From Alphaproteobacteria bacterium (lineage in GTDB: Bacteria > Planctomycetota > Phycisphaerae > UBA1845), in assembly GCA_028285105.1 (NCBI GenBank), contig JANQQE010000021.1, forward strand, positions 248,001-312,000: DNA of 64,000 nt, read 5' to 3'. The notes below the pieces were generated by a model that was not told where the DNA came from, ran no database searches, and worked only from the letters and a program-made list of their open reading frames with translations. Position numbers and translations under genes: made by a program. Shown one piece after another: positions 1 to 64,000 of this stretch (position 1 is its first letter; every line of letters begins with the position of its first letter).

Positions 1-1105
1 AGTGGCGCTGCGCACCGCGAAAGTCGTCATGCTGCGGACCGTCAAAGCTCAAGTTAATGAACGGCTCCATGAGCTTGGTGCCCTCAATCGGGCAAACGTG
101 AAGGAGGCCCATTCCGTGACCGTGTTCATGGGCAATAATGTTTCGAAGACCCAACGAGTTGTTCGAGGTGTTATTGTAAAAATTGTCGCCTGTATCGAAA
201 ACCATATCGCCATCGTCGGGAAAATTGTTGTACGCCAGGGTTCCACTATTGCCGTCGATAAAGATACCGGCAATGCGGAGGTCGGCACGAACACCCAGGA
301 CACCCGGCAAGCCGTTCAAATCGCTCCCATCGTCGTTCGGCTCAAACACGAAGCTAAGTCCGGAGATTTCGCTCCAGCGGGCAAACACCTGATCGAAGAT
401 CGGTTGCCAGGAAGCGGGACTTCCATATATCCCGTTAAAGAATGCATTCAAATTGCTGTTACCGGAAATGCCCTGGAGCAACTCCGGGACGAACGTCCCA
501 TCCGGCACGTAACCGTATGTCAAAGTCGTCGGTTGACCCTGCGACAACCCACCACCATCGGTCGCGGTTGTACTCCACCGTGACGTCAGCTGAGCCCGAG
601 AACCGTCCAGCCCCAATGCAGCGTTGAATGCATCGACGACCTCCGATCGCGTATCCGGAGCGAAACACAGGGCGGGGAGTACTTTCCCGGCAGATCGTTG
701 TTTCAGAATGTTCGCATAAAGTTCCCGATGAAACGGCGACATGAGAGCCAGCGCGTCTTGGTGCGCATTGGCGTCTGTTGCGAAGCCGCAGCCGGACTCG
801 CTTTGCTCGGTATCCCAAAGCCTTTGGCTACCGCGGCTGATCAAGTCCTGGTACTCGCGCGGCAGCATACCAAAGAGAACGCTTTCGACTTGATCGCGCA
901 ATTGATCCAACCGCGCCGATTCGATTCGATCTACCGTCATTCTCACTGGTGGATTGGCGATCGGTGATCTTTCCAAATCTTGAGACAAAGCTTCCGCCTG
1001 CTTCTGGGCTTCCGCCTGACTCTGGACAACTCCCGCATGGTTCGCAGCCATGTAAGCAATCGACAGGGAAGCCAGAACCAAAGAACCAACCAGTGCTTTC
1101 TTCAT
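1..1105 (-). CDS. Secreted metzincin-type zinc protease, C-terminus cut by window edge
   Basis: Reading the minus strand from ATG at 1105 gives an open frame to the window edge, about 368 residues, with no stop. It opens with a signal peptide (MKKALVGSLVLASLSIAYMAA) with no lipobox. Near the visible end it carries the zinc-protease signature HEHGHGMGLLH, which is HExxHxxGxxH, the metzincin/matrixin zinc site with catalytic Glu; about 30 further residues follow. The preceding part (FARWSEISGLSFVFEPNDDG) resembles the matrixin-type fold entry. The role is probably degradation of extracellular protein. The C-terminus, and any anchoring domain, lies outside the window. The motif is seen directly; the substrate is unknown. 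Confidence 0.85.
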   Translation of the reverse strand, partial: MKKALVGSLVLASLSIAYMAANHAGVVQSQAEAQKQAEALSQDLERSPIANPPVRMTVDRIESARLDQLRDQVESVLFGMLPREYQDLISRGSQRLWDTEQSESGCGFATDANAHQDALALMSPFHRELYANILKQRSAGKVLPALCFAPDTRSEVVDAFNAALGLDGSRAQLTSRWSTTATDGGGLSQGQPTTLTYGYVPDGTFVPELLQGISGNSNLNAFFNGIYGSPASWQPIFDQVFARWSEISGLSFVFEPNDDGSDLNGLPGVLGVRADLRIAGIFIDGNSGTLAYNNFPDDGDMVFDTGDNFYNNTSNNSLGLRNIIAHEHGHGMGLLHVCPIEGTKLMEPFINLSFDGPQHDDFRGAQRH

Positions 1106-1742
1106 CAACTCTTCTCCAACGGTTTAGGAATGCTTGACGCGAATCGATCGCAACTGCGAACCACACCCTTGGCGCGCAGGCCTATTCACCTAACCTAGAG
1201 ACTTGAGCGCACTGATTCAACGCATGTCCACAGTGTGTCATTGTGTGACATCTCGGCAATGGTTTGCGATCTCGAACCAACGTTCGCGAAACACGCCCTC
1301 GGCATCATTGTTTGCGCATGGACGGCCGATAAGAAACACCGCTATGGATCAGGCATTAACGATCGGTAACGCTCCCGGGCGGGGGCGCGTCTTCAAGAGA
1401 TGGGGTGGCCAACAAGGAATTCGCTAATTGTGCATGCTTCCGACAGCCTGTCGCCAGATTGGATATGCATAAAAACCGAAGAGATCGCACAGTCGTTCGG
1501 GATTCCGCCAGATCGCGCATGGCAATGCTGACATGCCGGGGCTCGATCCATCCAACCCAGCCATCGGATTTTGGGCGAAACAGGTGTTTCCGCCACCACA
1601 AGAGCCGATTCCCCGCCCCATTCAGGCAGTTGCAAGTCGAGGGCGGTTTCCTACAATGTGCGGCTCGGTCGAGTTGTGAAAATGTGCCAGCCCGGCTCCT
1701 TTAGACAATCTGTGATCTTTAGTCTGTAGAAGGTTGACGTCG
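1106..1742. other. Intergenic region between divergent genes
   Basis: No convincing coding region lies between the divergently transcribed protease and rpmE. Open frames here on both strands are short, overlap one another and have no ribosome-binding site. The region must hold the promoters of both flanking genes, but I could not identify a clear -35/-10 pair. Confidence 0.5.
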
Positions 1743-2009
1743 ATGAAAACTGACATTCACCCCAAGTATCAGGATGTGGTCTTCTGGGACCCGGGCGCCG
1801 ATTACAAGGTGCTGACCCGTTCGACATTGTCGAGCAAGGAAACCATCGAATTTGAAGGCAAGACCTATCCGGTCGTGAAAATGGAAATCTCCAGCGCATC
1901 GCATCCATACTTCACCGGTGTCGAGAAGTTCGTTGACGCTGCCGGCCGCGTCGAGCGTTTCCAGTCGAAGTTCGGTGGAAACTACTTCGATAAAAAGAAA
2001 AAGAAATAG
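1743..2009 (+). CDS. rpmE2: 50S ribosomal protein L31, type B
   Basis: An 88-residue protein beginning [19 protein letters not shown], the L31 signature. It has no cysteines, so it belongs to the zinc-free (type B, C-minus) class that can replace zinc-binding L31 when zinc is scarce. The C-terminus is a lysine run (FDKKKKK) typical of an rRNA-contacting tail. The ATG at 1743 is preferred over the in-frame TTG at 1734 because an AGAAGG ribosome-binding site lies about 10 bases upstream and the family starts at this Met. It is followed by a terminator and then prfA, a common rpmE-prfA order. Confidence 0.93.
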
Positions 2010-2067
2010 GAACACGGCGGTTTTTCGCAGTGATTGCAAACGCAGCTTAGCTTTCCAAGAATCAAAC

Positions 2068-2108
2068 AACCACGCACACCGAGTCTGCATTCCGGTTGCG
2101 TGGTTTTT
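2068..2108 (+). terminator. Rho-independent terminator after rpmE2
   Basis: The arms AACCACGCA (2068-2076) and TGCGTGGTT (2097-2105) are exact complements. An inner ACCG/CGGT pairing lies in the loop, and a T run (2104-2108) follows. It sits 60 bases after the rpmE2 stop and 70 bases before prfA, so prfA expression would depend on read-through or its own promoter. Confidence 0.75.
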
Positions 2109-2177
2109 GCATACAGCCAAATCCGAACGGCAAATCGTCGGCATCGGACAAACGCAGCGAAACAAGACGAGGTCATC

Positions 2178-3272
2178 ATGGCCCAAACCGTTGACGAAAA
2201 ACTTCTGGCCAAGCTCGACGAGTTGTCGAAGCGCAAAGCGCAGCTCGATGCACAGATGGCCGACCCCGACATCGCCACCGATCACAACCGCGTCACCGAA
2301 CTCGCCAAAGAATCGGGCCAGCTTCGATACTTAACCGATCCTTACCTGGCACTTCGTTCAACGCTCGACAGCCTTGAAGAGGCCCGCGGGCTCATCAACG
2401 ACACCGCTTCGGACGCCGATCTGCGCGAACTGGCAGAAGAAGAATTGCCCGACCTCGAATCCAAGTACAACGAGCAGATGGAATTGCTCAAGGATCGCGT
2501 GGTGTCGGCAGACGACGCTGCAATATCGTCGCTGATTCTCGAAGTCCGCGCGGGAACCGGTGGCGACGAAGCCGCTTTGTTCGCCCGCGATCTTTACGAA
2601 ATGTATCTACGCTTCGCGCAACTTCGCCGGTTCAAAGTCGAGGTGCTGGATCAATCCCTCGGCGACATGGGCGGGTTGAAAGAAATCGTTCTCAATATCA
2701 AAGGCGACGGCGCGTGGCAGACGTTCGGCTACGAAGGCGGGGGACATCGCGTGCAACGCGTTCCCGAAACCGAAGCGCAAGGCCGCATCCACACCAGCGC
2801 CGCGACTGTGGCTGTCTTTCCGGAACCGGAAGAAGTCAATATCAACATCAATTGGGATGCGGACGTCGAAGAACACATCTCGCGTTCCAGCGGGCCGGGC
2901 GGACAAAAGGTGAACAAGACATCGTCGGCGATACTTCTGGTTCACAAGGAAACCGGAATCTCTGTATCGATGCAGGATGAAAAATCGCAGCACAAGAATC
3001 GCGCAAAAGCCCGCCGCATCATGACCACGCGCCTCTTCGATCACCATCAAAAACAACAAAGCGCCGAACTGGACTCTGCGCGAAAGACAATGATCGGCAG
3101 CGGCGACCGATCCCAACGGGTTCGTACGTACAACTTCCCACAGAACCGCTGCACCGATCACCGCATCGGTTTGACGCTGTATTCCCTCGATCGGATCATG
3201 CTGGGTCAGCTCGACGAATTGGTCAATGCCCTGCAAACGCACGACAAAGAGCAGCGATTACAGAATCTCTGA
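2178..3272 (+). CDS. prfA: Peptide chain release factor 1
   Basis: A 364-residue class I release factor. The stop-codon-recognising tripeptide PxT appears as PET in HRVQRVPETEAQGRIHTS (about residue 195), the RF1 form rather than the SPF of RF2. The catalytic GGQ sits in SSGPGGQKVNKTSSA (about residue 240). The N-terminal part is the usual helical domain. ATG at 2178 (MAQTVDEKLLAKLDELSKRK) is chosen over the ORF-maximal ATG at 2034, which would overlap the rpmE2 terminator. The GGQ glutamine is the usual target of PrmC; no prmC follows in this window. Confidence 0.97.
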   Translation: MAQTVDEKLLAKLDELSKRKAQLDAQMADPDIATDHNRVTELAKESGQLRYLTDPYLALRSTLDSLEEARGLINDTASDADLRELAEEELPDLESKYNEQMELLKDRVVSADDAAISSLILEVRAGTGGDEAALFARDLYEMYLRFAQLRRFKVEVLDQSLGDMGGLKEIVLNIKGDGAWQTFGYEGGGHRVQRVPETEAQGRIHTSAATVAVFPEPEEVNININWDADVEEHISRSSGPGGQKVNKTSSAILLVHKETGISVSMQDEKSQHKNRAKARRIMTTRLFDHHQKQQSAELDSARKTMIGSGDRSQRVRTYNFPQNRCTDHRIGLTLYSLDRIMLGQLDELVNALQTHDKEQRLQNL

Positions 3273-3391
3273 CAACTCTTTTGGGAGGGGCATTCTTCCA
3301 GATGGTACTGCTCGACGCCCTGCCGGCTTTCGACCACAATATAATCTCACGAGATGACGAACCCGAAGATGAGAATCGACGGTATAGCGTA

Positions 3392-3397
3392 TATAAT
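3392..3397 (+). promoter_or_regulatory. Possible -10 element upstream of pilT
   Basis: A perfect TATAAT hexamer lies 76 bases before the pilT start in the 200-base prfA-pilT gap. A second TATAAT occurs at 3340-3345. Neither has a good TTGACA-like -35 at 16-18 bases, so this is only a weak candidate. Confidence 0.3.
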
Positions 3398-3472
3398 CAG
3401 CATCCTTGGAATCGCCAGATTTCACGCGGCTGATTGACTTAACTCAACATCAAACGGGGAGCCAGATTCGCA

Positions 3473-4612
3473 ATGGGTAAAGCAAAAACATTGCAGATTG
3501 ACAAGTTGATGGGCGCTTTGGTTCATCAGGGGGGAAGTGACTTGCACCTTTCGGTCGGGGCTCCGCCGATGATGCGCATCAGCGGTCGAATGCGCCGGTT
3601 GGAAACCAAAGAACTCGATGCCGACGACATGGTCGGGTTGATGAAATCGGTCACGCCGGAAAAGAACCAGCAGGAATTGCAGGAAGTCGGCACAACGGAC
3701 TTCGCGGTCGGCATGCACGAAAGTCGATTCCGTGTTTCGATCCATCGCCTTCAGTACGAAGACCAGGCGAACGTCATGGGAATCGTCATGCGTCTGATTC
3801 CCAAGGACCTGCTGACGTGGGAGATGTTGAACTTTCCCGATACCGATGCGATCAAACGTTTGTGCGCCTTGCCGCGCGGCCTCGTGTTGGTCACCGGTCC
3901 GACCGGTTCGGGTAAGACGACCACGCTCGCGACGATGCTCGACTACGCCAACCAGACGCGAGCCGACCACATCATCACCCTCGAAGAACCGATCGAGTTT
4001 GTCCATCCGCATAAGAAGTGTCGTGTGACCCAGCGCGAGATCGGCATTCACCTGCCCGACTTTAACGAAGGCATTCGCCGCGCGCTGCGTATGGACCCCG
4101 ACATCATTCTGGTGGGTGAAATGCGTGACTACACAACCATCAAAGCCGCCACCACCGCGGCAGAGACCGGCCACCTTGTGTTCGGTACGCTGCATACTTC
4201 CAGTGCCCCGAGTACGATCGAACGTATTGTCGACTCGTTCCCGGTGACCGAACAGGCGCAGATTCGCGCGATGCTCACCGGTTCATTGGAAGCGATCATC
4301 GCCCAGCGATTGCTGCGTAAGAAAGGTGGAGGCCGTGTTGCCGCGTTTGAGATCATGGTTCCCGATGCCGGCATCAAGCACAACATTCGCGAAGGGCAGA
4401 CGTACAAGATCCCGAGTTCGATGCAGACCGGTAAAGCCAAAGGCAATATCCTCATGGACAACCACCTATTCGAGTTGGCTTCGACGGGACAGGTTGAACC
4501 GGAGGATGCGTTGGGGTTGGCGCAGGATCACATCGCGCTTCAAAAGAAATTTAAGGAAGCCAACCTGATCGGGTTCAGCGGAGATCTTGAAGACGGTAAC
4601 AATCCGGGCTAG
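3473..4612 (+). CDS. pilT: Type IV pilus retraction ATPase PilT
   Basis: A 379-residue hexameric secretion-type ATPase that powers pilus retraction, hence twitching motility and DNA uptake, at the cytoplasmic face of the pilus base. The Walker A is GPTGSGKTTT (about residue 141), the Asp box/Walker B is DPDIILVGEMRD (about 207) and the His box is TGHLVFGTLHT (about 231). The N-terminal GGSDLHLSVGAPP segment is the PilT PAS-like region. A GGGGAG ribosome-binding site lies 11 bases upstream. It stands alone, without pilB/pilC. Together with comEC and comM-type yifB elsewhere in the window it fits a naturally transformable lifestyle, but that link is inference. Confidence 0.93.
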   Translation: MGKAKTLQIDKLMGALVHQGGSDLHLSVGAPPMMRISGRMRRLETKELDADDMVGLMKSVTPEKNQQELQEVGTTDFAVGMHESRFRVSIHRLQYEDQANVMGIVMRLIPKDLLTWEMLNFPDTDAIKRLCALPRGLVLVTGPTGSGKTTTLATMLDYANQTRADHIITLEEPIEFVHPHKKCRVTQREIGIHLPDFNEGIRRALRMDPDIILVGEMRDYTTIKAATTAAETGHLVFGTLHTSSAPSTIERIVDSFPVTEQAQIRAMLTGSLEAIIAQRLLRKKGGGRVAAFEIMVPDAGIKHNIREGQTYKIPSSMQTGKAKGNILMDNHLFELASTGQVEPEDALGLAQDHIALQKKFKEANLIGFSGDLEDGNNPG

Positions 4613-4649
4613 CGCTCGATCCAGCCCTTTAACGCGACATTCGAATAGG

Positions 4650-4982
4650 CTATAGCGGTGCGGCGGCGATTAAGAAGTAAAGAAGCGTTCCGCCGTAACC
4701 GGCATAGAATGACGGACCGCTGAGGCTTTTCATCGTGTCTGCCGCTTCCGGACTGAATGCCGCCCGGGTATCCGGTGCTACACCGTGTTGCGGGTCGTCA
4801 GCAAGATTCTCCAAAGCAACCAACTGATCGGAAGTCATCGCCATCGGTCGCTGAGGCGGGCTGACAATTGAGCTTTCAACGCTGTCGTTTCTTGTCTCAT
4901 TCGCAGAATCGTCGGAGGCATAAACAGCACTGGCGAACAGGACGCATACCGTCGCAATCATCACACGAAAGTTTCGAAACAT
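4650..4982 (-). CDS. Small secreted protein of unknown function
   Basis: A 110-residue protein starting at MFRNFRVMIATVCVLFASAVYA, a clear signal peptide with an A-x-A-like cleavage site and no lipobox. The frame is open 96 bases further upstream, but that extension would bury the signal peptide. The mature part is polar and acidic, then ends in a hydrophobic stretch (YGGTLLYFLIAAAPL) that may be a tail anchor. I recognise no family. It lies 43 bases after the C39-like lipoprotein on the same strand, so probably belongs to that operon. Confidence 0.6.
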   Translation of the reverse strand: MFRNFRVMIATVCVLFASAVYASDDSANETRNDSVESSIVSPPQRPMAMTSDQLVALENLADDPQHGVAPDTRAAFSPEAADTMKSLSGPSFYAGYGGTLLYFLIAAAPL

Positions 4983-5025
4983 TACTATCACTCCAAATTG
5001 GATTCTTGCGAAACAGGTCGCTCGC

Positions 5026-5709
5026 TCAAAGTCTTCGCTCGCCCGGATAGTCGATACCGTCAACTGTTTGCCCATCATCTATACGCCTGCCATCTGTTCG
5101 CACGTCGACAACCGATTGATTTGAAACGTCAAACATCAGCAGCATCGCCTTACCAGTCGGTATCCACCGTTCGAGAAACTTTTCAGGCGTCCACCGCTCC
5201 AATCGTTTCTGCGATGCCGGGTCAAGCAAGATCACGTCTCCGACGATGTCCTTATTATCGTCCACATCCACACCGATCACCACCACCGCGTGGTTGAATT
5301 CCTCAGGGGCACCCTCCTCCTGATTCACCACGCAAATGACCGGATAACCACGTGAAACCACCCACCAAATCAGCCCCAACGGTGGGTCAGCCGCAAGCTC
5401 ACCCTTGAGCGGAATCAGCTTGATGCGCCGGTCGGCAAGAAATTCTCGCATGTCTCCGACGCGCGTCATGTCCAGACCATCTGCCGACATCTGCTGCCGC
5501 AAACGCGGGGCTGCAAAACGATCCTGGCCAGCAAGATAATTCATGCACATCACCGAACTGGCCAACAGACAGTCCGTCAAATCCGTTGCAGCGACATAGC
5601 GCACCTTCAACGCATTGGATGGATATTGATCAACGGCTATTCGTCGATAGCAGCCAGTATTCAACACAAGTACGATCAGACAACTGCCTGCAAGAATTCT
5701 TTGGATCAT
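5026..5709 (-). CDS. Lipoprotein with C39-like papain-fold peptidase domain
   Basis: A 227-residue protein with a lipoprotein signal (MIQRILAGSC...LNTGC; lipobox LNTGC). The mature part has the C39-type layout: Cys in DCLLASSVMCMNYLAG, His in FNHAVVVIGVD and Asp in ILLDPAS, the expected Cys-His-Asp order. C39 domains usually cleave double-glycine leaders, but as lipoproteins in planctomycetes their substrates are unknown. ATG at 5709 follows the upstream stop by two bases (TGA-AG-ATG); a TTG at 5715 is an alternative. It is tightly coupled to the YihY-like gene upstream. Confidence 0.72.
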   Translation of the reverse strand: MIQRILAGSCLIVLVLNTGCYRRIAVDQYPSNALKVRYVAATDLTDCLLASSVMCMNYLAGQDRFAAPRLRQQMSADGLDMTRVGDMREFLADRRIKLIPLKGELAADPPLGLIWWVVSRGYPVICVVNQEEGAPEEFNHAVVVIGVDVDDNKDIVGDVILLDPASQKRLERWTPEKFLERWIPTGKAMLLMFDVSNQSVVDVRTDGRRIDDGQTVDGIDYPGERRL

Positions 5710-5711
5710 CT

Positions 5712-7124
5712 TCAAGTTTCGGTTTCCCGTGCAGTCTGTTTATCGTCATCGGAAATATGACCCAGCGCGTCGGCGAGGCTGAGCGCTCCCATCGTCGGGC
5801 TGAAACACGTGTCCGTAATTGCGCACACATTATCAGCCAAATCTCGATCATAACCGGCACCTGCCTCACCTGTCAGGTCGCCGGGTTGCAATCCCACAAC
5901 ATCGAGCAGCTTGATCTCCCCTGCCGGTTTGGCAAGAACGTATCGATCTTCGACATCTTCAGCATGATCCACGCGACACAACACACCCGACTGTTCCAAC
6001 CGATCGACAAGTCGTTGAATCGCTTCGATCGGCAGGTTCAGCTTGTCGATCAACACCTCAGCCGACACCGGCCCCTGCCCGCGACCGAACGGAATTGCCA
6101 CCGCTACCGCACCGGCCAACAAATCGACGGGTGTATACGACCGTTGGTCAGCCCGCTCGACACGCCGCATCCTCTCCAAATTGGCAGCCGTGTGCGCCAC
6201 CTGGGCACCGAAAAGAAAGATCAACCACGAAAGATTCACCCAGATCAAAAACAGCGGCAGCAATCCAAGCGCTCCGTAAAGATTTCCGCCGCCAACCAAC
6301 TTAACCACATAAACCGCAAAACCCCATTTCGCGACAAGCCAGATCGGAACGGAAATCATCGCACCTCCGAGAGCGGCGCGGTACTTGACATGCGTGTTGG
6401 GCAGCAATTTGTAAACGGCTGCGACGACGAGGATATCAACGAAAATCGGTCCCATCCAACCGAATATAGCCAGCACGAAAGAAGCACCAGGCGCAGCCGA
6501 AAATGCCGAAACGGCGCAATCGCCCAGATAGGATGCGGCTATCAGAAGTAAAGGTCCAAGCGTCAATACGGACCAGTACATTAAGAGTCGCCTGGGCAGC
6601 GAGCGCGATCGACTCGCGCCAAAGATTCGATTCAGCGATCGCTCCAAGGTGGTGATCAGCGTCAACGCCGTCCAAATGAGCAGCACGCCACCCACCGGGC
6701 CAACCCGTTTGACAGTCAGTTTCGACTCGACGTTGGTGACAATGCGTTCAATCTCGTCGGCAACATTGAGGGTTCGGCCAGTTGACTCCGCGTTGCCTTC
6801 CACTTCCGATTCGCCTTCGACCGGCTCGGAAATGACAATCTGTGATGCGCCCGTTTTGGCAAGTGAGTCGCGCAGCCACGCTCGCCAGTCGCCCACGTTT
6901 GCAGATTTCAGCACGAGTACAACCAGTACGATCACGGGAACCAGTGTAAAGATCGTACGAAACGACAGTGCAGCACTCATCGCGGTGAGGTTGTTCTGCC
7001 AAAGACGCTTCGCGCAGAACCGCCACAAATTGAGATGAAAGCCCGCAAGCCGCGCCCATCGACCCAACTCTTCGGAAGGTGTCGTCCGTAGCCGATGGGC
7101 CCGCGAGCGGATGTCTTCAAACAT
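5712..7124 (-). CDS. YihY/BrkB-family inner membrane protein
   Basis: A 470-residue polytopic membrane protein with the YihY hallmark near the N-terminus (NNLTAMSAALSFRTIFTLVP) and about six hydrophobic segments to roughly residue 310. The later part (ALGLLPLFLIWVNLSWLIFLFGAQVA) is also typical. The C-terminal third is soluble and looks like a winged-helix/MarR-like fold (VDLLAGAVAVAIPFGRGQGPVS...). Members were once mis-named ribonuclease BN; the function is unsettled. An insert at about residues 105-120 is acidic. ATG at 7124 is two bases after the AsmA-like stop, suggesting translational coupling. Confidence 0.85.
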   Translation of the reverse strand: MFEDIRSRAHRLRTTPSEELGRWARLAGFHLNLWRFCAKRLWQNNLTAMSAALSFRTIFTLVPVIVLVVLVLKSANVGDWRAWLRDSLAKTGASQIVISEPVEGESEVEGNAESTGRTLNVADEIERIVTNVESKLTVKRVGPVGGVLLIWTALTLITTLERSLNRIFGASRSRSLPRRLLMYWSVLTLGPLLLIAASYLGDCAVSAFSAAPGASFVLAIFGWMGPIFVDILVVAAVYKLLPNTHVKYRAALGGAMISVPIWLVAKWGFAVYVVKLVGGGNLYGALGLLPLFLIWVNLSWLIFLFGAQVAHTAANLERMRRVERADQRSYTPVDLLAGAVAVAIPFGRGQGPVSAEVLIDKLNLPIEAIQRLVDRLEQSGVLCRVDHAEDVEDRYVLAKPAGEIKLLDVVGLQPGDLTGEAGAGYDRDLADNVCAITDTCFSPTMGALSLADALGHISDDDKQTARETET

Positions 7125-7126
7125 GG

Positions 7127-10100
7127 TCAACGTTCACTGCTTCGCTTTCGTCCGGTGGACCGTCGTTTCCTTTCCCTGACCTTTCGCTTTCTGTCCGTCT
7201 CGCTTTCTTTGTCGCCATTGTCTTTATCGTCGTTCTTCCTGCGAACTCTGCTGCGTTCTCTCGAGCCGCGCTCTTTTTCTGAGCCCTTTTTTCTGACGCG
7301 GGTACGGGGCTTGGTGCCTTCCTTCTCTTTTTCCTTCTCCTTACCCTGTTTCAACACACCGCCAAGAATGCCACCGATTCCTTCTCGCTCCTTCTCCTTC
7401 GCCCGGCTTCTCGGTTGACGGCGGGTTCGGCCGTCATTGTCGCGGCTTTGCGATCCTCGATTAACTCGCGTTCTTGCCCTGCCTTCGCGCCTTGGAGATA
7501 CCTCATCGCCGTTGGCTGCGAATTGACCGAAGGCGTTCATCAATGCCTGAGGATTCAAGAGCGTGTCGGTCACCGCATCTTTGATCAGTGAATCGATCCG
7601 AACCTGCGAGAAGTCGAGCTTCGGGTTGGATCGCGAACCCGTAATCGGAATCTCGATGCGCGTGCCAGCCAGTCGCGTCGTGTACTCGCCGATCGGTCCC
7701 TGAACGTTCAGTCGCCGGAGCAGATGTTCCTGCACCGGAACCGATACAAACAATTCCACCGAGTCATCAAACCAGACCGCTCCATGAAATTTCAAGTCGA
7801 AGCGCTGCTGAGCGAAGTTCATCGTCAGGTCTTTGTAAGTGATCCCACCGTTTTGAACGATAAAATCCGTACCGCTGACATCCACCGAATACATGTCCGG
7901 TTGGCCAAGCCCACCGAGTTCCAAAAGCGTGACCAAAAATGCGCTGGGCGTGATCCTGAAGTTGTGCAAATCAAGTCGTCCCTGCCCGCTACCGCCTTCG
8001 TACATCGCCTCACCGAGCGGCAAAGACAATGTCTGAACGGTGAGATCCAGTCTGCCGGCCATCTGCGTTGCGTTCCCGAAAACGGGATTGAATCGACTCA
8101 GCAGTTGCTCACCGAGTTGCGGGGTGACTTCGATTCCGGAAAGAAGCTGAAGGTTATTCGGCAGACGCAGTTCCGGTCCTTGCGGCCCGAAGAGAACATC
8201 GCCACCGAGTTGAACGTTACCGCCAACCGCTGCCAACTTCGTAACCGGCAGGTTCAACCGACCTCCCTTTAACCTTGGCTTGAGTTCAAGCTGTCCGAGG
8301 GGAATGCCCATGATTTTTGCAGACTGCCAACCCAGGTTGGCTGACATGGTGGCATCGCGAAATGCTGGTGTTTGACTCGGATTGTTAAGCGGACCGCTGA
8401 CGTTGAGCCGACTGTTGTGTCGCCCGGAGACCGCAATCAATTCTCGGGTGGCTGGGTAGAGTTCGTAGCAAACTTGCATGACCCGGCCCCAATCCAAGGC
8501 AAACGTTCCATCGACGTTTGCATTTTGCGTTGTGCTAAATGACGTGATCTTCCCGCCAAGATCGATCGAGGCAGCCGTACTGGTAAGTTTCAGTTTGTCG
8601 AACGTCAGTACGTCGGCGGCAGAATCGACCCTCACGTCATAGTCAGCCAGCAACTTGTCTCGATAGATCGTGCCATCGTCGGCTTGCATCGCCAAGTCGT
8701 CGATCGATGCATTACCGCGAAGCGCCGTACGATCGCCATCGGTCTGACAGTCGGTATCAAAAACCAGATGACCCACCGTATTCTCGAAAGGTTGTCCGCC
8801 ATCGTCTGCCGGCATGAGCTTCGCAATATTCTGCAAATCCGCCCGCCCTTTGATTCTGCCAGCCAACTTAAACGCATCGCCATACGCCAGGTCACACTGC
8901 GACACATCGAGCGCGGCGATCGCACTTTCCAGCGACGCCGATTCGACGAAAACATTCGACGCCAGTAAATCCAACCGCACGTTGTTCCAACTAAGGTCCG
9001 CGCGTTGCGACGACGAATCGTCAAGTTGAATGTCGCGGGCGGAAAGATCGCCGCTCGTAAGAATCGGTGCATCGCCATTGGCGCGCTCGAGGTGAGCTAC
9101 GCCCGACAGCGTGCCGTTTTGAACATCCTGCAATGCAATGCCAAACCCTTGAAGTAACCGATTGAGGCGACCCACTTGCACCTGCGGAAGGGTCGCGTCG
9201 AGATTGAAACCGTTGGCGGCTAAATCGACCGTGCCTTTTGCAGTAGCGACGATTTCACCGCCAACATCAACGTGCGTTTCGTTTGAAACGATTCTGACAA
9301 GTTTGCGATCGTTCAGTTGCGCGTCCCAACGCATGCGGGCCGTCAGTTGTGGTGCGTCGAAGTAATCGCTTCCGCTTTGGTAACGAATCTGGCTGCCGGT
9401 CACATCGCACGCAATCGCCACGCGCTCGTCAGACGTTCGATTCAGCTCGATTTTCGAGTTCAATCGCCCTGCAATATCGTCGATTCCGAGATCGACGACC
9501 GGCGTGATCTTTTGATGAAGTCGGTCGAGGTCGCTGGCGATCGACGCCGAAAGACCCTGGAAATCCCCTTGCCCCTCGACGCGAACGACGCCCGCATCAA
9601 CCAATGCCCGTCGCACATCGAGATCGCCACCTTCATTGGCAGACACATCCAATTCAATCGTGGCTGGGTCCCAATCGACAGCACCACTTGGCGTACTGGC
9701 CGTCACGTCGTGCAGCGATGCCGCCAACTTCGCGACGGGCTTATCACCACCGGTCAATGCCAATTCATGCACGTCGAGCTGCCCGTCACGGAGGAACACA
9801 TCCGACTTCAGATGCAGCAGTCCAGGAAACGCCTTCGACAACACAGCCAAATCGACGCTTCCCGAAAGCTTGGCTGCCAGTTTCGGAAGCGCCAATAGCT
9901 TGCCAGCCAACAACGCCTCGACGTGCTCATCAAATGCCGGCATCGCCGCAGCTTCGCGGTGCGGCCAATCGAACTCGGCGTTTGCAATACCTGCGTCGCC
10001 TTCAAGATCAAAACGACCCGAAGCCACTTCGCGATCAACTGTGATCGACCCGTTCAAACCAAGACGTCCCTGCGACAGCCCCTCCGCCCCTTCGATGCTG

Positions 10101-11047
10101 GCGGCTGATATGTTCGCAAGTTCGATACGCAGATTCGACGTCAACACACCCTCGCGAATGTCGGCATCAATATTGAGAAGCACCTCGCCCGACGCCCGAT
10201 ACGACGGAGGTAATGCCTCAGTCAAACGCTTCAGGTTAAAGGGTTTGTCAGAATGAATTTTGATGGCTCCAACCGACTGGTCAGTCACCGATGGATCGGA
10301 CAGGTCGCGGGTGAATACAAGTGCGTCGTCCACATCGGCATCGACGTAGAGCGTCGCGCCATCGGGCGAACGGGCATCCACCTTGGCAGCCAGCTTGCCC
10401 GACGATGCCAGCGTCACATCGGCATTGATCGCGTCGATCACATAATCGACCGGATCAAGCTCGTCCGAAACATGCGACGGAGGTCCGACGATCGTGACCT
10501 GACCATCGCGAACGACGACCTTGATCGACGGCAGTTTGAAACTCAAGCCATCGGCGCGGGTTGGTGCTTCTTTAGAATCAAGGGGTTCGCTTAGGTCTTC
10601 ATTCGATGCCTCATCGACATAAACAACCACCGACGGCGATTCGATTCGGATGTTCTCGGGAATATCCAGACGCTGGAGAAATCCCCACATGCCGCCCGGG
10701 ACCGTAACCGATCCACCACTGATCCACTCACGCCCCAGCGAATCGGACATCGAGAAGTCTTCGACCTTAAGATCGTCAAACCACGACAAACTCAACTTGG
10801 AAAGCTGGACCTCTCCGCCAACCTGCTTGCCGATCCACGAGCTTGCGTAGTTCCTGACCGATCCGGTCGAAAGCCAGATGGGCGACGATGCCACCACACC
10901 GACCAACAGGAAAAAGAACAAGACGCACGCGATGACGATGCGCCGAAACCAGCGCTTCTTTTTGGGCGGCTTGGATTCGTTTTCGGAAATCTCCGCGCCG
11001 CCTTGAATTGCCGCGTCATCGTTTTGGTTCTTGCCTTCGGTGGCCAT
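7127..11047 (-). CDS. Giant AsmA-like membrane-anchored protein with charged tail
   Basis: A 1306-residue protein. A short acidic cytoplasmic N-terminus is followed by KKKRW and one membrane helix (IVIACVLFFFLLVGVVASSPIW), then a very long beta-rich region of AsmA/TamB-like repeats. The C-terminal AsmA-like motif GTRIEIPITGSRSNPKLDFSQ is near residue 1165. AsmA-like proteins are thought to bridge membranes and move lipids. The last ~110 residues are an extreme Lys/Arg/Glu/Ser tail (EKEKEKEGTKPRTRV..., RKRKVRERKRRSTGRK). ATG at 11047 follows a GGAGG site (7 bases); the longer frame to 11146 lacks one. It heads the run with the YihY-like and C39-like genes. Confidence 0.82.
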   Translation of the reverse strand: MATEGKNQNDDAAIQGGAEISENESKPPKKKRWFRRIVIACVLFFFLLVGVVASSPIWLSTGSVRNYASSWIGKQVGGEVQLSKLSLSWFDDLKVEDFSMSDSLGREWISGGSVTVPGGMWGFLQRLDIPENIRIESPSVVVYVDEASNEDLSEPLDSKEAPTRADGLSFKLPSIKVVVRDGQVTIVGPPSHVSDELDPVDYVIDAINADVTLASSGKLAAKVDARSPDGATLYVDADVDDALVFTRDLSDPSVTDQSVGAIKIHSDKPFNLKRLTEALPPSYRASGEVLLNIDADIREGVLTSNLRIELANISAASIEGAEGLSQGRLGLNGSITVDREVASGRFDLEGDAGIANAEFDWPHREAAAMPAFDEHVEALLAGKLLALPKLAAKLSGSVDLAVLSKAFPGLLHLKSDVFLRDGQLDVHELALTGGDKPVAKLAASLHDVTASTPSGAVDWDPATIELDVSANEGGDLDVRRALVDAGVVRVEGQGDFQGLSASIASDLDRLHQKITPVVDLGIDDIAGRLNSKIELNRTSDERVAIACDVTGSQIRYQSGSDYFDAPQLTARMRWDAQLNDRKLVRIVSNETHVDVGGEIVATAKGTVDLAANGFNLDATLPQVQVGRLNRLLQGFGIALQDVQNGTLSGVAHLERANGDAPILTSGDLSARDIQLDDSSSQRADLSWNNVRLDLLASNVFVESASLESAIAALDVSQCDLAYGDAFKLAGRIKGRADLQNIAKLMPADDGGQPFENTVGHLVFDTDCQTDGDRTALRGNASIDDLAMQADDGTIYRDKLLADYDVRVDSAADVLTFDKLKLTSTAASIDLGGKITSFSTTQNANVDGTFALDWGRVMQVCYELYPATRELIAVSGRHNSRLNVSGPLNNPSQTPAFRDATMSANLGWQSAKIMGIPLGQLELKPRLKGGRLNLPVTKLAAVGGNVQLGGDVLFGPQGPELRLPNNLQLLSGIEVTPQLGEQLLSRFNPVFGNATQMAGRLDLTVQTLSLPLGEAMYEGGSGQGRLDLHNFRITPSAFLVTLLELGGLGQPDMYSVDVSGTDFIVQNGGITYKDLTMNFAQQRFDLKFHGAVWFDDSVELFVSVPVQEHLLRRLNVQGPIGEYTTRLAGTRIEIPITGSRSNPKLDFSQVRIDSLIKDAVTDTLLNPQALMNAFGQFAANGDEVSPRREGRARTRVNRGSQSRDNDGRTRRQPRSRAKEKEREGIGGILGGVLKQGKEKEKEKEGTKPRTRVRKKGSEKERGSRERSRVRRKNDDKDNGDKESETDRKRKVRERKRRSTGRKRSSER

Positions 11048-11339
11048 CGTTTCCTCCACTCCTTTAGATGCGCGCGGATCGCAAAGATGATTTGTGTCGC
11101 GCGCAATGATTATCGATCGATGATTCAACCAATCGGATTCCCCCAATCACCTGATCCCCGCAATCATGATCCTAGTGGAGTGAAGCTTAACTGACCGGTC
11201 GGGGTTGTTAAAGATGGGGGAGGTTTCGCGGCTGTAATGGGGATAACTCAAGCGCAACCGTATCCATTAAAGACGCAACGTCTCGAAGAACGGGCAATCA
11301 CTCGAATGCTGGATGTTGACAACTGTTGAGATCGAACAG

Positions 11340-11885
11340 CTAGCTGCACGCGCCTTCGGTATCGACGCTGGTGCCAGGCGCTGCCGCTTCGCAGGCATTG
11401 CCGTACGTCTCACCATCGCACCCACAGACCGGATCGAATACGGCGGGGCACGCTTCGGCAATGGCGGCACACTCGCCCGACTGGTCGCCTTGTCCGCAGA
11501 CGCCCAATTCAAACTGACAATACAATCCTTCCTGACAAGCGATGCCAGCCAACCCCCCGCAGAAGTCGCCTTCACCCGCACCGTCATTTGGGCATTCACC
11601 TTCGGACGCAACGCTCACACCGGCTGAACTGGCTTCACAGTCGTTGCCGTACGTTTCACCGTCGCAACCGCAAACCGGCGCGAATAAATCTGGACAGACA
11701 TCGGCGATCGGAGTGCAAACGCCTTCGTTGGAATCGCAGTCGCCGTCCGCACGTTTACAGAACTCGCCCGTGTCGCAAAGTCCGCCGCAAGGCAGCAAAC
11801 TCAGGAATTCGCAGCCACTCATCGCCACCCCACACAGGCCCAATGAAACAGCACATATAAACGCAAGCCGTATTCCAGAATTCAT
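11340..11885 (-). CDS. Lipoprotein with two Kazal-type protease-inhibitor domains
   Basis: A 181-residue protein starting MNSGIRLAFICAVSLGLCG with a likely lipobox around AMSGC. After a Cys-rich linker (CGGLCDTGEFCKRADGDC) come two near-identical Kazal domains, each with the PVCGCDGETYGNxCEA core: CPDLFAPVCGCDGETYGND and CPAVFDPVCGCDGETYGNA. Kazal domains block serine proteases such as subtilisin-like enzymes by a substrate-like loop. The DNA of the two domains is clearly repetitive, so this looks like internal duplication. The upstream open frame to 12284 is not credible because it overlaps the gene on the other strand and puts the signal peptide mid-protein. Confidence 0.85.
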   Translation of the reverse strand: MNSGIRLAFICAVSLGLCGVAMSGCEFLSLLPCGGLCDTGEFCKRADGDCDSNEGVCTPIADVCPDLFAPVCGCDGETYGNDCEASSAGVSVASEGECPNDGAGEGDFCGGLAGIACQEGLYCQFELGVCGQGDQSGECAAIAEACPAVFDPVCGCDGETYGNACEAAAPGTSVDTEGACS

Positions 11886-11994
11886 CACAACGCTCCAAAG
11901 AATTTCAGCACAACTCCCGATGCCAATTATCAGCCAAACCAACTGTCCGCAAAACGATTGCAAATATGGTGTTTTGCAGCTAAATACTGCCAAC

Positions 11995-12297
11995 ATGCCT
12001 GCGAAAGAATCGACCGTCTTATGCAAGACGCCCACGCCCGGCAAAAAAGGAACGCGCATCGCCGAGTGGAAATACGACTGCATCAAGAGAGCCATCCTGA
12101 AAGCCATTCCGAAAAACAGAACGGGAATCGCGTTTAAGGAATTACTCAAGCGCGTCGAGAAATCCCTGACCACCGAGCAACGCAATACACTCGGATCCAC
12201 CACGTGGTACACCGTCACGGTCAAGCTTGATATGGAAGTACGTGGCGAACTCGAGCGAATCGCCGATGTCAGCCCGCAACGCATTCGTCGAGTTTAG
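11995..12297 (+). CDS. Small conserved protein, DUF6958-like
   Basis: A 100-residue soluble protein beginning MPAKESTVLCKTPTPGKKGT. The pattern KTPTPGKKGTRIAEWKY...GSTTWYTVTVKLDMEVRGELER...SPQRIRR matches, from memory, a family of uncharacterised proteins often near 100 residues (DUF6958). Conserved basic and aromatic residues hint at nucleic-acid binding, but no function is established. It is divergent from the Kazal lipoprotein, with about 110 bases between starts. An in-frame ATG at 11920 is an alternative start that would extend the protein into the intergenic space. Confidence 0.7.
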   Translation: MPAKESTVLCKTPTPGKKGTRIAEWKYDCIKRAILKAIPKNRTGIAFKELLKRVEKSLTTEQRNTLGSTTWYTVTVKLDMEVRGELERIADVSPQRIRRV

Positions 12298-12377
12298 CCG
12301 GCACTGGTCATACGACTGGCTACCTCTTCTCCCGATTAACATTTGCACAGCAACCTTCTGAGCCTACACTTTCGCCC

Positions 12378-13511
12378 ATGGCAAAGTTGGTCGTCATCGT
12401 GGTCGCCTGCTCTATTGTGATGTCCGTCGTGGTCACCTGGATCGTCAAGGGGTGGGCGCTGCGCAGCGGGTTCGTCGATCGACCCGGCGGGCACAAGCAA
12501 CACCAAGCGCCCATCGCCCTCGGCGGGGGCATCGCCATTTTTGTATGCGCGACAACCCCCCTGATCGCAGGCGCATTGATCGCCCGATGGATCGGCGCAG
12601 ATGATCCGCCCGAATGGCTGCCGCAGTTCATTCACCCACACATTGCAGGAATGAGTGGCAAACTCAGCACGCTGCTATCGATTACCGGTGGGGCATTGGT
12701 GCTGCATGTCCTGGGCCTCATCGACGACCGCAAGCCGCTCGGGCCGGGCATCAAACTGGCGTTTCAAACGGCTGTCGCGCTGGCGATTGTCGTAATCTGC
12801 CGCATCCGCGCCGTCGAAGCGCTGGGCACCGTCGCATCGATTTCGATCACAACGTTTTGGATTGTCTTCACCATCAACGCATTCAACTTCCTGGATAACA
12901 TGGACGGCTTGAGCGCGGGTGTTGCGGCAATCGCAGCATGTATCTTCGCATGCTCAGCCACCCAGACCGGTCAAATCTTCGTCCCCATCATGGCCTGGGT
13001 ACTCGTCGGTACGTTGCTTGGATTCCTCATGTTCAATTTCGCACCAGCCACCATCTTCATGGGCGATGCGGGCAGCATGGTCATCGGTTATCTGCTTGCG
13101 ATCCTGACGATTCTGACGACATTCTACGATCCCGAGCAAGGACTCGCACCGGTCGGCGTACTCGTTCCGCTGATCGTGTTAGCCGTTCCGCTCTACGACG
13201 TCATCAGTGTTACCATCCATCGATTGCGTGCCGGCGAAAGCCCGTTTCGAGGAGACCAGCGACATTTTTCGCATCGACTCGTCCGTCGCGGTATGAATGT
13301 ACGAGCGGCGGTCTGTACGATTTACCTGGCCACCGGAGCCACAGGCATCTCCGCGATCATCGTGCCACACGTTGATTGGTCATTTGCAATGCTTCTCTTC
13401 GCACAGTGCATCTTTGTTGTCTTGATCATCGCCATTCTCGAACATGCGCCAGCCACCGAGACAGGCAAAAGAATCGAACGGGTGCCAGAAAAACGAGTAT
13501 CAAACGAATGA
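12378..13511 (+). CDS. WecA/TagO-type undecaprenyl-phosphate sugar-1-phosphate transferase
   Basis: A 377-residue integral membrane enzyme of the MraY/WecA superfamily with about 10-11 membrane segments. It has the catalytic motifs LGLIDDRKPLGP (DDxx-type), NFLDNMDGLSAG and FMGDAGSM, plus an HRLRAGESPFRGDQRHFSHRL motif near the C-terminus, typical of WecA/TagO. These enzymes move a HexNAc-1-phosphate from UDP-sugar to undecaprenyl phosphate, starting surface polysaccharide assembly. Its TGA overlaps the ATG of the next gene (ATGA), so the two are co-translated. The donor sugar cannot be read from sequence. Confidence 0.9.
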   Translation: MAKLVVIVVACSIVMSVVVTWIVKGWALRSGFVDRPGGHKQHQAPIALGGGIAIFVCATTPLIAGALIARWIGADDPPEWLPQFIHPHIAGMSGKLSTLLSITGGALVLHVLGLIDDRKPLGPGIKLAFQTAVALAIVVICRIRAVEALGTVASISITTFWIVFTINAFNFLDNMDGLSAGVAAIAACIFACSATQTGQIFVPIMAWVLVGTLLGFLMFNFAPATIFMGDAGSMVIGYLLAILTILTTFYDPEQGLAPVGVLVPLIVLAVPLYDVISVTIHRLRAGESPFRGDQRHFSHRLVRRGMNVRAAVCTIYLATGATGISAIIVPHVDWSFAMLLFAQCIFVVLIIAILEHAPATETGKRIERVPEKRVSNE

Positions 13512-14491
13512 GTCCACGCAGAAGACTGTTCATTTCGATTTCCGTACTCCTGCTTGTTCAAATGATCGGGACAGCGGGGTACATGGTCCTCGAAGATCAG
13601 CCGTTTCTCGCATCGTTGTACATGACGATCATCACACTTTCGACCGTTGGTTATGGGGAAGTGTTCCCGCTCGACGACTCCGGGCGCATCCTCACCATCG
13701 GGATCATCATCATCGGTTACAGTACCGTCGCGATATCGATCGCGAATCTCGTCTCGCTCATTGTGGGTGGCGAGTTACGTTCACATCGGGAGCGATTGAG
13801 AATGAAAGACAGAATCGCCAAACTGCGTGGCCACACCATCATCTGCGGTTACGGGCGCATGGGTTCCAATATCGCATTGGGACTCGCTCGTGAGAATGTC
13901 GACTGTGTCGTCATCGACTGCAAGATGAGCGATGAAATTGAAGAGCGCGGGATGCTTCATGTTCAGGGCGACGCCACCGACGACTACGATCTCGAAGAAG
14001 CCGGTATCCAACATGCGAGCGCCCTCGTCACTTGTCTCAACAGCGATGCCGACAACGTTTACGTCACGCTTACCGCTCGCGGATTGTGCCCAAGCATCAA
14101 GATCATCGCCCGCGCCGAACAGCAATCGACCGAAGCCAAACTCAAACGCGCCGGGGCCGATTCCGTCATCAGCCCCCAAACCATCGGTGCCAACAAAGCC
14201 GTCGGCTTATTGCAGCGCCCGCATGTCGTCGACTTCGCCGACATGGCCGACCGTGGCGTCGATATCGAAATCGCACAATATCAAATTGACGCGAACTCAC
14301 CCATCGCCGGCAAACCGCTAAAGGATTCAAACATTCGCGAGCGGGCAGACGTCATGGTCGTCGCGATCAAACGACCTGACGGGCAACAGGTTTTTGGACC
14401 TGGCCCCCATGAAATCCTTCAGGCTAACGATCAACTGGTGGTAATTGGTCGCGGAGGCATGTCAGAGCGGCTGGAACGGCTAAACATCTGA
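13508..14491 (+). CDS. TrkA-domain potassium channel
   Basis: A 327-residue two-transmembrane K+ channel: TM1 (FISISVLLLVQMIGTAGYMV), a pore loop with selectivity filter TVGYGE, TM2 (GIIIIGYSTVAISIANLV), then a TrkA-N/RCK Rossmann domain (GHTIICGYGRMGSNIA) and a C-terminal TrkA-C domain (about residues 255-325). The Rossmann part binds NAD(H), nucleotides or Ca2+ in relatives and gates the pore. Start ATG at 13508 overlaps the previous stop by four bases. Pairing with a sugar-phosphate transferase is unusual and probably reflects operon packing rather than a shared pathway. Confidence 0.92.
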   Translation: MSPRRRLFISISVLLLVQMIGTAGYMVLEDQPFLASLYMTIITLSTVGYGEVFPLDDSGRILTIGIIIIGYSTVAISIANLVSLIVGGELRSHRERLRMKDRIAKLRGHTIICGYGRMGSNIALGLARENVDCVVIDCKMSDEIEERGMLHVQGDATDDYDLEEAGIQHASALVTCLNSDADNVYVTLTARGLCPSIKIIARAEQQSTEAKLKRAGADSVISPQTIGANKAVGLLQRPHVVDFADMADRGVDIEIAQYQIDANSPIAGKPLKDSNIRERADVMVVAIKRPDGQQVFGPGPHEILQANDQLVVIGRGGMSERLERLNI

Positions 14492-14705
14492 TTCAGGCGA
14501 ATCTGCTGGACCAATTAAACACCAAACACCGTCTAAATGGACGACGAATTCAATCTTACTATGATGGGCGTCGCCCGAACCGTCGATTAGACGATTGACT
14601 GGTGTCGGCGAATTGGGGGTTGCGTAGCCGTAGGGTCGAATTTGCATTTGGGTCCACGCGGAATAGACGCCAACGCACGGGAAGGCACATCAAACGGGAA
14701 AGGAT

Positions 14706-14714
14706 GGGGGGGGG
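14706..14714 (+). repeat. G9 homopolymer at kinase start
   Basis: A run of nine G lies directly between an ATG (14704) and the TTG used as kinase start (14715). ATG is out of frame by one base; ten G would bring it in frame. The run is also a strong ribosome-binding-site-like purine tract. Confidence 0.8.
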
Positions 14715-15599
14715 TTGGCTGACCTACTGCCAGGTTACGGTTCGATTGAAGTCCTCGGGCAAGGTGCGCGATCGGTCATCCACCGCGTCGTACACCAAGC
14801 TACCGGAAAGCACTATGCCCTCAAACGCGTCGTCCGCAAGGAACCGGACGACCAGCGCTTCATCGAACAGGTCGAAACCGAATTCGAAGTCTGCCATCCC
14901 ATTGAACATGCCCACGTTCGCAAGTGCATCTCAATCCATCGCAACAAAAAGCGCCTGCGAACTGTCGAAGTCTTGATGGTCATGGAATACATCGAAGGCC
15001 TGACAGTAGAGCAGCATCGCCCGAACCGTCTCGAACACTTCCTAATGATATTTCGCAAGGTCGCTGCCGGTCTTCACGCCGTGCATCAAAGCGGCCACGT
15101 GCATGCGGACATCAAACCCAACAACATTCTTCTCGGCAAGAATGGCGTTGTGAAAGTCATCGACTTCGGACAGGCGTGCCCGATCGGTCATCGCAAAAAA
15201 CGCATTCAGGGCACGCCCGACTATATCGCGCCCGAGCAGGTTCGCCGCATCAATCTCGATCAACGCACCGATGTTTACAACCTCGGCGCGACGATGTACT
15301 GGACTCTCACCGGAATAAATTACCCAACAGAGATGGCCGGAACTTCAGCCGCAGACATCAGCCGAGCCGACGCTCCGCAATCGCCACGCGAGATCAACGA
15401 CAAGTTTCCGTTAGCGCTAAGCCAACTCATAATGGAATGCTGCAAGTCAAACCCGCAAGATCGGCCAGCCGACATGATCCATGTGGATGCTCGCCTCAAA
15501 ACGGTTCAGAATATGTGGCGAAAGAAACTCGAAGACCTCAAAGCCACCAAACGGGCAAGCGCACCGGCTGATTCGGAGAATGCCGACCTGCTGGAATAA
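14715..15599 (+). CDS. Soluble serine/threonine protein kinase (non-RD)
   Basis: A 294-residue Hanks-type kinase. Visible motifs are a glycine loop LGQGARSVIHRV, catalytic Lys in YALKRV (about residue 36), the catalytic loop HADIKPNN (about 130; Ala replaces the usual Arg of HRD), metal-binding DFG (DFGQA, about 150) and APE (YIAPEQV). There is no transmembrane segment or sensor domain, unlike most planctomycete kinases. The start is uncertain: TTG at 14715 after a G9 run, or a frame-shifted ATG. Its stop is only six bases before a 42-codon frame, then a phosphatase. Confidence 0.88.
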   Translation: MADLLPGYGSIEVLGQGARSVIHRVVHQATGKHYALKRVVRKEPDDQRFIEQVETEFEVCHPIEHAHVRKCISIHRNKKRLRTVEVLMVMEYIEGLTVEQHRPNRLEHFLMIFRKVAAGLHAVHQSGHVHADIKPNNILLGKNGVVKVIDFGQACPIGHRKKRIQGTPDYIAPEQVRRINLDQRTDVYNLGATMYWTLTGINYPTEMAGTSAADISRADAPQSPREINDKFPLALSQLIMECCKSNPQDRPADMIHVDARLKTVQNMWRKKLEDLKATKRASAPADSENADLLE

Positions 15600-15605
15600 A
15601 TTGCA

Positions 15606-15734
15606 ATGACCGCCATAATCTGGCACAAACCCAACACCGATGAAACCAAAAGCGACGCAATCAAGCTTAAGGCCAAGGCACAACAAGACGGGTATGAAAA
15701 AATACGGAAACGACGTAATACGGAAATGAAGTGA
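15606..15734 (+). CDS. Possible 42-residue basic peptide between kinase and phosphatase
   Basis: A short frame, MTAIIWHKPNTDETKSDAIK..., ending KIRKRRNTEMK. It is strongly basic at the C-terminus and rich in Thr/Ser and Lys. It begins six bases after the kinase stop and ends five bases before the phosphatase ATG, so it fills the gap exactly. No good ribosome-binding site is seen. I recognise no family; its reality rests on packing only. Confidence 0.45.
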   Translation: MTAIIWHKPNTDETKSDAIKLKAKAQQDGYEKIRKRRNTEMK

Positions 15735-15739
15735 GGCGA

Positions 15740-16609
15740 ATGAGCACTGACTTAGCACAAAGAGTTCAGCAAGATGCCGAGACCTATCGCAAGGCAGCCG
15801 ACCTAAACCGCAGCGAAGAATGCCTGCAAGGTAGCACCATCGTCTTGCCGAATTACGGCCAAGTCGTCGTCACCGGCGACCTGCATGGACATCGCCGCAA
15901 CTTTGAACGCATCGTCAAGTACTGCGACCTCGAAAACGCACCCGCCCGCCACATCGTCCTGCACGAAATCATTCACGAAGAACCGCAGGGTATCGACGCA
16001 CACGACATGTCGCACGAAGTCCTTCTGCAAGCCGCCAAGTGGAAGACCGACTATCCCGACCAGGTCCACTTTATTCAAAGCAACCACGAACTCGCCCAGC
16101 TCATCGAACAGGACATCACCAAAGGGGGCCGGGTCGTGACATATAGCTTCCTCGCGGGCATGCGCGAAACATACGGCGAGTCGTACATCATCGTCGCCGA
16201 CGCACTGCTCGATTTCATTGCGTCATATCCGTTGGCCGTCCGCACCGCCAATCGCATCATGATCACCCATTCGCTGCCAAGCCCCGATATGATGCGCAGC
16301 TTCGATCCCGAAGTATTGAAGCGTAAACCGACAGGCCGCGACATCGGCGACGGCGGCAGCGCCTACCAACTAGTCTGGGGACGCCACCAAACCAAACCGC
16401 AGCTCGACGAGTTAGCCAACATATTCGACGCAGACATTTTCATCTGCGGCCACCAACCGCAGGAAACCGGCTACGATGTCGTTGGCGAAAGACTCATCAT
16501 CATCGCCAGCGACCACAACCACGGCGTGTTGCTCCCATTCGATTTGAAAAAAACCTACCAAACCGAGAATCTCGTCAGCGCCATTCGCCCGTTGGCATCC
16601 ATCGCCTAA
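15740..16609 (+). CDS. Metallophosphoesterase, protein-phosphatase-like
   Basis: A 289-residue calcineurin-like phosphoesterase. Metal-site motifs visible are GDLHGH (about residue 44), SNHEL (in place of GNHE), ITHSLPS and GHQP. The second motif, normally GDxxDRG, is replaced by HEIIHEEPQG, so the two-metal site may be atypical. ATG at 15740 is used; the frame is open from 15731. It lies right after a protein kinase and a short basic peptide, so it plausibly removes phosphate from the same targets. That pairing is inference from gene order. Confidence 0.75.
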   Translation: MSTDLAQRVQQDAETYRKAADLNRSEECLQGSTIVLPNYGQVVVTGDLHGHRRNFERIVKYCDLENAPARHIVLHEIIHEEPQGIDAHDMSHEVLLQAAKWKTDYPDQVHFIQSNHELAQLIEQDITKGGRVVTYSFLAGMRETYGESYIIVADALLDFIASYPLAVRTANRIMITHSLPSPDMMRSFDPEVLKRKPTGRDIGDGGSAYQLVWGRHQTKPQLDELANIFDADIFICGHQPQETGYDVVGERLIIIASDHNHGVLLPFDLKKTYQTENLVSAIRPLASIA

Positions 16610-16761
16610 CTTGCTGGTTTTTGAGCATTTTCTGCACCGTAATGGGACATCGAACACTACGGTCTGGACTGTGTCTAAATCACTTGGCATCATAGTGATC
16701 GCAAGTTGCTGGGTCGGCCGCTTGCTATTTCAAGTCTACGATGCAACCAAGGAGACCTCGC

Positions 16762-17664
16762 ATGTCGCGCAAACTTGGACTCTTTTTGGTAGTCACCCTC
16801 ATTCACTCGACCGGCTGCGTCATGCAGGTGACGTCGGTTGGCGAAAATGGCGAACAGTCCATGCGACTCGAAATCCCCACGAGCATGCTCGTTGGGCCGC
16901 TTGAACTGCAACCCGGCGAGCAAAACGAAATATCGCGAACGTTTAATGTACCCGTCGAAATGCCGTTCAACAGCATCACCGTCGATATGCAAGCCACCTT
17001 CGGCAGTACCGAGATCACCCGCGACGCCAATGCAACCGCCCGAGTCGCAGGCCCAGCCGTCGCCACCCGCGAAGTGTTTTATCGCGTTGGGCCCGCATCG
17101 GAAGGCGAAGGTGTCTGCCAGACCGGTTCCATCTACGGACCGTTCATGGTCTCCGTTGATGCCAATGCCGAACCGATGGGTGTCGATCCGCCGTCATCGG
17201 AATTGGAAAGCGACGATGTGGAAGTCATCAATTCCGGCGACTTCGCCATCTGCGTTATTGCCACGCCGATGAACAGCACATCGCTCAGCATCAACATGTT
17301 AGCCGTGGATGTGACGATGGGCGGTGACGATTCAGACTGCGGCGAACCCGCTGACATGACCGGTACATGGACCGGAAACTTCACCTGCACGGATTCGTGC
17401 AGCCCGGGTTTCAGCGGCGACATCATGCTGACCATCACCCAGGACGGCAACGAAGCAACGTACATCGACGACAGCGACAACGTCTACTCCGGAACCGTTT
17501 GCGGAAACGTATTCTCCTTCGCCCGAGAAGACTCTTCCGACGAAACCGAAACAGGAACGTTCACCCTAAACGCCGACGGTACAGCCACCAAGCAATCAAG
17601 GTACGAAGAAGCCAGCTTCCCCTTCTGCTCAGGAGACTGCACCGACAATCTGATGCGGCAGTAG
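16762..17664 (+). CDS. Secreted lipoprotein of unknown function
   Basis: A 300-residue lipoprotein: signal MSRKLGLFLVVTLIHSTGC with lipobox HSTGC. An AAGGAG site lies about eight bases before ATG 16762; an ATG at 16741 lies upstream of that site. The mature protein is acidic and beta-rich. Its C-terminal third (DMTGTWTGNFTC...GDIMLTITQDGNEATYIDDSDNVYSGTVCGNVFSF) resembles the small lipocalin-like/GTWxG barrels found in many lipoproteins and contains several Cys that may form disulfides. No enzyme motif is seen. Confidence 0.72.
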   Translation: MSRKLGLFLVVTLIHSTGCVMQVTSVGENGEQSMRLEIPTSMLVGPLELQPGEQNEISRTFNVPVEMPFNSITVDMQATFGSTEITRDANATARVAGPAVATREVFYRVGPASEGEGVCQTGSIYGPFMVSVDANAEPMGVDPPSSELESDDVEVINSGDFAICVIATPMNSTSLSINMLAVDVTMGGDDSDCGEPADMTGTWTGNFTCTDSCSPGFSGDIMLTITQDGNEATYIDDSDNVYSGTVCGNVFSFAREDSSDETETGTFTLNADGTATKQSRYEEASFPFCSGDCTDNLMRQ

Positions 17665-17708
17665 TTGCTGCGATTCCTTGAAAATCACCAAAATGAATGC
17701 CTTCCCTA

Positions 17709-18131
17709 TTAAATCGGCTCGCCGCATTCAGGGCAGGCTGGTTCCGACAGACCACGAAGAATGTAAGAGCACTTCCTGCACCGCGTCTCCAAGTCTATTC
17801 CGCGCCGCTTCAGGCGGTATGAGTAATATACCAGCATCAGAAAAACTACCGGGAACAAAGATACAACGAGCGAAAATACATGGCACGTGTGATATACCCA
17901 ACTCGGCCTCGACGGAAACCACCGACCAAGAACGAACAGTTTGTGTCCCAATCCATCGTGGTCCAGCAGCGAGAGTTGGTCAGCGAGCAACAAGCTTCCC
18001 CACAAGGGAACGTCTTTGAGCAATTTCACAAATTGCAGATTGATGAGGAATCTTTGGAAAACAAAGATCGCAAGCAGTGCGAGCAAAGCAGTGTGAAACT
18101 GAAGCCTAAGAACTCTGCGACTCTCCGACAT
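17709..18131 (-). CDS. Small membrane protein with C-terminal zinc ribbon
   Basis: A 140-residue protein with two or three membrane segments (about residues 14-32 and 85-105) and a C-terminal CRKCSYILRGLSEPACPECG zinc ribbon. Proteins ending in C(R/K)xCGYxLRGL...CPECG are numerous in planctomycetes and usually uncharacterised; this is one of the better taxonomic clues in the window. It stands alone between a plus-strand lipoprotein and the citrate synthase. Confidence 0.68.
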   Translation of the reverse strand: MSESRRVLRLQFHTALLALLAIFVFQRFLINLQFVKLLKDVPLWGSLLLADQLSLLDHDGLGHKLFVLGRWFPSRPSWVYHTCHVFSLVVSLFPVVFLMLVYYSYRLKRRGIDLETRCRKCSYILRGLSEPACPECGEPI

Positions 18132-18257
18132 CGGAAACCAATCCCGTTGGGCGCGGGCACGTCACCGAATGGCCTACAAGTTGACGAAATCGCTGGCGAC
18201 GCCGAATCGATTTATTGATTCACAAGGGCAATTGACCTAACTGACAATGGACAAGCT

Positions 18258-19538
18258 TTACTTCGCACCCACCTGCTCTTTAATCCATGCTGTGGACACG
18301 GACTTTGGACGGGTGATCGGGGTTTTGAGAGCTCGGTTGACGATGAGTTGGGCTAGCATGCCCAGGGCGCGGGAGACGCCGAAGATCGCCGTGTAGAACC
18401 TTGGTTGCGTGACGCCGTATTCGTAGAGCAGAACCCCCGACAGGGCGTCCACGTTGGGATTAACGTTCTTTGCTTTACCGTGTTCGGTTAGCACGCCCGG
18501 GATCACTTCGTACATGACATGCGAAAGCTTGAATAACTCCGCATCGGGGCAGGCTTTCTTGGCGAACTCATGGAGGGCTGTGTAACGCGGATCGGTGTCG
18601 CGGAGAACCGCGTGGCCGAACCCCGGAATGACCCTGCCGGAATTCAAAACCTCCCACGCATAATCCTTCAATTCGTCCTTGCTCGGAACCTTACCGAAGC
18701 GCTCCATGATGCCGAGATGAAATCGCAAGCACTCCTGATTCGCCAGACCATGCAGCGGACCCGCCAACCCACTCAGGCCAGCCGCCACCGAGTAATACGA
18801 ATCCGAAAGCGCCGAACCGGCTGTGTGACACAAGTTGGCACTGACGTTTCCGCCTTCATGATCGGCATGGATCATCAGGTACAAGCGCGTCAGGTCGCCG
18901 AGTGTTCCGGTCTCGTCGGGCACGCCCATCATGTGCGTGAGATTCGCACTCCAATCGAGATTTGGATTGCGATCGATAAAGTCGCCCAAGCCATACCGCG
19001 AACGATAGACTGCGGCTGCAATCGTCGGCATCTTCGCAATTAGATCGAGCGAGTCTTCGAGAACCGGCTCCCAATAGTCACCCTTGGAAATGCCTTCGTT
19101 GTACCGGGCGCGAAACTTGGACTGTTCTTCAAGCGCCAGGACAGCCATGGTCAGCATCGCCATCGGGTGACTGGTCTTCGGCTGAAGCTTGATCGTATCA
19201 AACACATAACCCGGCACCGTCGAACGAGCGGCTAACTCGTCTTGCAAATCCTTGGAGGCAGCCGCATCCGGCAGGTCACCGGTCAGCAGCAGATAGAACG
19301 TTTCTTCAGGACTCAGGTGGGTCAACTCGGATAGCGGTTTACCCCTTAGGATCAGCCCGTCTTTCGGCGAAACGACCGACGTATCGCAGACCATGCACTT
19401 CAGCCCGCGCATGCCGCCATACGCCTGGGCAACGGTCGATTCGCCGATGACCTTGTCGCCATGTTCGGCAACCAACCGGTCGACATCCTCGCGAAGACTT
19501 TGAATCTTGCTCTTGAATGCATCCCGAAGCGAAGCCAT
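18258..19538 (-). CDS. gltA: Citrate synthase, eukaryotic (mitochondrial-like) type
   Basis: A 426-residue enzyme that condenses acetyl-CoA and oxaloacetate to start the TCA cycle. Visible motifs are GLAGPLHGLANQE (catalytic His), PGFGHAVLRDTDPRY (second His) and NVDALSGVLL (catalytic Asp), with HADHEGGNVSAN. The terminal FYTAIFGVSRALGMLAQLI...RPKSVST closely follows mitochondrial citrate synthases rather than E. coli GltA, and no NADH-regulated N-terminal extension is present. ATG at 19538 (MASLRDAFKSK) is chosen over the 25-residue longer frame. It is monocistronic. Confidence 0.95.
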   Translation of the reverse strand: MASLRDAFKSKIQSLREDVDRLVAEHGDKVIGESTVAQAYGGMRGLKCMVCDTSVVSPKDGLILRGKPLSELTHLSPEETFYLLLTGDLPDAAASKDLQDELAARSTVPGYVFDTIKLQPKTSHPMAMLTMAVLALEEQSKFRARYNEGISKGDYWEPVLEDSLDLIAKMPTIAAAVYRSRYGLGDFIDRNPNLDWSANLTHMMGVPDETGTLGDLTRLYLMIHADHEGGNVSANLCHTAGSALSDSYYSVAAGLSGLAGPLHGLANQECLRFHLGIMERFGKVPSKDELKDYAWEVLNSGRVIPGFGHAVLRDTDPRYTALHEFAKKACPDAELFKLSHVMYEVIPGVLTEHGKAKNVNPNVDALSGVLLYEYGVTQPRFYTAIFGVSRALGMLAQLIVNRALKTPITRPKSVSTAWIKEQVGAK

Positions 19539-19901
19539 ATCACCACCACCCTGTTCTGAGGCATGAACGATTAAGAATGGGCGCGCCAATCGCCCCGAAT
19601 TTCGGGCCAGCACACCTTACAGAATGTCCCTCAAAACGGGACAGCCCCCCGGAACCGGAGTGCATGTCACAGCTTGAAATGGACTGAAAAACCGAATGGA
19701 CGATGCTAGCAGAATGCCGGCAAAACGCAACCAAAGTGGGGCTGACAGTGCTGTTACAGGGCATTTCAGAAATTGCCTAGAATCGCGTCGCAGCCAATAA
19801 CCGGATGGATCAATCGACAAGCGCTCTTCGATATTGACGCAGAGTGTTGATGAGCATGCGTAGAATTCTAATTCCGGTTGGGATTCAATATTCCCCGCCA
19901 T
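19539..19901. other. Intergenic region upstream of citrate synthase
   Basis: About 360 bases between the MerR-like stop and the citrate synthase start, both minus strand. A minus-strand frame of 94 codons (19617-19901) exists but has no ribosome-binding site, no recognisable domain and odd composition. I treat the stretch as noncoding, probably holding the citrate synthase promoter. Confidence 0.45.
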
Positions 19902-20579
19902 TCACCATTCACCGCCCCATGCCGACGCGCCACTTTTCTGAGGCGGTGCGGCTTGTTTCGACGGTTCTTCTGCGAAATCTTCTTTGGGTCCCAAATCAAT
20001 GGCCCGACGTAGTGCGTCGATCGCTTCCGAAACCGATCGGGCGGACGCCTTAAGACCCGGGAACTTCTTCGCCGATGCGGTAAAGGCCTGCTCACTGGGC
20101 ACGATTGTCACTTGGGTTGCCGCTCCACCAAGTTCTGCGACTTCAACGGTGGGCTGACTTGGTCGGCGCGCCAACCGCTGTGCCGTCACGACAAACCAAT
20201 CGAGATTCAAAACCAGAACCGCTCCACCATGTTCGAGCGCCGCCTGGAACGCGATTTTGTCCGTTCCACAAAACGCAACGGATTTAGAATCTGCCACCAA
20301 GCGAAGACCAGCCACCCCACCAGCATCGCGCCCAGCCAACCGAACCGCCGACACAATCCTGTCCGCCAAGTCCAACGTCCCACCAAGATCCCGAACGGCT
20401 TTGACCAGTAGCAAATAAACCAGATCGCCTTCGGCATACAGCCGCCGGGTTCCCGACCCACGGGCAGGCAAGATCGAAGGGGAGGCAATCCCCAACCGAT
20501 CCCAATGCCCAAGCCGCCGAACGGACACCCCAATCCGATCCGCCATTGCCACAGTATCAATCCCTTGCATAGCGTACAT
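19902..20579 (-). CDS. MerR-like transcriptional regulator
   Basis: A 225-residue protein. Residues 10-75 form a MerR-type winged helix: MADRIGVSVRRLGHWDRLGI...GSGTRRLYAEGDLVYLLLVKAVRDLG. The C-terminal ~130 residues contain a hydrophobic segment (GGAVLVLNLDWF) and no cysteines arranged for metal binding, so the ligand is unknown. The tail is Pro/Ala-rich. A perfect 7-bp inverted repeat lies about 28 bases upstream, so autoregulation is likely. ATG at 20579 or 20570 could start it; neither has a good ribosome-binding site. Confidence 0.7.
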   Translation of the reverse strand: MYAMQGIDTVAMADRIGVSVRRLGHWDRLGIASPSILPARGSGTRRLYAEGDLVYLLLVKAVRDLGGTLDLADRIVSAVRLAGRDAGGVAGLRLVADSKSVAFCGTDKIAFQAALEHGGAVLVLNLDWFVVTAQRLARRPSQPTVEVAELGGAATQVTIVPSEQAFTASAKKFPGLKASARSVSEAIDALRRAIDLGPKEDFAEEPSKQAAPPQKSGASAWGGEW

Positions 20580-20606
20580 GAAGACATCTATCGTCTACGC
20601 ATTTTG

Positions 20607-20624
20607 AAATACATAAGTGTATTT
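20607..20624 (-). promoter_or_regulatory. Inverted-repeat operator candidate upstream of MerR-like gene
   Basis: AAATACA-TAAG-TGTATTT is a perfect 7-bp palindrome with a 4-base spacer, about 28 bases before the regulator's ATG. The element is AT-rich against a GC-rich background and overlaps where a promoter would lie. Binding by the adjacent regulator is inference. Confidence 0.5.
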
Positions 20625-20692
20625 TAACCTTCTCCCTTGGCCCCACAGGAATACAGGAATCACAAACCCATATTCTCCAACAGTTTACAGGC

Positions 20693-20740
20693 AGAAAAAA
20701 AGCCGAGCCAAACCACTTGTTTATGTGGCAGGGCTCGGCG
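20693..20740 (-). terminator. Rho-independent terminator after LOG gene
   Basis: On the minus strand the arms GCCGAGCC and GGCTCGGC (plus-strand 20702-20709 and 20732-20739) pair exactly, with an inner CCAC/GTGG, and are followed by seven T. It lies 46 bases past the LOG stop. Confidence 0.88.
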
Positions 20741-20785
20741 CGGTGATTGGATTGTAGAATTGGAGCGATTGGGGCTGCGGTTGGC

Positions 20786-21829
20786 TTATGCCTCGTAATC
20801 GTTGATGTCGTTAATCATCTGACGGAGACGACCCGCACTCTTCTTGTCGTAGCTGAACACCAATCGCGGCAGGTCGGCGAACTCCCCGGCTTCCTCAGGC
20901 AACGCACTTTCCACTTGGCGAATGTCGCCGCCATTGAGCAGGCTCTCATAATCGTCATTGAGCTTATCGATCATGCCAGCCGGCAATGGACTATTCATGC
21001 GTACGACGAATTCGTCGTTCACAAATCGCGACGAATGATAGCGGCGATAGAAGTGTACAATTTCATCGACGGCTTCCTGCGCGTCGTCGGTGATCGAAAA
21101 CAGCGACATATCGTCCTGACCAATCATGCCGGTCCGCAAAAGTTCGGACTGCACGTAGGTGCGCCAATGCTGCCAGTAAGTTCCACCCGGCTCATCTACA
21201 AGGATCACCGGCACCGGAACCGACTTACCAGTCTGGATCAACGTTAACGATTCAAACCCTTCGTCCTGCGTTCCAAAGCCACCGGGGAACAAGATGATCG
21301 CCTCGGCTTCCTTGAGGAACATCAACTTCCGTGTGAAGAAATATTTGAAGCTGACGCACTTGGGATCGCCTTCGATGATCGCGTTCGTGCTTTGCTCAAA
21401 GGGTAAACTGATCGCCACGCCAAAGCTGGCTTCCCGCGTAGCCCCATGATGGCCAGCCCGCATGATGCCGTCACCCGCACCGGTAATGACCATCCACCCC
21501 TGCTGCTGAATCAACTGGGCGAACTTGACGCATTGAAGGTATTGCGGGTGATCCTCGCGCGTCCGTGCCGACCCGAAGATCGTACACTTCGGCGTGTGTT
21601 CATACGGTGCGAACACTTTGTAGGCATACCGCAATTCCTTCATCGCCTGATTCAGAACCTTGACGTCACCGCGACTGGCGTCGTCCTGAGCCAACCGACA
21701 AATGGTGACCATCATTTCGGCTAACAATTCCTGATTGTCGCCGGGGGCGAATTCGTCCAGAAAACCCTTGATGGCATCTCCACGGGCTTGACGATGTGCG
21801 ACACGGTCTGGCGATTGAGCTTGTGACAT
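20786..21829 (-). CDS. LOG family protein (cytokinin riboside phosphoribohydrolase-like)
   Basis: A 347-residue protein with the lysine-decarboxylase-like Rossmann core: TIFGSARTREDHPQY, VITGAGDGIMRAGHHGA and the LOG signature PGGFGTQDE. LOG enzymes release the nucleobase from nucleoside 5'-monophosphates; bacterial long forms are often of uncertain substrate. The N-terminal ~85 residues and C-terminal ~90 residues extend beyond the usual ~190-residue core. ATG at 21829 follows AAGGAAG; an ATG at 21850 is upstream of that site. The leader is unusually purine-rich. Confidence 0.85.
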   Translation of the reverse strand: MSQAQSPDRVAHRQARGDAIKGFLDEFAPGDNQELLAEMMVTICRLAQDDASRGDVKVLNQAMKELRYAYKVFAPYEHTPKCTIFGSARTREDHPQYLQCVKFAQLIQQQGWMVITGAGDGIMRAGHHGATREASFGVAISLPFEQSTNAIIEGDPKCVSFKYFFTRKLMFLKEAEAIILFPGGFGTQDEGFESLTLIQTGKSVPVPVILVDEPGGTYWQHWRTYVQSELLRTGMIGQDDMSLFSITDDAQEAVDEIVHFYRRYHSSRFVNDEFVVRMNSPLPAGMIDKLNDDYESLLNGGDIRQVESALPEEAGEFADLPRLVFSYDKKSAGRLRQMINDINDYEA

Positions 21830-22087
21830 GGTGTTACTTCCTTCTTTCATACGTTTCTTTCTTTCTAACTTGTCTATTATTCTCTTCTCTTACAATTGGT
21901 TTATCTGATTATTGCTACCTGTCTCAGGCCCCGGGGTGTGCTTGCTGGAATGAATCGCAGTGCTTATGCCGGTGGGGCTTGGCGAGGAGTGACGGTATCA
22001 TAATCTTAATCTCAACGGACCGCCACAACCCAGTTTCAGTGGATACCAGCGACCATCAAGATCTGCCGATCGGCTGAGGACGATGCG

Positions 22088-22627
22088 ATGAACAAGATCT
22101 ATTACGCCGGAAACCGAATCTACTTTCGGGCAATCGAAAAATCCGATGCCGACACCATCGTTGCCTGGCGAAACGATCCCGATGCCTGGCGAACGCTCGG
22201 CCAAATGAACCCCCTCAACCGCATCCGCGAGGAGGAATTCATCGACGCCCTCTATAAACCCGGCGGAGACATCGTCCTTGGCGTCTCTCTGACCGAGGAT
22301 GACCGCTTCATCGGCATGTGCGGACTCCACCGTTCCGACCCGATCGCCCACAGCGCTACATTCGGCATCCTCATCGGCGACGAGAAAAACCGCGGGCAGG
22401 GTTACGGCATCGAAGCCACCGAACTGATGGTCAAATACGGATTCGAAGAACTCAACCTCAACCGCATCGAACTCTGCGTTTTTGCGGATCACCCCAAAGG
22501 CATCCACGTCTACACCCAAGCCGGTTTCGTCCAGGAAGGCGTCATGCGCGAGGCGTACTATCGAAACGGCAAGTACCACGACGTCCTCCACATGGCCATC
22601 CTCCGCCGCGAGTGGACGCCCAAGTAG
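22088..22627 (+). CDS. GNAT-family N-acetyltransferase, RimJ/RimL-like
   Basis: A 179-residue acetyltransferase. The acetyl-CoA-binding motif A is seen as DEKNRGQGYGIEATELMVKYGF (Q/RxxGxG/A pattern), followed by LNLNRIELCVFADHPKGIHVYTQAGFVQEGVMREAYYRNGKYHD, the usual RimJ/RimL ending with ILRREW. Substrates of such proteins include protein N-termini, polyamines and UDP-amino sugars; none can be assigned. It is convergent with the WaaP-like gene, 22 bases between stops. Confidence 0.88.
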   Translation: MNKIYYAGNRIYFRAIEKSDADTIVAWRNDPDAWRTLGQMNPLNRIREEEFIDALYKPGGDIVLGVSLTEDDRFIGMCGLHRSDPIAHSATFGILIGDEKNRGQGYGIEATELMVKYGFEELNLNRIELCVFADHPKGIHVYTQAGFVQEGVMREAYYRNGKYHDVLHMAILRREWTPK

Positions 22628-22649
22628 TCGAGCTTTCAATCCAGACGCT

Positions 22650-23441
22650 TTACTCGTTAACCCGCCCGCGCTCGCCGCGCTTCTGCACGGGATCGATCTT
22701 ATTGAGAATGCGTCTCCGAAGTTTGGTGATCGGTCGCGTCATGTATCCGTGCGCACGAACGTAAAACGGTTTGTGATACGAAGCCTTCAAATCAGCTTCG
22801 CTCATCTGATCGGGACGGGTACGACGTTGCAACTTGCGAATGTGATACCAGTCCGATTGCTGCAAACGCTTGCGCAACAGTCGAATTGGAAACAATTCGC
22901 CTCCGAATCCTTTCGACAGTCGCCAGGATATTTGAAAGTCGATCAGGTACGGCTGACCGTCGTCGCCGACGATGACGTTTTCGCATTTTTCGAGATCGAC
23001 ATAGGCCATGCCCCGTTCGTGAATCGCCGCAATCGCATCGCGCAATCGGTCGAAAAAATCGTCGGAAACGCGTTCGCCCTTTCGCAGCGGATGACCTTCA
23101 ATATAAGCGTGTGCTAGGCCGTGCTTGCCAACGCGCCCGAGGAATTTTGGGACAGCGACCAGATCGTCGAGCGCCGAGTAACATGACGATTCGTGCCAAG
23201 CGTGCCAACGCCCGATCCAACCCAAAGGGACAATTCCGAACCACGCTTTCCGCCCGATCTTCAGAACAATCTTACGGTTGTCCCCGACATAACGACCTGT
23301 GGCCGCAAAAAAATCGTGTTTGAAAATCTTGTCGAGACGATACTCACCCGATTCGAGCGACACCGTTTCCGGCATCTGGCTACGCCCCAATGCCAACAGG
23401 CACGCGGGCGTTTTCTTACCGAATGAATCGTTGCTCGACAC
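22650..23441 (-). CDS. WaaP/RIO-like small-molecule or LPS kinase
   Basis: A 263-residue protein with a reduced kinase fold: catalytic loop YVDLEKCENVIVGDDGQPYLIDFQIS, i.e. D...N and the metal-binding DF, as in Kdo/heptose kinases and RIO-like families. A Lys in KIVLKIGRK may be the ATP-binding residue. The C-terminus is basic and amphipathic (HGYMTRPITKLRRRILNK), suited to sitting at the membrane. The GTG start at 23441 has a GAGGA site six bases away. It is divergent from a GT2 glycosyltransferase, consistent with envelope glycolipid work. Confidence 0.7.
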   Translation of the reverse strand: MSSNDSFGKKTPACLLALGRSQMPETVSLESGEYRLDKIFKHDFFAATGRYVGDNRKIVLKIGRKAWFGIVPLGWIGRWHAWHESSCYSALDDLVAVPKFLGRVGKHGLAHAYIEGHPLRKGERVSDDFFDRLRDAIAAIHERGMAYVDLEKCENVIVGDDGQPYLIDFQISWRLSKGFGGELFPIRLLRKRLQQSDWYHIRKLQRRTRPDQMSEADLKASYHKPFYVRAHGYMTRPITKLRRRILNKIDPVQKRGERGRVNE

Positions 23442-23676
23442 GTTAAATCCTCGCAGTAGCCGCTGGGGAGAATCGCTCAGACCGCATGAGTCTAGTTGAC
23501 CGTCCGTTCAATTCAAATGAACGACCGCTGCCGTTACCTGCTGCGTCGCACAGCCATCCGTTAACCCGGTATCCGCAATCAAGGCGCGACGGCATCAGAC
23601 CGATGAAATTATCGGGCAGTATCCGTTTGCGCAGAGCTTTCGTACCCCAGCGCGAAGCCTTACTTGGAGAGTAGAC

Positions 23677-24951
23677 ATGCGGTTGACCGTCGTCATCCCG
23701 GCACTGAACGAAGAGCAGGCCATCGCCTCGATCATCGAGCGCACGCTCGCAGCCCGCCAGCACATCGTCGCGAACTCGCCGGTTTGCGGCGTGGATATCG
23801 TGGTGGTCAGCGATGGCTCCACCGACGGTACGGTCGAGATCGCCCGTCAATACGATGACATCAATCTGATCGTTTTCGAGAAGAACCAGGGCTACGGCGC
23901 GGCGATCAAAAAAGGCTTCTCAGTCAACCAATCGGATCTGGTCGGATTCCTCGATGCCGACGGAACCTGCGACCCCCACTTCTTCGCCGAACTGTGCAGC
24001 GACCTGTGCGACCAGAATGCAGCCATCGCCCTCGGTTCGCGCCTCGGACCGAACTCCGAAATGCCGCCGATTCGCCGACTCGGCAACCGCATTTATGCAA
24101 CCATCCTCAGCGTGCTGACCAACCGCATCGTCCACGACACAGCCAGCGGCATGCGCGTCATACGGCGGGAAGCGCTCGACGAATTGTACCCGTTGCCAGA
24201 TGGCTTGAACTTCACCCCAGCCATGAGCGCCCGAGCACTGCTCGACGACCGCCTTCCCATCGTCGAGCGACCCATGTCATACAAGGAGCGCGTCGGCGAA
24301 TCGAAACTGAGCGTCGTCAAAGATGGCGTGCGGTTCTTACAAACGATCATCGACATGACGCTTTTCGTCCGACCCGCGCGGGTGTTTCTTTCCGTTGCGA
24401 TCGCATGCGGACTTATCACCGTATTCTTCGCAGCCCACCCCATCGAAATGTGGCTGATGCAGCGGCGGTTGGAAGAGTCGATGATCTATCGCCTGCTGTT
24501 TTGTTCATTCATGGGTTCGATCGGCGTGCTGAGCCTTTCGGCGCTGATCATCGCGCAGACGCTTCGTTCGCTGGAACGCAACCGACCGGAAGACAACGCC
24601 CTCGTTCATCGCGGCCTGCGCGGATTGTTCTCAAAGACAGCGTTGACCGCGATCTTCTCTGTCACTGCGCCGGTCATCATATGGCTCGTCGGACCGGGCA
24701 TCCTGACATGGATCGGCGAAAGGCAGGTTCACATCCACTGGTCGCGCGTGGTGCTAGCCGGCTTGCTGACGTTCACACTGTGTCAGCTCATCACGACAAA
24801 GGTCGTCGTCGGATTGGTGCGGATCCACATCGCCCGCCAGCGCTTCGTCACCAGGCAGGCGCGCGTCGAACAGCAAAGCAAGCAACGACGCCCCATTCCG
24901 ATCCCGCAGAAACCGCTACCCGATCTGTCACGCGACGTGGTTCTGACGTAG
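23677..24951 (+). CDS. GT2 family membrane glycosyltransferase
   Basis: A 424-residue protein. Residues 1-225 form a GT-A domain of the dolichol-phosphate-mannose synthase kind: VVIPALNEEQAI, VVSDGSTDGT, FLDADGTCDPHF (DxD metal site) and GSRLGPNSEMPPIRRLGNRI. Four membrane segments follow (about 230-375), then a basic tail. Such enzymes load a sugar on a polyprenyl phosphate. The TAG stop lies inside the left arm of a large palindrome shared with the convergent oleD. ATG 23677 is the plausible start. Confidence 0.87.
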   Translation: MRLTVVIPALNEEQAIASIIERTLAARQHIVANSPVCGVDIVVVSDGSTDGTVEIARQYDDINLIVFEKNQGYGAAIKKGFSVNQSDLVGFLDADGTCDPHFFAELCSDLCDQNAAIALGSRLGPNSEMPPIRRLGNRIYATILSVLTNRIVHDTASGMRVIRREALDELYPLPDGLNFTPAMSARALLDDRLPIVERPMSYKERVGESKLSVVKDGVRFLQTIIDMTLFVRPARVFLSVAIACGLITVFFAAHPIEMWLMQRRLEESMIYRLLFCSFMGSIGVLSLSALIIAQTLRSLERNRPEDNALVHRGLRGLFSKTALTAIFSVTAPVIIWLVGPGILTWIGERQVHIHWSRVVLAGLLTFTLCQLITTKVVVGLVRIHIARQRFVTRQARVEQQSKQRRPIPIPQKPLPDLSRDVVLT

Positions 24952-25013
24952 GGTGGGCCGTGCCCACCAATCCGTAAAGCATTTGAACGGCGGTGGGCAC
25001 GGCCCACCCTACG
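24947..25013. repeat. Large inverted repeat between convergent genes
   Basis: Arms of 22 bp (24947-24968 and 24992-25013) are exact reverse complements, with core GTAGGGTGGGCCGTGCCCAC on the left and a 23-base loop. The GT2 stop TAG (24949-24951) and the oleD stop TAG (plus-strand CTA 25009-25011) occupy mirror positions in the arms. There is no T run, so if it terminates transcription it is not a classic intrinsic terminator. The GGGTGGGCCGTGCCCACC core resembles a dispersed repeat I recall in other planctomycete genomes. Confidence 0.85.
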
Positions 25014-26031
25014 CCCTGCTTTCAAACCATTCGCGCAAACGCAGTAACCCCTCTTCCGTCGAGACTTTCGGCTCGTACCCCAAATCGTTGCGCGCTGCAT
25101 CCATAGTGAAATAATGCGTCGTGGACATTTGATCGACCACAAACCGCGTCAGCCGCGGCTCGCCTTTTCGCCGAAACAGCCGATGCGAAAACTCCATGAC
25201 GCCCGCACCGAAGCGCGCTACGCCTCGTGGAATGCGCTTCGCTACCTTGGGCACGCCGGCTGCTTCCAGGATCCCGTTGATAATCTCCCACAGATTCACC
25301 GGTTCGCCCTGACTGATGAAATACGCCTTTCCACCCACCGCGTCGTTTGTCAGCAGCGCGTCTGCCGCACAGAGATGCGCGTCGGCTGCATTGTCAATGT
25401 AGGTTACATCCACCTGCTGCGAACCGTCGCCGATGATCCGCAGTTTGCCCGACCGGCACTGCGATACCACCTGCGGGACGATGTGGTTGTCGTTGGGCCC
25501 CCAGACCAGGTGGGGCCGCAACGCGACGGTGCGCAGGGTTCGGCAGTTGGCGGCAAGAACCAATTGCTCCGCGATGGCCTTCGTCGCGCTGTAGTGCGAT
25601 GCGTAACGGGCTGGGTAGCCAACCGATTCGTCGATGCCGTGTTGATCCTCGCCTCCGAAGATCACGCTCGGCGAACTTGTAAACACAAGCCGGCCCACGC
25701 CATGCTTTCGACATCCCGCGATCACGTTCTCGGTGCCGATAACGTTGGGTTCATAGAAATCGACGTAGCGCCCCCAAGCCCCTGCTTTCGCGGCAACGTG
25801 AAAAACAATGTCGCAACGGTGACATGCGTCAACTACAGTCTTGCGATCGCGAATGTCGCCTTGAACGGCCTGCACACCAAGGCTCGCAAGTTCCGGATAC
25901 GCACTGCGTGCAAGCGTCCGCACCTGCATACCGCGCGCGATCAGCCGCTCGACAACCGCACGGCCCACGAACCCGCCGCCACCGGTCACCAATGCAGCCT
26001 GTCTAGAACGTGTCTGTTGATTTGCTTCCAT
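25009..26031 (-). CDS. oleD: OleD-like NAD(P)-dependent 2-alkyl-3-ketoalkanoate reductase
   Basis: A 340-residue extended short-chain dehydrogenase (3-beta-HSD/epimerase type): Rossmann motif TGGGGFVGRA at residue ~17, catalytic YSATK (YxxxK) at ~150, and the DVTYIDNAADAHLCA pattern. In the Ole pathway OleD reduces the beta-keto acid made by OleA to a beta-hydroxy acid. The assignment to OleD rests on the adjacent OleC- and OleB-like genes, since the fold alone is common. ATG 26031 starts 14 bases after oleC; a start at 26070 would overlap oleC by 25 bases. Confidence 0.82.
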   Translation of the reverse strand: MEANQQTRSRQAALVTGGGGFVGRAVVERLIARGMQVRTLARSAYPELASLGVQAVQGDIRDRKTVVDACHRCDIVFHVAAKAGAWGRYVDFYEPNVIGTENVIAGCRKHGVGRLVFTSSPSVIFGGEDQHGIDESVGYPARYASHYSATKAIAEQLVLAANCRTLRTVALRPHLVWGPNDNHIVPQVVSQCRSGKLRIIGDGSQQVDVTYIDNAADAHLCAADALLTNDAVGGKAYFISQGEPVNLWEIINGILEAAGVPKVAKRIPRGVARFGAGVMEFSHRLFRRKGEPRLTRFVVDQMSTTHYFTMDAARNDLGYEPKVSTEEGLLRLREWFESRA

Positions 26032-26045
26032 ATGCGGCAGCAAGT

Positions 26046-27704
26046 CTACCGCAGTTCGCCAGCCGCCCACAAGGCGAGTTGCTCGCGATTGATTTTGGCA
26101 TTGTGACGCACATCCACCGGAAACGACGGGTGATACAGAATTGTGCGGATCGATGCCGTTTTCTCATTCTGTTCGCCAATCTCAAGCAACTCGGCAGTCA
26201 ACGCTTGCTTGTCGACGGATTTGCCGCTTTCTGTTTCGACGCACAAGACAGGTTTGTAGTTTGGAGATTCGCCAACGCCGACGAGTGCGCATCGCCGAAC
26301 CCTCGGATGCGCATTGAAGATCGCTTCACATGGAATGGTAAAGAGTGTACCTGATGCGGTTTGCACCCGATGTGCTTTCCGCCCGCAAAACCAAAGTCGC
26401 CCGGTTTCGTCCAGGTACCCGACATCGCCCATCCGGTGCCATATCGTGTCACCTTCGAGAATCTTCGCCAGTTTCGTCGCGTCCGGCTTCCTAAAGTATG
26501 CTTTCGTCACGACCGGTCCGCGGACACAGATTTCGCCGATTTCGCCCGCGCTCAGTTCCTTGCATTCGGACCAGTCCGCTATCGGTTCATCCGAAATCGC
26601 AATAATCCGAAGTTCCATTCCCGGTAGCACCCGCCCGACACAAATGCCTTCGCCCTTCTCGGTCTGCGATGCCGTCTCTGAAATCACCTCGCGCGATTCG
26701 ATCGACGCCACCGGCAACGATTCGGTCGCGCCGTACGGGGTGAAAATGTCGGCGTCCGGGCTGACGATGTTTCGCAAACGCGCAAGAAGCGCCGGCGGAA
26801 TCGGTGCGCCGGCAGTTAGAATTCTGCGAAGCGTCGGCAGTTGAAAATTGCATGTCTCGCAGTGCGCAACAACCCGCGCCAGAAGTGCCGGCGAGCCAAA
26901 AATCTGTGTGGCCTTGTTGTCCACGATCGCCGAAACGATTCGCGTCGGATCGACCTGCCCGGGCAGCGACGGGTTCATGTCCGGTATGACTGCCGTCATT
27001 CCCAACGCGACGTCGAATAGCGCAAACAGCGGAAACGTTGCGACGTCCGTGTCCTTTTCGCCGCACTTGAAATACGACGCCAGGTAACGAACCTGGGCTG
27101 CAAACATGCCGTGCTCATACGCAACACCCTTCGCCGGACCGGTGCTGCCGCTCGTAAACAGGACCGCCGCAAGATCGACGGCTTGCACGTCGGCAGTTTC
27201 GAACGGTTCGCGATTCGCCGAACGAACGCCCTTGAGGCTCGCACCACCCCAGAACAAACGCGGCCCGACCGTCACGCACTTTCGCACGCTGCGAAACGAC
27301 TTGGCAAAGATGATCCGCGCGATGTGCGCGAGCGGTATGCCAATAAACGCCTCAGCTTCGATCTCTTCAAGGCAGCCGATCAGTTTCTTTCGACCCATGC
27401 CCGGATCGATCAAGACTGGAACCGCGCCGATTTTGAACAATGCAAACGTCAGAACAAAAAACTCAACACCGGGCTTGACCATGAGAATCGTGCGCATTTC
27501 GCGGTCGATACCATACTCGCGCAGACCCCGCGCAACACGATTGACCTCCTCATCCAACGCTACAAATGAAATAGAATTGCATCCGCGCTGTTCCAGGATT
27601 GCAGTCTTGTCCGGACACCGGAGCGCAGCATCGCTCAAAATATCTGCGACGTTGACGTATTGATCGGATGAAGACTGCACAACCTGGTCAGCCGCCTGTG
27701 ACAT
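26046..27704 (-). CDS. oleC: OleC-like beta-lactone synthetase (AMP-dependent synthetase family)
   Basis: A 552-residue ANL-family adenylating enzyme. The P-loop is LFTSGSTGPAKGVAYEHG (about residue 190), with TPYGATESLPVA and MGDVGYLDETGRLWFCGRKAH further on and a C-terminal lysine in HNAKINREQLALW. OleC converts a beta-hydroxy acid plus ATP to a cis-beta-lactone. The Ole-type core GPVVTKAYFRKPDATKLAKI and CEAIFNAHP fit this subfamily as I recall it. Its ATG overlaps the oleB stop by one base (TAATG), so oleB and oleC are co-translated. Confidence 0.87.
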   Translation of the reverse strand: MSQAADQVVQSSSDQYVNVADILSDAALRCPDKTAILEQRGCNSISFVALDEEVNRVARGLREYGIDREMRTILMVKPGVEFFVLTFALFKIGAVPVLIDPGMGRKKLIGCLEEIEAEAFIGIPLAHIARIIFAKSFRSVRKCVTVGPRLFWGGASLKGVRSANREPFETADVQAVDLAAVLFTSGSTGPAKGVAYEHGMFAAQVRYLASYFKCGEKDTDVATFPLFALFDVALGMTAVIPDMNPSLPGQVDPTRIVSAIVDNKATQIFGSPALLARVVAHCETCNFQLPTLRRILTAGAPIPPALLARLRNIVSPDADIFTPYGATESLPVASIESREVISETASQTEKGEGICVGRVLPGMELRIIAISDEPIADWSECKELSAGEIGEICVRGPVVTKAYFRKPDATKLAKILEGDTIWHRMGDVGYLDETGRLWFCGRKAHRVQTASGTLFTIPCEAIFNAHPRVRRCALVGVGESPNYKPVLCVETESGKSVDKQALTAELLEIGEQNEKTASIRTILYHPSFPVDVRHNAKINREQLALWAAGELR

Positions 27705-28639
27705 TACGTGGCACTTTCGGCGAGCGCCGGCTGAATGGCGTGAATGGGGTTGCGGTGTAGAAACTTGCGCACCAACGGCACAATCCGATCGCCGTCGTCT
27801 TCAAGGCAGTAATGCCCCGCACTTGGAAAGGTGTGGATTTCAGCTTCCGGGCAGCGCCTGCGCCATTCGGATAGAAAATCCTGATCGAACACAAAATCCT
27901 GCTCACCCCAGCAAATCAACTTGGGAACATGGGCAATCGTGTCGCATCGATCGCTGACCCACATGACTTCATCGTAGCTGGGATCGCCGGGTTTGAGCGG
28001 AATGTCCTGCACGAAGCGGCGCACCGCGATGCGATTCGACCACGAGTCATACGGAAATTTGTAACCGGCAGCCACCGATGGCGACATCCCCCGCGCGGGC
28101 GCCAGCACATTCGCCCCAACGGTGAACAAATTCATTCCTTGAAGCAGCAACGACGCCATCGGACTGACGTGGCGAACGAGCCAAAGCGCCGGTGGCAACG
28201 GTTTGCACTCCGGAAGACAAAATGCAGCCGTATTCATGAAGACCAGGCGGCTGACCCGCCCGACACGACGAAGCGCCGCCCCCATGCCGATCATTCCGCC
28301 CCAATCGTGCATCGCGAAAGTGACATTGCGTGTCAGTTTGAGTCCATCGAGAAACGACTCGAAATCGTCGATGCGGTTCTTGAGCGTATAGTCGTATTCG
28401 GAGAGCGGTGGTTTGTCGGAGAGTCCGCAACCGATGTGATCAACTGCGATCACGCGAAACTGCTTGCGGAGTTCGAGTACCAGTTCGCGAAAGTAAAACG
28501 ACCACGTCGGATTGCCATGCACGCAAACGATCGGTTCGCCCGCGCCTTCATCGATATAATGATAACGATGCCCACCGATGGTAACCCACCGACTCGTAAA
28601 TGGATAGTGCTGACGCCAGCACGCTTCATCCGCCTTCAT
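27704..28639 (-). CDS. oleB: OleB-like beta-lactone decarboxylase (haloalkane dehalogenase fold)
   Basis: A 311-residue alpha/beta-hydrolase. The oxyanion motif is HGNPTWSFYFR, the nucleophile elbow is HDWGG (Asp nucleophile, as in haloalkane dehalogenases), and the His is in AGHYCLEDD. In the Ole pathway OleB splits the beta-lactone into a cis-olefin and CO2. ATG 28639 follows GGAAG four bases upstream; a GTG at 28672 sits directly after the upstream stop. A haloalkane dehalogenase role cannot be excluded from sequence, but the neighbours favour OleB. Confidence 0.85.
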   Translation of the reverse strand: MKADEACWRQHYPFTSRWVTIGGHRYHYIDEGAGEPIVCVHGNPTWSFYFRELVLELRKQFRVIAVDHIGCGLSDKPPLSEYDYTLKNRIDDFESFLDGLKLTRNVTFAMHDWGGMIGMGAALRRVGRVSRLVFMNTAAFCLPECKPLPPALWLVRHVSPMASLLLQGMNLFTVGANVLAPARGMSPSVAAGYKFPYDSWSNRIAVRRFVQDIPLKPGDPSYDEVMWVSDRCDTIAHVPKLICWGEQDFVFDQDFLSEWRRRCPEAEIHTFPSAGHYCLEDDGDRIVPLVRKFLHRNPIHAIQPALAESAT

Positions 28640-28672
28640 GACTTCCAATCGCCGGCCGTTTCTTGACCGCAC

Positions 28673-29215
28673 CTATTCAAGATTCACTTCGACTTTGTAG
28701 CCACCATTGGTGAATCGGTAGATCAACGTGATCTCGTCGTCGCAGTCGAATACGAATCCGCGCGAAAGCAGTCGCGGTTCACCCGTGCCCAGTTCCTGAC
28801 CGGTCTCGACATCGAGAAACTTTCCACCGTCTGTGCCAATGACCAAACCATCCACGCAGTCGATCAATGCCGTGTCACTGCCTGCCGGTTCGATCAAACC
28901 GGTGGCTGCCAACCCGATCCGCTCAGTGAATAAATTCGCAGGAACGAACAAACTCCCCGGCGTTTCGTCGGGACCGTTGGTTCCAAGAAAAATTTGAGCC
29001 TCCAATGCCGACGAGGTCAGATTCAGGAGACGTAATTCGACCGTGTCAGCAACCGGTGTGGGGTTGTCCTGATCGGAATCATCGCCCGAACCATCATCGG
29101 GATTTGGTTGGAAAGTCAGATCGCATCCGGCAAAACACCCAACCAAACAACCCAAGACCATTGCAACACACATCGGCCCAAACGACTTTCCAACCCATCG
29201 GTGAAGTCTCATCAT
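28673..29215 (-). CDS. Lipoprotein of unknown function
   Basis: A 180-residue protein with a signal sequence and candidate lipoboxes LVGC and FAGC (KSFGPMCVAMVLGCLVGCFAGC). An acidic linker PNPDDGSGDDSDQDNPTP precedes a beta-rich domain (VELRLLNLTSSALEAQIFLGT). It contains no catalytic motif. Linkers of D, G, S and P after the lipid Cys are shared by several lipoproteins in this window. Its stop directly abuts the oleB region. Confidence 0.68.
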   Translation of the reverse strand: MMRLHRWVGKSFGPMCVAMVLGCLVGCFAGCDLTFQPNPDDGSGDDSDQDNPTPVADTVELRLLNLTSSALEAQIFLGTNGPDETPGSLFVPANLFTERIGLAATGLIEPAGSDTALIDCVDGLVIGTDGGKFLDVETGQELGTGEPRLLSRGFVFDCDDEITLIYRFTNGGYKVEVNLE

Positions 29216-29631
29216 CCCTATTCCTTTCCACCAGCAACCAAACCTGCCGCCCCAACGACGAATCCGTTCATCGACAAGCGTCAGTCAGTCAGATCATCAC
29301 CAAACCAAACAGGCCAGCAATGTCGGCCCGAAGTTTAGACGCAGACAAGGGTTCAAACAACTCGCATTCGTTTACGCTGGTACTGAAATAACGCGGATGC
29401 GGCACACGCTCAGATTGACCGAATGACGGCTTGGACGATATACTCCACCAATCGCTTGAAATGGGCTGTAAGCCTGCACTCAGGCAAATTACCCACCGCA
29501 GGATTTGCTGGTTATCAGGTATACGACGCCGGGAACGCGTTTCTCGTGAATTGATCGTCGCATCCATTCGACAGGTCCTTTTTAAGGGCCAATTGCGTTC
29601 GTTCGGTGGTGGCAATTCGGGAGTTAACTGT
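29216..29631. other. Divergent promoter region
   Basis: About 415 bases between a minus-strand lipoprotein and the first acyl-CoA dehydrogenase. The dehydrogenase frame stays open upstream to 29431, but that part (many Arg, no domain match) lacks the family start, so I treat it as noncoding. A CGGGAG ribosome-binding site at 29618-29623 precedes the TTG start. A clear promoter could not be picked out. Confidence 0.5.
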
Positions 29632-30777
29632 TTGTCCGATCGCGCTTTGGAACAAGACGAGTCGTTACTTATTCGGGCAGCCCGCGATTTCTCGCGCGCG
29701 GAACTGCTCGAACGCGATCGCAAGTGGGATCGACTGGACGGTAGCGTCACTGAAATTCTCCCTAAATTGGCTGAGATGGGAATGTTCAACCTGATGACGC
29801 CGGAAGACATCGGCGGACTTGGGTGCAGCTATCGCACTTACTCGGCGATCCTTCAGGAAATCGCCTACGCTTCGCCATCGACGGCTGTCACCATCAGCGT
29901 CCACAACATGGTCGGACTGGTCGTTGACCGTTTCGCCGATCCCAGCCTTCGCCGAACCTGGCTAGAACATTGGGGCGACTCAAAAAACTTCGGCGCGTTT
30001 GCTATCAGCGAAGCCAATGCAGGCAGCGATCCCGGCGCATCGCTAACCAAAGCCAATCGCGACGGTGACAACTTCGTCCTCTCCGGCGAGAAGATGTGGA
30101 TTACCAACGGGCTTACGGCACGGTGGTTTGTCACGTTGGCACGCACCTCGCCCGGTGAAGGCAAAGCCGGACTAAGCCTCCTAATGGTCGATGGCGACTC
30201 CAAGGGTATCGATCGGACCCCGATTCACGGCAAGATGGGAATTCGCGGAAGTGAGACTGCCGTCATTGCATTCGACGATGTTGTTGTACCAGCCAGCCAC
30301 CTTCTCGGCGACGAGGGGGCTGGCCTCTCTGCAAGCCTTACGGCACTGGATGGTGGACGCATCGGCATCGCCGCACAAGCGGCAGGTATCGCCCGTTCGT
30401 GCCTCGACGAAATGATCAGTTACGCCCACGAGCGAGAGCAGTTCGGAACGAAAATCGCCGGCTTCCCTGCAATTCAAAAGATGATCGCCGACAGTCACGT
30501 CGAGTTGGCAGCCGCCACCGAACTGATCGACTATGCAGCATGGTCAAAAGACTCGGGACGCGGCGATTGGGCGGCCAGTTCCAAAGCCAAACTATACGCC
30601 ACCGAAGCCGCCAACCGCATCGCCTATCGCGCGGTTCAACTGCATGGCGGCATGGGATACGTCAATGAATGTCGGGTCGAACAATTGTTTAGAGACGCCC
30701 GCATCACAACCATCTACGAAGGCACGAGCGAAATCCAACGCGTCGTCATCGCGCGGGAATTGCTCAAATCCTCGTAG
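29632..30777 (+). CDS. Acyl-CoA dehydrogenase 1
   Basis: A 381-residue FAD enzyme that introduces a trans-2 double bond in acyl-CoA. Family marks are AFAISEANAGSDPGA (FAD/substrate), HGKMGIRGSETAVIAFDDVVVP, YAHEREQFGTKIAGFPAIQ and LHGGMGYV...FRDARITTIYEGTSEIQRVVIAREL, where the Glu of YEG is the catalytic base position. TTG 29632 (preceded by CGGGAG at eight bases) gives the normal family length; the longer frame does not. It starts a seven-gene run of acyl-CoA catabolism on this strand. Confidence 0.9.
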   Translation: MSDRALEQDESLLIRAARDFSRAELLERDRKWDRLDGSVTEILPKLAEMGMFNLMTPEDIGGLGCSYRTYSAILQEIAYASPSTAVTISVHNMVGLVVDRFADPSLRRTWLEHWGDSKNFGAFAISEANAGSDPGASLTKANRDGDNFVLSGEKMWITNGLTARWFVTLARTSPGEGKAGLSLLMVDGDSKGIDRTPIHGKMGIRGSETAVIAFDDVVVPASHLLGDEGAGLSASLTALDGGRIGIAAQAAGIARSCLDEMISYAHEREQFGTKIAGFPAIQKMIADSHVELAAATELIDYAAWSKDSGRGDWAASSKAKLYATEAANRIAYRAVQLHGGMGYVNECRVEQLFRDARITTIYEGTSEIQRVVIARELLKSS

Positions 30778-30849
30778 TTTCGTCATTTGCGGAAATCTAA
30801 ATTGGCCGATCAGCCGCACGAGGCATAGCGTTAGATAGCGAAACGAATC

Positions 30850-32004
30850 ATGAACTTTGAATTGCCTGAAGATTTGAAAATGCTGCGCGACATGGCCCGC
30901 AAGTTCGCAGCCGACGAAATCGCGCCCAACGCCCGAGACTGGGATCGCGAAGGCGCCGTCCCGCAAGCCACCATCGACAAATTGGCCGGCTTGGGTTTCA
31001 TGGGCGTGCTTGTTCCTGAAGAACTCGGTGGTGCCGGTGCGAGCTATCTCGGTATGACCGTGGTCATGGAAGAGATCGCAAGGCAATGCGGCGGAACCGC
31101 GCTCTTGTTGGCAGCCCACAACGGCCTTTGTGTCGGCCATATTCTGCTGGCAGGTAACGATGCGCAGAAGAAGAAGTACCTGCCCGATCTTGCGACGGGT
31201 AAGAAACTCGGTGCGTGGGCGCTGACCGAACCAAGTAGCGGCAGCGACGCGGCTGCTCTCACGACGACAGCAGTCCGCGAAGGCGACGAGTGGGTCATCA
31301 ACGGCGCGAAGAACTTCATCACCAACGGCGTACGAGCTGGCACGTTCGTCGTGATGGCCCGCACCGATCCCGACGCACCGAAGACCAAAGGCATCAGCGC
31401 GTTTGTCATCGAGCGCGAGACGCCGGGATTGGAAATCGGACCGAAAGAAGACAAACTCGGCATGCGGGCAAGCGACACCGTTCCTCTCATTTTCGAGAAT
31501 TGTCGCGTGCCTGCCGAAAACATGATCGGCGAATTGAACGCCGGGTTCAAAGACACACTCCGCGTGTTGGAGCGCGGACGCATCACCATCGCGGCGCTGT
31601 CGGTCGGACTCGCTCGTGGCGGACTGGAAGAATCGCTCAAGTACGCCAGCGAACGCGAACAATTCGGCAAACCGCTCAACCGCCATCAAGCCATCCAATT
31701 CATGCTGGCAGATATGGCGATGGAAATCGACGCTGCCCGCCTGCTCGTTCGCAAAGCGGCTGTCCTTAAAGACGAAGGCAAGGATGCGTTAATTGAAGCA
31801 TCCACCGCCAAACTTTTCGCAAGCGAGATGGCCACCCGCGCCTGTCTCGACGCGATACAGATTCACGGTGGGTACGGCTATCTTAAGGACGTCCCAGTCG
31901 AGCGCTATCTGCGCGACGCAAAGCTCTGCGAAATCGGTGAAGGCTCCAGCCAGATCCAGCGACTCGTGATCGCACGAACATTACTTGAATTGCCCGGGTC
32001 ATAG
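30850..32004 (+). CDS. Acyl-CoA dehydrogenase 2
   Basis: A 384-residue acyl-CoA dehydrogenase. Visible motifs are [76 protein letters not shown] and [38 protein letters not shown]. The catalytic-base position is Glu (IGEGS), as in short-chain/branched-chain types. It is 72 bases after dehydrogenase 1. The three neighbours differ in sequence and probably in acyl chain preference (for example isobutyryl, 2-methylbutyryl, butyryl); which is which cannot be read from sequence. Confidence 0.95.
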
Positions 32005-32034
32005 CGCACGTACGCTAACCCGTGGAGTACCTTT

Positions 32035-33204
32035 ATGGATTTTGATTTTTCTGAAGACCATCGGATGTTGCGCGACAGCGTGCGAGATTTCGCCCGCGCA
32101 CAGGTAGCCCCCGGTGCGCCCGCGCGTGACCAATCCCACAAGATCGAACCCGACCTGATCGCACAGATGGCTGAGATGGGATTGTTCGGCATCTGCATCC
32201 CGCAGGAATACGGCGGTGCGGGCATGGACTGCGTCGCATCGACGATCGTGGTCGAAGAAATTTCAAAGGCCTGCGCCGGAACGGGCGTGTTCCTCAGCGC
32301 CCACAACTCGCTGTGCGTCGATCCGGTATTAGGGTTTGGCTCCGAAGATCAAAAGAAAAAATATCTGCCGAAGCTGGCATCAGGCGAAACGATCGGATGC
32401 TTTTCGCTGACCGAACCCGGTAGCGGCAGTGATGCAGGCGCAGCCCGCTGCATGGCCGTCGAGCAAGGCGATTCTTGGATGGTCAACGGCAGCAAGATTT
32501 TCGTCACCAACGGCGCAGAAGCTGGCGTGATCGTGCTGTTCGCGGTCACCGACTCCGAAGATTCGCGCCATCGCATGAGCGCCTTCATCGTCGAGCAGCC
32601 GACTGACGGTCTATCCATCGCGAAACTCGAACACAAAATGGGCATCCGCTGCACATCAACGGCAGAGTTCCTGTTTGAGAATTGCGCCGTCCCCAATGCC
32701 AACATGCTCGACAAACGAGGCAGCGGTTTACGTGTCGCACTCACCACCCTCGACGGCGGGCGCATCGGCGTCGCAGCTCAAGGCTTGGGCATCGCAGAAG
32801 CTTGCCTCGAAACAGCACTCGATTACGCCAATCAGCGAGAGCAATTCAACCGACCCATCGGCGCTTTTCCCGCCATTCAAGAGAAAATCGCCAACATGTC
32901 GGTCGGCATCGCAGCCAGTCGAATGCTGGTTTATCGCGCAGCATGGCTTAAGGATCAAAACCGCCCGTATGCCTACGAAGCCGCCCAGGCAAAACTTTAT
33001 GCGGCAGAGGCGTGCAACCGAGCAGCCAACGCAGCCGTCCAGGTTTATGGCGGTTACGGTTTCTGCGACGACTACCCCGTCGAGCGTCTGTACCGCGATG
33101 CGAAAATCACCGAGCTATACGAAGGCACCAGCGAGATCCATCGCCTCGTCATCGCTCGCGGACTGCTCGACAGTTCTGCAAACGTTTGGGAAACAAATCG
33201 ATGA
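32035..33204 (+). CDS. Acyl-CoA dehydrogenase 3
   Basis: A 389-residue acyl-CoA dehydrogenase with the same domain order: helical N-terminus, beta domain with GCFSLTEPGSGSDAGAARC, KIFVTNGAEAGVIVLFAV, then C-terminal helices with YANQREQFNRPIGAFPAIQ and YRDAKITELYEGTSEIHRLVIARGLL (Glu base present). A GTGGAG site lies 10 bases before ATG 32035. The stop overlaps the next gene's ATG (ATGA), so it is translationally coupled to the 3-hydroxyacyl-CoA dehydrogenase. Confidence 0.95.
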   Translation: MDFDFSEDHRMLRDSVRDFARAQVAPGAPARDQSHKIEPDLIAQMAEMGLFGICIPQEYGGAGMDCVASTIVVEEISKACAGTGVFLSAHNSLCVDPVLGFGSEDQKKKYLPKLASGETIGCFSLTEPGSGSDAGAARCMAVEQGDSWMVNGSKIFVTNGAEAGVIVLFAVTDSEDSRHRMSAFIVEQPTDGLSIAKLEHKMGIRCTSTAEFLFENCAVPNANMLDKRGSGLRVALTTLDGGRIGVAAQGLGIAEACLETALDYANQREQFNRPIGAFPAIQEKIANMSVGIAASRMLVYRAAWLKDQNRPYAYEAAQAKLYAAEACNRAANAAVQVYGGYGFCDDYPVERLYRDAKITELYEGTSEIHRLVIARGLLDSSANVWETNR

Positions 33205-34064
33205 GTAGTATCGACAAAAGCAAACCGATCGGAGTCGTCGGAGCAGGCGCAATGGGCCGGGGCATCATTCAGGTTTTTGCGCAGAGTGGGTTTGACGTAT
33301 TGGTTCACGATGCCAACTCATCCGCCATCGAATCAGCACTGGCAACCATCGAAAAACTGCTGAACCGCAGCGTTAGCAAAGAACGCATCACGGATGACGA
33401 AAGAGATGCGACGCTGAAACGCATTACACCAGTCGGCAATGTTTCGGAGTTCAAATCCGTCCAGCTATTCGTAGAAGCCGCCAGCGAAAAACCGGAAATC
33501 AAGAAGACCATCTTCAAAGCGGTCGATAAGGTGCTTGCGGGCGACGCCATCCGTGCGACCAACACCAGCAGCATCAGCATCACGGAGTTGGCAGCCGTCA
33601 CCGGGAACCCGTCGCTCTTTATCGGCATGCATTTTTTCAACCCGGTCCCGGTGATGAAACTCGTCGAAATCGTGATGGGTCTGGAAACCAGCGACGCGAC
33701 GTACGACAAAGTCCACGCCCTCGCAGAAGCCGTCGGCAAAACTCCGCTCCGGGCCAACGATCACCCCGGTTTCGTATCGAATCGCATCCTCATGCCCATG
33801 ATCAACGAGGCGATCCTCTGCATGCAGGACGGGGTTGCAAGACCGGAAGCGATCGACGGCATCATGCAACTGGGGATGGCCCACCCTATGGGTCCGCTGC
33901 GATTGGCCGACCTGATCGGACTCGACGTATGCTATGATATTCTAAACGTCCTGCACCGCGATCTCGGCGAGGACAAATACCGACCGGCACCGCTGCTTCG
34001 CAAAATGGTGCTGGCTGGCAGACTGGGCAACAAAACGAAACAAGGCTTCTATACTTATGAGTGA
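33201..34064 (+). CDS. hbd: 3-Hydroxyacyl-CoA dehydrogenase (3-hydroxybutyryl-CoA type)
   Basis: A 287-residue NAD-dependent enzyme oxidising 3-hydroxyacyl-CoA to 3-ketoacyl-CoA. The N-terminal Rossmann motif is IGVVGAGAMGRGI; ASEKPEIKK, NTSSISITELA and IGMHFFNPVPVMKLVEI carry the catalytic His (HFFNP) and substrate region; C-terminal GFVSNRILMPMINEAI and DLIGLDVCYDIL are typical. ATG 33201 is within the upstream stop (ATGA), and its end overlaps the enoyl-CoA hydratase by eight bases. Confidence 0.95.
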   Translation: MSSIDKSKPIGVVGAGAMGRGIIQVFAQSGFDVLVHDANSSAIESALATIEKLLNRSVSKERITDDERDATLKRITPVGNVSEFKSVQLFVEAASEKPEIKKTIFKAVDKVLAGDAIRATNTSSISITELAAVTGNPSLFIGMHFFNPVPVMKLVEIVMGLETSDATYDKVHALAEAVGKTPLRANDHPGFVSNRILMPMINEAILCMQDGVARPEAIDGIMQLGMAHPMGPLRLADLIGLDVCYDILNVLHRDLGEDKYRPAPLLRKMVLAGRLGNKTKQGFYTYE

Positions 34065-34806
34065 GACAGCCCTCGAGCTTTCCATCGACAATGACGTGGC
34101 TGAAGCGACGTTCAAAACCGAATCCGGATTGAACGTATTGAGCAGCAGCGTCATCAATCGTATCGCCGAAGTTGCGAACGAAGTAAAGTCTGCGCCGAAC
34201 GTGCGGTACTTCATCCTCCGCGCCGAAGGCAAAGTCTTCGTCGCCGGCGCAAACATCAAGGAACTATCCAGCCTCGATGCGGCGGGTGCGGCGGAACTTT
34301 CCAACCGCGGCAACAAAGCGTTCGATGCGATTGCCGACCTGCCGTGCATCACGATTGCGCGGCTTCACGGTGCAGCATTGGGCGGTGGACTCGAAGTCGC
34401 GATGGCTTGCGATTTTCTAGCCGCGGTCGAAAACGCAAAGCTCGGCTTGCCGGAAACGTCGCTCGGATTGGTCCCCGGCTGGAAGGGTATTCAGCGCCTA
34501 AGCGCACGTCTTGGTATCAACCAAGCCAAGCGCCTGATGTTCTCTGCCGACGCAATCGCAGGCACGGAAGCGCACCAATCCGGTTTGATCGACATCCTCG
34601 CCGAAGACGATGCCGACCTGGATACCAAGATCGAAGATCTCATGCATCGCTGCAAACGAGGCGGCCCGCACGCCATCAGCCAGATCAAGCTGGCATTAAA
34701 AACAGGCGATGAAACGCGGGCCTTTGCGGCATGTTTCGATCACAACGAATCAAAGGAAGGCATCAGCGCCTTTCTCGAAAGACGTTCCACCAACTGGATG
34801 GAGTAG
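34057..34806 (+). CDS. Enoyl-CoA hydratase/isomerase family protein
   Basis: A 249-residue crotonase-fold protein hydrating trans-2-enoyl-CoA. The oxyanion region is VFVAGANIKEL, the first catalytic Glu lies in HGAALGGGLEVAMACD and the second in LGLPETSLGLVPGWKGIQRL. The usual PGxGGTQ is changed to PGWKGIQ, so specificity may be unusual; hydrolase or isomerase activity is possible. It overlaps the upstream gene by eight bases and is four bases from the mutase, indicating one mRNA. Confidence 0.9.
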   Translation: MSETALELSIDNDVAEATFKTESGLNVLSSSVINRIAEVANEVKSAPNVRYFILRAEGKVFVAGANIKELSSLDAAGAAELSNRGNKAFDAIADLPCITIARLHGAALGGGLEVAMACDFLAAVENAKLGLPETSLGLVPGWKGIQRLSARLGINQAKRLMFSADAIAGTEAHQSGLIDILAEDDADLDTKIEDLMHRCKRGGPHAISQIKLALKTGDETRAFAACFDHNESKEGISAFLERRSTNWME

Positions 34807-34810
34807 CAAC

Positions 34811-36403
34811 ATGGCCACCAAGCCAATGAGCGATCCGAAAAGCACAGCCCCCAGCAAGGCGTTTTACGGTCCCGACGATATCGCCGAAACCAACTACGCC
34901 CGCGATATCGCCGACCCCGGCGAGTTTCCATTCACCCGCGGCATTCACCCGGAGATGTACCGCAAGCGAACCTGGACCATGCGCCAGTTCGCCGGATTCG
35001 GGTCGGCTGAAAACACAAACGAGCGGTTCAAATACCTGCTGGGGCAGGGTCAAACCGGACTGAGTACGGCGTTCGATTTACCGACACTGATGGGCCGCGA
35101 CAGCGACGACCCGTTGTCGCTGGGCGAAGTGGGTAAGTGCGGTGTCGCAGTTTCGAGTCTCGACGACATGCGCCGTCTCTTCGACGGAATCGCTCTCGAT
35201 CAGGTCAGCACATCCATGACGATCAACGCGCCGGCGGCAATCCTGCTGGCGTTTTACATCGCAGTGGCTGAGGAAAAAGGAGTTGGTCCCGATCAGCTTC
35301 GCGGTACGTTGCAAAACGACATCTTCAAGGAATTTCACGCACAAAACGAATACGTGTTCCCACCGCGACCGAGCGTTAAGCTCGTCACTGATACAATTGA
35401 ATACGGCACCAATGAGATGCCGCTTTGGAACACGGTGAGCATCAGCGGTTATCATATTAGAGAAGCCGGGGCGAGTGCTGCCCAAGAGTTGGCTTTCACC
35501 CTTGCTGATGGCATGTCGTACGTCGAACACGCAATCGAGCGCGGACTCGATGTTGACGAGTTCTCCAAGCGACTCAGCTTCTTCTTCGACGTTCACAATG
35601 ATTTTTTCGAAGAGATCGCCAAGATACGTGCAGCCCGTCGAATCTGGGCAAAGGTGATGCGCGATAAATATGGCGCCAAGCTCGAACGCAATTGGTGGAT
35701 GCGCTGCCATGCCCAGACGGCCGGCGTCACGTTGACTGAGCAGCAACCGACCAACAACGTCGTGCGCGTCGCGTACCAAGCGCTCGCCGGAGTATTGGCT
35801 GGCGTGCAGTCTTTGCACACCAACAGCATGGACGAAACGCTGGCACTTCCGACAGAAAACGCGGTGCGATTGGCACTTCGAACGCAGCAAGTCATCGCCT
35901 GCGAAACCAACATCACCGAGGTGGCTGACCCCTTGGGCGGAAGTTGGTTCATCGAAAACAAAACCAACGAGATGGAAGCCGAAGCCAACGCCATCTTCCG
36001 CGAAATCGACGAGCTTGGCGGCGTGATCGGGGCGATCGAACAAGGTTACTTCCGACGCTCCATCGCCGACTCAGCCATTAAGCAAAGCCTCGCGTTCGAT
36101 TCCGGAGAAGCCGAAGTCGTCGGCGTCAATAAGTACGTGGAAGAAGATTACGAACGCATCGATATTCTGAAAATCGACGAAAGTGTCGAGAAACAGCAAG
36201 TTGCTCGACTGACGCAAATGAAGCGCGATCGAGATGCCAAACGCCACAAAGAATCACTCGACGCACTACGTCAAGGAGCCGACGACGACAAGAACGTCAT
36301 GCCGTTCTTGATCGAAGCTGCCAAAGCCAACGCGACCGTCGGCGAAATGATGGAAGTGATGGCCAACGTGTTCGGTCGTTACGACGGCGGACCCGAGTGG
36401 TAA
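34811..36403 (+). CDS. B12-dependent acyl-CoA mutase, substrate-binding (large) subunit
   Basis: A 530-residue TIM-barrel subunit of the methylmalonyl-CoA mutase family: FTRGIHPEMYRKRTWTMRQFAGFGSA, GQGQTGLSTAFDLPTLMG, TSMTINAPAA and SISGYHIREAGASAAQELAFTLADG. There is no cobalamin-binding domain; that comes from the next gene. Tyr50 matches methylmalonyl-type enzymes, but position 178 is Gln (FHAQNEY) where those have Arg contacting the carboxylate, as I recall; Gln is known in isobutyryl-CoA mutases. The substrate could thus be methylmalonyl-, isobutyryl- or ethylmalonyl-CoA. Confidence 0.9.
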   Translation: MATKPMSDPKSTAPSKAFYGPDDIAETNYARDIADPGEFPFTRGIHPEMYRKRTWTMRQFAGFGSAENTNERFKYLLGQGQTGLSTAFDLPTLMGRDSDDPLSLGEVGKCGVAVSSLDDMRRLFDGIALDQVSTSMTINAPAAILLAFYIAVAEEKGVGPDQLRGTLQNDIFKEFHAQNEYVFPPRPSVKLVTDTIEYGTNEMPLWNTVSISGYHIREAGASAAQELAFTLADGMSYVEHAIERGLDVDEFSKRLSFFFDVHNDFFEEIAKIRAARRIWAKVMRDKYGAKLERNWWMRCHAQTAGVTLTEQQPTNNVVRVAYQALAGVLAGVQSLHTNSMDETLALPTENAVRLALRTQQVIACETNITEVADPLGGSWFIENKTNEMEAEANAIFREIDELGGVIGAIEQGYFRRSIADSAIKQSLAFDSGEAEVVGVNKYVEEDYERIDILKIDESVEKQQVARLTQMKRDRDAKRHKESLDALRQGADDDKNVMPFLIEAAKANATVGEMMEVMANVFGRYDGGPEW

Positions 36404-36446
36404 CACGAATCAACATCAACAAAGAATCAACCTTCACGAGTAATCC

Positions 36447-37550
36447 ATGACCGATCATCCCATTCGAATACTGCTGGCGAAAATCGGCCTCGACGGACAC
36501 GATCGCGGTGTCAAAGTCTTGGCGCGATCCTTTCGCGATGCCGGCTTCGACGTCATCTACACCGGACTGTGGCAAACTGCACAAAGCACGATGCTGGCAG
36601 CAATGCAGGAAGACATCGACGTCGTCGGTGTGAGCCTCCTCTCTGCCGCCCACATGACCGTCATGCCTGAAGTTCTTCGCCATCGCAAAGAACTGGGTAT
36701 CGAAAACGTACCCGTCGTCCTCGGTGGCATCGTTCCCGAAGACGAACACCATCTGCTCCACGAAATGGGATGTGCGGCTGTCTTCAACCCCGGTACATCC
36801 GTCGAATCGATCGTCGAGAAATTCAAGACCCTCGCGTCCGAACGCAAACGCCTGACACTCGACGAAGCAATCGCCGGCTACAGAGACAAGAACGATGCAG
36901 CCCTCGGCCAACTGATCACGTACATCCAGCGCGACCAAGTCAAAAACAACTGGACGCCACCGGATGGTTCCGCAAAAGTTTTCGGCATCACCGGCGCGCC
37001 AGGCGTCGGCAAGAGTTCACTCATCGGCAAACTCGGGAAGGCCATGTGTGACAAGGGACACAAAGTTGCCGTCGTCGCGGTGGACCCATCAAGTCCGGTT
37101 CATGGCGGAGCGCTTCTCGGCGATCGCCTCCGTATGATGTGGGGCGAACCGGGTGACAACTTCTTCATCCGATCGCTATCGAGTGGTAAGCAGTACGGCG
37201 GACTCGGACCGCAGTGCGCCGAGGTGATTCGCGCGCTGAATGGATACGGTTTCGATTACATCCTGGTCGAGACGGTAGGAGCTGGCCAATCCGATGTCGC
37301 AATCCGTGACGTGGTCGATAAGACGCTTCTGGTCCTCATGCCCGAATCAGGCGACAGCGTGCAATTTTCAAAAGCCGGCATCATGGAAATCGCCGACATG
37401 TTCATCATCAACAAGTGCGACCTTCCCGGTGCCGACGCCACAGAAGGCCAGCTCAAGAGCGCTGTCGGGGGCAACCTCCCGATCTGCCGCGTCAGCACCG
37501 TGCGCAATGAAGGCATCGCAGAAGCCGCCGATCATTTGCTCTCTCAATAA
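36447..37550 (+). CDS. Fused cobalamin-binding domain and MeaB/ArgK-type GTPase
   Basis: A 367-residue fusion. Residues ~1-130 are a B12-binding Rossmann domain with the base-off motif GLDGHDRG (DxHxxG), plus GVSLLSAAH and LGGIVPEDE. Residues ~175-367 are a G3E-type GTPase: Walker A GAPGVGKSS, VAVDPSSPVHGG, ILVETVGAGQSD and NKCDLPGAD. The GTPase is shorter than MeaB, lacking the usual C-terminal dimer arm. The order B12-GTPase is that of the start of IcmF, here split from the mutase upstream. It should load and protect AdoCbl for that mutase. Confidence 0.9.
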   Translation: MTDHPIRILLAKIGLDGHDRGVKVLARSFRDAGFDVIYTGLWQTAQSTMLAAMQEDIDVVGVSLLSAAHMTVMPEVLRHRKELGIENVPVVLGGIVPEDEHHLLHEMGCAAVFNPGTSVESIVEKFKTLASERKRLTLDEAIAGYRDKNDAALGQLITYIQRDQVKNNWTPPDGSAKVFGITGAPGVGKSSLIGKLGKAMCDKGHKVAVVAVDPSSPVHGGALLGDRLRMMWGEPGDNFFIRSLSSGKQYGGLGPQCAEVIRALNGYGFDYILVETVGAGQSDVAIRDVVDKTLLVLMPESGDSVQFSKAGIMEIADMFIINKCDLPGADATEGQLKSAVGGNLPICRVSTVRNEGIAEAADHLLSQ

Positions 37551-37725
37551 GTCACTCATACTGTCGTAAATACTGCATCTCTAATTATCGCATTGGCCAA
37601 TACTTGCGCAAACTTCCGCACCCGTTGCGCAACTTGGAGACTTAGCCATAGGCTGCTATGATATTGCGCTTCGCCCGCGCGACGGAAACGACCCAGGTTC
37701 GCGCAAACAAACGAGGAATTCACAC

Positions 37726-38319
37726 ATGAACGATCGGATCGAACAATTCAAGAAGATGGCAGAAGCCGACCCACAAAACGAAATGGGTCATCTTAGTTTG
37801 GGTAAGGCCTATCTGGATGACAACCATTTCGAGGAGGCGATCGCGTCGCTCAAACGCACCCTTGAATTGAATCCCACATTCTCGAAAGCGTACCACCTGC
37901 TCGGTGACGCTCAGAAGCAATCGGGTAAAAATGACGAAGCGATTCAAACGCTGACCCGCGGTTTCGAAGTCGCCGACGAAAAAGGCGACCTGATGCCCCG
38001 CGACGAAATGGGCAAGCTCATCGCCGAACTCGGCGGGACGGTTCCAACGGCAAAGTCGACCCGCAACACTCAGACTGCCGTCGCTGGCGATGCGGACTTT
38101 TTCTGCTCACGTTGTGGGCGACCTTCAAACAAGATGGCTGAGCGCCCCATCAAAGGCGACCTCGGCGAGAAAATCTGGAACCATATTTGCGAAGCGTGCT
38201 GGCAGGAATGGATCGGAATGGGCACCAAGGTCATCAACGAATTGGGCCTGCAACTCGCCGACGCCAAATCGCAGCAAGCCTTCGACGAACACATGAAAGA
38301 ATTCCTGCAAATTCAGTAG
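37726..38319 (+). CDS. TPR protein with C-terminal YggX-like Fe(II)-trafficking domain
   Basis: A 197-residue protein. Residues ~15-90 hold two TPR repeats (MGHLSLGKAYLDDNHFEEAIASL, KAYHLLGDAQKQSGKNDEAI). Residues ~125-195 contain FCSRCGRPS, then GDLGEKIWNHICEACWQEWIGMGTKVINELGLQLADAKSQQAFDEHMKEFL, which tracks YggX (GELGKRIYNEISKEAW..., INE...L). YggX protects Fe-S clusters from oxidation. Cys pairs CxxC and CEAC could bind metal. A GAGGAA site precedes ATG 37726. Confidence 0.8.
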   Translation: MNDRIEQFKKMAEADPQNEMGHLSLGKAYLDDNHFEEAIASLKRTLELNPTFSKAYHLLGDAQKQSGKNDEAIQTLTRGFEVADEKGDLMPRDEMGKLIAELGGTVPTAKSTRNTQTAVAGDADFFCSRCGRPSNKMAERPIKGDLGEKIWNHICEACWQEWIGMGTKVINELGLQLADAKSQQAFDEHMKEFLQIQ

Positions 38320-38361
38320 AATCGAGGGAATTCAAGTAAGTTCAAACGGGACGAAGACAGG

Positions 38362-39240
38362 ATGGCCGACCCAACCACCAACCCACCAGACATACCGCGC
38401 AACCCCAAACACGCATTGGGCGACGGCTTGAGCGCCATCGAACGTGCGGCCAAGATCGGTTTGGGTCCGATGAGCAACCTGGGCCAACGCACCTGGCATG
38501 GCGATTCGAAACCATGCGTGTCGTGTGGCGAATTGGTCCGCATCACCGACAATACCTGTCGCTACTGCAATCAAGACCTCTCGGTCGAAATGCTAATCCG
38601 CATGCAGCAACACAGCGGACCGTGGTACGTCCTCGAACACGTCCGCCCGTTTCCCGGTGTGAGCATGGAGCGTTTGATTCGCCAGGCCCGGCGTGGTGTC
38701 GTGACAGCCACCACCATCGTTCGCGGACCGCACACCGATCACCAGTGGCGCTTTGCGGCGAAGACACCCGAACTCTGCAAATTCGTGGGCATGTGCTGGA
38801 ATTGTCAGAGTTCAGCCACAGAAAGTGACACCTACTGTCACCAATGCGCCGTCAACCTCGACCGACCGCCGGGTGAAATCCCCGAATCGCCACCGATCCC
38901 GCAGACGTCGTCTGAACTGGAGATGCTCAGCACCGCAATCAAGTCAGCCGGCCCTGAACGGCGAACCGTCGCACAACCGCAACAACGCATCCCCGCCTGG
39001 ATCATTGCCGGTGGATGCATGTTGCTGGCGATAACGATTCTGCTGCTCGTCATCCAATTGCGAGGTGGCAGCTCGCCTGCTAAACCAGAAACCACGATCA
39101 ACGCTCAAACCACAACCGCCACCGAAAACAAAGATATGACTGTCGAATCGAAAGACAGCGTTAACGATACCGATGACCGCATCGATCAAGACGAGGCGAA
39201 GACAAACAACGATCCTGAAAACACCGCCCCTCAGCCGTAA
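38362..39240 (+). CDS. Zinc-ribbon/GYF-like membrane protein
   Basis: A 292-residue protein. A zinc ribbon (CVSCGELVRITDNTCRYC, about residues 52-69) is followed by a GYF_2-like domain (SGPWYVLEHVRPFPGVSMERLIRQARRGVVTATTIVRG...), a second ribbon (CWNCQSSATESDTYCHQC) and one membrane helix (WIIAGGCMLLAITILLLVIQL). The tail is acidic and Thr/Asp/Asn-rich, facing the other side. GYF_2 domains bind Pro-rich or short peptide ligands; here the target is unknown. It follows the TPR-YggX gene by 42 bases. Confidence 0.72.
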   Translation: MADPTTNPPDIPRNPKHALGDGLSAIERAAKIGLGPMSNLGQRTWHGDSKPCVSCGELVRITDNTCRYCNQDLSVEMLIRMQQHSGPWYVLEHVRPFPGVSMERLIRQARRGVVTATTIVRGPHTDHQWRFAAKTPELCKFVGMCWNCQSSATESDTYCHQCAVNLDRPPGEIPESPPIPQTSSELEMLSTAIKSAGPERRTVAQPQQRIPAWIIAGGCMLLAITILLLVIQLRGGSSPAKPETTINAQTTTATENKDMTVESKDSVNDTDDRIDQDEAKTNNDPENTAPQP

Positions 39241-39295
39241 GAGATCGTTGCCCCACACGTGACGGAAGGAAACGACCAGCGAATCGACCAGCACC

Positions 39296-40129
39296 ATGTT
39301 TCATCAACCGACGACATTCGAACAAGCCCTCGAACTCCGCAGAGCGTTGGGCACCGACGCCACCGTCATCAACGGTGGAACCGATGTCGTCGTGGCGATG
39401 AATCATGGAGCCATTCATCCGCAGTGCTTTCTCGATGTTTCGCGCATTCGATCACTGCGAAAGGTCGAACGGCAAAATGGTCACGTTGTCATGGGGGCGG
39501 GCGTCACGTTTTCCGAATTGGGCAAGATGCACTTTCGCGCCCTTCGTGAAGCGTCGCTATCGGTCGGCGGACCGGCGATCCGCAACATGGGCACCATTGG
39601 CGGCAACATCGCCACCGCATCGCCAGCTGGCGACGGCTGCGTGGCGCTTCTGGCCATGAACGCTGAGGTTCAACTGGCCAGCAAAGCGCGCGGCGATCGC
39701 TGGATGCCACTCGTCGATTACTTCATCGACTATCGCAAGACAGCCCTCGCCGATGACGAACTCATCCATGCCGTTCGAGTCCCCCACAACCCACGTTCGC
39801 GCTGGTACAAAATCGGTAAACGCGGAGCTGTCAACATCAGCCTCGTCTGCTGCGCCATCTCGCAAAACGAAAACAAGAAAACCGAATTGGCATTTGGGTG
39901 CGTCGGTCCGATTCCGAAAATCACACCCAAAGCCTCAGCCCTGCTCGCAGGCGAAGAGCTTACGCCGGAACTCATAAACGATGCAGCCAATCTCGTCACG
40001 CACGAAGTCAGCCCGATCGACGATCAACGCGGGACAGCCACCTACCGGCGGGCCATGTGCGGTACACTCACCAAACGCCTGCTGACGCAACTGATGAAAG
40101 ATGACGCCAAAGGAGATGCCGATGCCTGA
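39296..40129 (+). CDS. Molybdenum hydroxylase, FAD-binding (medium) subunit
   Basis: A 277-residue FAD-binding PCMH-type subunit: INGGTDVVVAM (FAD pyrophosphate site), VVMGAGVTFSEL, then GGPAIRNMGTIGGNIATASPAGDG, the second family signature. It carries electrons from the [2Fe-2S] subunit to FAD. The C-terminal domain (TYRRAMCGTLTKRLL) is the CO-dehydrogenase flavoprotein tail. It overlaps the next gene by eight bases and is the first of a three-gene operon (FAD, FeS, Mo). Confidence 0.92.
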   Translation: MFHQPTTFEQALELRRALGTDATVINGGTDVVVAMNHGAIHPQCFLDVSRIRSLRKVERQNGHVVMGAGVTFSELGKMHFRALREASLSVGGPAIRNMGTIGGNIATASPAGDGCVALLAMNAEVQLASKARGDRWMPLVDYFIDYRKTALADDELIHAVRVPHNPRSRWYKIGKRGAVNISLVCCAISQNENKKTELAFGCVGPIPKITPKASALLAGEELTPELINDAANLVTHEVSPIDDQRGTATYRRAMCGTLTKRLLTQLMKDDAKGDADA

Positions 40130-40622
40130 CCCGACTCCGATGGAAATCCCAATGACCCAGGTCGCCTGCACCGTCAACGGCGAAACGTTCACCCGCGACG
40201 TACCGGTGGACATGCCGCTTTTGGAATTTCTCCGCGACGTACTCGGACTGACCGGCACCAAAGGAGCCTGCCTCGAAGGCGAATGCGGAAGTTGCACGGT
40301 ACTCGTCGATGGTGAAACGATCAACAGTTGCCTGATGCTCGCAGCACAGGTCAATGAGCGCAATATCACCACCATAGAAGGATTAGCCGCCGGCAGCGAA
40401 CTCGATGTGATCCAGGACAGCTTCGTCGCGACCGGGGCGGCCCAGTGCGGTTACTGCACACCGGGCCTGATCATGTCCGCCCGAGCGCTTCTCAACGATC
40501 AGCCCGAAATCAGCGAATCCGACCTGCTCACCGCAATGGAAGGAAACATCTGCCGCTGCACGGGTTACGCTTCCATCATAGAGGCTGTCAAGCGCGCCCA
40601 TCGTGAAAGCCAAAGCGCATGA
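40122..40622 (+). CDS. Molybdenum hydroxylase, [2Fe-2S] (small) subunit
   Basis: A 166-residue subunit with two iron-sulfur sites: CLEGECGSC...C (plant-ferredoxin-like cluster, about residues 49-70) and CGYCTPGLIMSARALL...CRCTGY (helical domain). It passes electrons from Mo to FAD. ATG 40122 lies seven bases after AAGGAG; the ATGs at 40101 and 40116 are too early or too close. The stop overlaps the next ATG by four bases. Confidence 0.95.
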   Translation: MPDPTPMEIPMTQVACTVNGETFTRDVPVDMPLLEFLRDVLGLTGTKGACLEGECGSCTVLVDGETINSCLMLAAQVNERNITTIEGLAAGSELDVIQDSFVATGAAQCGYCTPGLIMSARALLNDQPEISESDLLTAMEGNICRCTGYASIIEAVKRAHRESQSA

Positions 40623-42970
40623 TTCAACACGTCAAGACAACTGAATCCAACCAAGCGCTCGACGCACCGATCGCTCCGGCAGACCACCTCGTCGGCAAAT
40701 CCTGTCGCCGCATCGATGGAAAAGAAAAAGTAACCGGTACCGCCCTCTACGGAGCCGACCTTTTTCCCAACTCAGCCGAACTGTTTGCCAGCGTGGTCCG
40801 CAGCGAACACGCCCACGCGAACATCACCGCGATTGACGCAAAGCAGGCTTTGGAAGTCGCAGGTGTCCTCGGCGTGTACACGCACGCCGATGTTGGCGGT
40901 ACGAATATTCACGGGCTAATCCGTCGCGATCATCCTGCCCTCGCATCGAAACGAGTTCGCTATCTTGGCGACGCAATCGCGGTCGTGGTCGCAAAAACGG
41001 AACGGGCCGCAAAGCTCGGTCGCGACAAGGTGAAGGTCACGTACGAAACGCTCCCAGTCATCGCGACGATGGAACAAGCCATCGCGGAAGGGGCAACCAA
41101 GCTCTACCCCGAAGGCAATGTCATGGGCGACAAGCGCATTCGCAAAGGCGACGTCGATCGCGCCCTTGCAAACTCGCACGTTGTCGTTTCAGACACATTC
41201 TTTACACAAACGGTCGATCACGCATTCCTGGACATAGAAGCCGGAACCGGTCATTGGGACGGGCAGACGCTCACCCTATATGTTGCCGGCCAATGGGTTC
41301 ATGAGGAACGACGATTGATCGCCCTCGCACTCGGATTGCCCGTCGAACAAATCCGCATCATCCAACCCGTCACGGGTGGGGCATTCGGCGGACGCGAAGA
41401 TATCAGCATTCAGATTTACCTCGGCGTTGCAGCACTAAAACACCAGGGCAAGACCATCGCCCTTCGCTACACCCGATCCGAATCGATGCGGGTACGACAC
41501 AAACGCCACGCCCTGAAAATCCAATCGACTTTCGGCGCAAAAGCGGACGGCACATTGACCGCCGCCAAAATCGTCGTCCACAGCGACGAGGGTGCGTATG
41601 CTTCCACGGGCATCGCCGTCATGCGAAAAGCCGCCAGCCATGCGACCGGCCCATACCGCGTACCCAATGTCGAAGTTGATGTCTACGGCGTTCACACCAA
41701 CAACAATCCGACAGGCGCGATGCGTGGTTTTGGCGCATGCCAGATGGCCATCGCTTACGAAGGGATGATGGATCGCATCGCCAATGCGCTGAAATTGGGT
41801 CGCGAAACAGTACGGAAGAAAAACCTGATCACAAGCGGCGACACCGTCACAACCGGTCAGCGTATCAATCCGGTCAGCGTTGGACATTGCCTGACCAAAG
41901 CAATTCAAAAATTTAACGACCAACCCTATCCGGGAAGCGACAGCCTTCCAGCCCACATCAAACGCGGCTGGGGCATGAGCGCGATCTGTTTCGGACTCGG
42001 TTACGGTGACGGGTTTCCCGATTGTAGCCGGGCTCGCGTCGAACTTGCAGACAACGGAACTGCAACGGTCTATACAGGCGGCGTCGAAGTTGGGCAGGGA
42101 TTGCTCAATGCGATGATGCAAATCGCCGGCGAGGAACTGGGCCTGCCATTCGAGAGCATGCGCATCGTCGCAGCCGATACCGAACTCACCGATGAATCGG
42201 GCTCATCGAGCGCCACCCGACAGACCTATTTCACCGGCAACGCTGTAAGGATGGCTGCCAGCGAACTGCGCGAACAGGTCCTCGACATCGCCGGGATCAA
42301 ACTAAAAGTTCACCCGCACGAAATCACGCTTCAGCAGGGCTGGGCATTTGAATCTGCCAAGCCGGATAACCGCGTTCGCATCGAACGGATTTGCACCGAA
42401 GGCCTGACCCGCGGTTACAGTTTGAAAGCGTCGGCGCTGTTCAAACCGCGCACGATCGAAGAAGTTCCGGGGACTGGTCAATCGCCCCGCGCATTCATCA
42501 CGTATCTCTTCGGCGCACACGTCTCGCAAGTTCTCGTCAACACGGAAACGGGTGAAGTCAAAGTCGAGCGACACATCGCCGCCCACGATGTCGGCAAGGC
42601 CGTCAATCCACAATCCGTCGAAGGGCAAATCGTTGGCGGTGTCGCCCAGGGACTTGGCATGGCCTTGATGGAAGAGGTGACCTACAAGAACGGGCGTATC
42701 ATGAACCCCGGGCTGACCGACTACATCATCCCGACGATCAAAGACCTGCCACCTGTCGAGGCGATCATCGTCGAACACGACGACCCGGGCGGACCGTTCG
42801 GGGCACACGGCGTCGGAGAACCGCCGCTCATTGGCGCCGTCCCAGCGATCCTGTCAGCCATCTACGACGCGACCGGAAAAGCCCCGTGCGAGCTACCGAT
42901 GAACCCCGAGCGCACCTGGCGTCTGATCAACGATGTTCGAGAGAATGATACGTTAAGCAAGGTCTTTTGA
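40619..42970 (+). CDS. Molybdenum hydroxylase, molybdopterin-binding (large) subunit
   Basis: A 783-residue xanthine-oxidase-family subunit. Motifs are CRRIDGKEKVTGTALYGADL, VTGGAFGGREDISIQ, GAMRGFGACQMAIAYE, GVEVGQGLLNAMMQIA, SSSATRQTYFTGNAVR and GAHGVGEPPLIGAVPAILSAI (the Glu of GVGE is the catalytic base). Substrate class is unclear: xanthine, nicotinate and aromatic-CoA enzymes share these motifs. No XdhC-like maturation gene or molybdenum-cofactor gene is nearby. Its last 18 bases overlap the end of the convergent VanZ-like gene. Confidence 0.94.
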   Translation: MIQHVKTTESNQALDAPIAPADHLVGKSCRRIDGKEKVTGTALYGADLFPNSAELFASVVRSEHAHANITAIDAKQALEVAGVLGVYTHADVGGTNIHGLIRRDHPALASKRVRYLGDAIAVVVAKTERAAKLGRDKVKVTYETLPVIATMEQAIAEGATKLYPEGNVMGDKRIRKGDVDRALANSHVVVSDTFFTQTVDHAFLDIEAGTGHWDGQTLTLYVAGQWVHEERRLIALALGLPVEQIRIIQPVTGGAFGGREDISIQIYLGVAALKHQGKTIALRYTRSESMRVRHKRHALKIQSTFGAKADGTLTAAKIVVHSDEGAYASTGIAVMRKAASHATGPYRVPNVEVDVYGVHTNNNPTGAMRGFGACQMAIAYEGMMDRIANALKLGRETVRKKNLITSGDTVTTGQRINPVSVGHCLTKAIQKFNDQPYPGSDSLPAHIKRGWGMSAICFGLGYGDGFPDCSRARVELADNGTATVYTGGVEVGQGLLNAMMQIAGEELGLPFESMRIVAADTELTDESGSSSATRQTYFTGNAVRMAASELREQVLDIAGIKLKVHPHEITLQQGWAFESAKPDNRVRIERICTEGLTRGYSLKASALFKPRTIEEVPGTGQSPRAFITYLFGAHVSQVLVNTETGEVKVERHIAAHDVGKAVNPQSVEGQIVGGVAQGLGMALMEEVTYKNGRIMNPGLTDYIIPTIKDLPPVEAIIVEHDDPGGPFGAHGVGEPPLIGAVPAILSAIYDATGKAPCELPMNPERTWRLINDVRENDTLSKVF

Positions 42971-44515
42971 TGTTGGAACGTGTTCTTTTGGCGCTGCGGC
43001 ATCATTGTCGAACGTAACATTGAAGATCGGCTGATCCATTGTGCTGACGGCGCGAGTCCGAATCGAATCACGCCAAGCCACCGCCATACGAAGCAAGCCC
43101 ACACCCGATGCAGCGCCGACGACAGCCAACAAGATGTCTGTCGTTGCCGGCGTTCGACCCGGTATGAAGATTTGCAGCAACTCAAGCACGGCAATCATCG
43201 CACCCATACCGAATATGGCCCGTTTGATGCTGCCCATGTTGCTTGCAAACTCGCCACGATTTCGCCATGTCGTCCAGATCGCCGTCAACAAAGTCAATCG
43301 GAACAACTTGGCGAGAATGTCCTCCACTGCAAGCGGAAGTCGCGCGGTCTGATAGGACCGAAAAGGCAGCAACTCAACTTCGCCAAGTTGGGCGCGAACG
43401 TGCGCCTCATCGAATGCAAAATCGAACGGTGCAACTTCACGGGCGACAACGACAACAAGCAAAGCCAAACACGAGACCTTCAGCAGCCGCTCCCGCCCGA
43501 AAGCCAAATCTTGCGAGCGACACTGAACCTGTGCCCACATGATTGCAGATCGATCGGCGAACAGAATTCCAAGAGATGCTCCGACCAACGCCATTAAAAT
43601 GTCAGTCGTATCGAATGAACGCGACAACACAAACAGTTGCGCTCCAGACGAAAACAAAGCCAGCATCAAACACGATTGCAATGTCCAAAGCGCTCGCCGA
43701 CGCCCCACGACATGGCAATGGTTCCTTAGATAATGACAGATCAACATTGCCAACAAGCCATACCCGCCAACCGTAGCGACATGATCGATGTTTCGCTGCC
43801 AGCGATCGGTACTGCGGCGCGTTTCGGAACGCCCGTCCACGTCGCCGCGGATGTTGGTGATCGTCGGACTCAGACGCGCGTCGTTGGCAAATGGGACAAG
43901 GTGCGATTCACTCACGGATCGGTAAACAAGATTCGGCGCAAACGTCACATCGAATGGCGATACGGCAAACAAAAACAACAGAACTGCACAAAATTGGGCA
44001 AGAACCGCAGACGGACGCTCAACCACGCTCTCGCGCCACCGGCGACTGACCGACCACAGCATATCCTTGAACACAAAGCCAGCCGACCGCATCACTGAAA
44101 CCAAGACAACGCCAGCAAGTCCACCCAACAGATTCGCGCCAAAGTCAGCCGCCGACGCCACCCGCTTGATCGAAAGCAATTGAGAGACTTCGATTCCATA
44201 CGTCATCGCCGTACACGCGAGCATGCTGACGATAAGCGAGAGACTTGGCCACCATCCGCGTTTCCATAACGTCGCTCGGATCAACCCCCCCAATGGAAAG
44301 AAGAGCGCCACGTTCGACGCGATGTCCGTCCAGTGTGACGGCTGAACGGGTAATCCGAACCACGATTGACCGATGAACGGCTTAACGCTCAGCGACAAAT
44401 CGAACGGTACAAGTCCGCCCCAAAGCACCACCAGCGCGTAGGCAGCCGTCACCAATTCCAGAATGTTTCGTCGAAGCCAGAGCAATTCACCACATCCATA
44501 ATTCTTTCGGGACAT
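42953..44515 (-). CDS. VanZ-like polytopic membrane protein (duplicated)
   Basis: A 520-residue protein with about 10-12 membrane helices. It holds two or three VanZ-like modules, each with a (G)xVPFD...-type start: LVVLWGGLVPFDLSLS, LFLFAVSPFDVTFAPN and REVAPFDFAFDEA, and a following DIxxNxxxxxPxG/GxxxGLL core (ASNVALFFPLGGLIRA). VanZ domains occur in teicoplanin resistance and in envelope proteins of unknown role. A basic, polar C-terminus follows. It may act with the neighbouring polysaccharide genes. Confidence 0.78.
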   Translation of the reverse strand: MSRKNYGCGELLWLRRNILELVTAAYALVVLWGGLVPFDLSLSVKPFIGQSWFGLPVQPSHWTDIASNVALFFPLGGLIRATLWKRGWWPSLSLIVSMLACTAMTYGIEVSQLLSIKRVASAADFGANLLGGLAGVVLVSVMRSAGFVFKDMLWSVSRRWRESVVERPSAVLAQFCAVLLFLFAVSPFDVTFAPNLVYRSVSESHLVPFANDARLSPTITNIRGDVDGRSETRRSTDRWQRNIDHVATVGGYGLLAMLICHYLRNHCHVVGRRRALWTLQSCLMLALFSSGAQLFVLSRSFDTTDILMALVGASLGILFADRSAIMWAQVQCRSQDLAFGRERLLKVSCLALLVVVVAREVAPFDFAFDEAHVRAQLGEVELLPFRSYQTARLPLAVEDILAKLFRLTLLTAIWTTWRNRGEFASNMGSIKRAIFGMGAMIAVLELLQIFIPGRTPATTDILLAVVGAASGVGLLRMAVAWRDSIRTRAVSTMDQPIFNVTFDNDAAAPKEHVPTSKDLA

Positions 44516-44684
44516 CCACCCAATGCGCAGACGCCATCCACGAATGCTATCGGGTCGTCCGTAGGATGGCTGTGCTTCAAAACGGCGGCTTCGATGCGGG
44601 GCACGTAACCGGCAAGTTATGGGGCAATGGCATGAATCCTCCGCACACCTTGCTGCCGATAACCAATCGCGTATCCTTCGCCGG

Positions 44685-45938
44685 ATGCAGAATCAGCAAA
44701 CAACTCTGGTGACGATCTGGCTCGTCATTCTTGGCATTCTTTACGTTGCGATGGCATCGATGCGCTTTGGTTGGGGGCTGCCGGACGCGGAAAAATCAAT
44801 CGCTCCTGCGCAATCAATGGAAGTGAATCGCACGATGGCTTCGCCAATTTTTGAAAACGAATTGAGTTCACTGCATGTGGTAATGGGAAGCACCGAAGCA
44901 ACTGATCAGAATCGATTCGGTGGTGTCTTCCGGTATCCGGTCTCTTTGATTCAAAGCGCTAAGGGTTGGTTCAGGGCGACACATCAGGATAGCGCAAGCG
45001 TGCGAATGTCGGCTCGAATGTACGTTGTGATCTGGGGATTCCTTGGCGTTGCGATGATGTTCGCCGTTGGCATGCAGCTTGGCGGAATCTGGACCGGCTT
45101 GCTTTCAGCAACATTGTACGTGTTGCTTCCGTTAGTCTTTGGCACTTCGCACGAAGGATCGCCGCGACTGCCATTGGCAGTGGCGACGCTGTGCGCCGTC
45201 TGGTTTGCGACGCAGGCATTGGATCGGCAGAAGTTTCGCAACTGGGCGATGCTGTTCGTTGCGTGCGGGGCGTGCATCGGCATGACGCTAACGGCGCTAC
45301 CCGTACTACTGCTAATCCCGGTTTCGCTCGGGCTGCACTGTCGCCATCAGCACTTCAGGCAAACACATGAACTTCCTACTTGTTCCAATCGACACGTGGA
45401 CTATCGCCCGGTGTTTCTGCGGGCGTCAGCGGGCGGGCTTTTAGTTGCGGTCCTCGTCTTCGCACTGACTAATCCATTGTCCGTTTACGGACTGATCACA
45501 CGGCAAAGCTCTTATGTGCTGAACTGTCCTCTTTCATTTTCAAACCTGGCAACTTTTCCCCAGCGTTTGCAGCCATTCGTTATGTTTACGGTTGAAGGCA
45601 CAACAATTCCCGTGGTCATCGCCGGAGTCATCGGAACGATCGCCGCGCTCTGTGCCAAACGACACATGATTATTCCACTCTTGGTTGCAGCCATGGTGTC
45701 CGGTATCGAGTTGCTGATTGCAGGTACCGACACCGATTCTGACGGGCGTTTTTCAATTTTCTATCAATTGGCTTTAGTCATTGGCGCCGCGTGGTTCATC
45801 GTCCAAGTCGCCAATCGTTATCGGGCGTTGGGAATTGTTCTTGCCATGGCACTCATCAGTTGGTGTGGTTTCCAATCAGCCGATGTCCTGCAATCGTTGG
45901 ACCACCCAGCCAAATCGATTATGGCATCGAATTCGTAG
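44685..45938 (+). CDS. Membrane protein resembling GT39-type dolichyl-phosphate mannosyltransferase
   Basis: A 417-residue polytopic protein with about 9-10 hydrophobic segments: MQNQQTTLVTIWLVILGILYVAMAS then FGWGLPDAEKS, and a periplasmic-looking loop. The topology and the GLLSATLYVLLPLVFGTSHEGSPRLPLAVATL segment resemble PMT/ArnT-type transferases that take sugars from polyprenyl phosphate, though the DxD-like acidic pair near the first loop is not conclusive. ATG 44685 is chosen; an ATG at 44619 adds 22 polar residues. Its end overlaps the convergent gene by 20 bases. Confidence 0.6.
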   Translation: MQNQQTTLVTIWLVILGILYVAMASMRFGWGLPDAEKSIAPAQSMEVNRTMASPIFENELSSLHVVMGSTEATDQNRFGGVFRYPVSLIQSAKGWFRATHQDSASVRMSARMYVVIWGFLGVAMMFAVGMQLGGIWTGLLSATLYVLLPLVFGTSHEGSPRLPLAVATLCAVWFATQALDRQKFRNWAMLFVACGACIGMTLTALPVLLLIPVSLGLHCRHQHFRQTHELPTCSNRHVDYRPVFLRASAGGLLVAVLVFALTNPLSVYGLITRQSSYVLNCPLSFSNLATFPQRLQPFVMFTVEGTTIPVVIAGVIGTIAALCAKRHMIIPLLVAAMVSGIELLIAGTDTDSDGRFSIFYQLALVIGAAWFIVQVANRYRALGIVLAMALISWCGFQSADVLQSLDHPAKSIMASNS

Positions 45939-48900
45939 TCGAATCATCAATGACATCGGGGAGCAACTCCGGATCGGCAGCATTCGGCTCAGTGGGTTGA
46001 CTTGTCCGATTGGGCAGTGTCGATGCATCCTGTGGAGCGGTCATTCCCAATTCCTGCTCAATCTGACTTCGCAACTGCACGATCACCCCACTACCCGGCA
46101 TTGCTTCGGAGGCTCGCAGCACGATGGCATAAATATCTTGCGGACTGCCACTCGTTTCGGCTGCCCTGCGAATCGAATCGACAACCCGATTCTCGCTGCC
46201 AACAAGGATCGAGATGTCAGCCGCAAGGAACCAATTCAGTGCCGACTCAGCGTCCAGTTCAATCGCTCGCTGACTCCATGCATTCAATCGATACGGGATT
46301 CGCTCATAGGCTCTGTCCAAGACGCTGTAAGACATTCTTGCGTAACGGTTCGCCACCACGGAATCCAACCGTTTCGCATCGGCATTGGGCATCTGCTCTT
46401 TCAGTCGGTCGCGCACGAATTCTTCATGGTTCGCGGCAAGGTGGTAGGCCATCATTCGGTCGCGCAACGCTGCAATCAATCTTCGACCTTCGCGAGATGG
46501 AGGAGAAAGCCGAAGCGACGACTCGGCGGTCTTGATTGCCGCATCCGGCGACTCAGGATTCGACTTAAACATCGCGTCTGCCAACTCCGCAAGACTGCCG
46601 GCATGGGCGAGCAATGGAACCCCGCGCTGGGCTTTAACCGACGCATTGTACAAAGTGACCGCGGCTTTCAAGTATGCTACCGATTCATCTTGTCTGCCTT
46701 GCACAAGGGCGCCCACCGCCCCCACCCGTAGAATCTCCGGAGACCAGGTTTCAAATCGCTTCGTCAAATCCACTTCACCATCAAGTCCAACCAGTTCTTG
46801 ATTGATTCGCTCGACAGCCTTCGCCGCCGTTTCCGAGTTCGACAACAAGACACCGACAGCATTCGCATATTCGCCGGTCACGATCCCGAATCGCAGCGGA
46901 CGTGCCAACACCTCAAGTGCGTCTTCGACGGCCAGACGACCGATCGATGCAATGACAAACTTGGTCGCCAACTCGGTCTCAAACGGCTGACGTTGAAGCT
47001 GAGCGCCCAGCGCGCCAGCTGCGTGAATCCCTTCTTGTGCAACATCTTCTTTGCGCCCATCCACTTCTGCAAAAACTGCCCGCAACGTTCGCAGTTTGAA
47101 ATCGAGCAAACCAACGCCCATCTCACTGGTCACAATCGACCGGATGAATTCAAGATCGGTCAAGGACTTGTCGAGCAGTGCCTGACACTTTTCGCGATCC
47201 GATTGAAGATGGAACACCAGACCGGGATCGACAGACTGACCGCTGCCCTGAATGCGAAGTCGCCGAATGTACTGAACCTGAAGTTGCTCGGCGATATAGA
47301 GTCGCGTCGCAACGCATTGAATCAACGCCACCAACTTTCGCTGAGGTCTCAGGCGATTGGCGTACGCGTCGTCAGCAAGCGATTCAGCCTTCTGCCAATC
47401 GCTGTCCCTAATCGCCTGGTTGACGTTGTATAGCGAGCGGGCAGCGACGAAATCCTGGCGCGACACTTCCATCGCACCGCAGCCCAAAACAATCGCAACG
47501 ATCGAAAGCCCAAGGCCCAGGAAGTGCCGCTTTGCAAGAAACTTCGGAACCGATGCAGGAAGCGGTCGAGCCAGCGCCCAAACCAAACCCAACACCGTAT
47601 AGAAAACAAACGGCAATCCGGCGATTTGCAGACCTACGCTGAAACATTCCTCTGCAATCAGCGCAGCAAGTGAGGCGCTAACTCCAATCAACATCCACCG
47701 CGGAACCGATTCGCCGATCTGGGGTATCGCGTTCGCGCCCCCATACACCGCCAGAAACAACGAACCGACCAGCAATACCAACCCGATGCCGCCGAGATCG
47801 CTTGCGGTTTCCAACCACTCGCTGTGTGCATGGCTGACCCTGTTCCCGAGCGCTTCGGGATCGGCAAGCACGTCCTGCGACGCCAGCCCATCCGCCCGCA
47901 ATGCATATCCGCCCAACCCATGTCCCTGAAGCGGTTTTTCGCCAAACAGCTCCATTGCATAATCCCATGAATACAGGCGAAAACGCATCGAAGCACTTCG
48001 ACCGGTCAGCGACGTGGTATCGAGCTGGTTGATATAAAAGATCGCGAAAACGGCAACACCAATCACCCCCATGGTTGCAGCCACGACCTTCACGTTGCGT
48101 CCACCCGCAAAAGCAGCCACCGCGAACACGCCGAGCCCCAAACCAATCTTCGGCCCCCGCGAATCGGTGAGATGGAATGCAACAGCCATCACCGCACACG
48201 CCAACAGGAACATGACGATGGTTGCGATGTTGCGCCCGCCGTTCTTGTCACGCGAAGCGGTAAACGCACGCCCGATGAAGGCAACCGCAACCACCATCCC
48301 GGGAATCAGACACGCCGCAAGAAACAGTGGATTACCGATCGGATACTGCGCACGCACGACCGAATTCCGCTCGTACCAATACCAGCAGGCGATGACGGCT
48401 GTGATGAACAGCACGCCAACCAGGCAGTAACCTGAAATCGCTGCCGCCCGCCGGTTCAAGCTGATCGCCAGCGCAATCGACCAGAGTACATGGATGGAAA
48501 GAACGATCGCCCCGCCCATCGCGAACGAGGGCGCATTCGACCAAAGCGTGGCTGCAAACGCCCACGCCACGTAGATTAACATCAACAGCTGCGATGCGAG
48601 AATCGGATCGATATGCTTCTTTCGAGGTTTGTCTTCATTCGCGGGCGACGTCTCGCTGGTTGCGCGATCATCCACTTCGATCACGGCATCGGTGTCGGCC
48701 TCCTCTTTGATACTGCGCACGCGAAACAGAATTCCGATGGCAGCCACAATGATGCCCAAGCCAGCAGCTGTCCCTGAAACGAGCGACTTGATCGCGATGC
48801 CATTGGGGGTCGGTTGGGCATATTGCAAATCGAGGATTTCAACGATCGCAAGCAGCAGCGAGTCGGACGGCCAAGCATTGGCACCGTCCGGTAGGACAAT

Positions 48901-49020
48901 GGCCTTGCCCCCACTCGTCAGCAAACAGTTGCCAGCCAGCGCAAACGCCAAGAGCGCCAGCATCACAATGTGAAGGGGCTTTAACTCGTTGGGATTAACG
49001 ATGCGAACCAGGCGCGTCAT
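45919..49020 (-). CDS. O-antigen ligase-like membrane protein with long helical/TPR C-terminus
   Basis: A 1033-residue protein. The first ~520 residues have about 12 membrane segments with the WzyC/WaaL features: a large periplasmic loop containing GHGLGGYALRADG and SHAHSEWLETASDLG (conserved His). Residues ~540-1000 are helical, TPR-like repeats (AESLADDAYANRLRPQRKL and later), ending in a Pro/Thr-rich tail. These ligases or polymerases join glycans to lipid carriers or proteins. Membrane-plus-TPR architecture is common in planctomycete relatives. It follows the adenosyltransferase on the same strand, by 46 bases. Confidence 0.82.
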   Translation of the reverse strand: MTRLVRIVNPNELKPLHIVMLALLAFALAGNCLLTSGGKAIVLPDGANAWPSDSLLLAIVEILDLQYAQPTPNGIAIKSLVSGTAAGLGIIVAAIGILFRVRSIKEEADTDAVIEVDDRATSETSPANEDKPRKKHIDPILASQLLMLIYVAWAFAATLWSNAPSFAMGGAIVLSIHVLWSIALAISLNRRAAAISGYCLVGVLFITAVIACWYWYERNSVVRAQYPIGNPLFLAACLIPGMVVAVAFIGRAFTASRDKNGGRNIATIVMFLLACAVMAVAFHLTDSRGPKIGLGLGVFAVAAFAGGRNVKVVAATMGVIGVAVFAIFYINQLDTTSLTGRSASMRFRLYSWDYAMELFGEKPLQGHGLGGYALRADGLASQDVLADPEALGNRVSHAHSEWLETASDLGGIGLVLLVGSLFLAVYGGANAIPQIGESVPRWMLIGVSASLAALIAEECFSVGLQIAGLPFVFYTVLGLVWALARPLPASVPKFLAKRHFLGLGLSIVAIVLGCGAMEVSRQDFVAARSLYNVNQAIRDSDWQKAESLADDAYANRLRPQRKLVALIQCVATRLYIAEQLQVQYIRRLRIQGSGQSVDPGLVFHLQSDREKCQALLDKSLTDLEFIRSIVTSEMGVGLLDFKLRTLRAVFAEVDGRKEDVAQEGIHAAGALGAQLQRQPFETELATKFVIASIGRLAVEDALEVLARPLRFGIVTGEYANAVGVLLSNSETAAKAVERINQELVGLDGEVDLTKRFETWSPEILRVGAVGALVQGRQDESVAYLKAAVTLYNASVKAQRGVPLLAHAGSLAELADAMFKSNPESPDAAIKTAESSLRLSPPSREGRRLIAALRDRMMAYHLAANHEEFVRDRLKEQMPNADAKRLDSVVANRYARMSYSVLDRAYERIPYRLNAWSQRAIELDAESALNWFLAADISILVGSENRVVDSIRRAAETSGSPQDIYAIVLRASEAMPGSGVIVQLRSQIEQELGMTAPQDASTLPNRTSQPTEPNAADPELLPDVIDDSTTNSMP

Positions 49021-49066
49021 AAAATCATTCTACGATTCATTGAGATGATACGGATGGCCATCGCCG

Positions 49067-49612
49067 TTACGATTTCGGGGCGACCCAGAGCACATTGGCA
49101 ACACCGCTGCGATGATTGGCACCAAGCGCGTAAGCGAACAACAAATCGCTGAGCCGATTCAAGTAAATGATCGCCGTCTTCGATACATCCGACTGGCTGG
49201 CAAGATTAACAACTTCGCGCTCCGCCCGCCGACAAACCGTCCTCGCCAAATGAAACCGAGCCGCCAACTCGCTGCCGCCCGGCAACACAAAATTCTTAAG
49301 CGGTTCAACTTCGGCCATCAACGCATCCAACTGCGCCTCAAGACGCGGTACCGAATCTTCGTTAAGCGCGAGCATCTGCTTCTCACCGTCGGGTGTCGCA
49401 AGTTCGGTCCCCAACACGAACAAATCGTCTTGAATCTGTTCAAGGCAGGCACGCCACTCAGGTTGATCGCAAGCCACAACCGCCAACCCGATCGCGGCAT
49501 TGAGTTCATCGACCTCGCCATAACACGCAACGCGGGCATGATCCTTCGCCACGCGCGAACCGCCAATCAAGCCGGTCTCGCCGCCATCGCCTGTCTTGGT
49601 ATAAATCTTCAT
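49067..49612 (-). CDS. Cob(I)alamin adenosyltransferase, PduO type
   Basis: A 181-residue ATP:cob(I)alamin adenosyltransferase making AdoCbl. The N-terminal KIYTKTGDGGETGLIGGSRVAKD is the ATP-binding signature, followed by ACYGEVDELNAAIG. The C-terminal RTVCRRAEREVV and YLNRLSDLLFAYA motifs complete the family pattern. ATG 49612 follows GAGGAA by five bases. It is separated by about 11.5 kb from the mutase genes but would supply their cofactor. Confidence 0.95.
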   Translation of the reverse strand: MKIYTKTGDGGETGLIGGSRVAKDHARVACYGEVDELNAAIGLAVVACDQPEWRACLEQIQDDLFVLGTELATPDGEKQMLALNEDSVPRLEAQLDALMAEVEPLKNFVLPGGSELAARFHLARTVCRRAEREVVNLASQSDVSKTAIIYLNRLSDLLFAYALGANHRSGVANVLWVAPKS

Positions 49613-49706
49613 CGATTTCCTCAGCAAACCGAATCAACAAGAAACGTGCCGCTGTTCTGAGAGCGGTGCATTTGTCCATTATATCGCGTCGTCGCAGCGA
49701 CGAAAC

Positions 49707-51620
49707 TCAACCATCCATCCCATCGCGCATCTGCCACCAACACAGCGAAAAGATCGCAAACAGCAGGTCCGTATACTCGCCACGAAACGCACAATGGTCG
49801 TCATAAATTCGCAGCACTTCCCCCGAATCAAATACGCCGAAACCGTCCAAACGTTCGCGCGTCACCGTGTCGAGGAACATCTCCCGCAACTCACTACGGA
49901 AAAACTCGCCAACCGGCACCTCAAACCCCATCTTGCCGCGGTCCAGAATCGCATCGGGCACAACCCCGCGATATGCATCGACCAGTATATTCTTGCGCAT
50001 CCCGCGCGACATCTTGTACCGAGCCGGTAATCCCAGCACATACTCAACCAACTCGTGATCCAGAAACGGCGTCCGCACTTCCAGCGAGTGATACATGCTA
50101 GCGATATCCACTTTGTGCAGCATGTCTGCCGGCAACGAATACTGTAGATCGAACGCGAGAATCTGGTTCATGTCGCCGCTGCGAATCCCTGCCGTCAAAT
50201 CCTGCATCGACTGATACGCATGCTTCAACGTCAAGTCGTCGACACCCTGCGACTTAATAATCGACATCGCATCGCGCGAAAGTATCTGCGACCATGCCAG
50301 ATGCCGAGCCTGCATCGATGCCGTCGATGCCCACAACAGCTTTCGCATCTGCCCCAAGCGCCGCCCGATGACCGAACGCTTCGATTTCGGCGCAAACTCC
50401 AGCATCGGTTCGATCACGCGCTTGCGAATCCATGCCGGGATCTGATCGTACACATGCAGCGAATCGTGCCCAAGGTATCGCCAATACCCACCAAACAATT
50501 CGTCGGCACCATCGCCCGAAAGACATACGGTGACATGCTTTCGTGCAAGACGCGACACCATCGATGTGGGAATCAGCGAACTGTCGAAAAACGGCTCACC
50601 CAAATGATCGAGCATCTCTGGTATCGTTTCGAGAACGTCCTTCGCAGTGACCGACAATTCGTGGTGATCGCTGTTGATGTGCTCGGCCATCTTGCGGGCG
50701 TAAGCGGTTTCGTCGTACGCCCGCTGTCCTTCGTACCCGACGGAAAACGTCGCGATCTTGCCGGGCGTGCATTCGGCTAAGTGGGTGGCGATGACAGAGG
50801 AATCGATTCCGCCCGAAAGAAACGCCCCGAGTGGTACGTCGGCATGACGGCGCTTAGCCACCGCGCGGAAGATTCTGCGATGCACGTTCTCGCATGCCGA
50901 ACCGTAATCCTCTGACCGGCTATTCAGCGACCCTCGAACCGGTTCATAATAACGCTGGGGGGCGCGAACGCCCTGCCGGTCAAACGCCAAATACGCACCC
51001 GGTGCGAGTCGGTGGGCATGACGGTATATCGAAGCATCTGGCGCCGTAAACCCGAATCGCACGTAGTGCAGCAGCGAATCGACATCGATCCGCCGATCCC
51101 AATCGCCCAACCCCCGAAGCGTCTGCGTCTCACTCGCAAAGTATGTGCGCGATCCGTCAGTAGCATAAACCACCGGCTTGATGCCGAATCGATCGCGGGC
51201 GAGGAAGCCATTGCCTGTTTCCCGGTCGAAAAAGCATAGCCCCCACATCCCATTAAGACGTTTCAGTGCATCAACGCCCCAAGTCGCGCACGCTGCGGCG
51301 ACGACTTCGGTATCCGTCTGTGTTCTTAAAGTATGACCCGCCGCCCGAAGTTCATCGCGCAGTTCGCGATGGTTGTAAACTTCGCCGTTGTAAACCAACA
51401 CCCAGCGATCATTGAAAACAAATGGTTGATGCCCTTGCGGAGTTGGATCGACAACGGCCAACCGAACCGCCGCAAGCCCGATGGTCACCGATCGATCGTC
51501 GCCCAACCAAGTTCCGGAATCGTCCGGACCGCGATGGCGCATCGTCGCACATGCCCGTTCTAAAACGGACGCGTCAATCGATCCACCCCCAAAATCAATG
51601 ATTCCGGAAATTCCGCACAT
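49707..51620 (-). CDS. asnB: Asparagine synthetase (glutamine-hydrolysing)
   Basis: A 637-residue class II synthetase. Cys2 (MCGISGIIDFG) is the glutaminase nucleophile; GEVYNHRELRDELRAAGH, FLARDRFGIKPV and the SGGIDSS P-loop (PLGAFLSGGIDSSVIA) plus CLSGDGADELFGGYWRY are the synthetase marks. C-terminal FLDHELVEYVLGLPARYKM fits AsnB-type exosortase-associated or capsule forms. It could be amidating asparagine or a cell-envelope sugar; near polysaccharide genes the second option is open. ATG is fixed by the need for Cys at position 2. Confidence 0.92.
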   Translation of the reverse strand: MCGISGIIDFGGGSIDASVLERACATMRHRGPDDSGTWLGDDRSVTIGLAAVRLAVVDPTPQGHQPFVFNDRWVLVYNGEVYNHRELRDELRAAGHTLRTQTDTEVVAAACATWGVDALKRLNGMWGLCFFDRETGNGFLARDRFGIKPVVYATDGSRTYFASETQTLRGLGDWDRRIDVDSLLHYVRFGFTAPDASIYRHAHRLAPGAYLAFDRQGVRAPQRYYEPVRGSLNSRSEDYGSACENVHRRIFRAVAKRRHADVPLGAFLSGGIDSSVIATHLAECTPGKIATFSVGYEGQRAYDETAYARKMAEHINSDHHELSVTAKDVLETIPEMLDHLGEPFFDSSLIPTSMVSRLARKHVTVCLSGDGADELFGGYWRYLGHDSLHVYDQIPAWIRKRVIEPMLEFAPKSKRSVIGRRLGQMRKLLWASTASMQARHLAWSQILSRDAMSIIKSQGVDDLTLKHAYQSMQDLTAGIRSGDMNQILAFDLQYSLPADMLHKVDIASMYHSLEVRTPFLDHELVEYVLGLPARYKMSRGMRKNILVDAYRGVVPDAILDRGKMGFEVPVGEFFRSELREMFLDTVTRERLDGFGVFDSGEVLRIYDDHCAFRGEYTDLLFAIFSLCWWQMRDGMDG

Positions 51621-51688
51621 ACACCAAGGGTAGCAGCCGCAAGAGAATTGATCGAGTTATTGGGCAGGCTTGCAAATAGTCATGCCGG

Positions 51689-52393
51689 CTAAGGCCCATA
51701 CTCCACACTTGGCACTGACTCGCCCATTTCGCGCAGCATCTCGACGACGTCGTGCTGACTCGGATTCAACGCCAGCGAACGATGCAGCGACTCGACAGCC
51801 AAGTCGTGGCGACCGGCATTGTGATGCAACATGCCGAGGCCCTTATGAACACTCGCATTGTCCGGCTCCATCGCCAAGGCCTGACGATAGTGCAAAAGCG
51901 CCGTATCCAGATCCCCCCGCTGTTCGTATTCGCTGGCAAGAAACACATACTGGTCAGCCGACGGCCCAACAAACGTCGCCGCCCACTTCGCAGAACGAAG
52001 AGCCTCGTCGGTCTGCCCCTTCAACTCCAGCGCCCGGTTCTTACCCATCAGTGCCGGCTTGAATCCCGGATGGGCATTGATCGCCCGGTCGTAGAAATCG
52101 ATCGCCCGGTCCAGATCGCGCTGGGCAGCCGCATGATTGCGGTCGGCCAGATGCCCCTTCGCCAGCATCACACAACACGCCGCAATGTCATGCAGATTCT
52201 CCGGATCCTCCGGGGACTTAAAATGCGCTTCATCAAACAAACGCTTCGCAGCCCCATACTGATCCTGGGCAAACTGATGCTGCCCCTCAATCCGCAGTTC
52301 CTTGTAAGTTGGACCGCAACCACCGAGGAACGTTAGACTAAGAACTGCCGTTGCAATTTGAAAGACGGTTCCACGCAAGGTGACGAGTTTCAT
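51689..52393 (-). CDS. TPR lipoprotein
   Basis: A 234-residue lipoprotein: MKLVTLRGTVFQIATAVLSLTFLGGC has lipobox LGGC. Residues ~35-220 form at least four TPR-like helical repeats (ENLHDIAACCVMLAKGHLAD, QYVFLASEYEQRGDLDTALLHYRQAL, SVHKGLGMLHHNAGRHDLAVESL). The ATG at 52393 is preceded by GGGGG; the frame extends to 52486 without a ribosome-binding site. It probably acts as an outer-membrane scaffold, partner unknown. Divergent from the LigD-type gene, with 72 bases between starts. Confidence 0.8.
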   Translation of the reverse strand: MKLVTLRGTVFQIATAVLSLTFLGGCGPTYKELRIEGQHQFAQDQYGAAKRLFDEAHFKSPEDPENLHDIAACCVMLAKGHLADRNHAAAQRDLDRAIDFYDRAINAHPGFKPALMGKNRALELKGQTDEALRSAKWAATFVGPSADQYVFLASEYEQRGDLDTALLHYRQALAMEPDNASVHKGLGMLHHNAGRHDLAVESLHRSLALNPSQHDVVEMLREMGESVPSVEYGP

Positions 52394-52465
52394 GAGATTG
52401 CCCCCAAAAACAAAACCGACGACCGACGGGCATGGGCTTCCGATCATCGGATACACGCATCTGCC

Positions 52466-52888
52466 ATGAATCAATCCAATGACCACACCGAATCCAAGCG
52501 CGTTCGTTTTGTTATCTTACACCACGCTCCCATACCCGGCGAGGATGAACAAGTTGGATTCAAAGAACACTGGGATTTTATGGTGGAAGACGGCAACGGT
52601 TTAGCCACATGGCAACTGTTTGAGAATCCGCTTGAGCAGCCACCCAGCACGATCCCGGCAAAACGCATCGGCCAACACCGCAAAGCCTACCTCGAATACG
52701 AAGGTCCGGTCAGCAAAGGTCGCGGAGAAGTACGAAAGATCGAATTCGGTTGGTGCAGCGTGCAGAGTGCGTCAACCACAGACTGGTCGATCGAACTTGA
52801 TGGCAAGGTGCTAGGCGGACAAATCGAGTTGCGTTGCAAAGGCGATACATTGTGGACATGGTCGACGGATACCAACTCGTTTGACTGA
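52466..52888 (+). CDS. Stand-alone LigD-type 3'-phosphoesterase domain protein
   Basis: A 140-residue protein matching the phosphoesterase module of bacterial NHEJ ligase LigD: RFVILHHAPIPGEDEQVGFKEHWDFMVE (the HH...HWDF metal and phosphate residues) and AYLEYEGPVSKGRGEVRKIEFG near the centre. LigD PE removes 3'-phosphates or ribonucleotides at DNA ends. No ligase, polymerase or Ku gene is near. ATG 52466 is used; the in-frame extension to 52358 overlaps the divergent lipoprotein start. Confidence 0.78.
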   Translation: MNQSNDHTESKRVRFVILHHAPIPGEDEQVGFKEHWDFMVEDGNGLATWQLFENPLEQPPSTIPAKRIGQHRKAYLEYEGPVSKGRGEVRKIEFGWCSVQSASTTDWSIELDGKVLGGQIELRCKGDTLWTWSTDTNSFD

Positions 52889-52903
52889 CAGATGTACTGA
52901 CGG

Positions 52904-53473
52904 TCAACCCTTATGTCCCTCTCGTTTCATAACAGTCTCCCAAACATCGGAGAGGCCAAGCTCATCGGCCCAATTGAGAATATATGATCGATCCACGTTA
53001 TCACCTACAATCTTCAATACACCCGCAATATCGAGCAGATGCTTCTCAGAACCGCCCATCTTGTAGAATTCCAACTTCTTTACAACAACGTCCTCCGCCG
53101 ATGCGAAAACGGCGTCCGTATCTTGTGCCACTCTTACTGTCTTCCCCCGAGTCAACCGTGATCGATTGAACGGATTGTCGCCAGGAATCATCAAATCGAT
53201 CTTCAAACCTGAAGCCGGATGGATGATGTTGAATTGCCCACAATTGATAATCGCGTCTCGCACTGCCTCCCGGCTCAAATAGAATTCATCGCCTGGAAAT
53301 CGTTTGCACAGAGTATCGACGTTGCCCAGTTTCATCGCGGCAACAATATCGATATCGTTCGTAAATCTCGGCTCGCCGTAGAATATCGTCGCTGTCGAAC
53401 CCGTCACCAAGTATTTGATCCGCAATTCGTTGAAAATTCGAACAACGTAGACAAGCAGTTCAGACGGTCCCAT
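52904..53473 (-). CDS. Nucleotidyltransferase of AbiEii/MNT type (likely toxin partner)
   Basis: A 189-residue protein of the polymerase-beta nucleotidyltransferase fold: GSTATIFYGEPRFTNDIDIV holds the GSxA/GS and DxD motif, and KIDLM gives the third acidic site. VVKKLEFYKMGGSEKHLLDIAGVL is the typical AbiEii/DUF6036-like C-terminus. AbiEii-type enzymes act as toxins that modify tRNA or use nucleotide transfer. Its ATG lies 14 bases inside the upstream antitoxin-like gene. Both genes form an apparent toxin-antitoxin pair. Confidence 0.78.
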   Translation of the reverse strand: MGPSELLVYVVRIFNELRIKYLVTGSTATIFYGEPRFTNDIDIVAAMKLGNVDTLCKRFPGDEFYLSREAVRDAIINCGQFNIIHPASGLKIDLMIPGDNPFNRSRLTRGKTVRVAQDTDAVFASAEDVVVKKLEFYKMGGSEKHLLDIAGVLKIVGDNVDRSYILNWADELGLSDVWETVMKREGHKG

Positions 53474-53693
53474 GAGACATCCTTCGAGCGACTTCCTTCT
53501 GCACCTGCTCCGCGCTCCATTCGGGATGGGTGATGCTCAGGTGGCAGGTGAGCATCCGTTGCGCACTGGACCACATCTTCCAGGAAATCTGGAGGCGTTC
53601 GAGACCGCTCTTGCTGCGAAGAACTTCGACCATCGCATCATCCATAACCTCGATGCAGCCAACGTCCGTTCGCGTTCGTGTCTCGTCATTCAT
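53460..53693 (-). CDS. Rv0078B-type antitoxin-like small protein, full copy
   Basis: A 77-residue protein: MNDETRTRTDVGCIEVMDDA, then ERLQISWKMWSSAQRMLTCHLSITHPEWSAEQVQKEVARRMSHG. From memory this is the W..AR.ML...HP.WS..Q...VARR family that pairs with nucleotidyltransferases (Rv0078B-related antitoxins). It overlaps the nucleotidyltransferase start by 14 bases. The GTG at 53696 before the ATG is an alternative start. A second, shortened copy lies 600 bases upstream. Confidence 0.72.
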   Translation of the reverse strand: MNDETRTRTDVGCIEVMDDAMVEVLRSKSGLERLQISWKMWSSAQRMLTCHLSITHPEWSAEQVQKEVARRMSHGTV

Positions 53694-53710
53694 CACAATT
53701 GCCGATCAAG
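53512..53710. repeat. Direct repeat copy 1 (pair at 600-bp offset)
   Basis: This stretch aligns without gaps to 54112-54310. By my count 29 of 180 bases differ (about 84% identity) over 53521-53700. It covers most of the antitoxin-like gene including its start. Confidence 0.85.
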
Positions 53711-53754
53711 TCTTTAGAAAGGGCACTAGTGATAGTAGCAATCGTGGCCACTCT

Positions 53755-54105
53755 CTACAACGAACCACGCCGATCATTCTGGCCACTCCATTCGATGAGT
53801 TCCACTGGAACGCCCGCCTGCTTCAGCTTGTAGACCTGAGCGTGGGAGAGCCGATTGTCCTCAACGGGGTCGTAGATGATCGAGCGGTTGCGATAGAATC
53901 CGCTGATAAGTCGCTGCTCTAAAATCTCAATTAGGCGGAATGCCTCCCGGTTGCAGTCGGCTGAGTTCTTCCGAAACCAGGGGCCTTCGAGGCGCCAGTA
54001 GATCAGAAGGGCCGTACCGAAATCCGTGGCCGGATCGTCTACGACCAACCAGACCGGTGCGAGCCCGTCGTCCCAGTTATATTCTGCAACCTCGTCGTGC
54101 GTCAT
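53755..54105 (-). CDS. DUF4274-like protein
   Basis: A 116-residue acidic protein. EYNWDDGLAPVWLVVDDPATDFGTALLIYWRLEGPWF is the DUF4274-type core (NWDDG...GTALLIYW) as I recall it. No toxin or enzyme activity is known for this family. ATG 54105 overlaps the stop of the shortened antitoxin-like gene (ATGA), so the two are co-translated. The slot corresponds to that of the nucleotidyltransferase in the other cassette. Confidence 0.7.
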   Translation of the reverse strand: MTHDEVAEYNWDDGLAPVWLVVDDPATDFGTALLIYWRLEGPWFRKNSADCNREAFRLIEILEQRLISGFYRNRSIIYDPVEDNRLSHAQVYKLKQAGVPVELIEWSGQNDRRGSL

Positions 54106-54293
54106 GGCGCAGCGCTCCAATCGGGATGCGTGCCGCTCAGGTGACTCGTTAACATCCGCCGGGCGCTGGACCACATCTTCCAGGAAATCTGTAGACGTTC
54201 GAAGCCGGTCTTGTGACGAAGCACTTCGACCATCGCATCATCCATGACCTCGATGCAGCCAACGTCCGTTTGGGATTGCGTCTCGTCTTTCAT
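54102..54293 (-). CDS. Antitoxin-like small protein, C-terminally shortened copy
   Basis: A 63-residue protein, MKDETQSQTDVGCIEVMDDA...ERLQISWKMWSSARRMLTSHLSGTHPDWSAAP, paralogous to the 77-residue copy at 53460. It ends right after HPDWSA, losing about 14 C-terminal residues (the EQVQKEVARRMSHG part). The start ATG shares one base with the yifB stop (TGATG), while the stop overlaps the DUF4274 ATG. Confidence 0.7.
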   Translation of the reverse strand: MKDETQSQTDVGCIEVMDDAMVEVLRHKTGFERLQISWKMWSSARRMLTSHLSGTHPDWSAAP

Positions 54294-54310
54294 CACAACT
54301 GCCGATCCAA
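54112..54310. repeat. Direct repeat copy 2 (pair at 600-bp offset)
   Basis: Homologous to 53512-53710, offset by exactly 600 bases with no gaps visible. It spans the short antitoxin-like gene and its junction with yifB. Confidence 0.85.
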
Positions 54311-55822
54311 TCTTCGATAGTGAATCGCTTCAGAGATATGTTCCGCGCCTACGTCGCTGTTTTCTGCGATGTCGGCGATGGTTCTGGCCACTCTTAGAAT
54401 CTTATCGTGCGCCCTTGCCGACAGGCCGAGTTCGTTCATCGCTTGTTTTAGAATCTGCTCTGCCGGTCCGTCAATCATGCAATGGGTGCGGAGTTGCCTG
54501 GAACTCATCCTGGCGTTGATCATCGTTCCGTTGTCGGCGAAGCGGGTCGACTGCGCTTTTCGCGCGGTCATTACCTGATCGAGCATTTCGCTCGATGCCG
54601 TTCCGTCGCGCTCCGTACGAAGCTGCGTGAAGGGGACAGCCGGCACTTCGACGTGAATGTCGATGCGGTCGATCAAGGGACCGCTGATGCGGGCCAGGTA
54701 TTTGTCGATCTGCGGCGGGCTGCATTTGCAGGGTTTTCGCGGATCGGTGAAGTATCCGCATGGGCAGGGGTTCATCGCAGCCACCAGCATGAACGATGCC
54801 GGAAAGACGGCTGTCGTGTGCGCCCGGGCAATCGTCACCTCGCCATCTTCCAGCGGCTGACGCAGTGCCTCCAACGACGCACGACTGAACTCGGGAAACT
54901 CGTCGAGAAATAAAACCCCATGATGTGCCAGCGAAACCTCGCCGGCTTGCGGTATCGTCCCACCACCAACCAGGGCGGCTGTACTCGCTGAATGATGCGG
55001 CGCACGCACCGGCCGAGTCGCCAGTAGTGCGTCGCCACGCCGAAGTTCGCCCGACACCGAATGAATCCGCGTCGTCTCCAGCGATTCTTCCAACGTCAAC
55101 TGCGGCAGGATCGTTGGCAACCGCTTCGCCAGCATTGTCTTGCCCGAACCGGGTGGGCCCAGTAGCAACACGTTATGCCCGCCAGCCGCAGCAATGGTGA
55201 GCGCCCGTTTGACATGATCCTGCCCGCGAACGTCGCCAAAGTCGATGTCATACTTCGACAGTTTTTTGAGCGCTTCATACGGATCGACAAACACCGAATC
55301 GATCGGCAACTGTCCCGACAAGAAACCGACCGCTTCGGTCAGCGAAGAAACAGGAACGATCTCAACACCATCTACAACTGCCGCTTCGGCTGCATTCTCG
55401 GCTGGCAGAACCAAACCACGAAGCCCCATTGCCTTCACCAGCAGCGCCACCGAAAGCGCCCCACGCATGGGACGCACGCGACCGTCCAGGGCAAGTTCAC
55501 CCGTTACCAGATATGAGGGTGTTAATTCCGGAACAACACTGCCCGACGCGAAGATGATCCCCAGCGCCATCGGCAGATCGAACACCGGCCCCTCCTTGCG
55601 AAGGTCTGCCGGCGCGAGGTTCACCACCGTCTTGTGCCTGGGAAAGTCATACCCACTGTTCTGCATCGCGCTGCGGACGCGCTCGATGCTTTCCTTAACA
55701 GCCGCATCGGGTAAACCCACGACGGTAGCGGCTGCAAACCCGCGCGAAGCAATATCAACTTCCACTTCGACCGGTTCAGCTTGAATCCCGCAGAACGCCA
55801 CACTGTTGAGACGGGCAATCAT
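54293..55822 (-). CDS. comM: YifB/ComM family AAA+ ATPase
   Basis: A 509-residue magnesium-chelatase-like ATPase. The N-terminal ChlI-like part is AFCGIQAEPVEVEVDIASRGFAAATVVGLPDAAVKES; Walker A is LGPPGSGKTMLAKRLP (about residue 220), Walker B is VLFLDEFPEFSR; the C-terminal MgChl subunit motif includes SSRQLRTHCMIDG...LSARAHDKILRVARTIADI. ComM is a branch-migration helicase used in natural transformation in several bacteria. ATG 55822 (MIARLNSVAFCGIQ) is the family start. It leads into the duplicated antitoxin-like cassette, sharing stop/start. Confidence 0.92.
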   Translation of the reverse strand: MIARLNSVAFCGIQAEPVEVEVDIASRGFAAATVVGLPDAAVKESIERVRSAMQNSGYDFPRHKTVVNLAPADLRKEGPVFDLPMALGIIFASGSVVPELTPSYLVTGELALDGRVRPMRGALSVALLVKAMGLRGLVLPAENAAEAAVVDGVEIVPVSSLTEAVGFLSGQLPIDSVFVDPYEALKKLSKYDIDFGDVRGQDHVKRALTIAAAGGHNVLLLGPPGSGKTMLAKRLPTILPQLTLEESLETTRIHSVSGELRRGDALLATRPVRAPHHSASTAALVGGGTIPQAGEVSLAHHGVLFLDEFPEFSRASLEALRQPLEDGEVTIARAHTTAVFPASFMLVAAMNPCPCGYFTDPRKPCKCSPPQIDKYLARISGPLIDRIDIHVEVPAVPFTQLRTERDGTASSEMLDQVMTARKAQSTRFADNGTMINARMSSRQLRTHCMIDGPAEQILKQAMNELGLSARAHDKILRVARTIADIAENSDVGAEHISEAIHYRRLDRQL

Positions 55823-55893
55823 GGCGTTGATTCTAAAGCCACCCCAGATTTGAATCCAATTCCGACTTCGAAACGGGTGGACGCAGATCAACA

Positions 55894-55918
55894 AAAAAAG
55901 CCGCCCAGAAGGCGGCTC
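55894..55918 (-). terminator. Rho-independent terminator after PEP-CTERM gene
   Basis: On the minus strand GCCGCC-TTCTG-GGCGGC is followed by seven T. It is a very strong hairpin 31 bases past the PEP-CTERM stop, upstream of yifB. Confidence 0.9.
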
Positions 55919-55948
55919 GGTGCATCAATAAATAGGATTCGAAATACA

Positions 55949-56746
55949 TCAACGGCGACGGCGCAACAGCACCGCACCGCCAAGACCCAACAGGGTAAGG
56001 GTTGCGGGCTCGGGAATGGGGTTGTCTTCAAACACCAAGTTGTCGAGTGCAGCACTTCCCGAAAACTGAATTTCAAGTTCCAACACGTTGAAAGGATCAA
56101 AACCCGGATCCTGAGTAGGAGCTGGTACCTGGTTCGTCAGAATCGGAACACCGGGTTCGGGATCCTGTGCCAAAAGGGTCTGCAAACTAAGCGTGTTGTA
56201 ACCTTGCGTGCCGGGTGACGCTTCGATGTCATGGGTCCACTGCGAAGGTACATCATAGTGGCGCACGCGTCCGTCGCCATCGGTCATAAATACATCGGCG
56301 AGAATTCCGCCGTTGATGTCGATCAGATCGATCGAAACCAACTCAACGGCTTGCGAGAAGCTGAAGATCATCGAGCCCATACCCGACGGGCTGAAACCAG
56401 CTTCATCGTTTGGTTCGTCGAAAATCCCCGGCGTTGTTTGCGACGTCAGTGCGTCATTCTGCAAAATCATAATGTTACCAAGATTGACCAGCAGATCCTT
56501 GTCTCCACCGGAATCGTTCGGACCGGGGTCAGACGAATCGAAAATCGCCGTACCAGCATGACCGGTCCCGCCCGACGACACGGTGAAGTTCGTGAAGAAT
56601 TCCGTGTCCACAATCTGTCCATTCACCATAGGCGAACCATTGTCATCGTTGGAAAAGTCCACCGTGATGGGGACTGCGTGTGCCGCGACCGCCAGCGACA
56701 TTGCGAAACCGCCCGCCAACCATTTCATACAATTTCCAAACTTCAT
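55949..56746 (-). CDS. PEP-CTERM-sorted secreted protein
   Basis: A 265-residue exported protein: MKFGNCMKWLAGGFAMSLAVAAHAVPITV is a signal peptide, and the C-terminus IPEPATLTLLGLGGAVLLRRRR is a PEP-CTERM sorting signal with PEP, hydrophobic helix and Arg cluster, processed by exosortase. The mature part is acidic and beta-rich, with a domain (FSFSQAVELVSIDLIDINGG) resembling other PEP-CTERM carbohydrate- or calcium-linked domains. ATG 56746 follows GGAG by six bases; a second ATG (56749) is adjacent. No exosortase gene is in the window. Confidence 0.87.
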   Translation of the reverse strand: MKFGNCMKWLAGGFAMSLAVAAHAVPITVDFSNDDNGSPMVNGQIVDTEFFTNFTVSSGGTGHAGTAIFDSSDPGPNDSGGDKDLLVNLGNIMILQNDALTSQTTPGIFDEPNDEAGFSPSGMGSMIFSFSQAVELVSIDLIDINGGILADVFMTDGDGRVRHYDVPSQWTHDIEASPGTQGYNTLSLQTLLAQDPEPGVPILTNQVPAPTQDPGFDPFNVLELEIQFSGSAALDNLVFEDNPIPEPATLTLLGLGGAVLLRRRR

Positions 56747-57212
56747 CATTTGCTCCACTTTCGTTTTTTCCCCTGTTGATCCGGCCCGGCGTTCAACGAC
56801 ACGAAATGCCAACCAATACAAATCGCGATGATGACCTTAATACTTGACACAACTTTGTATGCCGGCTGGGCAATCCTGCCGTAAATAAAAACAGAGAGAC
56901 TCCGCGCCTGAAAACAGGCCGGTTCTCTCTCATCAAACTCTTCGATGCTGCGATCCTACCCGCTCTCCCAAACGAGTCAGTGACAAGCGCTTTCAAAGCC
57001 ACTGGAACCGAGCAATCCAACTGGATGTAACCGAGGCGTCCAACGTCGACCGGACGAACTCTATTGGGTAATTTACCTTATTTCAGTGGCGGAATTCAAC
57101 CCATCGCCCGAAGGCAGGCCATTAATCTCACAACTGTCTTAACAGACAGTAATTATGTTTATGTGAGGCGTCAGCACACGAACACGAACTGGTCTCGAAG
57201 CGTGGCCGAACA
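56747..57212. other. Intergenic region with two hairpins
   Basis: A 466-base gap with no supported gene; frames here are short and unlike proteins. It holds a compound hairpin at 56893-56930 with a T run on the minus strand, and a perfect 7-bp stem (ACTGTCT/AGACAGT, 57133-57150) with a TAAC loop. The leader of the PEP-CTERM gene starts here. Confidence 0.5.
56887..56930 (-). terminator. Possible terminator or attenuator upstream of PEP-CTERM gene
   Basis: Outer arms AGAGAGA/TCTCTCT and inner GCCTG/CAGGC with an AAAA loop form an imperfect long hairpin. On the minus strand it is followed by GTTTTTATTT. It lies about 280 bases past the lipoprotein stop and 140 before the PEP-CTERM ATG, so may end the former or attenuate the latter. 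Confidence 0.45.
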
Positions 57213-58169
57213 TCAGCTATTGTCACGCCATATAGCCGTTATGGTGGTATCCGTATCAACCTGGAACATGCATTCCCTATTGCCACCACAACCCGACGGG
57301 TCGCCCTCCCAACGGTCAAACTGCTCAGTACACAGACCACTCACCGCGTCGCACCCATTCGAGTCTTCCGCAGTTAATGTGAAAGTAGTACCCGTCTTGA
57401 CTTGGCCGGCAAACCGAGGACGGCAAAACCCCTCCCTGGTGCCATCAATGCTAAGGTCCGTTGGAAACGCAAGCAGCGGTGGCGCGTCAATGACAACGTC
57501 GTAACAGCCCCCAAGAAGCTGCGGATTGTTTTCATTGATCTTAACAACATCGATGACCGGCATTGCTTGAAACATGACGGTCACTTCTTTGTCGCCATTC
57601 ATCTCCAAAGTGGCGACACCATCTTCCGGCTGATCGTCGATATCGCCCGCCCAACCGACGAATTCAAAATTGAACGGCGTCGGAAACCGAATGTCATTCA
57701 CCGGAATGTCAGACGTAACTCCTGTGGCTTCAATGGCAATCAGTGTCACTTGTTGACCTTCATTGATATTGCGAACGAATACGTCGGGATTCATATCGCT
57801 AACAGCATTAAAGGATGTATTGATATCAAAGAACGGTGCATTCTCGCGCGAATACAAGACACTGTCGTCGATAACAATCACTCGCATGGCTTCAATATCG
57901 CCCAGTCCCTCCATCGTCAAAGTCAATCGAAACTGACCGTCTTCCCCCGGCTCGGGCGGTTCAAGTTCTTCGCCTTCGTCTTCATCGACACCATTCGTAC
58001 AAATTCCGTTGGTATCGAAGTCGTCAACTCCATTCGTACAAATGTTGTCGCTGTGATCATCGCCACCGTTGCTACCATCCCCAACCGGTGGCACTTCGCA
58101 ACCCACTAGCAGCGCAAGCACAAACATTGTACACAACACGCCAATACGATTTGTGTTCGAATTTTGCAT
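57213..58169 (-). CDS. Lipoprotein with ICTNGVD repeats
   Basis: A 318-residue lipoprotein: MQNSNTNRIGVLCTMFVLALLVGC has lipobox LVGC. After an acidic linker with the short repeat ICTNGVD (NICTNGVDDFDTNG and GICTNGVDEDEGEE), a beta-rich domain follows. The C-terminus has Cys pairs and WEGDPSGCGG...DTTITAIWRD, resembling InlB-type or bacterial Ig-like repeats. An AAAGGAA site lies eight bases before ATG 58169, better than ATG 58187. Function unknown. Confidence 0.7.
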   Translation of the reverse strand: MQNSNTNRIGVLCTMFVLALLVGCEVPPVGDGSNGGDDHSDNICTNGVDDFDTNGICTNGVDEDEGEELEPPEPGEDGQFRLTLTMEGLGDIEAMRVIVIDDSVLYSRENAPFFDINTSFNAVSDMNPDVFVRNINEGQQVTLIAIEATGVTSDIPVNDIRFPTPFNFEFVGWAGDIDDQPEDGVATLEMNGDKEVTVMFQAMPVIDVVKINENNPQLLGGCYDVVIDAPPLLAFPTDLSIDGTREGFCRPRFAGQVKTGTTFTLTAEDSNGCDAVSGLCTEQFDRWEGDPSGCGGNRECMFQVDTDTTITAIWRDNS

Positions 58170-58223
58170 CGAATGTTCCTTTTTCATTTCGCAGCCCAGC
58201 CCGACTCGTTTGCGCTTAACCTG

Positions 58224-59624
58224 CTAATTTGGTTTTACTACAACCGACACTTGCTTCTTTTTATCAAAAACAGCCGCAGCCGCATCTTGTATGTCTTTAT
58301 CTGCAAGACCATCGATGGCCTGGCTCAGTTTCTTGGAATCGACGGCTAGCTGTTCGCAGCGGCCAATCGAAAACGCCACGCCATAGATATTGACCTGAAA
58401 AAGTGTAGCCGGAAAATCAACCGCGCCGAAGAACCATCCCAGCGAATTCTTGACCATCTTGATTTCCATTGGGGCGATAGGTTTGTTGATGGCGTTGTCG
58501 AGAAATGCTCGTATTCCTGCGATCGCGTTCTCATCAGTTTGGTCAGGAAGCATGGGTGCCGATATGGAAATCACAAACGGATCGTCGAGGGGGCTGAACA
58601 TAACCTGGTACCCGCCGCCCATAAGCTGGCTGAACATGCGACTTACGATCACGAGGCACGCGGCATGATGCTGATCGCCCGGAAGCGGCGCGTTGAATGC
58701 AATACACGCATATGCCTTCGAACCCGGCATCCGCGGTTGAATCTTGATGGTATTGATTTTGCCAACGTTGGGCGGGCCAGGCGTATCGACGACGGCTGGA
58801 ACCTTACCATCCGGTATTGGCCCGAAATGCTTCTCGATCAATGCCGTCGCCACCATCGGATCGAAATCACCCGCCAGCACCAGCACAGCGTTCGACGGTT
58901 TGTAATGGTCGAGCCACCAATGAATCACATCGTTAAGCCCAATGAGCTTAACCTGCTCGGGCACTCCGCCTTTGCGATGCTCCACCGATGAAGGCCGCAC
59001 ATTGTTGCGAGCGTGATTGAGTACCGCCAACTGCGGCATGCCACCAAACATATTGTTCACTTCTTCCAGCAGGCGCGGTACTTCGCGGTCAAGGTCGGAT
59101 TGCTTGGGATCGAGCGCGCCCATGCGATTCGCGGCATCCTCGATTTCCATCGCGAGTCGTTCCTTTTCAAACACGGTCGCGATGATCGTGTAGTCCTCAC
59201 CGGTCTGCGCATTCCAACCCAATGGATACCGCTGCATGTATTGCGTAACGGTGCGCGATGGCTCATTTCCAGCAGCGGCAGTCACATAGATATGCTCAAG
59301 CAAATGCGACAACCCGCTCTTGCCCTCGGGATCATGCAAATCACCCACGCCGAATAACACATCTAGGGCAACATGATTTGCCTTGTCCGTCGGAAACAAA
59401 ATGTACGTCAAACCATTCTTGAGTTGATGTCGCTGGGCACCTTCCGGAAGTGGCCGATCCCCCGCCGGGCTGATCGAAGCTTCCTTGTCCATCTCGCTCG
59501 CTTCATTAACCATGCATGTCGCAGCAACCACCACCGTATCCGGTTCGAGCCCAGCTGCCTTGTCTACATTGCGACCACAAGCCAATGCCACACACGCGAT
59601 CACAGCCAAATGCACAACAAACAT
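58224..59624 (-). CDS. M16-family zinc peptidase (putative lipoprotein)
   Basis: A 466-residue protein. The inverzincin motif HLLEH is at residues 107-111, preceded by the usual GVGDLHDPEGKSGLS lead, with the second-domain GGGYQVMFSPLDDPFVISI region. The signal (MFVVHLAVIACVALACG) may be a lipobox at ACVALAC. The M16 fold uses two ~230-residue halves; here the total length is that of a single-chain bacterial processing-peptidase-like protease. A GGAGG site lies seven bases before ATG 59624. Confidence 0.88.
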   Translation of the reverse strand: MFVVHLAVIACVALACGRNVDKAAGLEPDTVVVAATCMVNEASEMDKEASISPAGDRPLPEGAQRHQLKNGLTYILFPTDKANHVALDVLFGVGDLHDPEGKSGLSHLLEHIYVTAAAGNEPSRTVTQYMQRYPLGWNAQTGEDYTIIATVFEKERLAMEIEDAANRMGALDPKQSDLDREVPRLLEEVNNMFGGMPQLAVLNHARNNVRPSSVEHRKGGVPEQVKLIGLNDVIHWWLDHYKPSNAVLVLAGDFDPMVATALIEKHFGPIPDGKVPAVVDTPGPPNVGKINTIKIQPRMPGSKAYACIAFNAPLPGDQHHAACLVIVSRMFSQLMGGGYQVMFSPLDDPFVISISAPMLPDQTDENAIAGIRAFLDNAINKPIAPMEIKMVKNSLGWFFGAVDFPATLFQVNIYGVAFSIGRCEQLAVDSKKLSQAIDGLADKDIQDAAAAVFDKKKQVSVVVKPN

Positions 59625-60093
59625 ACCTAGCCTCCGATCTGCGTGTTGAAATCATACCGACATGAATGGACACATCGTATATGAACCGTGCGGTTAGGAC
59701 CTATCCGCCAGCCCGAGGGATCATGCTCGGCTAAGGCAGGTTTTCTGTCAATTCAAGCGACCCCAGACAGTAGAAACCAGTACCGTTGGTTTTCGCCGTT
59801 TCTTTGGTCACCGTGATGACAATTTTATTCGGAGCAACTCCGATCTCCGGATGATTTCCGACTTGTTGCCGACGGCATCGTACGAGATTGTACCCATTCG
59901 GCCACGTCGATTTCTACGTCGACGGCCACGGTATTCGTCTGGTCTATCAAACGAAGCTGTGGACGGCGTGGAGATGTCCGTGGCTGACGTCCTCGCCGAT
60001 CCGTCATTGCACGCCCTCGTCAGCGACGAAGGCGTACTGACTTTGCCAAGCCATTGACCTTTGCGGCGATCAATTGCAAACTCGCTGACCGCG
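59625..60093. other. Intergenic region without clear gene
   Basis: About 470 bases between an M16 peptidase and an exported protein. Frames at 59808-60176 (minus) and 59851-60057 (plus) overlap each other and show no family, signal peptide or ribosome-binding site. A short GC hairpin (CCGAG/CTCGG) occurs near 59715. The stretch probably holds promoters. Confidence 0.45.
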
Positions 60094-61098
60094 ATGAAAC
60101 AAGCGAACCTACTACAAGCGACGTGTCTGATGTGTCTTGCCTTTGTGCGAACGACACATTCCGCCCCACCACACACACTCGACGGCTTCTCTGTCAGCCC
60201 CCATTACGACGAACAGATCCTGGACATCACGCTTGAACCCGATGTCATCGTTCGAATCAACGCACCAGCAGCCGCCAAGTTCGACCCCGAACTGCCGGTG
60301 AGACTGGTCGTCTTCGCCCTGCCCAACGGCAACACCATCAACCAAACCGTCGGTCAAAATATGACCGAAGGACTCGATTGGCACTACGATATCCAGCACA
60401 TCGGTGCCCAGACACGAGTGCTGCGAAACGCAATGAACGATTGCAATCTCATCGTCGCATACTTCCAAACCGCCAAGCGCAGTTGGCCTCACTGGCGACG
60501 CACTCAGGAAAATAGCAACGCCCGAATCGTCAAAATCGTAAAGGAATTAAGGCAGCGTTTTGAATGGATGAACTGCACCGTCGAACTCACGGCTCACAGT
60601 GGAGGCGGCAGTTTGCTATTCGGATTCATCGAAGCCAGCGGCAAAATTCCCGACTGGGTCACGCGCTTCATCTGGCTCGACGCCAACTACGGATTCGACG
60701 AAGACAAACACGGCAAGAAAATCGTCGCATGGTTACAAGACGACGCCACGCACGTTTTGGGAGCGTACTCTTACGACGATCGCGACGTGACGTTCAATGG
60801 CAAACCCATCGTCAGCAAAACCGGCGGAACGTTTCGCCGCACCGAGGACATGAAAAATTTCTTCGCAGATGCGATTCAACTAAGACAAGACAAGCAGCCA
60901 GATTTCAAGCGATTCCGCGATTCGAACAACCGCCTCGAACTCATCCAACTCGACAATCCCGAAAAGAAAATCCTGCACACCGTAATGGTCGAACGCAACG
61001 GCTTCATTCACGCGATCGCCCTCGGCACCAAATGGGAAAACCACGTCGCGCCGTTCTGGAGCGATCGGATATACACCGACTTCATCCAGCCGAATTGA
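60094..61098 (+). CDS. Secreted protein with alpha/beta-hydrolase-like motif, unknown function
   Basis: A 334-residue exported protein: MKQANLLQATCLMCLAFVRTTHSA is a signal peptide. The body contains VELTAHSGGGSLLFGFIEAS, an alpha/beta-hydrolase-like nucleophile elbow (HSGGGS), and FIWLDANYGFDEDKHG, possibly the acid-bearing loop; FIHAIALGTKWENH near the end could hold the His. The triad is suggested, not proven. No family is recognised. ATG 60094 is chosen; the 11-codon longer start would bury the signal peptide. Confidence 0.65.
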   Translation: MKQANLLQATCLMCLAFVRTTHSAPPHTLDGFSVSPHYDEQILDITLEPDVIVRINAPAAAKFDPELPVRLVVFALPNGNTINQTVGQNMTEGLDWHYDIQHIGAQTRVLRNAMNDCNLIVAYFQTAKRSWPHWRRTQENSNARIVKIVKELRQRFEWMNCTVELTAHSGGGSLLFGFIEASGKIPDWVTRFIWLDANYGFDEDKHGKKIVAWLQDDATHVLGAYSYDDRDVTFNGKPIVSKTGGTFRRTEDMKNFFADAIQLRQDKQPDFKRFRDSNNRLELIQLDNPEKKILHTVMVERNGFIHAIALGTKWENHVAPFWSDRIYTDFIQPN

Positions 61099-61120
61099 GA
61101 TGTGTCCTTCGTTGTGCGGC

Positions 61121-61717
61121 TCATCGGGACGGAATGATCGCAAGCAATTCCTCAAGCTCGCGAATCACATGATCGGCATGGCCAGAATGCTCCGGCATCT
61201 CATTACCATCCATGATCAACACCGTTTGACAACCTGCCCCTCGACCGCATTCGATGTCCATTAGATGATCGCCAATCATCCAACTGGCTTTTGGCGCACA
61301 GTTCAGCTCTGCGCACATTCGCAGAATCGGTTCGGGCGCCGGTTTGACCGGTTCTTCCTCGCGGGCATACATCAGGTCAACGCGAATCCCGTGCGTCTCA
61401 AGAATGATGCTTGCCCAGCGTCTGGCGTTTCGCGTGAGAACACCGATGGGCCAACCGCGACGACTTAAAGCGTCTAACGTTTCTTTGGCATTTGGCCGAA
61501 GCTGAGCATTGATCGCGGCTTGCTCTTCATGGGCATGAACCACTTCCATCGCCCGAACCTTTTTGGCACCATCCAGCAACTCCAGGGATTCCAGAATCGG
61601 ACCGGGCGGCAAACCAATCTCGGCCCGCATTGCATCAAAGTCCAACACGGGAACGGTAATGGTTCCGTCAAGATCGAAGACGAGCATTCCACCTGGGCTA
61701 TGGGCTAATTCACGCAT
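61121..61717 (-). CDS. HAD-family phosphatase
   Basis: A 198-residue HAD hydrolase. The nucleophile motif is VFDLDGTIT (Asp near residue 15), the second motif LTRN, a Lys in REEEPVKPAPEPIL, and IGDHLMDIECGRGAGCQTVLI carries the C-terminal acid pair. It is similar to phosphoglycolate phosphatase or AHBA-type small-molecule phosphatases; substrate unknown. ATG 61717 is used rather than the TTG at 61738. Confidence 0.88.
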   Translation of the reverse strand: MRELAHSPGGMLVFDLDGTITVPVLDFDAMRAEIGLPPGPILESLELLDGAKKVRAMEVVHAHEEQAAINAQLRPNAKETLDALSRRGWPIGVLTRNARRWASIILETHGIRVDLMYAREEEPVKPAPEPILRMCAELNCAPKASWMIGDHLMDIECGRGAGCQTVLIMDGNEMPEHSGHADHVIRELEELLAIIPSR

Positions 61718-61806
61718 TCGTACAAAATCGATTTTCAAAAAAATCTGTACATCGGAAAAACAAGGCGCGTTGCCTTACAACCGTGGCGCGGCGAGTATAC
61801 CAAATC

Positions 61807-64000
61807 ATGATCGACGATCGTACCAAAAGAGAAGCTCCTTCGCACCCACTCCACGTGTCCAACGCACCGTTACTACCTTGGGCAATTGGCATGATCGTAG
61901 GTATCGCGATCGAAAGTCGCACACCGTGTAGTCCGTGGTTTTGCGCGACAGTCGTCGTAGCTATCGGCATCTCCGCACTTTTGAAACTAGCGCACGGTCG
62001 TCTTGCGTTGCTGATGGTGATCGGTGCGGCAGTATGCCTCGGAGCAATTCGACATCACGTTGCATTTCGCGCGATACCTCACACGGACGTTGCCCGCTAC
62101 GCAACAAATGATCGGATGATCGCCAAAGTGATTGGCACAATTGCGACGCCACCGAACACCTATCGAACTGGGTACGATCCGTTTGAACCGTGGCTTCACA
62201 CGACAGACCGCACGACGTTCGTACTCGACCTCGATCGAATCGATGTTGGCAACGGATTGAAATCGGTAACTGGCCAAACGCGCATCTCCATCTCCGAACC
62301 AACGTTGTCGATTCGTGAGGGCGATCGCATCGAAGCCGTCGGTTGGCTTGCCAAATCTTCGCCTCCAAGAAATCCGGGGCAACACAACTGGGCGCTGCAC
62401 AACGCAAGGCGCGGCGTTCGGACGCGACTTCAATGCGATCGCACAGAGAACATTTCCATCCTGCAATCGTCCACCGACCGATCACGCAGCCCCACGGAGC
62501 AGGTCCGCCAACTACTCCTGGGCCAGGGCATGAACACGGGCGATGCGTCCTCGTCCTTACTCGACACGATGGTCCTGGGACATCGCTTTGCCGTCAGCGA
62601 AAAGATCGAGCGGTTGTTTCTGGAAACGGGATGCGCGCATTACCTTGCGGTCAGCGGCGTCCACATCGCCATGCTGGCTTCGATCGTCTGGTTTCCCGCG
62701 AGGCTGCTCGGCGCGGGGCGAAGGCTGGCGGCAGCACTGCTCATCGCAACAGTCATCACCTACGTACTCATCGCGGACGCCCGTCCCTCGATGCTTCGCG
62801 CCGCACTGATGGCCGTCATCTTCAGCGTCGCCCTGCTGATGCGACGTCGCGTTAATACGATCAACTCACTATCGCTCGCCGCACTAATATTGCTCGCGAT
62901 CAACCCGGTCTCGCTATTCGACATTGGTTTTCAACTATCATTCGCAGCCGTCACCGGCATCATCTTGCTAACGCCCGTGCTGATGCAATTGGCCAACCGC
63001 GCTTTCGCTCGAAAGCAACACTTTGAAACACCGCCAACCGATCCATTCCAAATCGCCATCGACAACCCGCCAAGGTTCACGTGGTCAGGCGCGGTCTTAC
63101 GATCGACGCTCATGCTCACCTGTGTTTCAATTGCGGCGTGGGTATCGACCTTACCCATCGTCGCCACGCATTTTGGCCGCCTCGCACCACTAGGTTGGCT
63201 CGGGTCCATTGCTGCGTTCATGTTCGTTTACGCGGTGATGGTTTTGAGTTTTATGAAACTCGCCGTCGGGCTGCTGTTCCCTTTCGCGACTGCCGTCGTA
63301 GACGCACCGCTCGAGTTCGCGACAACCGGACTTCGAAATGTGCTGCAATGGATACGCGATACGTTGGGTGGCCCGACCGATGTAACACCGCCAACGGTTT
63401 TCATCCTCGCTACTTATTACGTTGGCTTGTTTGGGGTGGTTGCGGTCAATCGAAGGGGATGGACGCTTCGCAAATCAGCCCCAATATTGGCCTGCGCGAT
63501 CCTCACCATCGCCCTCTGGAATTGGCCCGCCGTCCAAACCGACGCACTCAAAATCACGCAATTTGCAGTCGGCAGAGGAACCGCCACCCTCATCGAACTA
63601 CCCGATGGCCAATCGTGGATCTACGATGCCGGGTCTTCATCTCCGAGCGATCCGGGAGAAAACACGATCCTCCCGCTTCTCCGCGAGCGCAGAATCTCAG
63701 CGCTCGACGGCATCATCATCAGCCACGCCAACCTCGACCATTACGGTGGCGTACCGTCGATTGTGCGCCACAAGAATTGCAAAAGAATCTACGTCAACAC
63801 CAACGGCGCAATCGATGAAAGCGACGGGCCAATCGAAGTTCTGATGCAGGCGTTGCGCAAGTCCAGGCAGCCCATCGAACCGCTGCATGCTGGCGACTCG
63901 CTCGATTGGGGAGAAGACGTCAACGTCGAAGTGCATTGGCCGCCAACCACTGGAACGACACACTTAAGCGCCAACGATCAATCCATCGTCGTTCGAATCG
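61807..64000 (+). CDS. comEC: ComEC/Rec2 DNA-uptake channel protein, C-terminus cut by window edge
   Basis: An open frame from ATG 61807 to the window end, 731 codons. An N-terminal membrane and OB-like part (DUF4131-like, residues ~20-220) is followed by the competence domain: VLGHRFAVSEKIERLFLETGCAHYLAVSGVHIAMLA (LAVSG.H is the family signature, about residue 280) with multiple membrane helices. At about residue 582 a metallo-beta-lactamase-like domain starts (ITQFAVGRGTATLIELPDG, with SHANLDHYGG at ~638 as the HxxxDH metal motif). ComEC moves single-stranded DNA across the inner membrane in transformation. Confidence 0.9.
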   Translation, partial: MIDDRTKREAPSHPLHVSNAPLLPWAIGMIVGIAIESRTPCSPWFCATVVVAIGISALLKLAHGRLALLMVIGAAVCLGAIRHHVAFRAIPHTDVARYATNDRMIAKVIGTIATPPNTYRTGYDPFEPWLHTTDRTTFVLDLDRIDVGNGLKSVTGQTRISISEPTLSIREGDRIEAVGWLAKSSPPRNPGQHNWALHNARRGVRTRLQCDRTENISILQSSTDRSRSPTEQVRQLLLGQGMNTGDASSSLLDTMVLGHRFAVSEKIERLFLETGCAHYLAVSGVHIAMLASIVWFPARLLGAGRRLAAALLIATVITYVLIADARPSMLRAALMAVIFSVALLMRRRVNTINSLSLAALILLAINPVSLFDIGFQLSFAAVTGIILLTPVLMQLANRAFARKQHFETPPTDPFQIAIDNPPRFTWSGAVLRSTLMLTCVSIAAWVSTLPIVATHFGRLAPLGWLGSIAAFMFVYAVMVLSFMKLAVGLLFPFATAVVDAPLEFATTGLRNVLQWIRDTLGGPTDVTPPTVFILATYYVGLFGVVAVNRRGWTLRKSAPILACAILTIALWNWPAVQTDALKITQFAVGRGTATLIELPDGQSWIYDAGSSSPSDPGENTILPLLRERRISALDGIIISHANLDHYGGVPSIVRHKNCKRIYVNTNGAIDESDGPIEVLMQALRKSRQPIEPLHAGDSLDWGEDVNVEVHWPPTTGTTHLSANDQSIVVRI

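Follow-up and report, generated by a model that had tools for sequence, protein, structure and literature searches.

Between two convergent genes in the stretch of DNA analysed here (64,000 nucleotides, the window in what follows) lies a long palindrome that holds the stop codons of both. This raises the question of whether such a palindrome is a hairpin that belongs to this junction or one copy of a repeat, and, if it is a repeat, how it was copied and whether it does anything for the genes that end in it. We are highly confident that it is a REPIN, i.e. two GTAG-tagged REP hairpins placed head-to-head, which is non-autonomous; a REP-associated tyrosine transposase (RAYT) acting in trans most likely copied it. 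The element is ordinary in kind, a further member of the known GTAG REPs and REPINs.

The palindrome and the genes that end in it

A repeat search finds an inverted repeat of 22 bp without a mismatch, its arms separated by a spacer of 23 nt (Table 1). The arms (24947-24968 and 24992-25013) pair at 22 of 22 positions, just as the original prediction had it. RNA from 24930 to 25030 folds at -62.1 kcal/mol, against a mean of -34.06 for shuffled sequences (z -9.13), and none of 200 shuffles folds as well. Each arm contains a small hairpin of its own, with a 7-bp stem, a CGT loop and GTAG in front, a make-up that had not been spelled out in the prediction. Searched with a tolerance of 3 mismatches, the window contains two copies of the 21-nt arm, while the mean over 100 shuffles is 0.00. 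Both genes, a glycosyltransferase (GT2) and an OleD-like reductase, stop in TAG at mirror positions of the arms, as had been read from the sequence. The OleD-like protein scores 406 and 400 bits against the NCBIfam OleD models, which is under the curated cut-off of 580.

Table 1. Features of the palindrome and its flanking genes (window positions).
Feature	Position	Strand	Basis
Whole element, head-to-head dimer of two GTAG REPs (REPIN)	24947..25013		Inverted-repeat search, fold, copies in own genome and relatives
REP unit 1, GTAG + GGTGGGC-CGT-GCCCACC hairpin	24948..24968	+	Sequence, exact match
Spacer, 23 nt	24969..24991		Sequence
REP unit 2, inverted copy of unit 1	24992..25012	-	Exact match
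TAG of REP 1, stop codon of the GT2 gene	24949..24951	+	ORF list
TAG of REP 2, stop codon of the oleD-like gene	25009..25011	-	ORF list
Convergent gene 1, glycosyltransferase family 2, 424 aa	23677..24951	+	Pfam Glycos_transf_2 PF00535, E=1.4e-30
Convergent gene 2, OleD-like 2-alkyl-3-oxoalkanoate reductase / SDR, 353 aa	25009..26070	-	PF01073 (3Beta_HSD), E=7.9e-56; NF042422, E=8e-120

Di Nocera et al. (2013, PMC3733652) describe a superfamily of GTAG REPs with 24 families, which includes Planctomycetes and names R. baltica. The element has in common with it the GTAG tag, the 7-bp stem, the loop of 3 nt, the pairing of REPs into head-to-head dimers whose spacer measures some 20 nt or longer, the location near 3' ends and between convergent genes, the TAG stops, the RAYT genes flanked by the repeat, and the occurrence in Planctomycetes. 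In Haemophilus influenzae Rd, Nunvar et al. (2010, PMC2817692) report a RAYT-associated REP, GTAGGGTGGGC...GCCCACC, with the same tag and the same 7-bp stem, but its loop is TTcA or TTtA (their Table 1) instead of CGT, and the phylum is a different one. The REP stem of E. coli is bulged, whereas the one at the GT2/oleD junction is a perfect 7 bp, as in the published group 3 REPs (PMC8266576). With the REPINs described in Pseudomonas fluorescens and E. coli (Bertels and Rainey 2011, PMC3116915; PMC8049555) the element shares two inverted REPs, a diverse spacer and a non-autonomous nature. Copies in those systems are more numerous where a RAYT is present; the genome studied here instead appears to be RAYT-less, with few copies. 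A search that left most subscription journals outside recognised no literature on planctomycete or Phycisphaerae REPINs, or on this arm, for the lineage beyond the mention in PMC3733652. A REPIN-RAYT system is now placed in this lineage, whose RAYT relatives are named Phycisphaerae.

Copies of the arm and the cognate transposase

The core had been said to recall a dispersed REP-like repeat, possibly a mobile or amplified element, and to be a local terminator if the arm were absent elsewhere in the genome. In the own genome (G000; 4.81 Mb in 36 contigs, 97.8% complete) there are 15 forward and 15 reverse matches to the arm with at most 3 mismatches, 10 of them exact, against 0 and 1 for the reversed pattern used as control. 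Many of the matches form inverted pairs, 42-46 nt apart, and a variant arm has compensating changes in the stem (GGTGCGC...GCGCACC). With at most one mismatch, GTAGGGTGSGCNNNGCSCACC has at least one match in 37 of 60 genomes, the own included. In four genomes of the same genus it is far more abundant than the 23 arms of G000, with 173 in G001, 239 in G002, 109 in G003 and 221 in G004. By sequence, copy number and dimer layout the palindrome is thus a GTAG REP, and the idea of an amplified element stands. The spacers of all 58 G002 dimers found, most of which a dimer pattern had retrieved, are 21-28 nt long, 22 and 23 nt being the two commonest lengths (52 of the 58), and only one of these dimers is called inside a gene. 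Because exact-arm patterns were used to retrieve the dimers of G002 and G004, selection by the search accounts in part for how perfect their arms are; this does not apply to the GT2/oleD orthologues, which were identified through their proteins.

A RAYT, also asked for in the original prediction, was found in relatives and not in the genome itself. Among the first 16 regions fetched there was no RAYT of the right kind near an arm, because the best PF01797 match per genome is usually not a RAYT; the cognate genes surfaced only when all PF01797 matches of selected genomes were searched. In G001 and G002 a RAYT gene of 182 aa adjoins a gene which, from its protein sequence, we take to be YceH/DUF480-like, and an exact arm lies on both sides in inverted orientation. 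The protein matches NCBIfam REP_Tyr_transpos (E=3.9e-53) and PDB 4er8, 'TnpArep' (E=2e-32). It has in common with this E. coli TnpA-REP the HUH motif (H60-L-H62) and the region of the tyrosine Y133, and an HLH motif and a DY region are conserved across five aligned RAYTs. Inverted GTAGGGTGGGCCGTGCCCACC directly flanks the gene in G001, G002 and also G048, which belongs to another family; there the RAYT is 67% identical and the flanking arms are the same. In G004 the two ends of the same RAYT gene lie at two contig edges, with an arm at each. One of the G004 loci (L209, the first 157 bases of G004:C193) has a contig edge inside the RAYT that runs into unrelated sequence, which could be a chimeric edge or an insertion.

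Inverted GTAG hairpins stand on both sides of 25 of 33 RAYT loci (33 of 40 RAYT matches were examined, the other 7 having no locus), as against 0 of 24 loci of other Y1_Tnp genes (7 of the 31 control loci were dropped as too short), and 47 of 80 named RAYT loci have them. G001, G002 and G038 also carry a paralogous RAYT with a variant arm of its own at the boundaries, GTAGGGTCCGC...GCGGACC. This sister REP also occurs in the own genome, with 20 arms in 1.2 Mb (for example at G000:C10 166026, 198148, 410253 and 499371; see also loci L191, L192 and L193), and a RAYT that matches it was not found in G000 either. Across the 60 genomes, the presence of a RAYT (E<=1e-25) does not predict the number of arm copies (medians 2 and 1, p=0.13), since the clade counted also holds RAYTs whose partners are other REPs.

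In the 97.8% complete G000 the cognate RAYT was not found, and the syntenic site is without it. A PF01797 search of G000 gives one weak match only, a stop-containing relative at 29% identity with different, unrelated palindromes at its flanks. This stop-containing relative of the Y1 transposases (L031, G000:C10:121544-122059) sits amid another palindrome, GGGTGGCCCA...TGGGG, and an open relative with similar palindromes around it exists in G001 (L176, G001:C68). G003, which is 90% complete, has no close RAYT match either despite its 109 arms. Both G000 and G003 have the YceH/DUF480-like gene, but no RAYT adjoins it. We infer that the absence from G000 is a loss, judging from five genomes and no formal species tree. 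RAYT-less genomes are known in the REP literature, so that a RAYT in the same genome is not required; the current mobility of the REPIN in G000 is nevertheless doubtful, since no cognate RAYT was found there. The RAYT-bearing relatives with hundreds of arms and this one RAYT-less genome with few provide a natural comparison.

Could the palindrome have come about in another way? It is highly improbable that it is a bidirectional terminator that evolved locally at the convergent junction and is not a repeat. A very stable hairpin at a convergent junction, with arms identical in three species, would be in keeping with this, but the same 21-nt arm is dispersed in G000 and its relatives, neither strand has a T-run after the hairpin, and the terminator scan calls nothing at the element. 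The dispersed arms rule out a local origin, that is, the 'not a repeat' part of the explanation; a role in termination would be compatible with a REP origin. A classical terminator role is unlikely for its own reason, the lack of a T-run. Rfam gives no match above the gathering score in 22000-28000.

It is also very unlikely that the copies spread without any RAYT, whether through gene conversion, through recombination between copies or as the MITE-like end of another IS, even though no intact cognate RAYT was found in G000, the copy-rich G003 has no close match, and conversion would suit an address at which the arms are identical and the spacers differ. Against it, the RAYT of G001, G002 and G048 is bounded by exactly the GT2/oleD arm, as expected for REPtrons, the paralogous RAYT is bounded by its own variant, and among the loci read there is no IS that ends in the arm. 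Copying by a RAYT acting on the REPIN is thus the preferred reading. By analogy with TnpA-REP, for which published assays found that GTAG is needed for activity (PMC8266576), the RAYT would act in trans on the single-stranded REP hairpin and use the GTAG.

Gene ends and the turnover of copies

How the arms lie relative to gene ends had been left as a check, and the dimers of G002 were used for it, with genes called by a simple codon-usage script. For the 56 of 58 dimers that could be classified, 24 lie between convergent, 29 between co-directional and 3 between divergent genes, while the 310 gene junctions in 400 kb of the G002 genome are 55 convergent, 200 co-directional and 55 divergent; the enrichment at convergent junctions has p=8e-5. 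The 3' ends of genes bunch close to the REPs, with a spike exactly at -4, where the TAG of the REP is the stop codon (14 of 77 in G002, 3 of 16 in G004, and 4 of 14 in G000). When frames of at least 150 codons enter the GTAG in G002, 15 of 18 do so in the TAG frame (p=2e-5), and the other two frames of the arm are open. Even in the REP family few dimers provide a TAG stop on both sides; only 1 of the 24 convergent dimers of G002 does, and 1 of the 5 of G000, in both cases at the GT2/oleD junction. Beside one REP at a gene end (G002:C16, about 619570) there is a further repeat-like stretch, GGGTGCCCCGCCCTTCAGGGTGGGGGAC.

The location at gene ends and the supply of TAG are properties already known for GTAG REPs: according to Di Nocera et al. 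(PMC3733652), most convergent REPs are at most 20 bp from both 3' ends, and the GTAG termini often provide the TAG stop. New copies that settle 3' of genes would be the ones that survive. As GTAG carries TAG, in-frame fusions at a native gene end would leave the protein unchanged and be tolerated, and out-of-frame fusions would be purged. This offers a simple reason for neat gene ends at GTAG repeats, i.e. that the tag holds a stop codon and only in-frame fusions are harmless. Two sites differ between species: between L258 (G002) and L023 (G000), and at the YceH-like gene beside the RAYT in G001 and G004, a native TAG lies a few nt away from the REP in one species and is fused with the TAG of the REP in the other. 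Deletion between TAG repeats fits these cases as well as insertion at existing GTAG or TAG targets does, and flanks at empty sites are too diverged for a clean count of target-site duplications.

Copies have been gained and lost over time, and in G000 many appear to be gone or decaying, as presence and absence between G002 and G000 and the decayed remnants indicate. For 11 G002 dimers both flanks could be aligned in the fetched stretches of G000, where there are 4 dimers (one with another stem type), 1 decayed remnant and 6 sites with nothing; 3 further REP sites of G002 also have no REP in G000. On other contigs of G000, the inherited copies #15, #18, #29 and #52 are partly decayed. This decay in the absence of a RAYT resembles the E. 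coli genomes without a RAYT, which are reported to have fewer REPINs (PMC8049555).

For most of the 26 cross-genome pairs at shared addresses, spacer identity falls among the values obtained with random pairs, whose null means are 0.53 and 0.59. A replacement of spacers at shared addresses was considered and rejected, as identities at the random-pair level are explained by neutral drift alone. Six of the 26 pairs, however, fit clearly better when one spacer is inverted (0.58-0.73 vs 0.46-0.56).

Another dispersed palindrome, ATTCCCGC-N4-GCGGGAAT, is found in G000 (L006, L008, L019, L028 and elsewhere), with 18 matches on both strands in 1.2 Mb; G002 has 18 in 0.4 Mb. In L028 it occupies the place expected for half of an inherited REPIN.

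The GT2/oleD junction in other species and a possible role of the hairpin

The dimer is present at the GT2/oleD junction of G000, G002 and G004, and would thus have landed just downstream of the two convergent gene ends before these separated. All 42 of 42 arm positions are identical in the three genomes, while the spacers have 12-14 identical positions per 23-25 aligned columns and the four-fold sites of GT2 are 53-57% identical. Since the spacers differ like synonymous sites, drift would not have kept the arms unchanged, which suggests, from these alignments, that the arms are under constraint or homogenised between copies. The oleD gene of G004 ends 3 nt short of the element.

G001 is the closest to G004 by its GT2 gene (92.5% identity), and here GT2 and oleD lie far apart on different contigs (L113, G001:C148, and L084, G001:C1) without the element. 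Its GT2 stops at the same codon with a TAG of its own, which may be the native stop or what remained after loss of the element. The suggestion that the palindrome may supply both stop codons therefore holds in that both arm TAGs are in use, but the element need not have created the end of GT2, as G001 stops at the same codon without it. G001 may have lost the element secondarily, and the separation of the two genes is possibly a rearrangement broken at the REPIN.

In RNA the stop codon forms the base of a stem that is 22 bp long or longer. A transcript hairpin that starts at the stop codon would probably cap both 3' ends, either by slowing exonucleases or by stalling ribosomes or the polymerase. 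In E. coli, REPs at most 15 nt from a stop codon are reported to stall ribosomes and lower translation (cited in PMC12306157), and by analogy an effect on the 3'-end stability or translation of both mRNAs is likely.

A tentative and rather doubtful extension is that the copy at this junction has been domesticated as a 3'-end element, its stop-codon hairpin being selected for its effect on both convergent mRNAs, and that REPIN addresses are conserved more widely, with the element inverted or replaced. What points to domestication is the contrast of perfect arms with spacers and synonymous sites at 52-57% identity, together with the decay of other inherited copies in G000. If the frozen arms do reflect selection, the junction would be a test case for how repeats become gene-end regulators after their transposase is gone.

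One further address (L297 in G002, L388 in G001 and L265 in G004) has a spacer that is itself 95-100% identical across three species, and there the spacer of G000 differs and fits better when inverted.
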